Shown here piece after piece: positions 1-48,934 of a stretch of 48,934 nt of DNA. The notes under the pieces are model-generated. The model was not told where the DNA came from, searched no databases, and saw only the letters and a list, made by a program, of their open reading frames with translations. Both the position numbers and the translations under genes were made by a program. The stretch lies in contig JAHECY010000020.1 in NCBI GenBank assembly GCA_024641505.1, positions 1 to 48,934 of the forward strand, read 5' to 3'. Every line of letters starts with the position of its first letter. The first letter of the stretch is position 1. The stretch comes from Gammaproteobacteria bacterium (GTDB lineage: Bacteria > Pseudomonadota > Gammaproteobacteria > SG8-11).

Positions 1-933
1 GATATGCGTCTGTTCCAGGCGCTTGATCTGACTACCGGAAACACCCAGCGACACCATCCGCTCCTTGGAAGCGGAAACCAATGATTCATTGCGCGTGATC
101 AGTGCCTGCAGGTATTCTTCCTGCGCATTCACCAGTTTCGGAGAATACAATTCGAACAACAATTGCCCCTTCTCCACCCGATCGCCCTCGGCCTTGACCG
201 CCATGCGTTCCAGCCACCCTTCCGTGCGCAGACTGACGTCACGTACCCGATTTTCGTCATAGGTCACATAACCCACGGTATCGATCTTTCGGTACAAGTT
301 GCGCTTTTTCACCACATCAGTACGCACGCCCAGCATATTGATGACATTGGAAGAGATGCTGACTACGTCAGCCTCGCCGCCCGCTTCCACCAATACCAGA
401 TCCATGCCGCAAATGGGACAGGTGCCGCCCGGATCTTTAGACTGTACGTCCGGATGCATCGGACACACATAAGTAGGATCGGCGTGTTTGAGCGCATGAC
501 CCAACGCGGATTCCTTGTCGGTTGCGCCGGTGCTGGCGGTCTTCACCAGAGCGCTACGGTCCGCAACATCACCACCAGCGGCTTTCGGGGCCGGGACCGG
601 AACTGCGGCGGCGGCCTCTTTGGGCTGAGGTTCGCCCTCCCCGCCGGCGGTATTATCGGCCATCGGTGCCTGAGTTGTGGCGGGTACTGGCTTGACGGCA
701 ACCTTGGGCGCCACTTTACCGACCACCATTTCCGGCAGCTGGCTCGGTCGTGACGCCTCGCCACCAAAATAGTAACGGGCACCCAGCGCCACCCCCACCA
801 GAACCAGCGCTATCACCACCTGTTTCTGCCATTTGGCAATGCCGCCAGCGGCGCCGCCAGCGGCGCCGTGCAGATCCTGATTCGCCACCCACATGCGGTA
901 GCGAATCCGGGAAAGCAGATCGAACTGGCTCAT
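1..933 (-). CDS. cusB: RND efflux periplasmic adaptor, CusB-like (partial)
   Basis: This is the N-terminal 311 residues of a membrane-fusion adaptor that bridges an inner-membrane RND pump and an outer-membrane channel. The reading frame is open to the left edge, so the C-terminus is outside the window. It starts at ATG 933 with AGGAGAG just upstream, and its start overlaps the stop of the upstream cusC-like gene as ATGA. Seen in order: a short cytoplasmic part, one membrane anchor (about residues 37-54), an Ala/Pro-rich linker, then a heavy-metal-binding domain with YVCPMHP and CPICGMDL motifs, then the start of the barrel/lipoyl region (VGYVTYDE, AEGDRVEKGQLLFELYSP). The HMBD plus adaptor layout is typical of CusB-type Cu(I)/Ag(I) systems. 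The pump gene cusA would be expected to the left. Substrate is inferred from the neighbours. Confidence 0.9.
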   Translation of the reverse strand, partial: MSQFDLLSRIRYRMWVANQDLHGAAGGAAGGIAKWQKQVVIALVLVGVALGARYYFGGEASRPSQLPEMVVGKVAPKVAVKPVPATTQAPMADNTAGGEGEPQPKEAAAAVPVPAPKAAGGDVADRSALVKTASTGATDKESALGHALKHADPTYVCPMHPDVQSKDPGGTCPICGMDLVLVEAGGEADVVSISSNVINMLGVRTDVVKKRNLYRKIDTVGYVTYDENRVRDVSLRTEGWLERMAVKAEGDRVEKGQLLFELYSPKLVNAQEEYLQALITRNESLVSASKERMVSLGVSGSQIKRLEQTHI

Positions 934-2201
934 GATTTTCTCTCTCCTGCAAGATACAACAACTCCACCTGTACCTGGGCATGTTCCACCAACAGGCCCA
1001 ACGCGGTCAATTTATTGGTAATTTCCATGAGGCGTGCGCGCATCAACGGCGTAAATTCACCAGTGCGACTCTGATACGCCTTCAACGCAGCCTCCGCATT
1101 TTGTCCCGACGCGGGCAATATTGTATCCCGATAGTACGTCAGCCGTTCCAGCAACCTGTCCATGGCGGCATATTGTCCGTCGAGCATGGCTTGCATGGAC
1201 AAGCGCGTATCTTCCACTTCGCTGCGCGCGGCACTGAATTCTTTTTCACTGGCCGCCAGCCATTGATCCTGGCGCTTGCTGGTGAAGAACGGCATATCGA
1301 TGACCACCATGGCGGACAGCATATCCGAGCGCGACGTACCATCGGGCTTGGGTTGGCGAAAACCATAGGTAACATCGACCATCCAGCCCATGTCATACCT
1401 TGCCCGAGCCACTTCGATCGCGGATTGCGCGGCGCTGGCCATCCAATCCTTCATGGTCAGCATCGGGTGTTGAGTCAAACCCAGGCTGATCTGGCCGCGC
1501 GCCGGCACCTCTGGCAAAGTCAGGGCATCCAGCGTCAGGCGGTCCACCGTGGCATCATTGCCCGCCCAACGCACCAATTGCGCCTGGGCCATTTCCAACA
1601 TGGAAGCCAACTCGATTTGCTTGTCTTTAAGCATATCCAGCTCCAGTTGCGCCCGAATCACATCCTGTTGATTGCCCTGCCCGGCACGATACTGAAACTG
1701 GGTGATCGCCAGCATATCCTCGAACACTTTCTGGCCCAGCTGCACGATATTTATTGCATGATAAGCCTGATACACCTTAAGCCAGGCTTTACGCAATTCG
1801 CGTATCGTATCCAACCGGCGATTCTGCGCCTGTGCTTCACGGGCCTGCCCCATGTGCGCCATACGCCCGCCCATATGCTGCAGCACATCGCCGGAGGGAA
1901 ACAGTTGCTGAATACCGATGACCTCCTGGGTCATGTCGGTTGTCGCCAGGTCGAAATCGTCCACCGGAACGTTCACCAAACCGAACTTCATTTTCGGATC
2001 GGGTCGTTGCTGGACCGCGAGCGCCTGCGCTTCCATGGCCGCCGCTTCATCCAGGTACTTACCGATCATGGGATCCCGACGCAACGCCTGATCTTCCAAC
2101 TGGCGCAGACTCACGCCCTCGTCCGCCGCCCACAAGGCCGCGCCCGGCACGCCACACAGCAGCGCCAAGAGCATCATGCTCATTAATTTATTCTTGTGCA
2201 T
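930..2201 (-). CDS. cusC: TolC/CusC-like outer-membrane efflux protein
   Basis: This is an outer-membrane factor of the TolC family that would form the exit duct of the tripartite pump. The start was set at ATG 2201, giving a signal peptide (MHKNKLMSMMLLALLCGVPGAALWA) and about 423 residues; the frame is open further upstream but that part does not look like protein. The body is alpha-helical with long Gln/Ala-rich stretches, as expected for the two repeated coiled-coil units. Its stop overlaps the start of the adaptor gene by 4 bp, so translation is probably coupled. Gene order (chaperone, outer-membrane protein, channel, adaptor) supports a copper/silver role. The ribosome-binding site is weak. 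Confidence 0.85.
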   Translation of the reverse strand: MHKNKLMSMMLLALLCGVPGAALWAADEGVSLRQLEDQALRRDPMIGKYLDEAAAMEAQALAVQQRPDPKMKFGLVNVPVDDFDLATTDMTQEVIGIQQLFPSGDVLQHMGGRMAHMGQAREAQAQNRRLDTIRELRKAWLKVYQAYHAINIVQLGQKVFEDMLAITQFQYRAGQGNQQDVIRAQLELDMLKDKQIELASMLEMAQAQLVRWAGNDATVDRLTLDALTLPEVPARGQISLGLTQHPMLTMKDWMASAAQSAIEVARARYDMGWMVDVTYGFRQPKPDGTSRSDMLSAMVVIDMPFFTSKRQDQWLAASEKEFSAARSEVEDTRLSMQAMLDGQYAAMDRLLERLTYYRDTILPASGQNAEAALKAYQSRTGEFTPLMRARLMEITNKLTALGLLVEHAQVQVELLYLAGERKS

Positions 2202-2298
2202 ACCCAACCCATACCCTGAAAACACAACGCCAGGTGTACCCCACACCTGGCGGCGTACCACATCGCGGCCCTGCCTGCGATGTCACCTATTCACACTA

Positions 2299-3507
2299 TT
2301 ACATCATCATATAATGGTAACCCAGACTGAACACCCGGTCGGTGCTCATCTGCAAGCCATCCAGATCCTGCAACACCGGTATCCCAATTTCCACGCTCAG
2401 CCCGTGCCCTTTGCCCAAATCAGCGTTAATTCCGATCAGAAAATCGAGGCGGGTGCCACCGTAGTTGTTCGGATCATTGGTCGGGGAACTGCCCATGGTC
2501 ATGCCACCAATCATGGCCATCTGCGGATCGATGTTCGGATCCTGGCCGTTAATGGCTTGCCAATCGACATAGGCCAAGCGCCCGGTACCGGTAATTACGG
2601 AGTTCACCACCAAGCTGCCGTTGAAATTAAGACGAAACCGGTCACCCAGGGCGTACTCGTTAGCATTTTCTCCCAACCGATAGACAATTTCCGCGTCGAT
2701 ACCCCAACCCAAACGGTCCATGCGGTCTTTGTAGGCTACGGACGGCGCCAGATCGAAGGTACCGGAACCCAATTGCATGGCATAGGGCAACCTCGCTGGC
2801 ACCACTTTACAGCCCGTGCCATCCATCATGTCCATGTTCATGGAACCGCGTTCATCGATACTGCCGGTGGGCACGCTGAGATTGGCGTTAAAGGTAAACT
2901 TGGATGTTGCCTGGTACATCACTCCCAATACCGTATCTCCAAGACCGCTGGACTCCATCGGAGAGTTCGCACAACCACTGGCCTCCGCCATTTTCATGGA
3001 ATTGGCCACATAGTTGCCCATGGCCATGAACATCAGCCTGTCAGTAATGCCGTACATGGCCATCAGCATGTGCATGTCCATGGTCATGCTGGTGGGTACC
3101 ATCATATAGCCGCCGTTATCGCCCCAGGTCAGCGCCTCATCCGTGCTCAGCGCTTTGCTGCCGCTTTGCATGCCGTCCATGCTCATATTCATATAGCGGT
3201 ATTCCAGCATCCAGCCGCCCGCGCCATGACCGTGGTGCATGGCGCCACTCATGTCGTGACCGCCGTGCGCGGACATATCATGACCGCTGTGTTGCGACAT
3301 ATCGTGGCCTTCGTGCGTGACGCCGTCGTCGCCCATCGGCATGGAATGTCCGCTGTGTTCCGACATGTCATGGCCGCTGTGTTGCTCGGCGCTATCTTCC
3401 ATCGGCATGGCGTGTCCACTATGTTCTGACATGTCCTCCGCTGCCGCCGGTAACGCTCCAATGGCCAGCAGCGCGAATACGATTTTTACTAAAATTCCGT
3501 CGTTCAA
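2299..3507 (-). CDS. Met/His-rich outer-membrane beta-barrel protein of the Cus locus
   Basis: The 402-residue product has a signal peptide (about residues 1-23), then an 80-residue region built from EHSGHDMS/GHSMPM-like units, and a C-terminal part with the features of the outer-membrane 'phenol MetA degradation'/transporter family: alternating strands, a GDTVLGVMY segment and an aromatic-rich C-terminus (SLGYHYMMM). The His/Met repeats and scattered MDM motifs are typical of Cu(I)/Cu(II)-binding sites. The start appears to be TTG at 3507, with GGAGAG 9 bases upstream; no ATG or GTG upstream of the signal peptide was found. It lies in the Cus operon between the chaperone and the channel gene. 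A role in periplasmic or outer-membrane copper binding is inferred. Confidence 0.75.
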   Translation of the reverse strand: MNDGILVKIVFALLAIGALPAAAEDMSEHSGHAMPMEDSAEQHSGHDMSEHSGHSMPMGDDGVTHEGHDMSQHSGHDMSAHGGHDMSGAMHHGHGAGGWMLEYRYMNMSMDGMQSGSKALSTDEALTWGDNGGYMMVPTSMTMDMHMLMAMYGITDRLMFMAMGNYVANSMKMAEASGCANSPMESSGLGDTVLGVMYQATSKFTFNANLSVPTGSIDERGSMNMDMMDGTGCKVVPARLPYAMQLGSGTFDLAPSVAYKDRMDRLGWGIDAEIVYRLGENANEYALGDRFRLNFNGSLVVNSVITGTGRLAYVDWQAINGQDPNIDPQMAMIGGMTMGSSPTNDPNNYGGTRLDFLIGINADLGKGHGLSVEIGIPVLQDLDGLQMSTDRVFSLGYHYMMM

Positions 3508-3594
3508 CGTTTAACTCTCCGCTATCGTTGGCATCAGTACAGCCGATCAAATCCATCCGCATGTGGCTGCCGGCATCGCCAGCGCCGATTCGAC

Positions 3595-3694
3595 AACAGG
3601 ATCCTCGGTATCACCGATCCTGTTATCGTCAACTACCGGAGGGTGGATCTGGCTTGAACACCCGGGACCGCGCCCGCTACCGGGCGCCGGTCCC
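3595..3694 (-). other. Two stem-loops in the cusF / outer-membrane protein gap
   Basis: The gap holds two inverted repeats. The first met by transcription (3664-3694) is a 13-bp GC-rich hairpin, GGGACCG-CGCCCG / CGGGCG-C-CGGTCCC, with loop CTAC and a single bulged C. The second (3595-3603 with 3616-3624) pairs AACAGGATC with GATCCTGTT. Neither is followed by a T-run on the minus strand, so they are not classic terminators. They could act as RNA-stabilising or attenuating structures that raise chaperone transcript over the distal genes. Confidence 0.5.
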
Positions 3695-3719
3695 AGATCG
3701 ACTGAAGTAACGCTTGAAT

Positions 3720-4055
3720 CTAATGAGTATGACTATGACCATCTGCGGCTTTGGCGGTGCTGGCACCGGTAACTTCCAAATCGGTGATCACCAACCCGCC
3801 TTTGTCATCCTTTGCCAGCGTAAAATCGATGGTGCTGCCGGCGTTCACGTCATCCAGCATGGCGGGATCGGCCACTTTAAAATCCATGGTCATGCCTTCC
3901 ATGTTCATGGATTTAATAGGACCGTGACTGATATTCAATTTACCTTCGGCGGTCTTTACCGCGTTTACAGTACCGGAAGCGCTGTGCTCACCCGCGGCAA
4001 ACACCGCGCCGGAAATCATTGTAACAACCATCAACATCAAGATTTTCTTCAACAT
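3720..4055 (-). CDS. cusF: CusF-like periplasmic copper/silver chaperone
   Basis: The 111-residue protein has a signal peptide (MLKKILMLMVVTMISGAVFA) and a CusF fold: a short beta-barrel with the metal site in NISHGPIKSMNMEGMTMDF. By alignment to E. coli CusF from memory (H36, W44, M47, M49), the ligands are H44, M55 and M57. The tryptophan that caps the metal is replaced by methionine (M52). The C-terminus carries an extra DGHSHTH tail that could bind metal. It is the first gene of the efflux operon and would hand Cu(I)/Ag(I) to the CusB-like adaptor. The CusF family assignment is firm; the metal geometry is inferred. Confidence 0.88.
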   Translation of the reverse strand: MLKKILMLMVVTMISGAVFAAGEHSASGTVNAVKTAEGKLNISHGPIKSMNMEGMTMDFKVADPAMLDDVNAGSTIDFTLAKDDKGGLVITDLEVTGASTAKAADGHSHTH

Positions 4056-4365
4056 TGGCTTGAATCCCCCATTTACCCTTTTGAATTATAAGAAATTTCT
4101 ACCTACGCACTATTCTCAAAGTACAGCAGGAGACAAAGTAACGCATTGGCCCCTGTTCTTGTCAAGGCGCAACTCTACTGGATTTTAGCTAATGATTAAT
4201 TACCAGATGCTTAATAAATGACCACCCGCCTCCTGCGTCGCAGGATTTTAACATAAGCCATAGACTGCCGACCTTTCAGCACAATAAGCAAATGATATAA
4301 AGTCAGGGAGCTTTATCTGGTTACGACTATTGAAGATGGGGCGGACCGACCATACCCCATGGCGA
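4056..4365. promoter_or_regulatory. Intergenic region upstream of the Cus operon
   Basis: This 310-bp, AT-rich stretch has no convincing ORF. On the minus strand a TATAAT box (4090-4085) lies about 30 bases before the cusF start, with no good -35 at normal spacing, which suggests an activator-dependent promoter. A short inverted repeat (TCCTG CGTCG CAGGA, 4231-4245) is followed by TTTT on the plus strand. No E. coli-type CusR box was recognised. Confidence 0.35.
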
Positions 4366-6411
4366 TCAAGAATTCAGATTCCGGTCCGGAAGATGCGAAC
4401 GCATTACTGCCAGCAATGTCGCGGCATCAAAGGGTTTAGTAAGATAGGCCGCGCAACCGGATGCCAAAGCGGCGTCGATATCATCTTTCATGGCATTTGC
4501 GCTAACCGCCACGACTGGACACATATGATCCGCGGCGGCCCGCAACTTGCGTAAAAAGTCCAGACCATGGATGTCCGGCAGATTGATGTCAAGGAGAATC
4601 AGATCCGGTCTGCGATCCAGCGCCGCCCGCAAGCCGTCAGCACCGTTACTGGCGGTAATCAACTTGAACCGGGACTGACGCTCCAGTATTTGTTCGACCA
4701 GGCGCCGGTTCGGGACATTATCTTCCACATAGAGAATCAGTGCCTGATCCTCGGTGGCGTACGCGCGCTCGTCCCAGGTACTCGGTAACGTCAGCGACGC
4801 CGGCAACGTCAACGAGGCGTCCTCGGTACTCACCGGCAACTCCAGCCAGAAGGTGGATCCCTGTCCGATCTCGCTAATCAAACCCAGCTCGCCACCCATT
4901 CGAGTGACTAACTGGTAAGCGATCGCCAGACCAATGCCCATACCGTCGGAATTATAGTCGGTATTCACCACTTCGAAGGCATTAAAAATACGTTCCTGAT
5001 CCTTAATGGATATTCCAATCCCGGTGTCCCGTACATTCACGCGCGCCAGACGACCATCCTCAAGGGCATAGTCGATGGTAACGCGGCCACCTTCAATATT
5101 GTACTTAACCGCATTACTGAGCAAGTTCAGAAACACCTGCTTCAAACGGGTCGTATCCGCATGCAACATCACCGGTTCGGGAAACTCTGGCAACTCGACA
5201 GTCACATCCCTGCTCCGCGCCAATGCCGCCACCATGGTGGCGCAGGACACTATCACCTCCTGCAACGAGACCGCGCCCAAATGAATATCGAACCTGCCGG
5301 ATTCGATTTTGGTAAGATCCAGAACATCATTGATCAGGTCCAGCAGGTGCCCGCCGGCCTTTATTATCTCCTGCACAAACTCTTGCTGCCCCGCCGCCAG
5401 GGGAGGGTGTTCGTCAACCCCCAACAACTGGGCAAATCCAAGTATTGCGTTCATTGGCGTGCGTAGTTCGTGGCTCATGCGCGACAAGAACAGGCTCTTG
5501 GCCTTACTGGCGTACTCCGCCCGATCCATGGCCAATTCCAGATCCCGGGTACGTTCGCGCACACGTCGCTCCAACATCTCATTCGCGGCGCGAATATCCC
5601 GTTCTGCTTTCTTCAACGCGGTGATATCCCGCGCCTCCATTACGATATATTCGATGAGCCCGCTCTCATTGCGGATTGGCTTGAGGGAACAATCGAATGC
5701 CACGATTTCCTGCCATTGCCCAGGCGCCTCAATTTCCAACCGCGTAAACACGCCATTCCGTGCGCGAAAAAACGCTTCACGCAACTGCTCGCCGCCATGC
5801 TGATTGCGTGCGAAAACCGGCAGTGCCGTCAGCTCCCGTCCAACAAAACTGGCCTTGTCTCCTCCGAGGAATTCCTCGGCTACCCGATTCACGTCGATGA
5901 TCGCGCCTTGGGCATCGGTGATTATCAACAACTGGAAAGTCTGTTGGAAAACAGCCTGAAAACGGCGCTCCGCGGCCCGCTTTTCGTCCATTAGCAGTTT
6001 ACGCCCTTTCAATTCCCGGAGCGTCACCAAGAGTTTTCCGGGGTCTATGGGCTTCAGCAGATAGTCATCCGCGCCAAAACGTACCGCGGTCATGGCATAC
6101 TCGGAATCCCGGAATGCAGTCATCATGATGCAGATAATGCCAGGAATTTCATGTTTTAATTTTGGCACCAGGTCCAGACCGTTGCTGCGACCAAGCTTGA
6201 TATCCAGCAGCGCCATATCCGGCTGAAACTCCACAGCCAGGCGTTCACCATCAACAGCGTTATTGGCGACCATGACCTTGATGGAAGGGTCCTCGACTTC
6301 CAGAACGTCACGCAGGGAATCACCGATATCCACATCATCGTCGACGATGAGCACTCGAAACGCAACTTCCTGGCCCGCTCCCGACGACGTTGAGTTTATG
6401 GGTAAACTCAT
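4366..6411 (-). CDS. Hybrid histidine kinase (REC-PAS-HisKA-HATPase-REC)
   Basis: The 681-residue cytoplasmic kinase has no membrane segment. Domains in order: a receiver (residues 18-138; acidic D25/D26, phospho-acceptor D70, T98, K120), a PAS domain (about 145-262), a short coiled coil, HisKA (H314 in [12 protein letters not shown]), HATPase_c (N433; DTGIGIS; GMGIGLAIA) and a C-terminal receiver (D608 in LLDINLPD). A receiver at the N-terminus means the kinase is probably controlled by phosphorylation or by a partner. Its start overlaps the stop of the upstream regulator gene by 4 bp (ATGA), so the two products are likely made together. No DNA-binding output is present, so the target is unknown. 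Confidence 0.9.
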   Translation of the reverse strand: MSLPINSTSSGAGQEVAFRVLIVDDDVDIGDSLRDVLEVEDPSIKVMVANNAVDGERLAVEFQPDMALLDIKLGRSNGLDLVPKLKHEIPGIICIMMTAFRDSEYAMTAVRFGADDYLLKPIDPGKLLVTLRELKGRKLLMDEKRAAERRFQAVFQQTFQLLIITDAQGAIIDVNRVAEEFLGGDKASFVGRELTALPVFARNQHGGEQLREAFFRARNGVFTRLEIEAPGQWQEIVAFDCSLKPIRNESGLIEYIVMEARDITALKKAERDIRAANEMLERRVRERTRDLELAMDRAEYASKAKSLFLSRMSHELRTPMNAILGFAQLLGVDEHPPLAAGQQEFVQEIIKAGGHLLDLINDVLDLTKIESGRFDIHLGAVSLQEVIVSCATMVAALARSRDVTVELPEFPEPVMLHADTTRLKQVFLNLLSNAVKYNIEGGRVTIDYALEDGRLARVNVRDTGIGISIKDQERIFNAFEVVNTDYNSDGMGIGLAIAYQLVTRMGGELGLISEIGQGSTFWLELPVSTEDASLTLPASLTLPSTWDERAYATEDQALILYVEDNVPNRRLVEQILERQSRFKLITASNGADGLRAALDRRPDLILLDINLPDIHGLDFLRKLRAAADHMCPVVAVSANAMKDDIDAALASGCAAYLTKPFDAATLLAVMRSHLPDRNLNS

Positions 6412-7160
6412 TGCGACACGTCTCTGCCGGCATCGCGACCCGGAGCGCGGAGCGCCAGGAATGCATGCACGTCTTCGAGAAATTTCTGGGGATCAAATGG
6501 TTTGAAGATACAACCAGTATTCTCTTGCTGTAACATGGCGTTCTGCGAAATCATCGCCGGTTTATCGAGAAACAACAGCACCGGCTTGAAAATATTTTGG
6601 TCGCGCAAGTACGTCACCATGGCAAACAAGTCCATGATCGTTGTACTCAGGCAGAGCACGATAATGTCAGCGTCGCCGGCGACGGCAGCATCCGCAATCG
6701 CTTGAAAACTCCTGAACAGAACAATTTTTCTCTGGCCGGCAGCACGCGCCATGAGGTGCTCAAGGTAGCGAATATCTCTAAACAACACCGTGTCCAGCTC
6801 GGTCAGCTCATCCAGCTCATCCAGCTCGGACAGTGCCGCATCCCCATCAAAGACGCTGTCGACCATCACTAAAGGTTTCCCATTGACGTCGTGCAATATC
6901 TGCTCCAGACGAAATCCGGTCATCGGAACGATTACAGTTGCGGGTAAATTCGCTTTTATCTCATAGTACATCCCAAGGCCATTACCGTCGGGTAAACGTA
7001 TGTCCAGGAACACTAAATCGTACTCCCCCTTTTGAAACGCGGATTTTGCCTCTGCCAGATCATAAGCCTTGACGACCTGAATATTCATATCCTCCATCAA
7101 GAAGGCCAGACAATCAATCAAATCCCGATTATCGTCAATGAGTAACACGCGATGAGTCAT
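6408..7160 (-). CDS. Response regulator with one intact and one degenerate receiver
   Basis: ATG 7160 was chosen because it gives MTHRVLLIDDN and has AGGA 5 bases upstream; 250 residues. The N-terminal receiver has the acidic pair at D9/D10, phospho-acceptor D53 in VFLDIRLPDGNG and the PMTGF switch threonine, but its last strand is unusual. An acidic run (SELDELDELTELD) links it to a second receiver-like domain, recognisable from KPVLLFLDKP and CIFKPFDPQKFLEDV, where the phospho-acceptor position (IIVLCLSTT) has no aspartate. It probably works with the overlapping downstream hybrid kinase as an adaptor or modulator; it has no output domain. Confidence 0.8.
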   Translation of the reverse strand: MTHRVLLIDDNRDLIDCLAFLMEDMNIQVVKAYDLAEAKSAFQKGEYDLVFLDIRLPDGNGLGMYYEIKANLPATVIVPMTGFRLEQILHDVNGKPLVMVDSVFDGDAALSELDELDELTELDTVLFRDIRYLEHLMARAAGQRKIVLFRSFQAIADAAVAGDADIIVLCLSTTIMDLFAMVTYLRDQNIFKPVLLFLDKPAMISQNAMLQQENTGCIFKPFDPQKFLEDVHAFLALRAPGRDAGRDVSQ

Positions 7161-7293
7161 AAGCTTCCTAACAATCGGCATAATAACGATACTTCAGTTA
7201 TCGCTATATTGCCCATAAACACCAAGCGATTTACTGTAATAGATTGTTAACGGCACCCCATTCGTAACATTTACCTTGATCAGCGGCTGTCGA

Positions 7294-8577
7294 TCACTCA
7301 TGTTGCATGACAATCTTTAGGCATCCGGGCTGACGGGCCTGCGCAAACGCCTCAGGCAGTCGGTCAATCGACATGACCTCGCGAAGTACCCGTGTTTGCA
7401 ATAACTCCACTAACTTCGGATGATTACCCATAAGATTGAGCACATCTGCGAAACTCCCGCACCGCGATCCCTGGACCGACAAGCCGCGCCCTAAGCCTGC
7501 CGCCAGCACCGAACCTGAACCCGGATTGATAACGCGCAATTCACCGCCGGGGCATAGCCGGGTTTCCTCAAGGCCGACGCTGGAGGCCAGAAATTGGTCG
7601 ACGGCCGCAAGATCGGGAAAATCGATGGCCGCCGGTGCCAGCTGGTCTGCAGCGCCTGGAGCATCCAGGACGACCACCGCATTGCTGGATTCGCGGCCCG
7701 CCAGCCGATACTCGTTGATCACCAGGTTTGTCAAGTGCCGCATCCCGGTCACCGCCTGCCCCCCCGTCGATTTCAGGTGCACACAACGACGGGCAAGCAC
7801 CAGCGCCTGTTCAAATCCTGCGCTGGAACCACTGGTGTCATAAACGATATCGAAGATCTCCCGGGCATTGTCCGGTACCTGCTCGGCAAGGTGATCCGCG
7901 CCTAAATCTCGCAACAGGGACCCGTGGTGATTGCGGCGCACCACAGCGGTGATTGAAAAATCGAAGCCGCCATTGGCGCGCGTCGCCGCCAGTGCGGCAA
8001 TCAACAGAGCTCCCAGACGCCCGCAGCCCAACACCGCCACCCGATCACCGGCACCGGGCGGTGTCATTACTACTGCCTGATGGGCCGCCGCCAATGGTTC
8101 GATCAATACACCGCCCACAGGGGTCCACGGTGGCGGCAATTCATGGACCGCCCTTACGGGCGCCAATAGCCAGGGTGCAAAGCCCCCGGGAAGACGGTCA
8201 ATACCCAAGGTCAAGCGCTGTGGACAATGATTGGGGTGACCGTGAGAACAATACCAACAGGCGCCTGTGTCCTGCTCTCGGTGCCAGTGCGAAGCGTTGA
8301 TTTCGACGACGCAGTATCGGCCCTGAAACAATCCCACCACTTCGTGACCCGTAATTTGAGGCAACGGAAACGGCAGCTGGTGACGATTGAGATCCGTGGC
8401 GCAAATGCCGCAATAACGGCTCTCGAGCGCCACATATCCAGACCCCAATTGCAGATAAGGAATGCCATCGCGCTGTATCTCCCAACCTTGCTCCCGGCTG
8501 CCCTGATAACGGTAGCGTACGCGGCGTAATTGTCCGTCGGGAAAATATTCCCACGCGGTAAAAGCGTGCTTGTTCAT
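7294..8577 (-). CDS. MDR-family zinc-dependent alcohol dehydrogenase-like protein
   Basis: ATG 8577 gives 427 residues. The protein shows catalytic zinc ligands (C56 in CGICATD, H78-E79 in GHEVVG), a structural-zinc loop (CWYCSHGHPNHC) and a Rossmann GCGRLG motif (184-189). In the structural loop only three of the four usual cysteines are present: the first is a threonine (T105), leaving C107, C110 and C118. About 50 residues precede the usual start of the family and contain tandem Tyr/Arg-rich strands. It would oxidise an alcohol or reduce an aldehyde with NAD(P); the substrate is not deducible. It is flanked by signalling genes and cpdA and shares no obvious pathway with them. The downstream boundary is a 112-bp gap. 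Confidence 0.75.
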   Translation of the reverse strand: MNKHAFTAWEYFPDGQLRRVRYRYQGSREQGWEIQRDGIPYLQLGSGYVALESRYCGICATDLNRHQLPFPLPQITGHEVVGLFQGRYCVVEINASHWHREQDTGACWYCSHGHPNHCPQRLTLGIDRLPGGFAPWLLAPVRAVHELPPPWTPVGGVLIEPLAAAHQAVVMTPPGAGDRVAVLGCGRLGALLIAALAATRANGGFDFSITAVVRRNHHGSLLRDLGADHLAEQVPDNAREIFDIVYDTSGSSAGFEQALVLARRCVHLKSTGGQAVTGMRHLTNLVINEYRLAGRESSNAVVVLDAPGAADQLAPAAIDFPDLAAVDQFLASSVGLEETRLCPGGELRVINPGSGSVLAAGLGRGLSVQGSRCGSFADVLNLMGNHPKLVELLQTRVLREVMSIDRLPEAFAQARQPGCLKIVMQHE

Positions 8578-8707
8578 AATTCCCATCCACGTAACTTGCC
8601 CGGCAACGAACCTTCCGCACACCCGCGGCACAAACATTTGTCGGCAACCTCGCCCCCCGACATCGTGCGCCAATCAGACGCGGGCTGAGGCTGGCCGATG
8701 GTAAAGC

Positions 8708-9511
8708 CTAATAGTGTGTCGCTGACAGATCCGCCGACTCATGGTAAGCGTGATCCCGTATCACTTCGGTATGCACCGAACCATCCGCACGGCATCTCAG
8801 TAATCGGTATGCTGGAGGCAATACATCCAAAGCGAACTCCTTCTGACCCGGCAAAAACTGGATACTGGAGGCAGGGCTGCCTAAAATACGCACGCCATTG
8901 CGCTCACAGTCATGCTCCTGATGCACATGGCCGAACAGCACCACGCGTACCTGGGGATGCCGATCAACAATCGCATGAAACTCTTCCCGATTGAATAATC
9001 CAATTCGATCCAGCCAGGCACTGCCCACATCCACCGGGGGATGATGCAACGCAATGCAGCAATGCAGTTCAGGATGCGCGCTCAATTGTTGATCAAGAAA
9101 TGCCAACTCTGATGCCGCCAGCACTCCTCCGACCTCCTGGGCAGCGAAGGAGTTCAATAAAATAAATTGCCAGTTTTGGAGACTGAATGCTCTGTGATGC
9201 CTGATGAATATACCGACAGTATGCGCGTGAAGAATTTTTGGGTCATCGTGATTCCCTGGAATCATGTACACCGGAACCTCCAAAGGCGCGACCAGTTGTT
9301 GCAGACGCTGATAACCCAGGGAGGAACCGTCATGTACCAGATCACCAGTTAGCAAGATCGCATCAAGTCGAGATTCTTGGGTCTTGAGTTTGTTCAGGAC
9401 ACCCATCAATGCACGTTGAGTGTTTACCCCCAGCAACAAACTGTCAGGTGATTCGAACAAATGCGTGTCGGTGATCTGGACAATCTGAATCTCGCCAGCT
9501 GCATTGGCCAT
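8708..9511 (-). CDS. cpdA: 3',5'-cyclic AMP phosphodiesterase CpdA
   Basis: The 267-residue protein belongs to the class III metallophosphoesterases and hydrolyses cAMP to AMP in the cytoplasm. All metal-binding motifs are visible in order: DTH (near residue 15), GDLVHD, GNHDDP, ALHHPP and GHVHQEH. The length matches CpdA of other gammaproteobacteria. It is transcribed on its own or with the dehydrogenase gene to its left (gap about 130 bp). Its presence implies cAMP/CRP signalling in the organism. Confidence 0.88.
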   Translation of the reverse strand: MANAAGEIQIVQITDTHLFESPDSLLLGVNTQRALMGVLNKLKTQESRLDAILLTGDLVHDGSSLGYQRLQQLVAPLEVPVYMIPGNHDDPKILHAHTVGIFIRHHRAFSLQNWQFILLNSFAAQEVGGVLAASELAFLDQQLSAHPELHCCIALHHPPVDVGSAWLDRIGLFNREEFHAIVDRHPQVRVVLFGHVHQEHDCERNGVRILGSPASSIQFLPGQKEFALDVLPPAYRLLRCRADGSVHTEVIRDHAYHESADLSATHY

Positions 9512-9898
9512 CGTGATGCCTCCCGCCCAGGCTCATTCCAGGAATTAACCACTGATATTTCGTGGACCGCTAAATCTAATATCTTTTTATATCACCTTGA
9601 ATTCCTATACGGAATCTAAAAAAAACATGCCACGCGCTGACATCAACATATTGTTAAATATTGTTTTTTACGCAAAACCTGAAAACGGTCTAGCAAGCAC
9701 CTGGCAGGTGGAACAACCACGATTCCTGTGTACTTTCCGAGATATATCGATATAATTTGACATAATATTGAAAGGCGAAGTGGGCTTGGCGGGTATGCTG
9801 GGCAAGTCGCAGGTCCATAAAACAACAATTAATAAATAATATCAAGGACTTAACACTACCAGCTTCTTGTTCTTCACAACAAGGAGAAGGGCTTTATT
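9512..9898. promoter_or_regulatory. AT-rich divergent promoter region
   Basis: This 387-bp region separates cpdA (minus) from the DUF5666 lipoprotein gene (plus). It contains a perfect 12-bp palindrome TATATCGATATA (9743-9754) overlapping a TATAAT (9751-9756), followed by TTGACA (9757-9762). No -35/-10 pair at 17-bp spacing was found, so the start site is uncertain. The region holds no ORF that looks coding. Confidence 0.35.
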
Positions 9899-11932
9899 AT
9901 GTTACAAAAAACATTATTCCATTTATTATATGCGTTATTAATGGTCGGCCTGGGCAGCGGTTGTGATCATGCCACGTCTCACCAGCACGGCCAGAAGCCC
10001 TTTCCCGTCGTCACCAGCGGCCAAATAACCCAGATCACCGGGCACTCGTTGACGGTGCGGGGGTACACTTTCGACGCCGCTCAATCCAAGATTCTGGTAC
10101 GCGGCACTGACGGCAGCCTGGATGACCTTAAACCAGGAATGGTTGTGACCGTCAAAGGCACGGTTTCTCTGCGCGACAATACCGGTGTTGCGCAAAGTAT
10201 TGACTATCAAACTCTGGCGGTAGGGCCCGTTTCCGCAATCTTTCCAGATGAAAAACGCATCACTGTGCTGGATCAGCCGGTGTGGCTAGCTGACTCGACG
10301 CTTTATCAGGGCACCTCACTGGGCACCCTTGCCATTGGCGATATTCTTGAAATCAACGGCTTCCTGGGCGAAGACGGAATTCACGCCACCTATATCAAGC
10401 TCTCTCAAGGATCGCTTTCACGAACCATCACGATTACCGGTGTTATCAACTCCCTGGACCCGGCCGCCATGACTTTCCTGCTGGGCAGCCTGCCGGTCAA
10501 TTACAGTAACGCGCAGCTGGCGAAATCACCCGCTGGAGGACTGCAAGACGGGTTACTGATCACAGTATCGGGAATACGGTTGGGCGACGTACTCATGGCC
10601 AACCATATCAAGGTACTGGCACGCCTGGGTGGCGACATAGATAACGGCAATGGTCCGCACCTGGGCAACGATAATATATCGGTTATTGATGTGCCCGTAT
10701 CGGGTTCGGGTTCGGGTTCGGGTTCGGGTGTTGGCCTTGGCGACACCTCCAACGCGCCTATCCAAACTCCTGACATTGCGTTGCTGGAGGGAATAATCCG
10801 CGCAATTAATCCTGACGGCAGCATTGTGGTTGGCGATACTCTGATTGTCCTCGACGCTGCCACGCTCATTAACAGCGGCAACTTCAGCGAACTTGGCATA
10901 GGTACATTTGTTTCCGTGGCGGCCCACCGTGGTGTCGATGGTGCGTGGCTTGCGGATATTATCAACATACAAACAGACGATGCGTTCCAACTGGAATCCC
11001 AACTGGACGGCGTCGACTTGCAGGCAATGGCCATAACCCTTAATGGTCTGACACTGAACCTGGACCCCGCAATACTGGTCACCAGCGCTAATCCCGACGT
11101 TGACGCCACGTCACTGTCAGCGCTCTATATCGGCGCACCCGTGCGTATCAGCGGCTTTATCTCCACCGACGGTACATTGAGCGTCACCCGCATTACCCTG
11201 CTACCGACAGCCACCCTGCCCAGTGGAAGGTTAACGCTAAACGGCATCGTTACCTATGCAGATGTCGATATGGGCGCGCTTACCATCGGACCGTTAACTC
11301 TGCGCGTCACAGCCGCGACCCTGGTGAATGTCGGGTACACCCTGGAAGAACTGCTGCTAAGACTGCGTACTGGTGACACCCTGTTGCTTACTGCCACGAT
11401 AACCGATGGTGTTGTCTACATCAGCACTATCGATTCCTACCTTGCCGGCGCGGCACCCGCAGCGATCGAAAGTGACGGCTCGTCACCTCTGGGCGGCAAC
11501 TCCGGCGACGATGCAACGAACCGCAGCGACGCACCAGACGATGAGACGGTAAGCACCGGCAACGAGGGCGTCAGTCCTATCAGTGACGGCGCCAATGATA
11601 TGTTAGATGACCCGGCAACCACGATTCGTAATAGCGCCACCACTGGCGATGACACCGGCAGCGCCGACGACTCTGATCGTGAAGTGGCAAGTTCCGGCAA
11701 CCAGAGCGTCAGCCTTATCAGTGACGGTGCCAATGACGCGTCCGATGACCCGGCAACCATGATTCGCAATAGCGCCACCGCTGACGATGACTCCAGCAGC
11801 ACCGGCGACTCAGGCCGTGAGACAGCAAGGGTCGGGGACGAGAACACCAGCCCGATGAGCAGCGGGGAAAGAATATCCTCAGAGACGCGCCGCCTGGAAC
11901 GATCCATAAAATCCGGCACCATGGATCATTAA
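9899..11932 (+). CDS. DUF5666 multi-repeat lipoprotein with acidic C-terminal tandem repeats
   Basis: The 677-residue product starts with an export signal ending in GSGC (C22), so it is probably a lipoprotein. Residues about 35-520 hold roughly six beta-rich DUF5666-like units, each of the form '...I..V......V....I.........G..V.V.G...DG...A..I'. A Ser-Gly linker (SGSGSGSGSG) divides the first three units from the rest and is coded by five TCGGGT hexamers (10700-10729). The C-terminal ~130 residues are acidic, Ser/Thr/Asp-rich and built from a 46-aa tandem repeat. GAGAAGGG lies upstream of the start. The gene stands alone. DUF5666 has no established biochemical role; an envelope or surface location is inferred from the signal. 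Confidence 0.75.
   Translation: MLQKTLFHLLYALLMVGLGSGCDHATSHQHGQKPFPVVTSGQITQITGHSLTVRGYTFDAAQSKILVRGTDGSLDDLKPGMVVTVKGTVSLRDNTGVAQSIDYQTLAVGPVSAIFPDEKRITVLDQPVWLADSTLYQGTSLGTLAIGDILEINGFLGEDGIHATYIKLSQGSLSRTITITGVINSLDPAAMTFLLGSLPVNYSNAQLAKSPAGGLQDGLLITVSGIRLGDVLMANHIKVLARLGGDIDNGNGPHLGNDNISVIDVPVSGSGSGSGSGVGLGDTSNAPIQTPDIALLEGIIRAINPDGSIVVGDTLIVLDAATLINSGNFSELGIGTFVSVAAHRGVDGAWLADIINIQTDDAFQLESQLDGVDLQAMAITLNGLTLNLDPAILVTSANPDVDATSLSALYIGAPVRISGFISTDGTLSVTRITLLPTATLPSGRLTLNGIVTYADVDMGALTIGPLTLRVTAATLVNVGYTLEELLLRLRTGDTLLLTATITDGVVYISTIDSYLAGAAPAAIESDGSSPLGGNSGDDATNRSDAPDDETVSTGNEGVSPISDGANDMLDDPATTIRNSATTGDDTGSADDSDREVASSGNQSVSLISDGANDASDDPATMIRNSATADDDSSSTGDSGRETARVGDENTSPMSSGERISSETRRLERSIKSGTMDH
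10700..10729 (+). repeat. Hexanucleotide repeat TCGGGT x5
   Basis: Five head-to-tail copies of TCGGGT code for an alternating Ser-Gly linker inside the DUF5666 protein. Because the unit is 6 bp, copy-number change would alter linker length and keep the frame. Confidence 0.9.
11564..11870 (+). repeat. 138-bp in-frame tandem repeat (two full copies and part of a third)
   Basis: Units begin at 11564, 11702 and 11840. Each encodes a 46-aa motif starting (E/Q)(G/S)VS.ISDGAND and continuing DDPAT.IRNSAT. The third copy is cut short and diverged (ENTSPMSSGE). A degenerate earlier copy may precede the first (near SDGSSPLGG). Confidence 0.85.
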
Positions 11933-12070
11933 AAAACGCTATTAGAAGCTCAATCGTCAACAGTTTGGTGTGCAAATTGCACTTGAAAGCACGGCAACAG
12001 GCCACCGTAAAGTCAGCAATGATCGAATATAGTGTAATCAGATAAGGGGGAAATGATGAGGAGGCTCAGA

Positions 12071-12181
12071 ATGAACACACAAACCGTCAATTATTTCGTG
12101 CAAGCGGCGACCTTGTTCGCCTTATTGATCGGAGTTGCATTCACCAGTTCGGCTTTAATTGCCGTGATCCTGGCTTTCTGA
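12071..12181 (+). CDS. 36-aa single-TM small protein
   Basis: ATG 12071 is preceded by a perfect AGGAGG (12059-12064) with 6-base spacing. The product is MNTQTVNYFVQAATL followed by a hydrophobic stretch (FALLIGVAFTSSALIAVILAF) that would span the membrane once. An in-frame upstream ATG pair (12053/12056), itself preceded by AAGGGGG, would add six residues (MMRRLR). The gene sits between the DUF5666 lipoprotein gene and a convergent membrane-protein gene. Family and function are not recognised. The ribosome-binding site and the hydrophobic composition make coding likely. Confidence 0.6.
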   Translation: MNTQTVNYFVQAATLFALLIGVAFTSSALIAVILAF

Positions 12182-12234
12182 TGCGTCGATAATGGTGCGC
12201 AACCCACAAGATCCAGCTCAAGGTCACCTGACAA

Positions 12235-12918
12235 CTACCACTCATGCACCGCCTGACGGGCTAATTCGTTGCCCGGACGCGCCACCAAACCCGTGGTGCT
12301 GAGGGATACCGTATAACTGGCGCCATCCAGCATCGGCAGATATGCGCTGCTGCCATAAACGGTATCCACCCAGCGCCACTGCGGTTGCACGTTCTGCAGC
12401 CACTCCCAAAGATCGAATTCGGCTTCCACCGCCAGATCATAGACGCTGCGGCGCGCTGTCTTCTCCTGCCGCACATCACGGTAACGCCCCTGAATTCGTT
12501 CCAGACGATAGCGCGGCTGCATGCCCAGAACCTGTGCCCAGGCATGCCACTTCAATACCCTGGCATCCAGTTGCCATTCATCACCGACCAGATCAAATTC
12601 CCGATTTTGGCCCTCCGACTCCCGTAGCACGGCGCGGAAATGGCGTTCCGAGATTCGCGCAAACGTCAACTCGGCAACTGTCTGCTCCTGGGTCAAGCGC
12701 TGATAGACATACAGGTTGGAGAACACCAGGGCCAGCACGGCGGCACCGGCGATGCCCAGCAGGGTGAAGACGCTGTTACGCAATCCCGCCATTGGCCGTC
12801 GGCGCCCGAGTGCACGCAGCGTAAGCACCAGAAACAGCGTGGTTAAGAGTGCTGCGGCTACCAGCACACTGGCGATCAGCGTCAGGTCACGATCGCTTGC
12901 AATTTCGGTAATGGACAT
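12235..12918 (-). CDS. Two-TM inner-membrane protein, function unknown
   Basis: The 227-residue protein has two N-terminal membrane helices (about residues 13-35 and 49-68) joined by an Arg-rich loop (LGRRRPMAGLR), then a soluble region of about 155 residues rich in Trp, Arg and Glu (EDL/WEWLQN-type segments). By positive-inside reasoning the loop is cytoplasmic, which puts the soluble domain in the periplasm. It resembles uncharacterised gammaproteobacterial proteins sometimes labelled as multidrug pumps; nothing here supports transport. It is transcribed alone, convergent with the small protein gene. Confidence 0.6.
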   Translation of the reverse strand: MSITEIASDRDLTLIASVLVAAALLTTLFLVLTLRALGRRRPMAGLRNSVFTLLGIAGAAVLALVFSNLYVYQRLTQEQTVAELTFARISERHFRAVLRESEGQNREFDLVGDEWQLDARVLKWHAWAQVLGMQPRYRLERIQGRYRDVRQEKTARRSVYDLAVEAEFDLWEWLQNVQPQWRWVDTVYGSSAYLPMLDGASYTVSLSTTGLVARPGNELARQAVHEW

Positions 12919-13091
12919 GCCTGGCGGTTACAGTAACGAAGTGGATTGCGTCCCATCATAGCTTAACTTGCCTCCGTCCATAAACAGAAACATTTTCTCT
13001 CTGGGACACAACTTCCGTGCAGGTACGGACACATTACTCGCTTGTGGTAGCAACCGTTGCGCCACGACACGATGCTTAGCAACCGATGGGC

Positions 13092-13487
13092 TCAGCCCGC
13101 AATCACCGATGACAGTTTGACAAAACTGATCTCCATGGCGTCATGGATTGGTATGGGTGTATCCAAATCGTTTACCGGTTTGTTTTTGATATAAATGGTA
13201 ATCGCTCCCGACTCAAATCCGCGGATCGCCTGCGCATATTGGAGTTCCCAATCTAAATCGCGGTGCTGACTCAGTCGGAACCCCTTGCCGGTTTCCTGGG
13301 CGCCCTGTGGGTACACCAAGGCCTGAAAGCATACTGGCCGCTCGCGATTGAAACGGGAGACTTCTTGCTGCACCCGCAGTCGCAGCAACTCCCTGGCCGT
13401 CAGGCTCTCCCCGGCTACCTTAAGACGCAGGGTATTACACACCTCCCCCTGAGCGGACTCATCCTTGATAATCAGCAACATTCCCAT
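13092..13487 (-). CDS. Small conserved-looking protein with beta-grasp-like features
   Basis: ATG 13487 is preferred over the longer frame because GGAG lies 7 bases upstream and the segment before it is not protein-like. The 131-residue product has a regular pattern: an N-terminal strand pair (MGMLLIIKDE), a long helix (LTARELLRLRVQQEVSRFN), a DWELQYAQAIRGFE helix, and a final strand pair (AMEISFVKLSSVIAG). It recalls a widespread family of small bacterial proteins with the same RELIR..V.QEV and ..SFLKLVPLVGG elements, known to me only as hypothetical. It lies divergently 222 bp from the large hybrid kinase gene. Confidence 0.55.
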   Translation of the reverse strand: MGMLLIIKDESAQGEVCNTLRLKVAGESLTARELLRLRVQQEVSRFNRERPVCFQALVYPQGAQETGKGFRLSQHRDLDWELQYAQAIRGFESGAITIYIKNKPVNDLDTPIPIHDAMEISFVKLSSVIAG

Positions 13488-13709
13488 GGGTACTCTCCGC
13501 ATTGTTTCGGTATAGATATTAGCGAATCTATTTGCCCCAGCTTTAATCCAGCAAATTCCATCAGTTATCAGTTGTTTTATATGCGCTAAACAATCACCTA
13601 ATTGATCCGCTATATCAGTAAGTTGTCGCACAGCCCCAAAAAATTTACCTGATTTCGCCATTGCTCAAGGGATTACGGGAACACGAGTGGCTATAAACCG
13701 CGAATCGTC

Positions 13710-16433
13710 ATGAAAAATCAAGCAGGCTTCTCCCTTAAGAGCTTGATTATCACCAGCATCATTGTCATGGGCGTGCTGACAGAAATTATTGTGTTTCTCA
13801 CCAGCTATTATTATCGCGGTTTTGCCCTCGACAGCCAGACCGAGGCGTTGCGGCAAATCCTCGAGTTGCAAACTAAAGACATCATTTCCAAGCTGGAAGT
13901 CAATGCCCGGGAACTGGGACAAAGCCTGCAACAGGATGCCCGCTTCAAAGAAGCCATGGCCGCCAAAGACCTGCCCCGCCTGACGGAAATCCTGGACTCG
14001 GAGTTTCGCCAGTATTTTGTAACTGTCGGAGTGCTGAAACTCAGCAATTTGCGCGTGTTCGACAATCTTTTCGATTATGTCGTGCACGTTAACGACACCA
14101 ATCTCAATGCCGACACCTATCGTGATGCGCACTGTGGTGACTTGCTGGAACACGCCGGCCAACGCACGGGCGCGGAACGTCTGAAATCAATAGGCACCAC
14201 GTGCCTGATCGGGAGTCATTTTCACATTGCCGAGTTGATTCCTTTGGGCGGATTGTTCGTAAACGGTTATCTGGAAATTCTTGCCGACCCCGCCTACAGT
14301 TTGCAGTCACTGGAACAGGCGCTGGGCTTGCCCGTGAAAATAATGGACAAGAACCACAACATCCTTTACCAATCAATCAGCTGGCCCGCCAACACCGGTG
14401 AACAGTCCGGCATCATTGCTTCGCTGCCGCTAGTCACCGGCGACAACATTACGGGCATATCAATCGCTATCCATCAACCGATTCTGGAACTCGAGCGCCG
14501 CATCCACCAAACTCGCAACACCGTCTTGCTGCTGGCATTGACCAGCACCATCACTTTTATCGCCATCATACTGCTCATCTTGCGGCGTCTGACATTTATG
14601 CCGTTACAGCAGCTGGAGTCAAACATTCGCCTGATTTCATTGACCCGAGGCAACCTTGGCAATACCTTGCAGGTCCGCGGCACCAGTGAAATTCGCATGT
14701 TAACTCAAGGCTTTAACGACATGATTAAAGCTTTGCAGGAATCTTACACCACTCTCGACGGCGTCAATCGAGAATTGGTTCAACATCGCGACCATCTCGA
14801 GGATTTGGTAATCAAGCGCACCGCTGATCTGGAACATGCGCGCGATGCGGCATTGCAGGCCAGCCGCACCAAAAGCCAGTTTCTCGCCAACATGAGCCAC
14901 GAACTGCGCACGCCGCTCAATGCCATTATCGGTTACAGCGAGATGGTCATGGAAGACCTGGACCCTGATATCGCCCAAAACCATTTGATTGATGTCCAGA
15001 AGATCCACAATGCCGGCAAACATCTCCTGGAATTGATCAATGATGTACTGGATCTTTCCAAAATCGAAGCGGGTCGCATGGAGTTACTGATCGAACCGAT
15101 CGATATCCAACAATTGATTGCGAACATTAACGCAACGGTGCACCCGTTGATCATCAAGAATCAAAACACACTGCGCATTAATTGCCCCGTGGATATCGGC
15201 CACATGGTAGCCGACTCCTCCAAACTACGTCAGGCGTTGCTCAACTTACTGAGCAATGCCAGCAAGTTCACCGAGAGCGGTATCATTTCATTGGATATCA
15301 TGCGTTATAATGAATTGGGCACGGACTACGTCAGCTTCGCCGTAACCGACAATGGTATCGGTATCGCCCGGGATCGTCTGACCAAACTGTTCAAAGCCTT
15401 CAGCCAGGGTGATGCCAGCACCACCCGGCGCTATGGCGGCACCGGCCTGGGCCTGGTGCTCAGCCAACATTTCTGTCGCATGATGGGAGGCGATATATCG
15501 GTGCAAAGCGCCATAGATCACGGTTCAACGTTTACGATTTTCCTGCCCGCCGAAGTACCCCCCCATCTGGTGGCGCAAGCCCGTGCTTTAGTGCACAGGC
15601 CTGCCGAACAAGCATTATCGGAAACTACCTGCCTGGTTGCCGAGTCGGAACAATCACCCACGGGAGACACCGAACTGAAAAAGCGTACTCGCGTCCTGGT
15701 CGTTGACGACGATCCGGTGATGCGCGATCTGCTCACCCGCCATCTTGAACGCGAAGGTCTGGAGACCACCAGCGCCGACAGTGGCGCCACCGGGATAGCC
15801 ACAGCCAGAGAACTGTTGCCCGACGCCATCGTACTGGATATTCTGATGCCCGAAATGGATGGATGGACCGTGCTGTCACAGCTAAAACAGGATCACGAAC
15901 TGCAACATATCCCGGTGATCCTAGTGACCATGGTGGAAGAACGCCAAACGGGTTACGCATTAGGCGCCAGCGACTATATCACCAAACCCGTGGACAAGAC
16001 TAAACTGCTCTCTACGATCAAACGCCTGGCAAAACCAAATATCCAGGGACCGGTGCTGGTTGTGGAAGATGATCCGGATATTCGTTCAATGGTGATACGC
16101 ATGCTCACCCAGGAAGGCTTGGCGACGACCGCCGCCGGTAACGGAATCGAGGCATTGAACAGTATGCGCGACACCGTTCCCGCGCTGGTACTCCTGGATC
16201 TCATGATGCCGGAAATGGATGGTTTCGAATTTATTACGGAAATGCGCCGTTGCCCCCAATGGCACCAGATCCCGGTTATCGTACTCACTGCGATGGAACT
16301 CACCGCACAAGAAAAACACATGCTGCGGCACGGCGCGCAACATATCATTCGTAAAGGTGCTTGTTCGACCAAGGAATTGGTGTCGCTGGTCGAAGATACT
16401 ATTCGCCGATATACCGGACTGCCGAACACCTGA
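13710..16433 (+). CDS. Membrane hybrid sensor histidine kinase with two receivers
   Basis: The 907-residue kinase has TM1 (about 11-33), a periplasmic sensor of ~235 residues (35-270) with no recognised family, TM2 (271-291), HAMP (about 295-345), a coiled coil, HisKA (H397 in [12 protein letters not shown]), HATPase_c (N513; TDNGIGI; GGTGLGL) and two C-terminal receivers with phospho-acceptors D710 ([12 protein letters not shown]) and D830 ([12 protein letters not shown]). The second receiver ends in IIRKGACS instead of the usual K-P, so its switch lysine is displaced. The periplasmic part has CGDLLEHAG and a [10 protein letters not shown] segment, with cysteines at 142 and 165 that could form a disulfide. 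No dedicated response regulator lies beside it. Confidence 0.9.
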
Positions 16434-16580
16434 CCTCCCGAAACCCTCGATCCCCTGCATAGAAATTCTTGACTTCTTGGGTCGATGAATGCGTAATATT
16501 ACGAATTATGCTCATTGGCACTTTTGGGTATCTTGCCCCGGACAACGAACGAAGACACCTTTGGGCAAAATGATGCATAA

Positions 16581-16586
16581 TATAAT
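16581..16586 (+). promoter_or_regulatory. Candidate -10 box upstream of the cytochrome genes
   Basis: TATAAT within GCATAATATAATCACG lies 36 bp before the start of the membrane c-type haem protein. A -35 is poor. A perfect 12-bp palindrome, CGTAATATTACG (16492-16503), lies about 80 bp further upstream and could be an operator. Confidence 0.35.
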
Positions 16587-16622
16587 CACGAGTTCGCAAT
16601 AATAATCGGGAAAACCTCACTC

Positions 16623-17387
16623 ATGACCGACCGTCACAACCTTTTACACTTCAAATATTTACCAATGGGATTACGGGTGCTCTATACCGGCACACTGATC
16701 GTTCTTGGCACCGGCTACTTGTTCGCCATGGTGTATATCTTCGAATCCCATGCGGGACGGGATGGCAATCCCATGCTGTCGGTGCGCGACCTGGTCATCG
16801 CCTACAGTGGCAGCAAAGCGGATACACGTTTGGAAACGGCATTGAAAGGCCCCATGGCAAACATGCTCCCGGAGGGTGAACGCAACGAGATCATGGCCTG
16901 GGTACGTGCCGGCGCCTCGGAGGCCGACTTTAACACCAATATATCCGCCATCGTGGAACAACGCTGTGCTTCCTGCCACGGCGGCAGCAATCCGCATATT
17001 CCAACGCTCACCAACTATGGCGGTATCGCCAAGATGACGGAAATGGATCATGGGATGGATATCTTCACGTTGGTACGAGTCTCCCACATCCATCTTTTCG
17101 GCATTACCTTTATCTTTTTCCTGATAGGCAATATTTTCTCTCACGCTTATATCAAGCCGCAATGGTTCAAGTGCTTGGTTCTGGGCATCCCATTTCTCGC
17201 GATTCTTGCGGATATTTTCTCATGGTATTTGACCAAGGTGTTCGAACCCTTTGCGTGGGTGGTCATGATCAGCGGTGCATTCATGGGGCTGGCATTTGCC
17301 ATTCAGATTACGGTATCGCTGTACCAACTCTGGCTGTACAAGCTTCCGCAAGAACTGCAAGATAGCGGTGGCGTTGTATCCGGATAA
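16623..17387 (+). CDS. Membrane-anchored c-type cytochrome-like protein
   Basis: The 254-residue protein has a first TM helix (about 18-40), a periplasmic segment with a haem c attachment motif (C115-A-S-C118-H119), and three or four C-terminal helices. The helix starting at 152 contains H155, H157 and H174, which could bind a b-type haem or receive electrons. The architecture suggests an electron-transfer protein that passes electrons between the membrane and a soluble cytochrome. Close homologues are often misnamed in databases. A soluble cytochrome gene follows after 40 bp, which suggests a two-gene operon. Confidence 0.7.
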   Translation: MTDRHNLLHFKYLPMGLRVLYTGTLIVLGTGYLFAMVYIFESHAGRDGNPMLSVRDLVIAYSGSKADTRLETALKGPMANMLPEGERNEIMAWVRAGASEADFNTNISAIVEQRCASCHGGSNPHIPTLTNYGGIAKMTEMDHGMDIFTLVRVSHIHLFGITFIFFLIGNIFSHAYIKPQWFKCLVLGIPFLAILADIFSWYLTKVFEPFAWVVMISGAFMGLAFAIQITVSLYQLWLYKLPQELQDSGGVVSG

Positions 17388-17427
17388 ATGATTTTCATAC
17401 TGACATAAAAAAATAGGAGAGCGCTCT

Positions 17428-17730
17428 ATGATTAAATCAATTTTGTTAACCGCCGCCATGGTATTCGTAGCAATCCCCGCGGCTCAAGCGGCCGATGCCG
17501 CCGCCGGCAAAGCCAAATCCAGCGGTTGTGCCGGTTGCCACGGCCCAGCGGGCATTTCCAGCAATCCCATGTATCCTAACCTGGCGGGCCAACAAGCCAT
17601 GTATCTTGAAAAATCCATTAAGGATTACAAAACTGGCGCCCGCAAAGACGCCATGATGCAAGGCATGGTGAGCGCGCTTAGCGATGCAGACATCGCGAAT
17701 CTGGCCGCCTATTACAACACACTGAAATAA
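17428..17730 (+). CDS. Soluble periplasmic cytochrome c (class I, c553/c4-like half)
   Basis: The 100-residue protein has a signal peptide (to about residue 21) and a single haem site C34-A-G-C37-H38. Candidate axial methionines occur in [11 protein letters not shown], and the [12 protein letters not shown] and PNLAGQ motifs are typical of the c553/c4 type. AGGAGA lies upstream of the start. It probably accepts or donates electrons to the membrane protein encoded just before it. A strong terminator follows. Confidence 0.88.
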
Positions 17731-17740
17731 CCCCCCCAAG

Positions 17741-17800
17741 CTGCGCATTCGCACCGGAGCCTCATCGCACCCAAGCCGGTGCGGATTGCGCAGCACTTTT
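17741..17800 (+). terminator. Rho-independent terminator after the cytochrome pair
   Basis: The stem CTGCGCA..CGCACCGG pairs with CCGGTGCG..TGCGCAG (17741-17757 with 17776-17793), and is followed by CACTTTT. This is a long, mostly GC stem with short internal mismatches. The T-run is short, so termination may be partial. Confidence 0.7.
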
Positions 17801-17956
17801 ACTCCAAGCGGCCCCACAACCGCTACCAGCGCCCACAGGCGCCGTTCCTGGCGATAATTATCCACAGCCCCGGTTAGTCTGTCGTCGCCTATTGCTTCCT
17901 GGTGAACCTGCGGAAAGCTGGTATCATTAACCGGGAATAGACAGCGAGAACCGGCC

Positions 17957-18181
17957 ATGCCCAGCAAACCCAACAGCATTGTTCGCGATTGCCGACACTT
18001 GGTACACCGCATCAAAACCCAACTGAGCGCAGCGCCGTGGGCCGGCACCATGGTAACGCAGCCCACCGCGCTCGCGCTCGGCATTGCCACGGTACTCTTG
18101 CGCCACTCGCCAGCACCTGTGGCGCACCAACCTTGCGTGGCTGACGCACCCGGCGACACCACTCTTTTCATTGGAGCCTGA
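17957..18181 (+). CDS. Possible 74-aa ORF ahead of the LolA-like gene
   Basis: The frame runs from ATG 17957 and stops one base before the LolA-like start (TGATATG), which would allow translational coupling. The product (His/Arg/Pro-rich, one weakly hydrophobic stretch) matches no family I know, and the ribosome-binding site is weak. The rest of 17801-18182 shows no feature. It could be leader sequence with a chance open frame. Confidence 0.2.
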   Translation: MPSKPNSIVRDCRHLVHRIKTQLSAAPWAGTMVTQPTALALGIATVLLRHSPAPVAHQPCVADAPGDTTLFIGA

Positions 18182-18182
18182 T

Positions 18183-18986
18183 ATGGAAATTCGGACATTA
18201 GTCATTGCCGGCATCATAGTCGGCGCCTTCCCGGCAGGGGCACCGTTTGCCGATGACGCGCAAGCACGCACTATCATGCAAAAGGTCGACGCCCGGGATG
18301 ACGGCGACAATGGCACCAGCGAAATGCAAATGATATTGATAGACAAACGCGGCCATGAACGGCAGCGGCGCATTAAAACCTTCTCCAAAGATAAAGGCAA
18401 GGATGCGCAGCGCATCATGTTTTTTCTGGAACCGGCGGACGTTACCGGCACCGGCTTCCTTACCTATGACTACGATGACCCGGATCATGATGACGATCAA
18501 TGGCTGTATTTACCCGCATTAAAAAAAACCAAACGCATTGCTTCTTCCGACCGCAGCGGCAGCTTTATGGGATCGGATTTCAGCTATGCGGACATGACCG
18601 CGCGGGACCTGCAGGACTATGATTTTAAATTAGTCAAAGAAGAAACCATCAACGGCACCAACACCTGGCTCATCGAAACCACGCCACGCAATGCCGCCGT
18701 CATCGAGGAAACCGGCTATACGAAATCGATATTATTCGTACGCCAGGACAATTTCGTGGTAGTGCGGGCGGTTAATTGGGTGAAGGAAGGGAAAAAACTT
18801 AAGTATTTCGAAGTCAAACAACTGGAGCAGGTCGACGGCATCTGGGTTGCGACAGAGATGCACATGACCACCAAAAGAGGCGACGAGACGCTGCACCGCA
18901 CTGTTTTGCGTCAACTGAATGTCCATTTCAACCAGCCACTCGAAGACAACATGTTCACCACCAGGCAGCTTGAAAAAGGGCTGTAG
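18183..18986 (+). CDS. Outer-membrane lipoprotein-sorting (LolA-like) protein
   Basis: ATG 18183 was chosen because GGAG lies 6 bases upstream and a signal peptide follows (MEIRTLVIAGIIVGAFPAGAPFA). The 267-residue product has the LolA-like segments of the 'outer membrane lipoprotein-sorting protein' family: DKRGHERQRRIKTFSKD, FLEPADVTGTGFLTYDY, DQWLYLPALKKTKRIASSDRSGSFMGSDFSYADM. In other genomes this family is encoded with a DUF1302 barrel and an MMPL/RND pump. The DUF1302 gene follows here by 6 bp; the pump is not in this segment. It probably carries lipids or lipoproteins across the periplasm. Confidence 0.85.
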   Translation: MEIRTLVIAGIIVGAFPAGAPFADDAQARTIMQKVDARDDGDNGTSEMQMILIDKRGHERQRRIKTFSKDKGKDAQRIMFFLEPADVTGTGFLTYDYDDPDHDDDQWLYLPALKKTKRIASSDRSGSFMGSDFSYADMTARDLQDYDFKLVKEETINGTNTWLIETTPRNAAVIEETGYTKSILFVRQDNFVVVRAVNWVKEGKKLKYFEVKQLEQVDGIWVATEMHMTTKRGDETLHRTVLRQLNVHFNQPLEDNMFTTRQLEKGL

Positions 18987-18992
18987 ACCACA

Positions 18993-20462
18993 ATGCCGCT
19001 GCGATATGACATTGCTGCGACCCTGGTCTTGACGGCTGTCAACGTCACCCTCGGCAACGCCGCCGAAGATATCGAGCAGAATCCCAGCCGGCAGCAATCC
19101 ACCGCAGCACCCGAGTTCTCCAGCCCCACCGATAGCGACGATGCGCTGGACGCCATTCTACGCGGTTTTGACGGTAACCCCGCCGACCATCAAGCCACTT
19201 CGAATCCACAACCGGAAGTCACAGACACGCAAGACGCCACGCAGACAACCGCCTGGCGGTTGTCCGGCTACAGCAATATCAGCGCCGCCTACAATTATGC
19301 CCATGACGCACCATCTGCCGGCGCCACCGATTACCGCGGCTGGTCACGCTTACGTTGCAAGCTGGCACCGGAACTGGCTTTTCAGCCAGTTAACGCCGAT
19401 TGGCGTATTTTCACCAGCGCCAGCCTGTTCTATGACGCGATCTATGATGCTCGTGGTCGTAATCACTACACGGATGGAGTGCTTGATGACTATGGGCAGG
19501 AAATAGAACTGCGTGACACCTATCTGCAGGCCAGCCCATTCCCCAGTATCGACATCAAAATCGGAAACCAGATTCTCGCCTGGGGAACATCCGACAATAT
19601 CCGCGTCGTCGACCTGATAAACCCTTTGGATAACCGGGAGCCGGGCATGGTAGATATCGAAGATCTGCGCATCCCGTTGCTGATGACGCGCGCCGATTAT
19701 TTTCTTGGATCGTGGCGTTTCACCGGCGCCATGATCCATGAGGTACGTTTCGATAAGAACCCTCCCTATGGCAGCGACTTTTACCCCGCGAGCACCGCGC
19801 CGCCACCGGAGCAGCGCACCGGGAATTCAACCGACAACCAGGAATATGCGCTCTCCGCCAGCGGCACCTTCAGCGGCTGGGATTTTTCACTGCATTGGGC
19901 ACGCCTGTTTGATGACCAGGCTCATGTTGCCATAGGCACAGCCGGCCCAGTGCTCCAGCATAGCCGGCTGACGTTGCGCGGACTGACGGCGGACTGGGCA
20001 CTGGGCAATTGGTTATTGAAAACCGAGCTTGCCTATATTTCCGGTCTGCAATTTTTCGCCAGTGGTGCGCAACGCTTTACCCGCTGGGACGCCATGGGTG
20101 GCGTGGATTATTCCGGCTTGCAGGACGCCACATTGACGCTGGAAGTCGCCAATCGCCACGTAAACGACTATGACAAAGCACTGGCCAATGCCATCGACCG
20201 TGTGGACGCCGACAGCCTGCAAACCATGCTGCGCTACCAGGAAAGCTACTTTAGCGAGCGCCTGAACCTCCTGCTGTTATGGGGATTATTCGGCGACAGC
20301 GGCAAAGAAGGGGGATTTTCACGGGCATCGATCAGCTACGAACTGACTCCCGGCACATCGCTGCTGGCGGGAGTTGTCACTTATCAGGGTGGCGACAGCC
20401 CGCTGTTTAAAGCCGTTGCCGACAACGACCGGGTCTTTAGCGAGTTAAGGCATGACTTCTGA
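18993..20462 (+). CDS. DUF1302-family outer-membrane beta-barrel protein
   Basis: The 489-residue protein has a signal peptide, an 80-residue Pro/Ser/Asp-rich spacer and a beta-barrel domain. The family-typical ILAWGTSDNIRVVDLINPLDNREPG region is present (about residue 190-214), and the protein ends in a barrel-type aromatic residue (RHDF). It follows the LolA-like gene by 6 bp, so both are almost certainly one transcript. Role in lipid or sterol-like transport across the envelope is inferred from genomic pairing in other bacteria. The start codon has only a weak ribosome-binding site. Confidence 0.8.
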   Translation: MPLRYDIAATLVLTAVNVTLGNAAEDIEQNPSRQQSTAAPEFSSPTDSDDALDAILRGFDGNPADHQATSNPQPEVTDTQDATQTTAWRLSGYSNISAAYNYAHDAPSAGATDYRGWSRLRCKLAPELAFQPVNADWRIFTSASLFYDAIYDARGRNHYTDGVLDDYGQEIELRDTYLQASPFPSIDIKIGNQILAWGTSDNIRVVDLINPLDNREPGMVDIEDLRIPLLMTRADYFLGSWRFTGAMIHEVRFDKNPPYGSDFYPASTAPPPEQRTGNSTDNQEYALSASGTFSGWDFSLHWARLFDDQAHVAIGTAGPVLQHSRLTLRGLTADWALGNWLLKTELAYISGLQFFASGAQRFTRWDAMGGVDYSGLQDATLTLEVANRHVNDYDKALANAIDRVDADSLQTMLRYQESYFSERLNLLLLWGLFGDSGKEGGFSRASISYELTPGTSLLAGVVTYQGGDSPLFKAVADNDRVFSELRHDF

Positions 20463-20534
20463 ATCCGCCCCCTTACCGACTTGTATGATCATGCGTTGCG
20501 TAACCTGGCAGGATAATGTTATAAAGTTACCGAT

Positions 20535-21089
20535 ATGACCCATACAACCACTCCCGAAGAGATCATTGCATTCTGGTTTTCAGAACCGGTAAAGCGGCTG
20601 TGGTTTAACGCCAACCCCTCGTTTGATCGCCTGCTGCGCGTCAATTACCTGGAAGCTTATGAAATCGCACGCAGCGGTCACCTGTCATCCTGGCAACAGC
20701 AAGCCGAGGGCTCCGTGGCACTGACCATTCTCCTGGATCAATTTCCACTTAACATGTTCCGAGGGGAAGCACGCAGCTTTGCAACCGAGGAAGAGGCCCG
20801 CCGAGTCGCCAAAAACGCCATCAAGCTGGGATTTGACCGCGCGCTGACCGATGACCAGAAAATATTTATATATATGCCCTTTATGCACAGCGAATCCATG
20901 GACGATCAGAATTATGCCGTCAAGCTGTTTGAAAATGCACAATTGACGGACAACCTCAAATACGCCACGCATCACCGCGACATCATTCAACGTTTTGGCC
21001 GCTTCCCCCACCGCAACAAAATTCTCGGCAGGGAAAGCACGCCCGAAGAGCTCGAGTACCTTAAATCCAAAGATGCGTTTCGCGGCTGA
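20535..21089 (+). CDS. DUF924 family protein
   Basis: The 184-residue protein shows the DUF924 signature: an EIIAFWFSEP start, RLWFNANPSFDR, LLDQFPLNMFRG, YMPFMHSES and GRFPHRNKILGRESTPEE. The family is all-helical with a TPR-like fold and no established function. The length is typical. It stands alone between the envelope pair and the ABC exporter gene. Confidence 0.9.
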   Translation: MTHTTTPEEIIAFWFSEPVKRLWFNANPSFDRLLRVNYLEAYEIARSGHLSSWQQQAEGSVALTILLDQFPLNMFRGEARSFATEEEARRVAKNAIKLGFDRALTDDQKIFIYMPFMHSESMDDQNYAVKLFENAQLTDNLKYATHHRDIIQRFGRFPHRNKILGRESTPEELEYLKSKDAFRG

Positions 21090-21167
21090 ATCCGCGTTGG
21101 CGGGCACCCTTCACCAGGCAATATGCTCGAGCAGATTTAACCGGAGCGTCAACTCGCCGATTGCTTT

Positions 21168-22961
21168 ATGCTTACTGAAAACTTGACACCATTCACCTGG
21201 CGCGCCATTTTTAATATTGCCCGCAGCCACAAACGCGCCATTATCTCCGCCCACATGGTCGCGCTGGGCGCCGTTACCGCCAGCGTGCCAATCCCTTTGT
21301 TGCTGCCCCTGCTGGTCGACGAGGTATTGCTGGACAAGCCCGCCACTCTGGTGCACGTTATGCGCGGAATGTTTCCTGCAGCGTGGCACGGACCCGCTTT
21401 GTATATTTTTTCGGTTCTGGCGCTGACCATCGTGTTGCGTCTGACCTTCATCGTTCTGAACGTCTGGCAAACCCGGCAATTCACGCTGGTGGCCAAAGAT
21501 GTCACCTTCCAGTTGCGCGAACTCCTGCTGCGCAAACTTGAGCGGGTATCCATGGCGCAGTACGAATCCCTGGGCAGTGGCGCGGTTGCCTCACATTTCG
21601 TCACCGACATGAATGCCATCGATGAATTCATCGGCTCCGCAATCGCCAAGACCTTGATCGCCCTGCTGACTCTGGCGGGTATTTGCACCGTGCTGCTGGT
21701 CGTGCACTGGCAACTTGCCTTGTTTATCATTTTCATGAACCCACTGGTCATTTACAGCACCATGATCCTGGGAAAAAAGGTCAAACAGTTAAAAAAGACC
21801 GAAAATTCGGCATTTGAATTTTTCCAGCAGGCCCTGCTGGAAACGCTGGAAGGAATTCAACAAATTCGCGCCAGCAATCGCGAACATCATTACATCGGCA
21901 ATGTCATCACCCGGGCGCGCGACATCAAAACACACTCCGGCGCTTTTTCCTGGAAAAGCGACGCTGCCAACCGTTTTTCGTTCGGCATATTCCTGTTCGG
22001 ATTCGACAGCTTTCGCGCCATCAGCATGTTGATGGTGGTATTTTCCGATTTGTCGGTTGGCGAAATGCTTGCGGTATTCGGCTACTTGTGGTTCATGATG
22101 ACGCCGGTACAGGATGTTCTGGGCGTCCAATTCGCCTATTACAGCGCCAAAGCCGCCCTGACGCGGATCAACCGTTTGTTGGCGTTGCCTGAAGAGCCGC
22201 GTTACCCCCACGAAGCCAATCCATTCATCGGTAAATCTACCGTGGGCATACGCATTGAACACCTGTCATTCTCCTACCATGACGGCGCGGATGTGCTGCG
22301 CGACGTCAGCCTCAACATCGCGCCCGGGGAGAAGGTCGCGCTGGTCGGGGCCAGCGGCGGTGGCAAATCAACTCTGGTTCAGGTGATTCTCGGCATGTAC
22401 CCGGCAGCCTCGGGCATGCTTTATTTCGACGATATTCCGGTAATACGCATCGGTCTGGATGTGGTACGCGGCAATGTCGCCACGGTCTTGCAACACCCAG
22501 TACTGTTTAATGCGACGGTACGCCACAATCTGACGCTGGGCCAGACCATGCCTGATGATATTTTATGGCAGGCACTGGAGATCGCGCAGCTGGGAACCAC
22601 GATACGCGAGCTGCCCGCGGGCCTGGACACCATGATCGGCAATCAAGGGATACGCTTGTCCGGCGGCCAACGCCAGCGTTTGGCGATCGGCCGCATGATA
22701 CTGTCTAACCCCAAAGTCGTTATTCTGGACGAAGCCACTTCCGCCCTGGACACCCAGACCGAAGCCAACTTGCATCAAGCATTGGAGGAATTTCTGCGCG
22801 AGCGCACCACCATTATCATCGCCCATCGCTTGAGCGCGGTGAAACAGGCAAATACCGTCTATGTATTTGAGAACGGGCAAATCATCGAATCGGGCGCCCA
22901 CCAGGAACTGATCGCGGCCAAGGGCTTATATAACAGACTCTATGGCCGGAGCCAGCAATGA
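21168..22961 (+). CDS. ABC exporter, MsbA-like (permease fused to ATPase)
   Basis: The 597-residue half-transporter has six membrane helices in residues 15-320 and a nucleotide-binding domain with Walker A GASGGGKST, signature LSGGQRQR, Walker B VVILDEA and the switch His in IIAHRLS. Its closest types are lipid A or multidrug exporters of the MsbA/LmrA group; it would work as a homodimer. No partner permease is adjacent. It is followed after 48 bp by the DUF3301 gene. Confidence 0.9.
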   Translation: MLTENLTPFTWRAIFNIARSHKRAIISAHMVALGAVTASVPIPLLLPLLVDEVLLDKPATLVHVMRGMFPAAWHGPALYIFSVLALTIVLRLTFIVLNVWQTRQFTLVAKDVTFQLRELLLRKLERVSMAQYESLGSGAVASHFVTDMNAIDEFIGSAIAKTLIALLTLAGICTVLLVVHWQLALFIIFMNPLVIYSTMILGKKVKQLKKTENSAFEFFQQALLETLEGIQQIRASNREHHYIGNVITRARDIKTHSGAFSWKSDAANRFSFGIFLFGFDSFRAISMLMVVFSDLSVGEMLAVFGYLWFMMTPVQDVLGVQFAYYSAKAALTRINRLLALPEEPRYPHEANPFIGKSTVGIRIEHLSFSYHDGADVLRDVSLNIAPGEKVALVGASGGGKSTLVQVILGMYPAASGMLYFDDIPVIRIGLDVVRGNVATVLQHPVLFNATVRHNLTLGQTMPDDILWQALEIAQLGTTIRELPAGLDTMIGNQGIRLSGGQRQRLAIGRMILSNPKVVILDEATSALDTQTEANLHQALEEFLRERTTIIIAHRLSAVKQANTVYVFENGQIIESGAHQELIAAKGLYNRLYGRSQQ

Positions 22962-23009
22962 CCCACGCCGCCACCGCCCCCAAGCTTCACGACGCGCGCA
23001 CGGATTGAT

Positions 23010-23357
23010 ATGGGAAAAATATTGCTGTTCTTGTGCATCGTCGGCGTTTTGTGGTTCTGGCGTGACAGTTTGCGCGCCAGGGAGACCGTTCTGGCGCGAT
23101 GCCGCGACTATTGCGGACGCTACCAGTACCAGCTACTGGATGCCACGGTGGCGATCCATCGCGTGCGGCCACGCCGTACCGCAAGCGGCAGCCTGGCCTT
23201 GCAACGACAATATCAGTTTGAGTACAGCATCGCGGGAGTGGAAAGGCGCCGGGGGCACGCCACCATCTTCAATGGCAAGATAACGGACATCTACCTGGAA
23301 CAAGAAGATGGCACCCGTTTGCTGGAAGGCATGCCTCCGGAAGACGACCGGACTTGA
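23010..23357 (+). CDS. DUF3301 family small membrane-anchored protein
   Basis: The 115-residue protein has one N-terminal membrane helix (ILLFLCIVGVLWFW) followed by a basic soluble domain with the family's RARE..LARCRDYCGRYQYQLLD and RRQYQFEYS-type segments. The family is found in gammaproteobacteria. Function is unknown. It follows the ABC exporter gene by 48 bp and may be co-transcribed. Confidence 0.8.
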   Translation: MGKILLFLCIVGVLWFWRDSLRARETVLARCRDYCGRYQYQLLDATVAIHRVRPRRTASGSLALQRQYQFEYSIAGVERRRGHATIFNGKITDIYLEQEDGTRLLEGMPPEDDRT

Positions 23358-23524
23358 GCCGTGCGCAAGCGCCATGTGTTACAGACGCCACGCCGCAGCA
23401 GCACATGCGTCCGCGGTTTAAATCACGTCACAACCAATAGTGACGCCTGTACGCTCAAGGCGCTGGCGCCGGGTACGGAGATCATCTTGCGCCTTGCGCA
23501 ACCGTGCCTGGTCAGCCGCAAGGA

Positions 23525-24145
23525 TCAAAACTCGAAACGCAAACTCATGAGGGCGACTTCGCCACCCAGGGCAACCGTATCGGTGTCCGCCGTCAGTTGC
23601 CGGCGCTCCAACTGCAGAAAGGTATGCGTGATACCGTAACCCGAGCGCATGTAAGCCGCGGCCCGGTGATCCAGAATATTCATATTGAACGCCAGCCCCG
23701 TGCGCAGCAAACGGCCCGTGACCCGGCCGCTTGCCTTTTCCTGGCCTACCACGATCTGCCGATAATAAAGCTGGGTGGCGCCGATAGCGACATAGGGCAC
23801 CAGCCATTGCCCGGCCGCAAATCTGGCATTCACTTGCAGTTGCGCGGATACCGGGTACAGCTCCAATTCAACGCTGCCCGCGTACGTGTTGTTACTGGCC
23901 AATATAGCGCGGCCTCTATCGTGCATCCGGCCGGCTTCCACACCCAGCTCCAGAAAGGAAAACCAGCGATATGCCATGGCCGCGCCGAAATACGGTGCCC
24001 GATCGCGCCCGTAATAGTCACGCCACTGGTCAAGCTCGGGGTAGTAACGTCCATACTGGAGTTCGGAAGACCATTGGGCGGCGACCGCGGCACAGGGGAA
24101 CACCGCATGCAGCAGCAGGAGTGTCAGTAAAATTTTCCGTTTCAT
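23525..24145 (-). CDS. Small outer-membrane beta-barrel protein, OmpW/OprF-like in outline
   Basis: ATG 24145 overlaps the stop of the upstream beta-helix gene as ATGA. The 206-residue product has a signal peptide (MKRKILLTLLLLHAVFPCAAVAA), alternating strands of 8-10 residues and a C-terminal phenylalanine (SLRFEF), the signature of BAM-inserted barrels. Six to eight strands can be counted. No defined family was recognised. Translational coupling with the CFI-box protein suggests a shared role in the cell envelope. Confidence 0.65.
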   Translation of the reverse strand: MKRKILLTLLLLHAVFPCAAVAAQWSSELQYGRYYPELDQWRDYYGRDRAPYFGAAMAYRWFSFLELGVEAGRMHDRGRAILASNNTYAGSVELELYPVSAQLQVNARFAAGQWLVPYVAIGATQLYYRQIVVGQEKASGRVTGRLLRTGLAFNMNILDHRAAAYMRSGYGITHTFLQLERRQLTADTDTVALGGEVALMSLRFEF

Positions 24146-25899
24146 GACGCCACCCCCTGCACATAACGCCGCCAAGGCAACACCCGGGCACCAACCATGG
24201 CCACCCCAACCAGAAAGCAGAGGCTGAATAACGGCCAATTGACCACGCACCAGGCCACCGCGATCAGGGGTGCCAGCAAAACGCGTACCGCTGGCTTAAA
24301 CTCCGCGTTTCGATGTAACCAACGCGCTGCTACCGGCCCCTGCCGGTAGTACCAGGCCACGAAGCTTCTGCCGGGAGCATACGGTAACAAGTATTGATCT
24401 CGAAACTGCCGAAGCGGTTTGATTTCACGAGCGTCATAATAGCCAAACGCCGCGGTGGCGATAAAACAGCCTTCGTTCGCCAGCTGTGGGTAAGGCTGTA
24501 GACGCTCCGGCGTACCGGTAACTGCCGCGGATCGGGCACCCTCCACTTTTTCACCGATCATGGCTTTTTGTTCCTGCGCAAAATCACTGTGAAACACTTC
24601 GCGGCCGGCAAGCAATTCCGGCGATGCTTCGACGACGACAGTCAAATAATAGTACTTGGCAGATAGCGCCGCCACCTCCAGCGAGTACTCCACGTCGTTG
24701 CGCAATCCCTTCAACGTATAGGAAGTGCCGTTGTCCACAACTACGGATTCTTCAGTGACGTTTGGCGCAACATAATACAAACGGTAGGCGCTGGCACCAG
24801 GCACCTCACTCCAGCTTACCGTCAACTCCTGTGATGCGGGTAGCACACCCGAAATTACCGGATCTCCAGGCACTGCAACCTCACCCGTCACCCCGTGCAC
24901 AATAAAACTGGTGGTCGGTGCCGCCACCTTGTCGGTGTTGGCATAGGGCGCACCGGATGTATCGCTATTGTAGTAAATCAGATAATTACCCGGATCCTTG
25001 GCACGCGTCACCAGATAACTGTTATTGGCGGACCAGTTCAAACTGATATCATAGGTACCGTTATTGGGAGTGACATCCCATTTGAGATTCTGTACCGGGT
25101 AAGGCAGGGGATCGGCATCCAACCCCCCATAGGCGCCGGCATCAAGAGTACTACCATCGATCGCATCGGTTGCGGGCGCCCCGGCCAAGTCAATACACAG
25201 GGAATTCTCCGCCAAATGAAAATCCCTGAGTTCCGGGTCGCCAGCGCCACTATTGGCATATCCCGGTTGCATGCTACTGGTCACTGCATGAGCGCCAGCC
25301 TCACCGTTATCCGTATTGCCGGCAAAACAATTATAGTTGATGCCGTCCGCGTTGGTGACGGTGATGGCACGACGGTTACCACTGAAAATATTGTATTCAA
25401 TTCGGGAGGTGCCGGTGGTGCGGCTGACACCGGTACCGTTACCATGAAAAGTGTTGTTGCGCACCATGGCGTCGGCGCTATCCTCGATCGAGACGCCCGT
25501 ACCGCCACTGTTCAACTGAAATATATTATTGGAAATCTTCACATCGCTGCTACCCCCACGTACCGTCACGCCGGTCTCGGCATTGACGACGGTGAGACGC
25601 AGCACTGTGACATTGGTCACGCCGTCGATAAGCAGCGCAGGTTGCCCGTTCTTTACGCCTTTCAGTATGGTACGCGCGGCTTCCGCGCCACGGAGCGTCA
25701 AAGAACTTTTCAGTTGCAGGTTGACGTCATAGGTGCCAACCGCGAAAACAATCACGTCGCCAGCGCTAGCGTCGTCAATAATTTTCTGAATTTCGGCGTT
25801 GTTGCTGTTTTTTGCTACATCGATTTGTTTTGCCGCGAAGACAGGGAAGGTAACCGCGACACATAAGCCCAGACAACTCATCCTTACGAATCCGTACAT
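24142..25899 (-). CDS. Secreted beta-helix/fibronectin III protein with CFI-box C-terminal domain
   Basis: The 585-residue protein has a signal peptide (to about residue 22), a right-handed parallel beta-helix of NosD-like repeats (about 30-240), two fibronectin III-like segments (about 255-440), then a CFI-box domain (GCFIATAAFGYYDA, C478) and two C-terminal hydrophobic helices (about 538-555 and 556-575) ended by an Arg-rich tail. The CFI-box plus hydrophobic helices and basic tail is a known C-terminal arrangement that I take to be a sorting or anchoring signal. The next gene (a small barrel) overlaps it by 4 bp. Confidence 0.8.
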   Translation of the reverse strand: MYGFVRMSCLGLCVAVTFPVFAAKQIDVAKNSNNAEIQKIIDDASAGDVIVFAVGTYDVNLQLKSSLTLRGAEAARTILKGVKNGQPALLIDGVTNVTVLRLTVVNAETGVTVRGGSSDVKISNNIFQLNSGGTGVSIEDSADAMVRNNTFHGNGTGVSRTTGTSRIEYNIFSGNRRAITVTNADGINYNCFAGNTDNGEAGAHAVTSSMQPGYANSGAGDPELRDFHLAENSLCIDLAGAPATDAIDGSTLDAGAYGGLDADPLPYPVQNLKWDVTPNNGTYDISLNWSANNSYLVTRAKDPGNYLIYYNSDTSGAPYANTDKVAAPTTSFIVHGVTGEVAVPGDPVISGVLPASQELTVSWSEVPGASAYRLYYVAPNVTEESVVVDNGTSYTLKGLRNDVEYSLEVAALSAKYYYLTVVVEASPELLAGREVFHSDFAQEQKAMIGEKVEGARSAAVTGTPERLQPYPQLANEGCFIATAAFGYYDAREIKPLRQFRDQYLLPYAPGRSFVAWYYRQGPVAARWLHRNAEFKPAVRVLLAPLIAVAWCVVNWPLFSLCFLVGVAMVGARVLPWRRYVQGVAS

Positions 25900-26131
25900 A
25901 CCCCATATCCTGAAACGTCACGGTGCATTGTAACCAGCCAGGATAATTTCGCCTAGGGGCACGGCGGCGTCGGGTTGAATATATATTCACACCAAGAGGA
26001 ATCGGCGACGCACCCGTAGATAAACCGGGATCATCGGTACGGATCGACCTTCGACTACCCAGGTATAGCGTGAACCTCTATACCCAGGCGAAGGCCAACC
26101 AAACGATATACGCTTATGTTAAATCTAACCC

Positions 26132-26644
26132 TTACATCGTTCCCAGAGAATTTCGCTTGGGAAAGTACACGATACTCTCTCGCACCATAGGCAATGCCGC
26201 TGGTTCAGCATCCTGCTGCAGGGCAAGCTCTTCCCAATGGGAATGCTGGCGCAGCAAGTCACGCAGGGTAAACTGCGCCAATGTATTGAAAAATTGTTGT
26301 TGTGCCATGCGCAAAGCCGCTCGCAGATTACAGGCGCTGTTTGCTTTACAGTCATATTCCGTATTATGAAAACACTCCAGTAAATCGAGATTCTTTTCCA
26401 TAAGTTGGATGACTTCCGCCATGTTTATCTCGTCCGCCGGCCGGGCAAGTACGATTCCTCCGCCCTTTCCGCGCACTGACTTAAGCAGCCCCATCAATCC
26501 CAGGTGATGCACCACTTTTACTAAATGGTTACGCGACACCCCTAGCGCATTTGCAACTTCTTGCACAGTAACAACATTTTCACCCCGACTGGCCAAATGC
26601 ACCAACACCCGAAAGGCATAATCCGTATATAAAGTAAGCTGCAT
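26132..26644 (-). CDS. Rrf2-family regulator, NsrR-like
   Basis: ATG 26644 (MQLTLYTDYA) gives 170 residues. The winged helix (about 1-65) is followed by a cysteine cluster, C91-x7-C99-x5-C105, and D8 is conserved, as in NsrR where it is an Fe-S ligand. NsrR of E. coli has a shorter first interval (C91-C96-C102), so the cluster geometry differs. By family it would hold an Fe-S cluster and repress nitric oxide stress or related genes. No known NO-response gene lies next to it; a candidate small ORF is divergent. Confidence 0.8.
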   Translation of the reverse strand: MQLTLYTDYAFRVLVHLASRGENVVTVQEVANALGVSRNHLVKVVHHLGLMGLLKSVRGKGGGIVLARPADEINMAEVIQLMEKNLDLLECFHNTEYDCKANSACNLRAALRMAQQQFFNTLAQFTLRDLLRQHSHWEELALQQDAEPAALPMVRESIVYFPKRNSLGTM

Positions 26645-26953
26645 TCCAACCTCCACTACCGCTGTTGTATTACGTCGGCGAGCGTTTATCGCCTATACCA
26701 ACCCCATGCACCCCACATTTCACGGCATCTTCACAAAAGCAAATGACCCCATTCAGGACACGTATATTATTGTGTTTCGATTTGTAAACAAGTGCGTCCT
26801 CAACCCGGACTATAGGAAGCTGCCGTAAGAAACGATGTTAGAAAGCGCATAAGAAAAATGTGAAAAATTACCATTTCTCGTTGCTGAGGCCCTGCTGAGG
26901 ATCTGTATTCAAGAATTATCATCAACTTATATTAAATGTAACAATAAGGAAAA
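26645..26953. promoter_or_regulatory. Divergent region between the NsrR-like gene and a 46-aa ORF
   Basis: This 309-bp region holds no convincing ORF. It should contain the promoters of the regulator and possibly of the small ORF at 26954. I found no clear NsrR-box or -35/-10 pair. The stretch near 26890-26950 is AT-rich. Confidence 0.3.
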
Positions 26954-27094
26954 ATGACGTGTTGGCCTCACCCGCGGTCAAGAATTGATCAATTCAATGC
27001 AACCAACATATCCTGGGGAGAATGGCACTTCGTAAATAACCTGAAACGACAAGGAAAATCGCTGTCAACGCAACTCATCGTTGTTGAGGACTAA
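26954..27094 (+). CDS. Candidate 46-aa protein
   Basis: ATG 26954 is preceded by AAGGA with a short A-rich spacer. The frame gives 46 residues (MTCWPHPRSRIDQFNATNISWG... ending in IVVED). It matches no family that I recognise, has no signal peptide or TM segment, and contains three Trp. It lies divergently from the Rrf2 gene. The rest of the intergenic region (27095-27365) has a GGT-rich run (27170-27190) and no further ORF. Confidence 0.3.
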   Translation: MTCWPHPRSRIDQFNATNISWGEWHFVNNLKRQGKSLSTQLIVVED

Positions 27095-27365
27095 ATAAAG
27101 CGAAGGCGAAAAAAACAGGATTTTGACAAAGGACAGAGCCACACGGCACGAACCGCATAGCTCTTCCTTGGGTGGTGGTGGTGGTATGGGTATTTGGGTA
27201 CTTGCGTCAATTAAACACCAGCGCTAAATCTCAGTAAAAGATTAAATAATAATATGCTTAGGATTAAACGGTATATTTATAGATCGGATTCCGGCCAACC
27301 CGCAGCAGGGTCGTGCGCGTGAAACGGTGAGCACCAACCAGCATCAATCAGCCGGCATTGCCGCC

Positions 27366-27986
27366 CTATTTCACCACCCGCTTCCACCCCAGCAAATACG
27401 CGTCCAGCAACCAGTAGCCCCCATCGCGTTCAGCGATCGGTATGGTCCGGGCGAAATCTCCCGGCCAAGAATTATTCCGGAAGTTTTGTTCCGCTACTTT
27501 CACGACGCCCGCCCCCCTATCCACAGCGGTAACCACCGCAACATGACCGGTACCGAGGTATTCTTTGGCATAAATCAGGAGATCTCCTTTGGCGGGCATT
27601 GCCGCGGATCCATTGATATATTGCACGAGCTGAAACTCTTCTCCCCCTGGCACTGAAGTCACATGATCGATCTTGTGCCAGATATCCGCCGCCACATCCA
27701 CATCACCATAAACAACGCCCGTGTTCACCAGCAGCCAGCGCCGTGCATATTCCACGCACTGCCACTTGATGCCCGTATAGGTGCCTTCGTATTTCGAGGG
27801 TTCGAATACCACGCATCCGGAATTGCAGTTTGAATAGGCAATTACGCCCGAGGGCGATTTTCCCAAAACACCTCCATAGGCGCTTACGCAGTTGGATTCA
27901 CATTGCGCGGGCAGGGTGGCGCCAAAAGCAGCACTACACCCCAGGCATAGCAGGAAAAAACTCACTTTCCAGAAATATTGGTTCAT
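27366..27986 (-). CDS. Exported CHAP-type amidase resembling glutathionylspermidine amidase
   Basis: ATG 27986 gives 206 residues beginning with a signal peptide (MNQYFWKVSFFLLCLGCSAAFGA). The catalytic set is C77 (WQCVEYARRW), H148 (GTGHVAV) and E166 (VAEQN), the Cys-His-Glu arrangement of CHAP amidases. The flanking sequence (GKSPSGVIAYS, DLLIYAKEYLGTGHVAVV) matches the N-terminal amidase half of glutathionylspermidine synthetase/amidase better than peptidoglycan amidases. The synthetase half is absent. Four extra cysteines lie at 29, 33, 54 and 58. A murein hydrolase function remains possible. Confidence 0.75.
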   Translation of the reverse strand: MNQYFWKVSFFLLCLGCSAAFGATLPAQCESNCVSAYGGVLGKSPSGVIAYSNCNSGCVVFEPSKYEGTYTGIKWQCVEYARRWLLVNTGVVYGDVDVAADIWHKIDHVTSVPGGEEFQLVQYINGSAAMPAKGDLLIYAKEYLGTGHVAVVTAVDRGAGVVKVAEQNFRNNSWPGDFARTIPIAERDGGYWLLDAYLLGWKRVVK

Positions 27987-28201
27987 GACTGTGCACCCGG
28001 GGCAAATGAATGAATGACGAATCATAGCATTGCCAGCCAACAGAAAGGCAACTTCCACCAGGGAAGTTGCCTCACGGCATTGGGGAGAAGTCGCCGTCAA
28101 GTGCGGAGAAAAAATACGCGCACGGGGTATGCACCCAGGTCCCCCGGCTGCATGGAAGCCCTGCCCACCATGGTGACGACACCTTCAGTCGGACAGCGTC
28201 G

Positions 28202-28711
28202 TTATCGGCTCCATGTCGCACGCAGGAACATTTCCTGCGTACTGTATTTACAGGTCATGTTGCCATCATAAGCATTATGAATGGCATCAACCACCGCATG
28301 CGCCAATTGCGGATCGGTGAAGGTGACCACGGCTCCATCCCCCTTGCGAGTTATGGTCATAATGCGCCGCATCGGATGTTCCGCTTTTTCGTGTCGTTCG
28401 ATATTGGTAACCAAGCCCAATATTTCCTCATAATGCTCATGGAAGAACTGTCCGCTTAGGGTCAACATACCGGCAGGCACACGCTCTTTGATACGCCGGC
28501 AGGCGGGGCACCACTCATGCCTGCCTACCGCAAGCTCACTCGTTTTACGCCAGGTCCAGCGACCCCGCACAAAGATCGCACCACATTCCTGACATTCCGT
28601 AGGCTGCGCGGGCTTCGCGCGAGACCCATAGGGATCATGCTCCCGCTCCTCAATCTGATGACGGGATTTACCACGCCGCCGTGGACTATCATTGTTACCA
28701 TCATAATGCAT
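28202..28711 (-). CDS. BCAM0308-like zinc-ribbon protein
   Basis: The 169-residue protein has two CxxC pairs (C40/C43 and C68/C71) that would form one zinc site, a GRWTWRK segment, then a domain with PAGMLTLSGQFFHEH, EKAEHPMRRIM and ATW near the C-terminus, as in BCAM0308-family proteins. AAGGAGG lies 9 bases before the start. The function is not established; the fold suggests nucleic-acid or protein binding. It lies divergent from the hydrolase gene. Confidence 0.75.
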   Translation of the reverse strand: MHYDGNNDSPRRRGKSRHQIEEREHDPYGSRAKPAQPTECQECGAIFVRGRWTWRKTSELAVGRHEWCPACRRIKERVPAGMLTLSGQFFHEHYEEILGLVTNIERHEKAEHPMRRIMTITRKGDGAVVTFTDPQLAHAVVDAIHNAYDGNMTCKYSTQEMFLRATWSR

Positions 28712-28815
28712 CCTGCGCCCCCTCCTTGCCGCTTCTGACTCTATCTATACAATAGAAGCTGTGACGGGAGCATCAGTAGAAACGCCTAGCGTCAGGTAAT
28801 CCGGGAAAACCGTAT

Positions 28816-30372
28816 ATGTCGAAGCGAAGAAACCATGTTGTGAGTTTTGCCGGACGCTGGTCAGGGGCGCTCATGCTATTGACTATTATCACTGCTTGCA
28901 GCCATTTTTCGGGACCGATATCCGAATACAAATCGCTGCCCGAAATCAGTCTGACGTTCATCGCTGAACCGATACTCGACAGTCGGATACAAGTGCTGCA
29001 GGCAGGCTCGCCGGCGTTGCCACCCGTGGTATTGATACACGGCTTGGGTGACGAGGGCATGAACGACTGGAAACATCTGATACCCTTGCTCGCCGAACAC
29101 TACCATGTGCTGGCACTTGATCTGCCGGGGTTTGGCGCATCGGAACGGAAGAATGTTTTGTACAATATCGACAACTATGCGGATGTCGTGAAATGGCTGA
29201 TGGATACGCACAACCCGGCGCCCTATCACATCATCGGTCACTCCCTGGGCGGCGCCATCGCCATGCGCCTGGCGGCGAAATACCCCGCTCGCGTGGCAAC
29301 GATGATACTCGCGGATGTTGCAGGCATTTTGTACCGAACGACCATAACGGAATACATGTTCAGGTTCGACGAAGATCCCGGTGACTCAATCACCAGGATT
29401 TTCCAACCATTCACTAAAGGCTTGAACATGTTACTACGCTCCATGGCCGGCGGTTTTGGCGACATCCGTATACAAAATCGGTTACAGCGCATACTCCATG
29501 ACCCTGATTTACGACGTAAATACCTGCCCGCCGGCAGCAATGTAATCGCAGCTCTGGGACTGGTGTTGGACGACTTCAGCAAGGATCTGGATAATATCGA
29601 CCAGCCTACCTTAATCATCTGGAGCGATAACGATAACATCACCCCCCTGCGTACCGGAAAATTGCTCGAGCACAAACTAAAACATTCAAACTTGAAAATA
29701 ATTCATGACGGTGGTCATGCGCCCATGATCACCCGCCCGGAAACATTCAACCATCTGGTGTTGACCGCTTTGATATCCCCTCCCATGCGGTCTGCCCCGC
29801 TGATTCCTTTGCCGAGGATTTCGACCAATCCAGAACCCGCTTATTGTCTGTATCAGGACGAACCTGTAACTATTTCCGGAGAGTACGGGCATGTCACTAT
29901 CGATCATTGCCCCAATGTCACGTTGCGTAACCTGACCGCTCAACAAATAACCATCAACGAATCGACCGTGGAGATGGATAATATCAGCGTGGGGGGTAGT
30001 AGCTGGGGCATGCTGGTCACTGAATCCATCGTCACTATCCGGCGCAGCTATCTGTCCGGAGAATCCTTCGGCTTGCTGGCGGAAGAATCGCGTGTACAAA
30101 TCGAGCAAAGCGCAAGCCAGGGCTTCTGGTATGGCGCGATTCTGGCTGATTCAGTTGTGGATCTCACGGGCACCATCATCTCGGGCGATAACGCGTTACA
30201 TGTTATCGACAGCGAACTGCTGGCCACCGGCTGTGATTTACTGGGCAAGACCGCAGCCCTGTCCACCGCTTACCCGGCAACACTGATGTTTTCCGTCAGT
30301 CGCCTGCACAACAACCTTCAGGATAGTTACCTGCACGGCCCGGTCATAGTAACGCCGGAGAAAATACGATAA
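28816..30372 (+). CDS. Alpha/beta-hydrolase fused to a beta-helix-like tail (putative lipoprotein)
   Basis: The 518-residue protein has an N-terminal signal with ITAC (C28), then an alpha/beta-hydrolase (about 65-315) with HGLGDEG oxyanion region, nucleophile S143 in GHSLGGA, an acid in IIWSDNDN and catalytic H in GGHAPM. The C-terminal ~180 residues (340-518) consist of short beta-rungs (ITINESTVEMDNISV, SYLSGESFGLLAEESRVQIEQS) typical of a right-handed parallel beta-helix. A lipase or esterase acting on an envelope polymer is plausible, with the beta-helix binding a polysaccharide; both are inference. It is transcribed toward the diguanylate cyclase gene and converges with it. Confidence 0.8.
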   Translation: MSKRRNHVVSFAGRWSGALMLLTIITACSHFSGPISEYKSLPEISLTFIAEPILDSRIQVLQAGSPALPPVVLIHGLGDEGMNDWKHLIPLLAEHYHVLALDLPGFGASERKNVLYNIDNYADVVKWLMDTHNPAPYHIIGHSLGGAIAMRLAAKYPARVATMILADVAGILYRTTITEYMFRFDEDPGDSITRIFQPFTKGLNMLLRSMAGGFGDIRIQNRLQRILHDPDLRRKYLPAGSNVIAALGLVLDDFSKDLDNIDQPTLIIWSDNDNITPLRTGKLLEHKLKHSNLKIIHDGGHAPMITRPETFNHLVLTALISPPMRSAPLIPLPRISTNPEPAYCLYQDEPVTISGEYGHVTIDHCPNVTLRNLTAQQITINESTVEMDNISVGGSSWGMLVTESIVTIRRSYLSGESFGLLAEESRVQIEQSASQGFWYGAILADSVVDLTGTIISGDNALHVIDSELLATGCDLLGKTAALSTAYPATLMFSVSRLHNNLQDSYLHGPVIVTPEKIR

Positions 30373-30386
30373 ACGATCGACCGCCC

Positions 30387-31373
30387 TTAGTTTCTGACGC
30401 AATTGCGACCGGCACCTTTTGCCCGATACAACGCCGCATCCGCTCGCGCCAGCAACGTGGCGCCATCCTGGCCCGGCCCGAGTTGCGCCAAACCAATGGA
30501 CACCGTCACCGGTGACGACGGTTGTTGTTCCGAGCCACCGGGCACCTGTGCGGATACCGCTATGCGTATCCGCTCCGCCACATCGAGCGCTTCCGCGCCA
30601 TCAGTATCTGGCAACAGCGCGACAAATTCCTCGCCGCCATAACGCGCTGCCATGTCGGTAGGACGCAGTTGCCGCGTCAACGTTTGCGCCACGGCACTCA
30701 AGATCCGATCACCGGCCTGGTGCCCATACATATCGTTGTAGTTTTTAAAGTTATCGATATCAAGAATCAACAAACTCAATTTGGGATTACGCTGCACTAA
30801 GCGCGGCAGGGAATCGTTCAACCAGCGCCGATTGAACAATCCTGTCAAACAATCAATCTTGGCATCCTGCTCATAGGTACGCTGCATCTGGTAACTGTCA
30901 GACAGATTTCTTTGACCTTTACGAATACGCCCCGAGAGAATCAATAGCAGGTTGCGCGCAATGACATGCGAACGGTCGATCAAGGACCAGATATAGACAT
31001 CCTTGATCGCGAACAATAACGTATCGGTAGTTGCGACCACATGCGCAGACGCCGGCATTCCCTCGAGCACCGACATTTCACCCACACAATCGCCGGCTCT
31101 GATGATATCGAGGGTTTCCTCGCTCTCTCCTTCCAGTTGCACCACCAATTCACCACGCATCACCAGGTATAACAGGTGATTTATCTGGCCGGGCACGAAC
31201 AGCTTATCGCCGACAGCCAGTTTGCGGGTGGCACAGGCATCCAGTAACCAGTCGATAACTTCCGCATCTTCGCCGGCAAACACTCTCGTTTGTAACAAGT
31301 CCTGCAGGGTGACTAAACCCTCGGACCCCGAGGCGGCAGCATTACCGTACAATTCGGTATTATTAATTGTCAT
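30387..31373 (-). CDS. Diguanylate cyclase with N-terminal cyclic-nucleotide-binding-like domain
   Basis: ATG 31373 (MTINN) is preferred to the TTG 15 bases upstream. The 328-residue protein has a CNB-like domain (about 20-135) and a GGDEF domain (about 165-328) with the active-site motif GGEEF (246-250) and an RxxD inhibitory site (R237-D240) five residues before it. It therefore should make c-di-GMP and be inhibited by it. The CNB domain lacks the usual phosphate-binding Arg in its cassette (EGMPASAHV instead of an R-S/T-A motif), so it probably does not bind cAMP in the usual way. It could control the PilZ-bearing synthase encoded 1.4 kb away. Confidence 0.9.
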   Translation of the reverse strand: MTINNTELYGNAAASGSEGLVTLQDLLQTRVFAGEDAEVIDWLLDACATRKLAVGDKLFVPGQINHLLYLVMRGELVVQLEGESEETLDIIRAGDCVGEMSVLEGMPASAHVVATTDTLLFAIKDVYIWSLIDRSHVIARNLLLILSGRIRKGQRNLSDSYQMQRTYEQDAKIDCLTGLFNRRWLNDSLPRLVQRNPKLSLLILDIDNFKNYNDMYGHQAGDRILSAVAQTLTRQLRPTDMAARYGGEEFVALLPDTDGAEALDVAERIRIAVSAQVPGGSEQQPSSPVTVSIGLAQLGPGQDGATLLARADAALYRAKGAGRNCVRN

Positions 31374-31431
31374 GCCGATTTCTCCCAATCATGATTGGCG
31401 CAACCTGCAATGGACTCACCAAGATTCGTTA

Positions 31432-31713
31432 CTATTTCAACAAATCTCCAGGCAACGGTACGGCGGGAAGCTTTTCTAATGATTTCAGCACTTTTGCTGC
31501 ATTTATTTTCGGCGCTGTCTTGGCTACGCCCCCAATAACCGCGGTGGGATCGGGAACGGCAGGAACTACTTTGGCGGTTTCATTGACCACCTGGCCCGGA
31601 GATTTCACTGCCGGCACCGGCGGTACCGGTACACGGGGCACCATCGGAGCGTGGACGACTCGAACACAGGACACTAGAATTGCCGCAATGGCGACATGCA
31701 GTAAGGCTTTCAT
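31432..31713 (-). CDS. Small Pro/Val-rich lipoprotein
   Basis: ATG 31713 has AGGAG 6 bases upstream. The 93-residue product has a signal ending in ILVSC (C16) and a mature part rich in Pro, Val and Lys (VPRVPVPPVPAVK). No domain is recognised. It lies between the BcsS-like gene and the diguanylate cyclase gene, 58 bp before the cyclase start, so it may be co-transcribed with it. An envelope spacer or scaffold role is a guess. Confidence 0.6.
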   Translation of the reverse strand: MKALLHVAIAAILVSCVRVVHAPMVPRVPVPPVPAVKSPGQVVNETAKVVPAVPDPTAVIGGVAKTAPKINAAKVLKSLEKLPAVPLPGDLLK

Positions 31714-32020
31714 AACCGGCTCCTGGGGTGTCAGTTGAAAAATAGTGCAGCATACGCGAATACTTTTCAAGCGACCAATCATTGTGCGGTAATCCGCCCC
31801 GCGCCAAAAAGCATTCAAAAACCGTTCCGCATCTCTTCTTTACCCGTGCACCCGTATGGCTTTATATCGTACCCATGCGGATGGACAAACAATGATGCTT
31901 ACCACCCATAAACGGTGCTGCCGGAATAAATTCGGTAAATCATCGCGCGATGGCCTCGCAAGTATCGCGCCAATATTCGCACTCGCGAACCCTGGGCTCC
32001 AATACCGGACGGGGTGCCGG
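31714..32020. other. Gap between the lipoprotein gene and the bcsS-like gene
   Basis: This 307-bp stretch is free of convincing ORFs and of strong hairpins. It should include the promoter of the small lipoprotein gene. Nothing else stands out. Confidence 0.3.
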
Positions 32021-32731
32021 CTAATTCGTCGACTGCACGTAGACGAGCTCCACGGCGAGGTAGGCGACGGCATCCAAATCCCGGGCCTGACTGACGCCCA
32101 ATCCGAGATTCATACTGAGACCGCTGCCGATATTAAAACCGTCCACGGCATATCCCAACTTGTTGATATGATAATCCGGGCCGCCACTGGCAACCAGCGC
32201 CAAACCATGACGCAGACCGTCCCCAGGGGCGGCCTTACTGCCCTTGACGCGCAGCCAATAACTGTCGGGGCCGATTTCATAACTGTAATTCTCGTCGCTG
32301 CGCCAACCTTCCGGCCACAGCTGGTAGGCTTCGGCAAGCAAAGTGAAGCCGGAATGCGAACCGCTGTTATCGGCACCGGGTTGATCCGGCGACAATCGAG
32401 TACGGCGTTGCCCTAGACCACCATACAAGGACCAGGCTCCATTGGCCGTGGGCATTTTATAGCCTAACGCCAATTGCGCGCCGGGAGCGATGGCCGTGAC
32501 CGTGGTTTCATTTACCTTGTATTGGTACTGCAGTCGATCCGCCCACACCCTGCCCTGCAATCCTGAGCCCAAGGTGCCGGAGCCCAGGGGAATAAGCCCG
32601 CCCGCAAAGACATAGCTGCCCTGACCGGCGAACTCCGCGCCGCTGAGCGCCACCCATTCCTGCGCATGCGCGGGTACCGCATACGCCATACCAAGAGTCA
32701 GGGCCCAAACATACTTTCTGTTAATCTTCAT
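32021..32731 (-). CDS. bcsS: BcsS-like outer-membrane protein of cellulose biosynthesis
   Basis: The 236-residue product has a signal peptide (MKINRKYVWALTLGMAYAVPAHA) and a beta-barrel pattern of about ten strands with alternating aromatic/small residues (GSGLQGRVWADRLQYQY, GLALVASGGPDYHIN). It resembles the BcsS family found in some cellulose operons. Its gene begins 10 bp after the stop of the cellulose synthase-like gene, so they form an operon. A role as an outer-membrane glucan-secretion or modification factor is inferred from that pairing. Confidence 0.65.
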   Translation of the reverse strand: MKINRKYVWALTLGMAYAVPAHAQEWVALSGAEFAGQGSYVFAGGLIPLGSGTLGSGLQGRVWADRLQYQYKVNETTVTAIAPGAQLALGYKMPTANGAWSLYGGLGQRRTRLSPDQPGADNSGSHSGFTLLAEAYQLWPEGWRSDENYSYEIGPDSYWLRVKGSKAAPGDGLRHGLALVASGGPDYHINKLGYAVDGFNIGSGLSMNLGLGVSQARDLDAVAYLAVELVYVQSTN

Positions 32732-32741
32732 TCCACAAACC

Positions 32742-34988
32742 TTAGCCCGTTGTCACGCTTACCGGTACCGGCACGCTCTTGGGTAACGAGGCGTAGCGGC
32801 TGAACTCCGAGGCATAAAAAACACCATAGTCAGTTTGCACCTGCTGCACGTTGCTCAATTGTCCGCGCACCCGCCCGTTTTCACCGATACCCAAAGGCTG
32901 ACAGAAAAATTCAGCGGCCGCCGCGGGTTGTTCCACGGTCAGCAAGCGTGCCGCATGACGACCGTTGCCTGATGGAAACAGCACCCCCAACTGCAGCCGC
33001 CCTGACGCGTCAGCGCTGTCATAATAGACCGGCATCCAGGCATTGTTATAAGTCATGGCACCGTTACCGGGTGCGCTACGATCCATCAATTTACGCATGC
33101 GCCCAATCGGCGTCAGCGCCTGTTCATGCAACCCCAGCATTCGCCATTGGACATCGGTGCCGAACAGGAATTTCTCCATCTCATCCTGATCTCGCGCGGA
33201 TTGCCAGCTGATTTGCATTCCATATTCATGCAACCCGGTGGTCTGCTCATAGCGATCCGGCTCGACATTACTGCGCACCTCGGTGTGCGGCACAAGAGGC
33301 GTGCGATAACATACCCGGCCCTTCAGATAGACTTTGCGTCCCGGCAGAAATATTTCGCCCATCACTTCCTGCTGCGGCCGAAGCTCCCGGTCACACACAA
33401 AGGCGGCGCCACTGGACGAGACATTGCCTATCACTCCCGGCAGTGCCTGCCCTAAGTCATCGATCACCTGTCCCGTCAGCGGTACTTCAAAGCGATATTC
33501 GCGGCGTCGGTGCCGGCGCCGCAAAGTAAAGCGCGTCACGAAACCCGCCAAGCCCAAGTTGATGGTCGCCCAGACTACGTTTACCCACAACGCCATGGGC
33601 GTGAGATGCTGATAATTCACCCATAACACGATACCCGCGACAATGGCAAATAAACTGGCGACCAGAATCCCAATTTGCGGCATTACCTGCGCCCGGTCGT
33701 CCCCGCTGTCGTGATTCTTGTCGGTGACGCGGAACCCTTTATCGCTGTTGCTAAACAAGCCCAGGGTCGCCTGAGCAAAGGTGGCAAAACGGGCCATATT
33801 AAACTCTTCCGTGAACACGGAACGCCCGTAGCCACGACCGACTTCCTCATACGCCCAGAAACACAAAAAGTAGTAAGGAAGGAAATATGCCAGATACTCC
33901 AAACCCAGCACATTGATCGGAAGAATTCCGGTAATCAATACCACCACCGGCGCGATATAAAACACCAATTTCTGCCACCCGTCAAAATAGGTGGACACGG
34001 AAGCCAGATAGTTAACACGCTGCGCCAGGGTCAGCCCGCGGCCAAACACGATGCCTTCCTTACGCCACACCTGCATGGCACCCTGCCCCCAACGTTTGCG
34101 TTGCACCAGAAACTCCCGAATGGAATCCGGCGCCACGCCAAAGGCCAGACTTTCGGGGTAATACACGGATTTAAAGCCGCGCTTGTGCAATCGTATGGAG
34201 GTATGCAGATCCTCGGTGATGGTACCGGTCGCAAAACCGTCAATACTATCCAGCGCGGACCGCCGAATCACGGCGCAACTGCCGCAGAAAAACGCCGCGT
34301 TCCAATAATCCTTGCCCCGCTGTATGACCCGAAAGAACAGAGACTGCTCGGTCCACACAAAATTTAATCGCTTGTGCTTACGATGCTGAAACGAATCCAG
34401 ATTATAGAAATCCTGAGGCGTCTGCACAAATGCGACGCGTGGATCACTGAAAAAACCCAGCGTCTTAGTTAAAAAGGAACGACCCGGCACATGGTCCGCA
34501 TCGAAGATGGCAACAAACTCCCCGTCGGCATGGCACAAGGCATTGTTCAAATTCCCGGCCTTGGCATGTTCGTTGTTGGTACGCGCCAGATACCTGCAGC
34601 CAAACTGCTGGGCCAGAGCACGCAATTCCGGTCGATCGCCATCATCCAGCAACCAGGTGACATGTGGATAATCGATACGGCAGGCGGCGGCCACCGTGTG
34701 GCGTACCAGATCCAGACTTTCGTTGTAAGTCGGGATAAAGACATCGACTGACAAATCCCTGGGCGCCGGCAATGATTGCGGATCAGTGGCGCGAAACACC
34801 ATAAATATATGCATCACCGCGGTGAGGTAGCCAAACACCTCGGCACCCCAGATCAGCCAGGAAAAAAACAATGCATCAGGATTAAACGTGCCCAGTCGCC
34901 AATACAAATAATATGGCGCGTAGATCAGGAAACTGAAAACCACCCATTGGCTTGCCCGCCCCAAGGACTTCCCAGGCGCTGCCACCAT
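32742..34988 (-). CDS. bcsA: Cellulose synthase-like glycosyltransferase 2 with PilZ domain (BcsA-like)
   Basis: ATG 34988 is preferred (GGGGAG 5 bases upstream) over an in-frame GTG two codons earlier; 748 residues. The GT2 domain has D115/D116, D163-A-D165, the TED motif (258-260) and QRKRW (296-300). The gating loop FRVTDK (419-424) fits the BcsA FxVTxK motif. Four or more membrane helices flank the catalytic domain, and a PilZ domain (about 488-600) has an Arg-rich start (LRRRHRRR) and NVSSSG, consistent with c-di-GMP binding. A ~150-residue tail of unknown function follows. It would make a beta-glucan; cellulose itself is unproven. No bcsB, bcsZ or bcsC is adjacent. Confidence 0.9.
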   Translation of the reverse strand: MVAAPGKSLGRASQWVVFSFLIYAPYYLYWRLGTFNPDALFFSWLIWGAEVFGYLTAVMHIFMVFRATDPQSLPAPRDLSVDVFIPTYNESLDLVRHTVAAACRIDYPHVTWLLDDGDRPELRALAQQFGCRYLARTNNEHAKAGNLNNALCHADGEFVAIFDADHVPGRSFLTKTLGFFSDPRVAFVQTPQDFYNLDSFQHRKHKRLNFVWTEQSLFFRVIQRGKDYWNAAFFCGSCAVIRRSALDSIDGFATGTITEDLHTSIRLHKRGFKSVYYPESLAFGVAPDSIREFLVQRKRWGQGAMQVWRKEGIVFGRGLTLAQRVNYLASVSTYFDGWQKLVFYIAPVVVLITGILPINVLGLEYLAYFLPYYFLCFWAYEEVGRGYGRSVFTEEFNMARFATFAQATLGLFSNSDKGFRVTDKNHDSGDDRAQVMPQIGILVASLFAIVAGIVLWVNYQHLTPMALWVNVVWATINLGLAGFVTRFTLRRRHRRREYRFEVPLTGQVIDDLGQALPGVIGNVSSSGAAFVCDRELRPQQEVMGEIFLPGRKVYLKGRVCYRTPLVPHTEVRSNVEPDRYEQTTGLHEYGMQISWQSARDQDEMEKFLFGTDVQWRMLGLHEQALTPIGRMRKLMDRSAPGNGAMTYNNAWMPVYYDSADASGRLQLGVLFPSGNGRHAARLLTVEQPAAAAEFFCQPLGIGENGRVRGQLSNVQQVQTDYGVFYASEFSRYASLPKSVPVPVSVTTG

Positions 34989-35262
34989 ATCCACTCCCCG
35001 TTTTTTATGCCATTGACCAACGATTTAACCGCTAAATGCCGTTAAGTGTAGACAGATGCACCATCATTGTAAAAGCAAATTTTACAATAAGCCGGGGAGC
35101 CGATCCGAACTAATGACAACTAGCGGACAATAACCGAACATGACCGTTGGCGAGTGCAACAAATCCGTGGCGTCGAATCCAGCAAAAAGAATATTTTAGT
35201 CCTGATGACCGCGCCCACACCCCTCCATCCCCTCCCGCCCTAACCTGGCAAGCCAGATGACA
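34989..35262. promoter_or_regulatory. bcsA promoter region with a 9-bp inverted repeat
   Basis: A perfect inverted repeat, ATTGTAAAA-GCAAA-TTTTACAAT (35066-35074 and 35080-35088), lies about 80 bp upstream of the bcsA start. It has no GC stem, so it is more likely an operator than a terminator. No -35/-10 pair was assigned. The rest of the gap carries no ORF. Confidence 0.45.
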
Positions 35263-35874
35263 CTAGGGCCCGAGGGTGGCCAGATGATCCGCAAGTGCTT
35301 GAATTTCAGCGGCGGAAAATACCCCGATGAATCTACGCATCTCGTTGACGGTGCTTATAGCGACGCTGATACGGCTTGCCGGCGCACTCTGAATGGAGGT
35401 GTTGCGGGAGTCTTGGGTACCGGAGCCATCTACCCCATGGCAGCTGACGCAATTTTCGGTGAACAACTTCGCCCCCACGCTCCAAACCGTGATGCCAATG
35501 GTTTCACTGGCGGTGTGCGCCGGGGTTTCCCGAGTAGTGACCGTGAACTGCACGGAATATTTTCCCGCCAGATCGGCCCCGGGTGTCCAGGTAAATACAC
35601 CGCTGCTTTGGTCGAAAACGGCGGGGTTACCGGTGACGCCGTAAGGGTTGGGATCCGGCCCTACCGTGCCGTCAGTGCTGAAATCCATGGCAACTTCGGT
35701 GGACACCGTGGTCTGGAGCGAGATCGTCAGGGTTTGATCAAACACGACTTGCTGATCACCAATCGCGGCAAGACTGACGCCATTGGCCTGTTGCGCCGTC
35801 AGGGGCACATCGCTGCCGCCACAGGCGCCCAACGACAGGGCAGCCACAAACAACAACGGTATGGTACTGCGCAC
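35263..35874 (-). CDS. Lipoprotein with Ig-like and cytochrome c domains
   Basis: The frame begins at GTG 35874, and the 203-residue product has a lipobox LGAC (C18). Residues about 40-130 look like an immunoglobulin/cadherin-type beta-sandwich (VFDQSSGVFTWTPGADLAGKYSVQFTV). Residues 135-203 contain a haem c site (C-V-S-C-H) followed by a possible axial Met in NEMRRFIG. It would be an envelope-anchored electron carrier. It lies between fabB and bcsA with no obvious operon partner. Confidence 0.65.
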   Translation of the reverse strand: MRSTIPLLFVAALSLGACGGSDVPLTAQQANGVSLAAIGDQQVVFDQTLTISLQTTVSTEVAMDFSTDGTVGPDPNPYGVTGNPAVFDQSSGVFTWTPGADLAGKYSVQFTVTTRETPAHTASETIGITVWSVGAKLFTENCVSCHGVDGSGTQDSRNTSIQSAPASRISVAISTVNEMRRFIGVFSAAEIQALADHLATLGP

Positions 35875-35924
35875 CCTCCCCTCCCTCCCAGTGTTTTACA
35901 TGGCACTGGTCAGATCAGATCTGC

Positions 35925-37148
35925 TCACCCCTGGTATTTACGGAACACCAAACTGGCGTTGGTACCGCCGAAACCGAAGCTATTGCTCATAGCAATGATT
36001 ATATCCGCATCATCCTGACGCTTGCGCGCAATATTGTACCCTTCGGCCAACGGGTCAAGATTTTCAATGTTGGCAGACGCGGCGATGAACCCGGACTCCA
36101 TCATGATCAGGCTATAAATCGCCTCATGCACGCCCGCAGCTCCCAGACTGTGGCCGGTGAGCGATTTGGTGGAACCGATAACCGGCATATCCGTACCAAA
36201 AACTTCCCGCACCGCTTCCAGCTCTTTGATGTCGCCGGCGGGCGTACTGGTGCCGTGGGCATTGATGTAATCGATTTTTCCGTCAACCGTAGCCAAGGCC
36301 AGGCGCATGCAGCGCACCGCGCCCTCGCCGGAAGGTTGAACCATGTCCACACCGTCGGAGGTAGCGCCATAGCCGATTAATTCGGCATAGATCCTGGCAC
36401 CCCGAGCCTTGGCATGCTCAAGCTCTTCCAGTACCAGGGTACCGCCGCCACCGGAAATTACAAACCCGTCGCGGTTGGCATCATACGGCCTGGAAGCCAC
36501 TTGGGGCCGATCGTTATATTTGGATGACAATGCACCCATGGCGTCGAACATCAAGGTCGAACTCCAATGCACCTCCTCGCCACCGCCGGCAAAAACGATA
36601 TCCTGCTTGCCTAACTGGATGAGTTCGTATGCGTTGCCGATACAATGGGCGCTGGTGGAGCAAGCTGAGCTGATCGAATAATTAACCCCTTTGATGCGGA
36701 AGGATGTAGCCAAATTAGCCGATGTGGTACTCGCCATGGTACGGGGCACCATATAGGGTCCGACCTTCCTCAAACCCCGGGTCCGCAGAATATCCGCCGC
36801 CTGGATTACGTTCTCATGGGATGCCCCGCCGGAACCCACCACCAAACCGCTACGCGGATTCGAAACTTCCGTTTCTTCAAGATTGGCATCCGCGATCGCT
36901 TGCTGCATCGCGATATAGTTAAAGGCCGCCGCGTCACCCATGAAGCGCAGTATCTTCCGGTCGATAAAGTCCGACGGAATCAGGTTGATGGGTCCATCCA
37001 CATGGGACCGAAACCCCAGCTCCTTATATTGCTCCCGAAATCGGATGCCGGATTTTCCCTCCATGAGGGAGGCGCACACCTCAGCCTTGTTGTTTCCAAT
37101 ACTGGAAACAATCCCCATTCCCGTAACAACAACTCGTTTCAGCATCAT
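35925..37148 (-). CDS. fabB: 3-oxoacyl-[ACP] synthase I (FabB)
   Basis: The 407-residue condensing enzyme has the catalytic Cys in SSACSTSAH (near residue 161), the His in [11 protein letters not shown] (near 296) and [13 protein letters not shown] (near 331), followed by [11 protein letters not shown]. It elongates unsaturated intermediates in fatty-acid synthesis, together with FabA. Two adjacent ATGs (37148 and 37145) are possible starts; the first overlaps the fabA stop by 4 bp (ATGA). The fabA-fabB operon is the standard gammaproteobacterial route to unsaturated fatty acids. Confidence 0.95.
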
Positions 37149-37669
37149 GAACTATAATTCGTATTTGTTTGTGTGAACAAACCCACTCTGAGGTCTTTAG
37201 CCAAATAAATATCAGTACCATCCACCTGCAACGCCGCATCGGCAATGCCCATCACCAGTCGGCGCATTATGACTCTTTTAATGTCGATTTTGTAGGTTAC
37301 CAATTTATTGTCTGGCAACACCTGCCCGGTGAACTTCACCTCGCCGCCGCCCAAAGCACGTCCGTGCCCGGGACCCCCCATCCAACCCAGATAAAATCCC
37401 ACCAGCTGCCACATGGCATCCAGGCCCAGACAACCCGGCATCACCGGATCTCCCTGGAAGTGGCACTGGAAAAACCAAAGATCCGGTTTGATATCCAGCT
37501 CCGCGATCATTTCCCCTTTCCCAAAGGCCCCACCGGACTCGGATATCCGGGTGATGCGATCAAACATCAACATTGGGGGTAACGGCAGTTGCGCATTGCC
37601 CGGACCGAACAATTCTGCACGGCCACAGGCCAACAGATCCTCGTAACTGTAACTGCTTTTTTTATCCAT
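37145..37669 (-). CDS. fabA: 3-hydroxydecanoyl-[ACP] dehydratase (FabA)
   Basis: The 174-residue hot-dog-fold enzyme has the catalytic His in [14 protein letters not shown] (H70) and Asp in CLGLDAMWQ (D84). It dehydrates 3-hydroxydecanoyl-ACP and isomerises the trans-2 to the cis-3 product, the branch point for unsaturated fatty acids. Length is typical. The gene overlaps fabB by 4 bp, so the pair is translationally coupled. The upstream region has TATAAT close to the start and a weak ribosome-binding site. No FabR-type box was recognised. Confidence 0.95.
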
Positions 37670-37883
37670 TAGATTATATTTGCTTTTTACTTTTTAGTTT
37701 CCAATTTCTGTTCATCCGTCGGACAAACACACCCGCACCATGCCGTGCCCCAATCCAGGTTTGGCGCATATTGTATAGAATTCGCTTATTGAGGCACAAA
37801 CACTATATCCAATCCCATCAATCTTACAGATTAATTTCATGGATACTTCTTATAACGAACAGGGATAATACAGGCTGAATGAG

Positions 37884-38216
37884 CTAAAAAGAACCCATCA
37901 TTTCAGTAAAGGTTATTTTCTGATCCATCCACATACGGGCCAGATGGGTGGCACGACGGCTACCGTTATTGAGCATGAACTTAAAGCGCTGGAATTCCGC
38001 TTTACCCTGCACATTATAGAGCTTTGCATTCATATTAACCGCGAGCATCAATTCGATAAGTTCCGCTCCCTCATCCCGACCTGATATCTTTGGGTTGATA
38101 AGGTTATTGAGGAATTGACTGGCTTCTCGATACTCCATCCCCATCTTCTCAGCGAAATTATTCACGAAGCGGGTTCTTGCGCAAGTTGCCTGGTTGGCAT
38201 GATTGTCGTACGGCAT
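37884..38216 (-). CDS. Hypothetical protein, 110 aa
   Basis: No known family was recognised. The protein is mostly helical with an NNFAEKMGMEYREASQFLNNLIN segment and a Met-rich C-terminus (LARMWMDQKITFTEMMGSF). There is no signal peptide or TM helix. ATG 38216 has GGGGAAA about 13 bases upstream; an internal ATG at residue 25 (MGMEYRE) is an alternative start. It is not in an evident operon: the neighbours are the fabA gene on one side and a plus-strand transporter on the other. Confidence 0.55.
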   Translation of the reverse strand: MPYDNHANQATCARTRFVNNFAEKMGMEYREASQFLNNLINPKISGRDEGAELIELMLAVNMNAKLYNVQGKAEFQRFKFMLNNGSRRATHLARMWMDQKITFTEMMGSF

Positions 38217-38491
38217 AAATGGTCACTTTCCCCTGAGTTATGTATAGTTTCCCCGGCATGCCAGTGGATGGCCAACTCGGCCTCTTTATTTATAATAGAA
38301 TCAAGATGATAGCTTGATGCTTCACGATACGATATGTATTGAAATAAGCCCTTACCCAGGCCCAACCATCAGTACCCAGACTAACAAAAAATTGTACATT
38401 TTTCAAGCACTTCGATTTCGCTAATCAATGGAAGACAAACGCCACAATTTCGTGACTAAATTGGGGTACGACACCACAGGGGACAAACGCC

Positions 38492-40111
38492 ATTACCGAA
38501 TCCTTCAATCTTCTCCAAGCCACCGGCGGTCTGGGCCTGTTTTTATTGGGCATGATTATCATGACGGAAGGTCTGCGCGCCTTGGCCGGCAAGGCGATGC
38601 GCACAATCCTGGTGCGTTTCACCCGTAGCCCGTGGACCGGGGTGCTCACGGGAGCCGGCACCACCGCCATAATCCAGTCATCCAGTGCCACCACGGTGGC
38701 CACCGTGGGTTTCGTGGGCGCGGGTTTGCTCAGTTATAGCCAAGCCACCGGCATTATCCTGGGAGCCAACATCGGCACCACAGTAACCGGCTGGCTGGTG
38801 GCGTTATTGGGCTTTAAATTACACTTGGGCACCATCATACTGCCGGTCATTTTTCTCGGTGCCGTGTTGCGTCTGTTTACCGGCGGCAAAACGGGGCAGG
38901 CGGGATTCGCCTTGGCGGGTTTCGGTTTGATTTTCGTGGGAATCGATACCATGCAGACCGGAATGCATGGATTGCAGCAATTTCTGCCATCGCAGCAATG
39001 GTCCGCCGACTCCCTCGCGCACCGTTTACCGTTGTTGATGATCGGACTTACCGCCACCTTGATTACCCAGTCATCGAGCGCCGGCGTTGCCGCCACCTTG
39101 ACCGCGCTGTATTCCGGAAATGTCAGTTTTCACCAAGCCGCCGCGCTGATCATCGGCATGGACATTGGTACCACGGTTACCGCGATGATCGCCACCATCG
39201 GGCACGGAGCGGCCGCGCGGCGCACCGGTGTCACCCATGTTGTTTTCAATCTGTTCGCCGCCACCTGCGCGCTTGCCCTGCTGGATTCGTACACCGCAGT
39301 ATGGGAATACCTGGCACCTGAGCAATTCGTTCGCAACAGTCAGTTCGCGTTAGTCGCTTTTCATACCACCTACAACAGCACCACGGTCCTGCTGATCCTG
39401 CCGCTCATGCGTTATTTCACCTTGCTGCTGGATCATCTGGTACCCGAAACCGTTGCATTGACGCGCAGGCTGCCACCGTCCCTGCTCACGGACCCGGCGC
39501 TGGCACTGCCGGTGCTCCAAAGCGTGCTGCCTGACACCATCAAAGCAATGCTCAATACGGTGCGTTCAGCGCTCGTACCTAAGCACCGTCAGCGACGGCA
39601 GGAACTGCCAAATATTTTTGAACTGCAACTGGAGCTGAACGAAGTCCACAACTATCTGGACAAGATTCACTTACAAACCATCGAGGGCGGCGAATGGGAA
39701 CGGCTCATGAATCTGATGCATACGCTGGATCATCTGCAACGTCTGCACGAACGCTGCGAAGAGCAGGAACAGCGCGCCATTACCGCCCGGGATACCGAGG
39801 AGTTGCGAGAAATCAGCGCCTTGCTGGTAAGCTGTATCGACGGCGTTTTCGTCGATATCACCCAGAAAGACTGGCCGGCTGCCGCCCTCCTTGCCGAGGA
39901 GACCGCAGAGCTTATCCATGAGCGCGTTCCCCCTTATCGCGCCACGGTCATGGCAATGGTCGGCAGCGGCTTGCTGGATGTGGACCAGGGCACAGCCCGC
40001 CTCGAAGCGATACGCTGGCTGCGCCGTGTCAGCAAACACATCGCCCGCATTACCCGGCATTTCAATGAAAGTCTGCTCGCCGCCGGTGGTGGCGCAGCCA
40101 AGCCCGACTAG
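38492..40111 (+). CDS. Na+/Pi cotransporter family protein with PhoU-like C-terminus
   Basis: The family's two inverted repeats are visible: IIQSSSATTVATVGF with GANIGTTVTG, and LITQSSSAGVAATL with GMDIGTTVTA. The C-terminal ~180 residues are helical and PhoU-like (NEVHNYLDKIHLQ...). It would take up phosphate or a related anion with Na+, or modulate it. The conserved N-terminus (GGLGLFLLGM) lies upstream of the first ATG (38555). No in-frame ATG, GTG or TTG precedes it after the last stop; ATT 38492 with AGGGGA 8 bases upstream is the best candidate. That would give 539 residues starting MTESFNLLQ. TTG 38546 would cut into the first helix. Confidence 0.8.
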   Translation: MTESFNLLQATGGLGLFLLGMIIMTEGLRALAGKAMRTILVRFTRSPWTGVLTGAGTTAIIQSSSATTVATVGFVGAGLLSYSQATGIILGANIGTTVTGWLVALLGFKLHLGTIILPVIFLGAVLRLFTGGKTGQAGFALAGFGLIFVGIDTMQTGMHGLQQFLPSQQWSADSLAHRLPLLMIGLTATLITQSSSAGVAATLTALYSGNVSFHQAAALIIGMDIGTTVTAMIATIGHGAAARRTGVTHVVFNLFAATCALALLDSYTAVWEYLAPEQFVRNSQFALVAFHTTYNSTTVLLILPLMRYFTLLLDHLVPETVALTRRLPPSLLTDPALALPVLQSVLPDTIKAMLNTVRSALVPKHRQRRQELPNIFELQLELNEVHNYLDKIHLQTIEGGEWERLMNLMHTLDHLQRLHERCEEQEQRAITARDTEELREISALLVSCIDGVFVDITQKDWPAAALLAEETAELIHERVPPYRATVMAMVGSGLLDVDQGTARLEAIRWLRRVSKHIARITRHFNESLLAAGGGAAKPD

Positions 40112-40324
40112 CTGCCGTTTTTCGCCGTGCATCTCAATTTTCATCTCCCGCAGCAGAAAGCGCACGACTGCCATGCTAACACCACCAAGACACTTCGCTA
40201 TGTTTACGATGCTACCGCCGCTGCTGTCCCGCACAGGAAACGGAATTAAAGAAGGCTGTTATTTATCTTCCAGCAAAGGGCCAAGCCCATTAATCGCGTC
40301 CACAATGCATCAGGCATTCTGTAA

Positions 40325-40804
40325 TCAGTGACATACGGCATGTCTCAATTCATGATTGATATTGGTACACAGACGGTCTACCAGCGCATCAACCGCGGTC
40401 AGCACTTTGGTTTCCATCGCCATGCCCGGACCGACATCTGCGATCTCGATACCCCAAAACTCAACCTTTGACGGCAGCAAACGCAAGGTCTGCGCCAGTG
40501 CAAACAACGAAGGGATCGTCAAGCCGTGGCTACCCTGATAAGGCAAACGAGTCATGGGCAGATCATGGAGATTAGGAAAGTGCACGATGGTGCCGGGGAC
40601 TCCACCGGACACTACCGCGTCCACAAGATACAGCGATTCCTCAGGATGCAGCTGATACAGCCACTCCATGCCGGTGCGGTCACAAGTGATAATACGCACC
40701 GGTAATGTCGTCGCCAGGCGTGCCTGTAACTGTGACGCCACCAGCCACCCAACGCTATCGTCACCGTGACCTGAACCCAACGCCGTTACCATAACTCGCG
40801 TCAT
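40325..40804 (-). CDS. Hydrogenase maturation protease (HybD/HoxW type)
   Basis: ATG 40804 overlaps the stop of the hydrogenase large-subunit gene by 4 bp. The 159-residue protein has the family's motifs: a metal-binding GSGHGDDSVG start, the second Asp in LVDAVVSGG, and the His in GSHGLTIPSLFAL. It would cut the C-terminal tail from the large subunit after nickel insertion. The first motif deviates from the common GN(P/L)xxGDDG(V/I)G form. It closes the five-gene hydrogenase operon. Confidence 0.85.
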   Translation of the reverse strand: MTRVMVTALGSGHGDDSVGWLVASQLQARLATTLPVRIITCDRTGMEWLYQLHPEESLYLVDAVVSGGVPGTIVHFPNLHDLPMTRLPYQGSHGLTIPSLFALAQTLRLLPSKVEFWGIEIADVGPGMAMETKVLTAVDALVDRLCTNINHELRHAVCH

Positions 40805-42096
40805 GGGCGCACCACCCGTAAATCGAGAAAATGCGTGGCGCAAGAAATACAAGGATCATAGTTTCTGATCACCTTCTCCGCGGTGAGCCGCAATTCATGA
40901 TCCGGGCGCTCCAGCCCCAGCGCCTCCAAGGTCAGGCGAATGTCCTGCTCCATGCGCGCTTGATTCTGGCTGGTGGGTGGAACAATGCGCGCTTGCCGCA
41001 CTGCACCCTGCGCATCAATTTCATAGCGATGCCACAGTAAACCACGCGGCGCTTCGGAAGCGCCGTAGCCAACACCGGCCTGCGGGGTTAAGTGCACATA
41101 CGGGTGCTCAGGCAAAGTGTAGGCTTGCAGAATATCGATACTGTCGAGTAAAGCCTGACAAACTTCGGCGGCTCGGGCGATAATGCTATGAAACATATTA
41201 CTGCTGGGAAAAGTCACCCGGCACTCCTGAAGCAATTGCTTAACCTCCGGCCGCAATTGGTCGTAGTTGAGATTGATGCGGGCCAATGGCCCCACCAGGT
41301 ACGGCTGACCATGCAGCAGACAATGCAGCGCGGTGGAATGCGGTACGTGCTGTTCGCTGAAATGCTGTTCGAATTCCGCGGCCGTCAGTGTCACACCGGT
41401 GGACGTCACGATATTGCCTTCGGCGATGGCGTAACGCTCAGGGTGATGCAGCGCGACCGAGGTGAAGCCTTGAGCAATATCAGGCAGATCGATGCCGGCT
41501 GTCCAGCGCACCAATTCGAAGGCGTCAGGGAGAGCATCTCGCAATTTTTGACACAGCGCCTGCACCGCCGCCACTTCCGGCGCGCGGTAAAACCCGCCTG
41601 GACGGGCACCAACAGGATTCACCGAACGAGCACCCAGCAATTTTATCAAATCATTACCCAGACCTTGCAGTTTGAGTCCGCGCCGCACGATTTCGGGATA
41701 ATCCGCCGCCATCTCCACCACGGACGGGTAACCGAAAAAATCGGGGGCCGCCAACAAGTGCATGTGCAGGCAATGGCTTTCGATCCATTCCCCGCAATAG
41801 TAAACCCGGCGCATATCTTTTACCCATTGCCCCACATCCGCGTCAAACAAAGACTCCAGCGCCTGTAGCGCGCTAATCTGGTAGGCCACGGGACAAATTC
41901 CGCAGATCCGGGTCACCACATCGGAAACTTCCAGATAACTTCTAGTTTCCAGCAGTTTTTCAAAAAAACGGGGTGGTTCGAAAATCTTCAGTTGCAACGC
42001 CTCGATACCACCAGCACCGATCTCAATATGCAAAGCACCTTCGCCTTCCACCCGGGCGAGCATAGGTACATTGATGCTGACGGTTTTTTGCACCAT
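40801..42096 (-). CDS. hydA: [NiFe]-hydrogenase large (alpha) subunit, group 3b-like
   Basis: ATG 42096 (MVQKTVSIN) gives 431 residues. Both nickel-site motifs are present: RICGIC (C65, C68) and DPCISCATH (C416, C419). Nine residues follow H422 (FLDLRVVRP), the likely tail removed by the maturation protease. The length and the beta-gamma-delta-alpha gene order match cytoplasmic NAD(P)-linked group 3b hydrogenases (sulfhydrogenases). The gene lies 4 bp after the small-subunit stop. It could act in H2 uptake or evolution coupled to NAD(P)H. Confidence 0.95.
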   Translation of the reverse strand: MVQKTVSINVPMLARVEGEGALHIEIGAGGIEALQLKIFEPPRFFEKLLETRSYLEVSDVVTRICGICPVAYQISALQALESLFDADVGQWVKDMRRVYYCGEWIESHCLHMHLLAAPDFFGYPSVVEMAADYPEIVRRGLKLQGLGNDLIKLLGARSVNPVGARPGGFYRAPEVAAVQALCQKLRDALPDAFELVRWTAGIDLPDIAQGFTSVALHHPERYAIAEGNIVTSTGVTLTAAEFEQHFSEQHVPHSTALHCLLHGQPYLVGPLARINLNYDQLRPEVKQLLQECRVTFPSSNMFHSIIARAAEVCQALLDSIDILQAYTLPEHPYVHLTPQAGVGYGASEAPRGLLWHRYEIDAQGAVRQARIVPPTSQNQARMEQDIRLTLEALGLERPDHELRLTAEKVIRNYDPCISCATHFLDLRVVRP

Positions 42097-42100
42097 CGCC

Positions 42101-42850
42101 TTAACCCTTAAGCACCGGTTGGTGGGAATGAATAAAATGAAAACGCCTTGTGATCTCGTCGTCAACCAGACCGAGCCCGGCGAAACAGTTACGCATGCTG
42201 TCGCGATTGACGTTTTCGCCGGGGCCGTAACACCCGTAACAATCCCGCCCAAAACGTGGACACAAGGCACCGCAACCGGTAGTTGTCACCGGCCCCAGAC
42301 AGGGCATGCCGCGGGTCACCAGCACACACACCGCTTGCTGGCGTTTACATTCGCCGCACAATTTATCCCTGGGTTCATACGGCGCCACGCCCAGGCGCAG
42401 ACTGTTCACCAGCGCCAGCACTTGAAAACTGTTGACCGGACAGCCCCACAATTCAAAATCGACGCGCACGTGCTCGGCAATCGGCGTGGAGCTGGCCAGA
42501 GATGAAATGTGATCGGGCTGCGCATACACCGACGCTGCCCAGTTACCATCACTGTAGATATTGCGCAATGCCTGTATACCGCCGGAAGTCGCGCACGCCC
42601 CCATGGTCACCAGGTATGCGCTGTTGGCCCGGACGCGTTTGATGCGCGCCATTTCCTGGGGCGTAGAGATACTGCCCTCCACAAAGGCGACGTCCACCCG
42701 CGCATCCTCGTCAACCATGCCGGCCTCGGCGAAATGCCGGCAGTCCACGGCATTGAGCACCGATAACAAATCATGCTCCAGATTCAGGAACGCCAATTGG
42801 CAACCGTCACAGGAGCTGAATTTATGCACAGCGATACTGGGTTTGGTCAT
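42101..42850 (-). CDS. hydD: [NiFe]-hydrogenase small (delta) subunit, group 3b-like
   Basis: ATG 42850 (MTKPSIAVHKFSSCDGC) gives 249 residues. Iron-sulfur ligands include C14/C17 (SSCDGCQ), the cysteine in MGACATSGG, CGECKRQ, and the C-terminal CLGPVTTTGCGALCPRFGRDCYGCYGP. These carry the proximal and further clusters. There is no twin-arginine signal, so the enzyme should be cytoplasmic. The gene starts 2 bp after the gamma-subunit gene. Confidence 0.92.
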   Translation of the reverse strand: MTKPSIAVHKFSSCDGCQLAFLNLEHDLLSVLNAVDCRHFAEAGMVDEDARVDVAFVEGSISTPQEMARIKRVRANSAYLVTMGACATSGGIQALRNIYSDGNWAASVYAQPDHISSLASSTPIAEHVRVDFELWGCPVNSFQVLALVNSLRLGVAPYEPRDKLCGECKRQQAVCVLVTRGMPCLGPVTTTGCGALCPRFGRDCYGCYGPGENVNRDSMRNCFAGLGLVDDEITRRFHFIHSHQPVLKG

Positions 42851-42852
42851 GT

Positions 42853-43683
42853 TTAGAAACCCTTCTCCCCAAGCAAAGAACGCACCGCCGCCAGGGAAAA
42901 CACCGGCCCTTGCCGACAGATAAAATGCGCTCCGAATTGGCAGTGGCCGCACCGGCCTACACCGCACTGCATATTACGCTCCATGCTGAGGTAAATGCGT
43001 TCATCCGCGACTTGACGCTTGTGCAATTCATGAATACAGGCGCGCATCATGCCTTCGGGACCGCACATCATTACTATGGTGTTCTCGGTGATTACCATGC
43101 CATCAAAAAGCTCGGTAACTTGACCCACATGCCAGGGCCAATTTTTATCATCGGCGTCAGCCGCGAGAAAGACCTGTGTATCCGGCGCTTTGCTCCACAG
43201 TTCATACTTATCGCGCCAGATCAGATCGGCTGGCAACTTGACGCCTTGCATGATGGTGAGGTGGCCAAAACGTTCGCGCCGCTGAATGATATAATTCACG
43301 ACTGATATTACCGGCGCGCACCCCAAGCCTCCGGTAATTACCACCACATCACACCCTTGAGCGAGACGCAGGGGCCAGCCACGACCAAACGGCCCGCGCA
43401 AGCCGATGCGATCTCCGGCTTTGAGCCGAGCCAGGCCTTTGGTCACACGCCCTACGGCGCGGATAGCATGATCCAGCATATGGCCATCCATGGGGTCGGA
43501 AACTATGGAGATCGGCACTTCACCGATGCCGTAGAGATATACCATGTTAAACTGCCCCGGCTCAAAACTGTATTGCTGCCGCACTTCCTCATTGGTGAAC
43601 ATCAAGCGTAAATTAAACACGGAATGTGTTTCCTGCACCCTCTCGATTACTTCCGCCTCCTGGGGCAAATCCGCATTTATCAT
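42853..43683 (-). CDS. hydG: Hydrogenase gamma subunit, FAD/NAD(P)-binding
   Basis: ATG 43683 (MINADLP) is preferred to one 21 bases upstream because GGGTGA lies before it; 276 residues. The protein is of the ferredoxin-NADP reductase type: an N-terminal FAD barrel, a nucleotide site (VVITGGLGCAPVISVVNYI), and a C-terminal [2Fe-2S] cluster motif (CGVGRCGHCQFGAHFIC). It moves electrons between NAD(P)H and the Fe-S chain of the hydrogenase. The start lies 4 bp after the stop of the beta-subunit gene. Confidence 0.92.
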   Translation of the reverse strand: MINADLPQEAEVIERVQETHSVFNLRLMFTNEEVRQQYSFEPGQFNMVYLYGIGEVPISIVSDPMDGHMLDHAIRAVGRVTKGLARLKAGDRIGLRGPFGRGWPLRLAQGCDVVVITGGLGCAPVISVVNYIIQRRERFGHLTIMQGVKLPADLIWRDKYELWSKAPDTQVFLAADADDKNWPWHVGQVTELFDGMVITENTIVMMCGPEGMMRACIHELHKRQVADERIYLSMERNMQCGVGRCGHCQFGAHFICRQGPVFSLAAVRSLLGEKGF

Positions 43684-43687
43684 TGCA

Positions 43688-44791
43688 TCACCCACATAAG
43701 GCATTCAATTCGACGGTGACATCTATGCCCACCGGACACCAACTGATACACCGACCGCAACCGACACATCCGGAGCGACCGAATTGCTCATGCCAGATCG
43801 CGAATTTATGGGTCAGCCATTGCCGATAACGAAACGACGTTTCCGAGCGCACAGTGATACCATGCATGTAACTGTGCCCCTGATTGAAACAGGTGTCCCA
43901 CTCCCGGTATTGAGTACTGCGTCGCAGGTCAACCGCGGTATCGGTGCGTTCGCGGTAACAGAAACAGGTTGGACACACCGCCGTACAGTTCCCACAGGCC
44001 AGACAACGTTGCGCCACATCCTGCCAGTGTGGATCGTGCAGCAGAGACATGAGGCGGTCCGGCAAGTCATATTCCGGAAGATTGCGCGTTTGCGTGCTAC
44101 GCGCATGCTCTGTCACCTGCGCCGCAGCCGTAACCTGTTCCGCAGCCGCCGCCGCCAGTCGCAAAGTGCGCACCAGGTTATCACCACGTTCGCTGCCCAC
44201 CGTCACCACAAAGCCCGTCGCCAGTTCGGTCAGGGCCAGATCGTGGAACGCCTCGGCCCGCGGACCATCACCGGTGGCTGCGCAGAAGCAGGTTGCCGCG
44301 GGGTGCGAGCAGTTGACCGCGATCAGAAACAAATCAGCGCGGCGTCTATGGTAATGGGGATCGGGATTATCACTGTCCAGAAAATGCTGGTCATGAATGG
44401 CAAGCGCGGCGAGATCGCAAGCGCGCACACCGAGAATAGCTTTGGGTCTGGCTTGCGGAAGCGTTTGCGTAAATTGCAGTCGGTGCCCGTCGGGTTGATC
44501 CGCTTGCCACAAAGTTTCCCGAGCTGCGAACACATAGGGTTTCAAGGCTTGCGGTCCATTGGCCCAACCGAACCAGTAGGTGGTCGCTGCCGCGGCATGC
44601 GCCGTCATTCGATATGTGCCGGGGGATTGCTGATCGTGCTGCCCGACTGGCAGCTGTGCCGCGGAATCCAGGGGGCCATAAACGATGGTGTGATCGCGCA
44701 CCATGGGGCCATGCACTTCATAACCATCGAATCGCAAGCGCTCCAGGAAATCCTGAAAAGCTGATTTTGGGAGATAGTAATCAGTGGTCAC
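43688..44791 (-). CDS. hydB: Hydrogenase beta subunit, [4Fe-4S] ferredoxin-like
   Basis: The 367-residue protein starts at GTG 44791 (MTTDYYLPK) with a weak ribosome-binding site. The C-terminal half has two cysteine motifs, C263-x2-C266-x2-C269-x3-C273 and C342-x2-C345-x2-C348-x3-C352, that would bind two [4Fe-4S] clusters. The N-terminal half is the family's 4Fe-4S dicluster subunit (YGPLDSAAQLP, GVRACDLAALAIHDQHF). It is the first gene of the operon and would relay electrons to and from the NAD(P) subunit. Confidence 0.9.
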   Translation of the reverse strand: MTTDYYLPKSAFQDFLERLRFDGYEVHGPMVRDHTIVYGPLDSAAQLPVGQHDQQSPGTYRMTAHAAAATTYWFGWANGPQALKPYVFAARETLWQADQPDGHRLQFTQTLPQARPKAILGVRACDLAALAIHDQHFLDSDNPDPHYHRRRADLFLIAVNCSHPAATCFCAATGDGPRAEAFHDLALTELATGFVVTVGSERGDNLVRTLRLAAAAAEQVTAAAQVTEHARSTQTRNLPEYDLPDRLMSLLHDPHWQDVAQRCLACGNCTAVCPTCFCYRERTDTAVDLRRSTQYREWDTCFNQGHSYMHGITVRSETSFRYRQWLTHKFAIWHEQFGRSGCVGCGRCISWCPVGIDVTVELNALCG

Positions 44792-45365
44792 TGCCAGAGC
44801 CCAAGTGAGTTTATCGTCATGGCGCAGCGTTATCCGACAAGCAAGCAGCGCAAACCAATATTCACAGTTTTAGCCGACAACATTCAACATTGCCATCCGT
44901 CATTGTCGAACAGCATCAATAGGATAACACTATGTCACAGACCGGCAATAATCAACAGCCTGACGCAAGCAAAAACCATTCGCTATGAGCAAGATATAGT
45001 GCGTGTTAACGCCATTGAAACCACTAGATAACTGTTATTTAAATTGCGTACCCAAAGTAACTCATCGCAAAACCAACTCACCGGTCACTTGCATAGCGGA
45101 TTGTGTCGCTACCGAATATCTACACAATCGACAAAGCCATACAAAGGGCCAAATTGACTGATCTTCCATTCATGGCTTACGAGTTTTTCCGAGGCGCATG
45201 CTTTTCCTCTGGGGCAAGGAAAGAAATTTAATGGTGTGAACGTCTTTGCAGAAGGCCATCAATATTGATTCCGACTTTCGTCGACGGCAAAATACCAATG
45301 CCAAATTCGTTGTATATGCCGAGGATGACACATTGGCTCGATTTATTCCACGAATAAAATGCGGC
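44792..45365. promoter_or_regulatory. Long gap upstream of the hydrogenase operon
   Basis: This 574-bp region should contain the hydrogenase promoter and the downstream end of the mgtE operon. A perfect 12-bp palindrome, ATCAATATTGAT, lies at 45258-45269. No FNR box (TTGAT-N4-ATCAA) or sigma-54 element was recognised. The short frame at 44819-45031 does not look coding. Confidence 0.3.
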
Positions 45366-46670
45366 CTATAGCATCGAAATTAAAATTGTCGCAATCCCCA
45401 GAAACGACATAAATCCGGCGACATCCGTCACTGTGGTTAGAATTATGGATGAGGATTGCGCCGGGTCTTGGCCGATGCGCGTCAGTAAAATGGGGATCAA
45501 GGAGCCGGCAATTCCCGCTGTTATCATGGAAATGATCATCGCAATGCTAATCACCAACGACAAGCCCAAACTCTTGCTCCACACATAGACACCTAATGCC
45601 GTTGTCAGCGCAATGGCGATCCCGTTGAACAATCCCACGTTCACTTCCTTGAACATGACCCGAAACCAGTTACGCACGGTTATTTCGCGCAACGCGAGGC
45701 CGCGCATAGTAACCGCCTGGGCCTGAGCACCTGCGTTACCGGACTGTCCGGCCACCACCGGCAGCAGCACCGCCAACGCGGTGAACTGTGCGATGGTACT
45801 CTCAAATATCCCGACCACCGAAGCCGCCAAAAATGCGGTCAACAGATTTATTTCCATCCATGGTAATCGTTTGCGCACCGAAAACCATACCGGCGACAGA
45901 GCACGCTCGTCCTTACTCACACCTACCATGGTTTGAATATCGTTGGCCGTCTCTTCCTGCAACACCTTGATCAACGCGGCATGACGAATCACGCCCAATA
46001 AACGCTGGTTAACATCGATAACCGGCAACAACTCCAGATTGAACTGCTTCATCTGTTCCGCCACATCCTCCCGCGAATCAAAGGGTGACACCGTACTCGG
46101 TGCACGACGCACGAGGCTGCTGAGAGACAGTTGCGGATCAGCCAGCGCCAATGCCTGAATATCCACTAAACCAAGAAAAATCCGATCCACATCCGTTACC
46201 ACCAATTGATACGCCGCACGTTGCTTGCTTTTACGAAGCTGCGACAATGTTTGGGCGACGGTAGCATCCGGATGAAAGATCAGAATACGCGTATCCATCA
46301 CCTGACCGGCGCTATCTTGCGGAAACTGCATGAGCTGCTCCAGCTCCAGCTGATACGCCTCAGGAAGTTGCTTGAAGCAATAGTCACGTTCCTGCTGATC
46401 CAGGCGATTAATCAAACTGATGCAATCGAAGGGTTCCAGCTCATAAAGAAACTTCCGCAACTTGGGCGCAGCCAACCTGGGCAACAATTCGTCGGCCGTA
46501 TTGGGCAGTAGATGCGGCCACAGCGCCTTCAATATATATTCGGGTTGCGGTGAAAGTATTTCCACAACTTCATCGCGCGGCAGATCCTCGATCGCTGTTG
46601 CCGCATCAGCGGGATAATCCAGCAAGAACCGCCGGTTAAGCGCCTCGAGAGCTATTGGCGTCGCGCTCAT
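45366..46670 (-). CDS. mgtE: Magnesium transporter MgtE
   Basis: ATG 46670 with AAGGAG 6-7 bases upstream gives 434 residues. It has an MgtE_N domain (about 10-125), two CBS domains (about 130-255) and five membrane helices. The selectivity-filter motif PVVAGQSGNAGAQ and the C-terminal DPAQSSSIILTTVTDVAGF are conserved. It moves Mg2+ down its gradient and is gated by cytoplasmic Mg2+ through the MgtE_N/CBS part. Its start lies inside the end of the preceding MgtE-like gene (35-bp overlap). Confidence 0.95.
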   Translation of the reverse strand: MSATPIALEALNRRFLLDYPADAATAIEDLPRDEVVEILSPQPEYILKALWPHLLPNTADELLPRLAAPKLRKFLYELEPFDCISLINRLDQQERDYCFKQLPEAYQLELEQLMQFPQDSAGQVMDTRILIFHPDATVAQTLSQLRKSKQRAAYQLVVTDVDRIFLGLVDIQALALADPQLSLSSLVRRAPSTVSPFDSREDVAEQMKQFNLELLPVIDVNQRLLGVIRHAALIKVLQEETANDIQTMVGVSKDERALSPVWFSVRKRLPWMEINLLTAFLAASVVGIFESTIAQFTALAVLLPVVAGQSGNAGAQAQAVTMRGLALREITVRNWFRVMFKEVNVGLFNGIAIALTTALGVYVWSKSLGLSLVISIAMIISMITAGIAGSLIPILLTRIGQDPAQSSSIILTTVTDVAGFMSFLGIATILISML

Positions 46671-47520
46671 GGGTGACTCCTTTTTCATCGACAGGAATTG
46701 ATAGCAAATCCATCCAGGTCTGCCAGGCGCTATAAACACCGGCGCGAAACACCTCAGCCAAGCCGTTAACGGTTTGCGGCTCCGTGGTTACGACCGGGTT
46801 TTGCGCGCGTTGCTGATCACGCACCGCGTCTGAAAGCACCTGATAGCTGATTACACCGACAAACTCCCTGCCGCGCATGACAACGGGCATCTCGATATAC
46901 TGCCGCCAATCACCGTGATGTTCGGCCGCGGATAGTGAGGTGCGTGCACGCAGAACTTGCGGTGCTGGCATTGAGATGTCTTTCAAAACCAAGTCGTCAG
47001 CTGCCTGCAACAAACGAGACAGGGTTAATGCGCCCTTTAATTGATGCATGCCATCCACTAAAAACAGGCGATGCGTGTCCACACTGCCGACCTGCCGAAT
47101 ACGCTGCACCGCAGCAGCGACACTTGCATCGGGATCGAGCGTTACGCAATCCAGCCTAATCCATGCGCCGACAAGATTCGCGGCAAAAGACAACTGGAAA
47201 CGAATCGCTCTGGCATGCAGGGTGGAAAGGTGAACCAGCACTTCTTCTTGCCGGGCGGCCGGTATCAAGCGCAACAGACTTACGGCCCGTTGGGCCGCCA
47301 GATTGTGGGCGACCATGACAATGAATTCCGTTGTCAGCAGCTCCAGACAGAGCCCGGCATAGTATCTTTGCATTGCGCTCAGGACCTCCGCGGCAACCTG
47401 TGCAGACACATCGGACAGAATGCCCGCCGTTTCCTCTGGCGCGAAAGATTCGAGCACTCTGGCCGCGGCAAGCGGGCGTTTGCGAAGATAGGTTACCGCA
47501 AGTTCTTCACGACTATTCAT
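46636..47520 (-). CDS. Soluble MgtE-like protein (MgtE_N plus CBS, no membrane part)
   Basis: ATG 47520 (MNSREELAV) gives 294 residues; it overlaps the end of the mscS gene by 8 bp. The protein has an N-terminal MgtE_N-like superhelix (about 1-115: VLESFAPEETAGILSDV, LLRLIPAARQEEVLVHL) and a CBS pair (about 120-250: VTLDPDASVAAAVQRIRQ, MPVVMRGREFVGVISYQVL), but ends without any hydrophobic helix. It shares the layout of the cytosolic half of MgtE. It overlaps the true mgtE by 35 bp. A gating or sensing subunit is a reasonable inference. Confidence 0.75.
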   Translation of the reverse strand: MNSREELAVTYLRKRPLAAARVLESFAPEETAGILSDVSAQVAAEVLSAMQRYYAGLCLELLTTEFIVMVAHNLAAQRAVSLLRLIPAARQEEVLVHLSTLHARAIRFQLSFAANLVGAWIRLDCVTLDPDASVAAAVQRIRQVGSVDTHRLFLVDGMHQLKGALTLSRLLQAADDLVLKDISMPAPQVLRARTSLSAAEHHGDWRQYIEMPVVMRGREFVGVISYQVLSDAVRDQQRAQNPVVTTEPQTVNGLAEVFRAGVYSAWQTWMDLLSIPVDEKGVTHERDANSSRGA

Positions 47521-48352
47521 TTTCAACCTTGGCAATCAACTTGGCGGCTGGCTGATCGATAAACAAACGTGCCGGTATACTGGTTTCGCCCTGGGCCGTT
47601 TCGATAATCACCATATTTTGGGTTATTGCGAGAATGCGGCCCTGGTGAAGTCCAATCTGTATTTCATCCCCTTCCTGATAATGCCGTCGAATACTGTGCA
47701 CACTGATGATATTGCTGATATGCGCGGGTGTCGCGAGCGCTATACCGAGACCAAACGCGCCAAGAATAACGCCAAATCCAACCACAGCAAGATTGGTGAG
47801 AAATGTAATATCGATACCCAGTTGCCCGACACCGACCACAAAGGCGGAGATCACGATAGCAAACTGGGCAATTCGTCCAATCAGTTCCGCCTGGTGCAAT
47901 CGCGCACTAATTGCCGCGTGCGCGACAAAAGACTGCACCCCGCTGCCAAATATCGCTCCGCTGAAGATGATTACCGCGCCCGCTAAAAGCTTGGGCAGAT
48001 ACAACAACAAGGCATCGAACCAACGTGTGAAAATTTCGACTTGCAGCACGTTGGCGGACGCCGCAATAAACACCAGAATGACCATCCAAAAGATCAATGC
48101 CGACAAAGCCGTGCCGGTGGTCTGTTTCAGACGCTTGTATTCGGCGGTAGACGTCAGTGCAAATCGTTGCAGCAGGCGATCCAGAAACTGGATAAGTTTC
48201 AAGGTCAAGCCACGCAGCACGCGCGCCAGTAACCAACCGACAACAAACAGCACGATCGCCCCAAACAATCGGGGCAAGAGATTGGCAATTGCCAGAACGA
48301 AATCATTGAGTGAATTGCTGAGAATCACACCCCATTCGCGTAACTGATCCAT
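47513..48352 (-). CDS. MscS-family mechanosensitive channel
   Basis: The 279-residue protein has the conserved TM helix with LPRLFGAIVLFVVGWLLARVLRG near the N-terminus, a second and third pair of helices, and the pore helix with the AFGLGIALATPAHISNIIS region of the MscS family. A small beta-domain (GDEIQIGLHQGRILAITQNMVIIETAQG) follows, and the large C-terminal cage of E. coli MscS is missing. It would respond to membrane tension and release ions on hypo-osmotic shock. It is the first gene of an operon with two MgtE-type genes. Confidence 0.85.
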   Translation of the reverse strand: MDQLREWGVILSNSLNDFVLAIANLLPRLFGAIVLFVVGWLLARVLRGLTLKLIQFLDRLLQRFALTSTAEYKRLKQTTGTALSALIFWMVILVFIAASANVLQVEIFTRWFDALLLYLPKLLAGAVIIFSGAIFGSGVQSFVAHAAISARLHQAELIGRIAQFAIVISAFVVGVGQLGIDITFLTNLAVVGFGVILGAFGLGIALATPAHISNIISVHSIRRHYQEGDEIQIGLHQGRILAITQNMVIIETAQGETSIPARLFIDQPAAKLIAKVENE

Positions 48353-48585
48353 AACCTATCCTTGTTCTGACGATTTAATATCGCCAAATCTGAATTTTAA
48401 TAACTCGGGTTTGCAAGTTAATGGATTTACGCAACAATGATTTAATAACTGCATGACACCTAAATCACGTGGCGCGACAGACTGATCATAACGCATTTCT
48501 GAATGACCACGAAATTTCATCAAGGGGCCAGGGATGGCGCAACTAGTAGTGCCGATTTCAGGAGATGGCATCATGCCCGTAGACT

Positions 48586-48707
48586 GGCCGTGAGCGGCGC
48601 CCTACTTTGCTCATATGGCAGGTCATTGCCTGTCAGATGCTACTCTGCATAAGAAAAACCCCCGACACCTTGCGGTACCGGGGGTTTGGTAATTAAAGCC
48701 TGGCAGT
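48586..48707 (-). repeat. rrn-tail repeat, copy 1
   Basis: This 122-bp unit repeats at 48746-48867 with two mismatches and a period of 160 bp. On the minus strand it starts with ACTGCCAGGC, the last bases of 5S rRNA, then an AT-rich spacer, the terminator hairpin and a second stem (near GGCAGG/CCTGTC). Only the 3' end of 5S is present in this copy. Confidence 0.9.
48653..48684 (-). terminator. Second (duplicated) rrn terminator
   Basis: CCCCCGGTACC / GGTGTCGGGGG stem with TTTTTCTT downstream on the minus strand. It is the copy-1 equivalent of the terminator at 48813-48844. The stem has one more mismatch than the other copy. Confidence 0.8.
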
Positions 48708-48745
48708 CTGGCGCAGGGATGCGCTGTGCCGCGGAGGCCAGGGAT

Positions 48746-48867
48746 GGCCGTGAGCGGCGCCCTACTTTGCTCATATGGCAGGTCATTGCCTGTCAGATGC
48801 TACTCTGCACAAGAAAAACCCCCGATACCTTGCGGTACCGGGGGTTTGGTAATTAAAGCCTGGCAGT
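48746..48867 (-). repeat. rrn-tail repeat, copy 2 (adjoins the 5S gene)
   Basis: This 122-bp copy is continuous with the genuine 5S rRNA 3' end. It contains the main terminator and a second imperfect hairpin (GCTCATATGGCAGG / CCTGTCAGATGC). It matches copy 1 at 120 of 122 positions. Confidence 0.9.
48813..48844 (-). terminator. Rho-independent terminator of the rRNA operon
   Basis: CCCCCGGTACC-GCAA-GGTATCGGGGG is followed by TTTTTCTT on the minus strand, 12-15 bases after the 5S 3' end. The stem is 11 bp with one A-C mismatch. Confidence 0.9.
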
Positions 48868-48934
48868 GACCTACTTTCGCATGGGTAATCCATACTATCA
48901 TCGGCGCAGAGCAGTTTCACTTCCGAGTTCGGCA
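48857..48934 (-). rRNA. rrf: 5S ribosomal RNA (3' part)
   Basis: The minus strand reads TGCCGAACTCGGAAGTGAAAC, then TGCGCCGATGATAGTATGG, CCCATGCGAAAGTAGG and ACTGCCAGGC, matching the 3' two-thirds of bacterial 5S rRNA. The 5' end is outside the window, so the rest of the rrn operon should lie to the right. About 78 of about 115 nt are present. Confidence 0.95.

Follow-up and report, generated by a model that had tools for sequence, protein, structure and literature searches.

What does a bcsA-type synthase gene do when no bcsB accompanies it, given that BcsB is held necessary for activity of the classical bacterial cellulose synthase? The question is raised by a locus in the window (the whole 48,934-nucleotide stretch analysed here, contig 8 of a 4.78-Mb assembly with a completeness of 99.5%), where such a gene is followed by three others:

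32742-34994, minus strand: bcsA-type synthase ("type A"), 750 aa from a GTG; an alternative ATG at 34988, preceded by GGGGAG, gives 748 aa
33717-33734, minus strand: gating-loop motif FRVTDK of the synthase, residues 421-426
33387-33512, minus strand: predicted c-di-GMP-binding stretch of the PilZ domain, residues 495-536
32021-32731, minus strand: bcsS, 236 aa, signal peptide and predicted 12-stranded outer-membrane beta-barrel
31432-31713, minus strand: small Pro/Val-rich lipoprotein, 93 aa, with the lipobox LVSC in its translation
30387-31373, minus strand: diguanylate cyclase with cNMP-binding and GGDEF domains, GGEEF active site and RPTD (RxxD) I-site

The ATG at 34988, with its ribosome-binding site, is likely the start of the synthase. 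As the first-pass annotation had described, the synthase stop codon and the bcsS-like gene are separated by exactly 10 bp, and the lipoprotein and cyclase genes lie downstream on the same strand as both, 307 bp separating bcsS from the lipoprotein gene. The cyclase matched PF00990 (147.8 bits) and PF00027 (51.6 bits) in Pfam, and the lipoprotein had no match in Pfam or NCBIfam. Promoter and terminator scans of the locus returned nothing informative.

Pfam matches to GT2, Cellulose_synt and PilZ were obtained for the synthase, which consists of two N-terminal TM helices, the GT2 domain, four TM helices with the gating loop, PilZ and a C-terminal beta-rich domain. The catalytic motifs (LDDG 116, DADH 165, EDLHT 261 and QRKRW 298) are all present, and PilZ carries RxxxR as R497xxxR501 and NxSxxG at 524-529 (NVSSSG 524), confirming the earlier claim of a synthase with catalytic motifs, gating loop and PilZ. 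D117-D118, D165, D167, E261-D262 and Q298-R301-W302 are invariant in 51 aligned relatives, as are F421-V423-K426 of the gate and R497, R501 and G529 of PilZ. DDG was found in all 74 full-length type A synthases, DADH in 70, ED-HT in 68, QxxRW and FxVTxK in 73 each and the PilZ pair in 69. The top PDB matches of the AF2 model (pLDDT 89) were E. coli and R. sphaeroides BcsA, and the active-site motifs look cellulose-like. Scored against NCBIfam TIGR03030, the protein reached 449.9 bits (cut-off 699.1), placing it below the curated cellulose synthase family. The acid of the autoinhibitory salt bridge, a Glu in 11 of 12 classical BcsA proteins compared (E371 in R. sphaeroides), is mostly Ala or Ser in the type A clade, where just 8 of 81 sequences have an acidic residue (Glu or Asp); the window synthase itself carries Asp290 at this position. 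Since this acid is mostly replaced while the c-di-GMP-binding motifs of PilZ are conserved in the clade, gating by c-di-GMP may differ in detail from that of the classical enzyme.

Profile searches of the whole source genome revealed no BcsB (PF03170), no BcsC barrel (PF05420) and no GH8/BcsZ (PF01270), the E. coli positive control being matched in each case, so that the absence of the three proteins first noted for the neighbourhood extends to the genome. A second strong BcsA-like protein in this genome, C115, was considered as a bcsB-linked synthase and rejected, as it is a GH17-GT2 fusion. Scanning named genomes with an alignment of BcsB-free synthases yielded 80 related loci, none of which has bcsB, bcsZ or bcsC within 6 kb. 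Full-length BcsB was missing from 73 of 79 whole relative genomes, most of them draft or metagenome genomes in which a single absence is weak. In the six genomes possessing it, BcsB adjoins a second, classical-scoring BcsA and not the type A synthase, and in three Aquificaceae genomes the BcsB profile gave a short fragment match of ~60-80 residues. The counter-evidence named by the first-pass annotation, a bcsB-bcsZ-bcsC set elsewhere that co-varies with this bcsA, was found neither in the 79 genomes nor in the source genome. Absence of BcsB from nearly all relatives indicates that it was not a local loss in the source genome; classical bcs operons do exist nearby in the tree, as shown by a bcsA-bcsB-bcsZ-bcsC-like operon in a genome (G003) from the same bacterial family.

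The N-terminus of the synthase bears directly on its relation to BcsB, whose tail anchor sits in a groove made by TM1-3 of BcsA in the cryo-EM structure from E. coli (PMC11470070). Type A synthases have 100-132 residues before DDG, compared with 154-310 in BcsB-dependent BcsA; the alignment of the window synthase to E. coli BcsA begins at residue 202 of the latter, in TM3, and the AF2 model has two helices before the GT domain and four after it. The type A synthase thus lacks TM1-2 and keeps a single helix of the anchor groove, TM3. The joint absence of BcsB and TM1-2 fits a BcsB-independent enzyme, and from this anatomy we predict that the type A synthase does not need BcsB for activity.

The BcsS profile PF17036 scored above its cut-off in 8 of 369 gammaproteobacterial genomes, six of which (G000, G001, G086, G151, G209 and G335) contain the bcsA-bcsS pair and no BcsB anywhere, including the single-contig genome G086; two of the eight have the order bcsA-bcsB-bcsS-bcsZ. 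The 80 loci come mostly from Gamma- and Betaproteobacteria (Thioalkalivibrio, Thiobacillus, Sulfuriferula, Cupriavidus, Rhizobacter and Jeongeupia) and also from Caulobacter, Aquificaceae, Nitrospirota and Desulfobulbaceae, and the unit spans at least four phyla (Pseudomonadota, Aquificota, Nitrospirota and Desulfobacterota); viral contigs contained no relative. At 65 of the 73 loci with downstream sequence bcsS lies immediately 3′ of the synthase gene, and 20 of 49 pairs measured share an ATGA stop/start overlap. Seven of the loci with no adjacent bcsS stop at a contig edge, one (L086) has bcsS ~4 kb off, and two Rhizobacter loci carry a different small barrel-like gene in its place. Besides bcsS, no gene recurs across lineages at the 80 loci. 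In a tree of 61 proteins, the 43 sampled type A synthases formed one group (support 96/94), separate from classical BcsA (100/99), which included the proteins from bcsA-bcsB-bcsS-bcsZ operons, and BgsA also stood apart. The "minimal locus" of the first-pass annotation is a widespread two-gene bcsA-bcsS system instead of a local one. Our literature search found no paper on the function of BcsS or on BcsB-free bcsA-bcsS pairs; an earlier mention is possible.

BcsS matched PF17036 (CBP_BcsS) at 62.6 bits (5.4e-17, cut-off 24), and its AF2 model (59 sequences, pLDDT 94) displays a signal peptide followed by 12 strands closing a barrel, so that the BcsS-like outer-membrane protein proposed earlier stands as a predicted 12-stranded outer-membrane barrel. 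The nearest PDB folds are the KdgM, OmpG, NalP, intimin and FapF barrels, matched at 7-14% identity and including some that do not transport. No TPR-type periplasm-bridging protein is linked to the pair.

The lipoprotein and cyclase genes had been placed in the same unit as the bcs genes, which did not hold. In the congener, which has two copies of bcsA, a lipoprotein copy (L032:9551-9808) adjoins an orthologue of the cyclase, and the two are set off from the second bcsA copy by ~4.8 kb containing four genes, three on the opposite strand. This layout and the other loci led us to reject the two genes as part of the bcsA-bcsS unit; they are a separate pair that is not conserved with bcsA-bcsS outside the genus. 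Judged by its sequence, the cyclase is a possible source of c-di-GMP. The flanks of 37 loci, 0.41 Mb in total, contain nine GGDEF domains, against ~3 expected from a genome average of ~7 per Mb, and related loci contribute part of this excess, leaving the enrichment of GGDEF genes near bcsA-bcsS weak.

Other neighbours vary with lineage. At ten loci (Aquificaceae, Acidithiobacillus-like and Nitrospirota) FapD-like genes adjoin bcsA-bcsS, several of these loci also having FapF- or FapB-like genes, and 21 loci, mostly betaproteobacterial, have a gene for a PEP-CTERM protein nearby. Both the Fap-like and the PEP-CTERM contexts suggest an extracellular matrix.

We consider it reasonably probable that bcsA-bcsS is a compact c-di-GMP-controlled unit for synthesis and secretion of a beta-glucan, most likely cellulose, that works without BcsB and in which BcsS aids exit of the polymer. 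The synthase would polymerise UDP-glucose in the cytosol and pass the growing chain across the membrane by way of its own helices, PilZ and the gating loop making it responsive to c-di-GMP; with TM1-2 missing from the anchor groove, BcsB would not be needed, and BcsS, usually translationally coupled to the synthase, would fill the outer-membrane role of BcsC as an exit channel or anchoring site. A broader proposition, for which we see the chances as roughly even, is that the pair defines a widespread family of PilZ-containing cellulose-type synthases without BcsB or its helices, secreting a beta-glucan with BcsS as sole dedicated partner; such a unit could be the smallest glucan secretion system of Gram-negative bacteria, accompanied in some lineages by Fap-type amyloid genes.

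The part assigned to BcsS is where another reading comes closest, since BcsS might not export the polymer but serve to anchor or modify it, as an outer-membrane enzyme or a structural barrel. This is possible, though we doubt it. Non-transporting barrels are among its low-identity PDB matches, 12 strands may leave a pore that is too narrow, or plugged, for export, and paralogues of BcsS are also found outside recognised bcs loci. Alphaproteobacterial bcsS genes precede bcsA-bcsB-bcsZ operons that are followed by weak BcsC-like matches, so that BcsS may be accompanied there by a BcsC-like protein and does not simply stand in for BcsC in every case. However, BcsS is closely paired and coupled with the synthase, its nearest folds include the sugar- or polymer-translocating KdgM, NalP and FapF, and the two gammaproteobacterial bcsA-bcsB-bcsS-bcsZ operons contain BcsS and no BcsC, which supports an export role at the outer membrane. 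The same BcsB-free synthase might instead make a polymer other than cellulose, such as a mixed-linkage glucan, a beta-1,3-glucan or some further hexose polymer; BgsA, likewise working without BcsB, is the precedent. We find this option fairly unlikely: the clade lies well apart from classical BcsA and scores far below the TIGR03030 cut-off, QTPQ is common to type A and BgsA in place of QTPH, and no cellulase gene is linked, nor is there a GH8 in the genome, but FFCGS, DADH and TED-HTS are cellulose-synthase-like (FCCGS and DADF in BgsA) and the top structural matches are cellulose synthases.

Dependence of the synthase on an unlinked periplasmic or single-TM partner, too diverged for the BcsB profile, seems to us distinctly unlikely. 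It would accord with the in vitro need of classical BcsA for at minimum the BcsB tail anchor (PMC11470070), and with the cyanobacterial synthases that lack BcsB, whose HlyD-like partner may be encoded at an unlinked site (PMC12430437); it is opposed by the lack of any third gene recurring beside the pair in all lineages, by the loss of two of the three groove helices and by the negative BcsB search of the source genome. The "different periplasmic partner" suggested at first was right in its premise that BcsB is absent, but none is linked to the synthase, the sole gene conserved beside it being bcsS, whose product is predicted to form an outer-membrane barrel. Very improbable is that bcsA-bcsS is the decayed remnant of a cellulose operon after losing bcsB, bcsZ and bcsC: essential classical subunits are indeed missing, but the invariance of catalytic, gate and PilZ residues in 51 relatives largely refutes decay, and a separate deep clade in several phyla, with two copies in the congener, also argues against it.

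With a conserved clade that keeps the c-di-GMP-binding domain without BcsB or its docking helices, the reason why BcsB is needed becomes directly testable. The pair also allows one to ask how a small barrel could take a polymer across the outer membrane in place of BcsC; BcsS gains a testable role, and a two-gene system is simple enough for reconstitution.

Several known systems share single features with the type A pair. GH17-GT2 "orphan" BcsA-like proteins, proposed to make cyclic beta-1,3-glucan (PMC10237404), likewise have a BcsA-like GT2 and no BcsB, but differ by a fused GH17 domain and by having neither PilZ nor BcsS; C115 of the source genome is one such cyclic-glucan-type protein. The cyanobacterial type IV/XcsA enzymes are PilZ-containing synthases without BcsB (PMC12430437), as is type A, but their partner is the HlyD-like adaptor XcsB with TolC, whereas type A is linked to a predicted outer-membrane barrel, and among the linked genes at the 80 loci none of HlyD type recurs. 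BgsA, the mixed-linkage glucan synthase of Sinorhizobium, is also a BcsB-free GT2 with a gate motif and is itself c-di-GMP-responsive, but it has no PilZ (PMC5567048), belongs to a separate clade with FCCGS and DADF where type A has FFCGS and DADH, and has a periplasmic-adaptor gene upstream, a neighbour that the window synthase does not have. In the two gammaproteobacterial operons and in the bcsS-bcsA-bcsB-bcsZ operons of Alphaproteobacteria, BcsS (PF17036) also stands beside a cellulose synthase, but there BcsA groups or scores with the classical enzymes and is accompanied by BcsB and BcsZ, unlike type A. With classical BcsA-BcsB (R. sphaeroides, E. coli; types I-III), the type A synthase shares the GT2 core, D,D,D,QxxRW, TED, the FxVTxK gate, PilZ and the fold (TM-score ~0.70), and it differs in the absence of BcsB, BcsZ, BcsC and TM1-2, in its separate clade, in a regulatory Glu that is mostly lost and in the residues after QxxRW, which are of the WGQGAMQ type in place of the classical WA(R/Q)GMxQ.

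The synthase gene is present in two copies in the congener genome G001, where they flank bcsS in the order bcsA-bcsS-bcsA (locus L032, 14589-19999), and a similar order was observed in the Nitrospirota locus L135. Among the loci compared with the bcsA-bcsS unit of the window, L117, L118, L124, L126, L128, L077, L086 and L135 carry Fap functional-amyloid-like genes directly adjoining bcsA-bcsS. A gene for a FapD-like C39 peptidase was found in 10 loci, and a FapF-like transporter and FapB-like repeats are present in part of the Fap-like loci; the hosts of these neighbourhoods are Aquificaceae, Acidithiobacillus-like and Nitrospirota genomes. A PEP-CTERM protein family adjoins bcsA-bcsS in 21 loci, for the most part betaproteobacterial (L064, L065, L070, L081, L087, L093, L098, L129 and 13 more).

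In the Rhizobacter loci L074 and L075, the synthase gene is followed by a gene for a different small secreted barrel-like protein (L074:8203-8859, which has no Pfam match, and L075:8060-8884), which apparently replaces BcsS. The PF17036 (CBP_BcsS) genes of the alphaproteobacterial loci L177, L179, L181 and L188 lie away from recognised bcs genes, indicating that the family extends beyond what its name implies.

Two other genes of the window encode:
24142-25899, NosD/beta-helix and fn3 protein, hydrophobic at its C-terminus and carrying the motif CFIATAAFGYY
28816-30372, alpha/beta hydrolase extended at the C-terminus by a beta-helix-like repeat region
The former has an orthologue in the congener, and the hydrolase gene adjoins the cyclase gene in both of the two genus members.

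Elsewhere in the genome of the window there is also a gene for a GH17-GT2 fusion (L034:7682-10468), which resembles the NdvB-type "orphan" synthases of pseudomonads.
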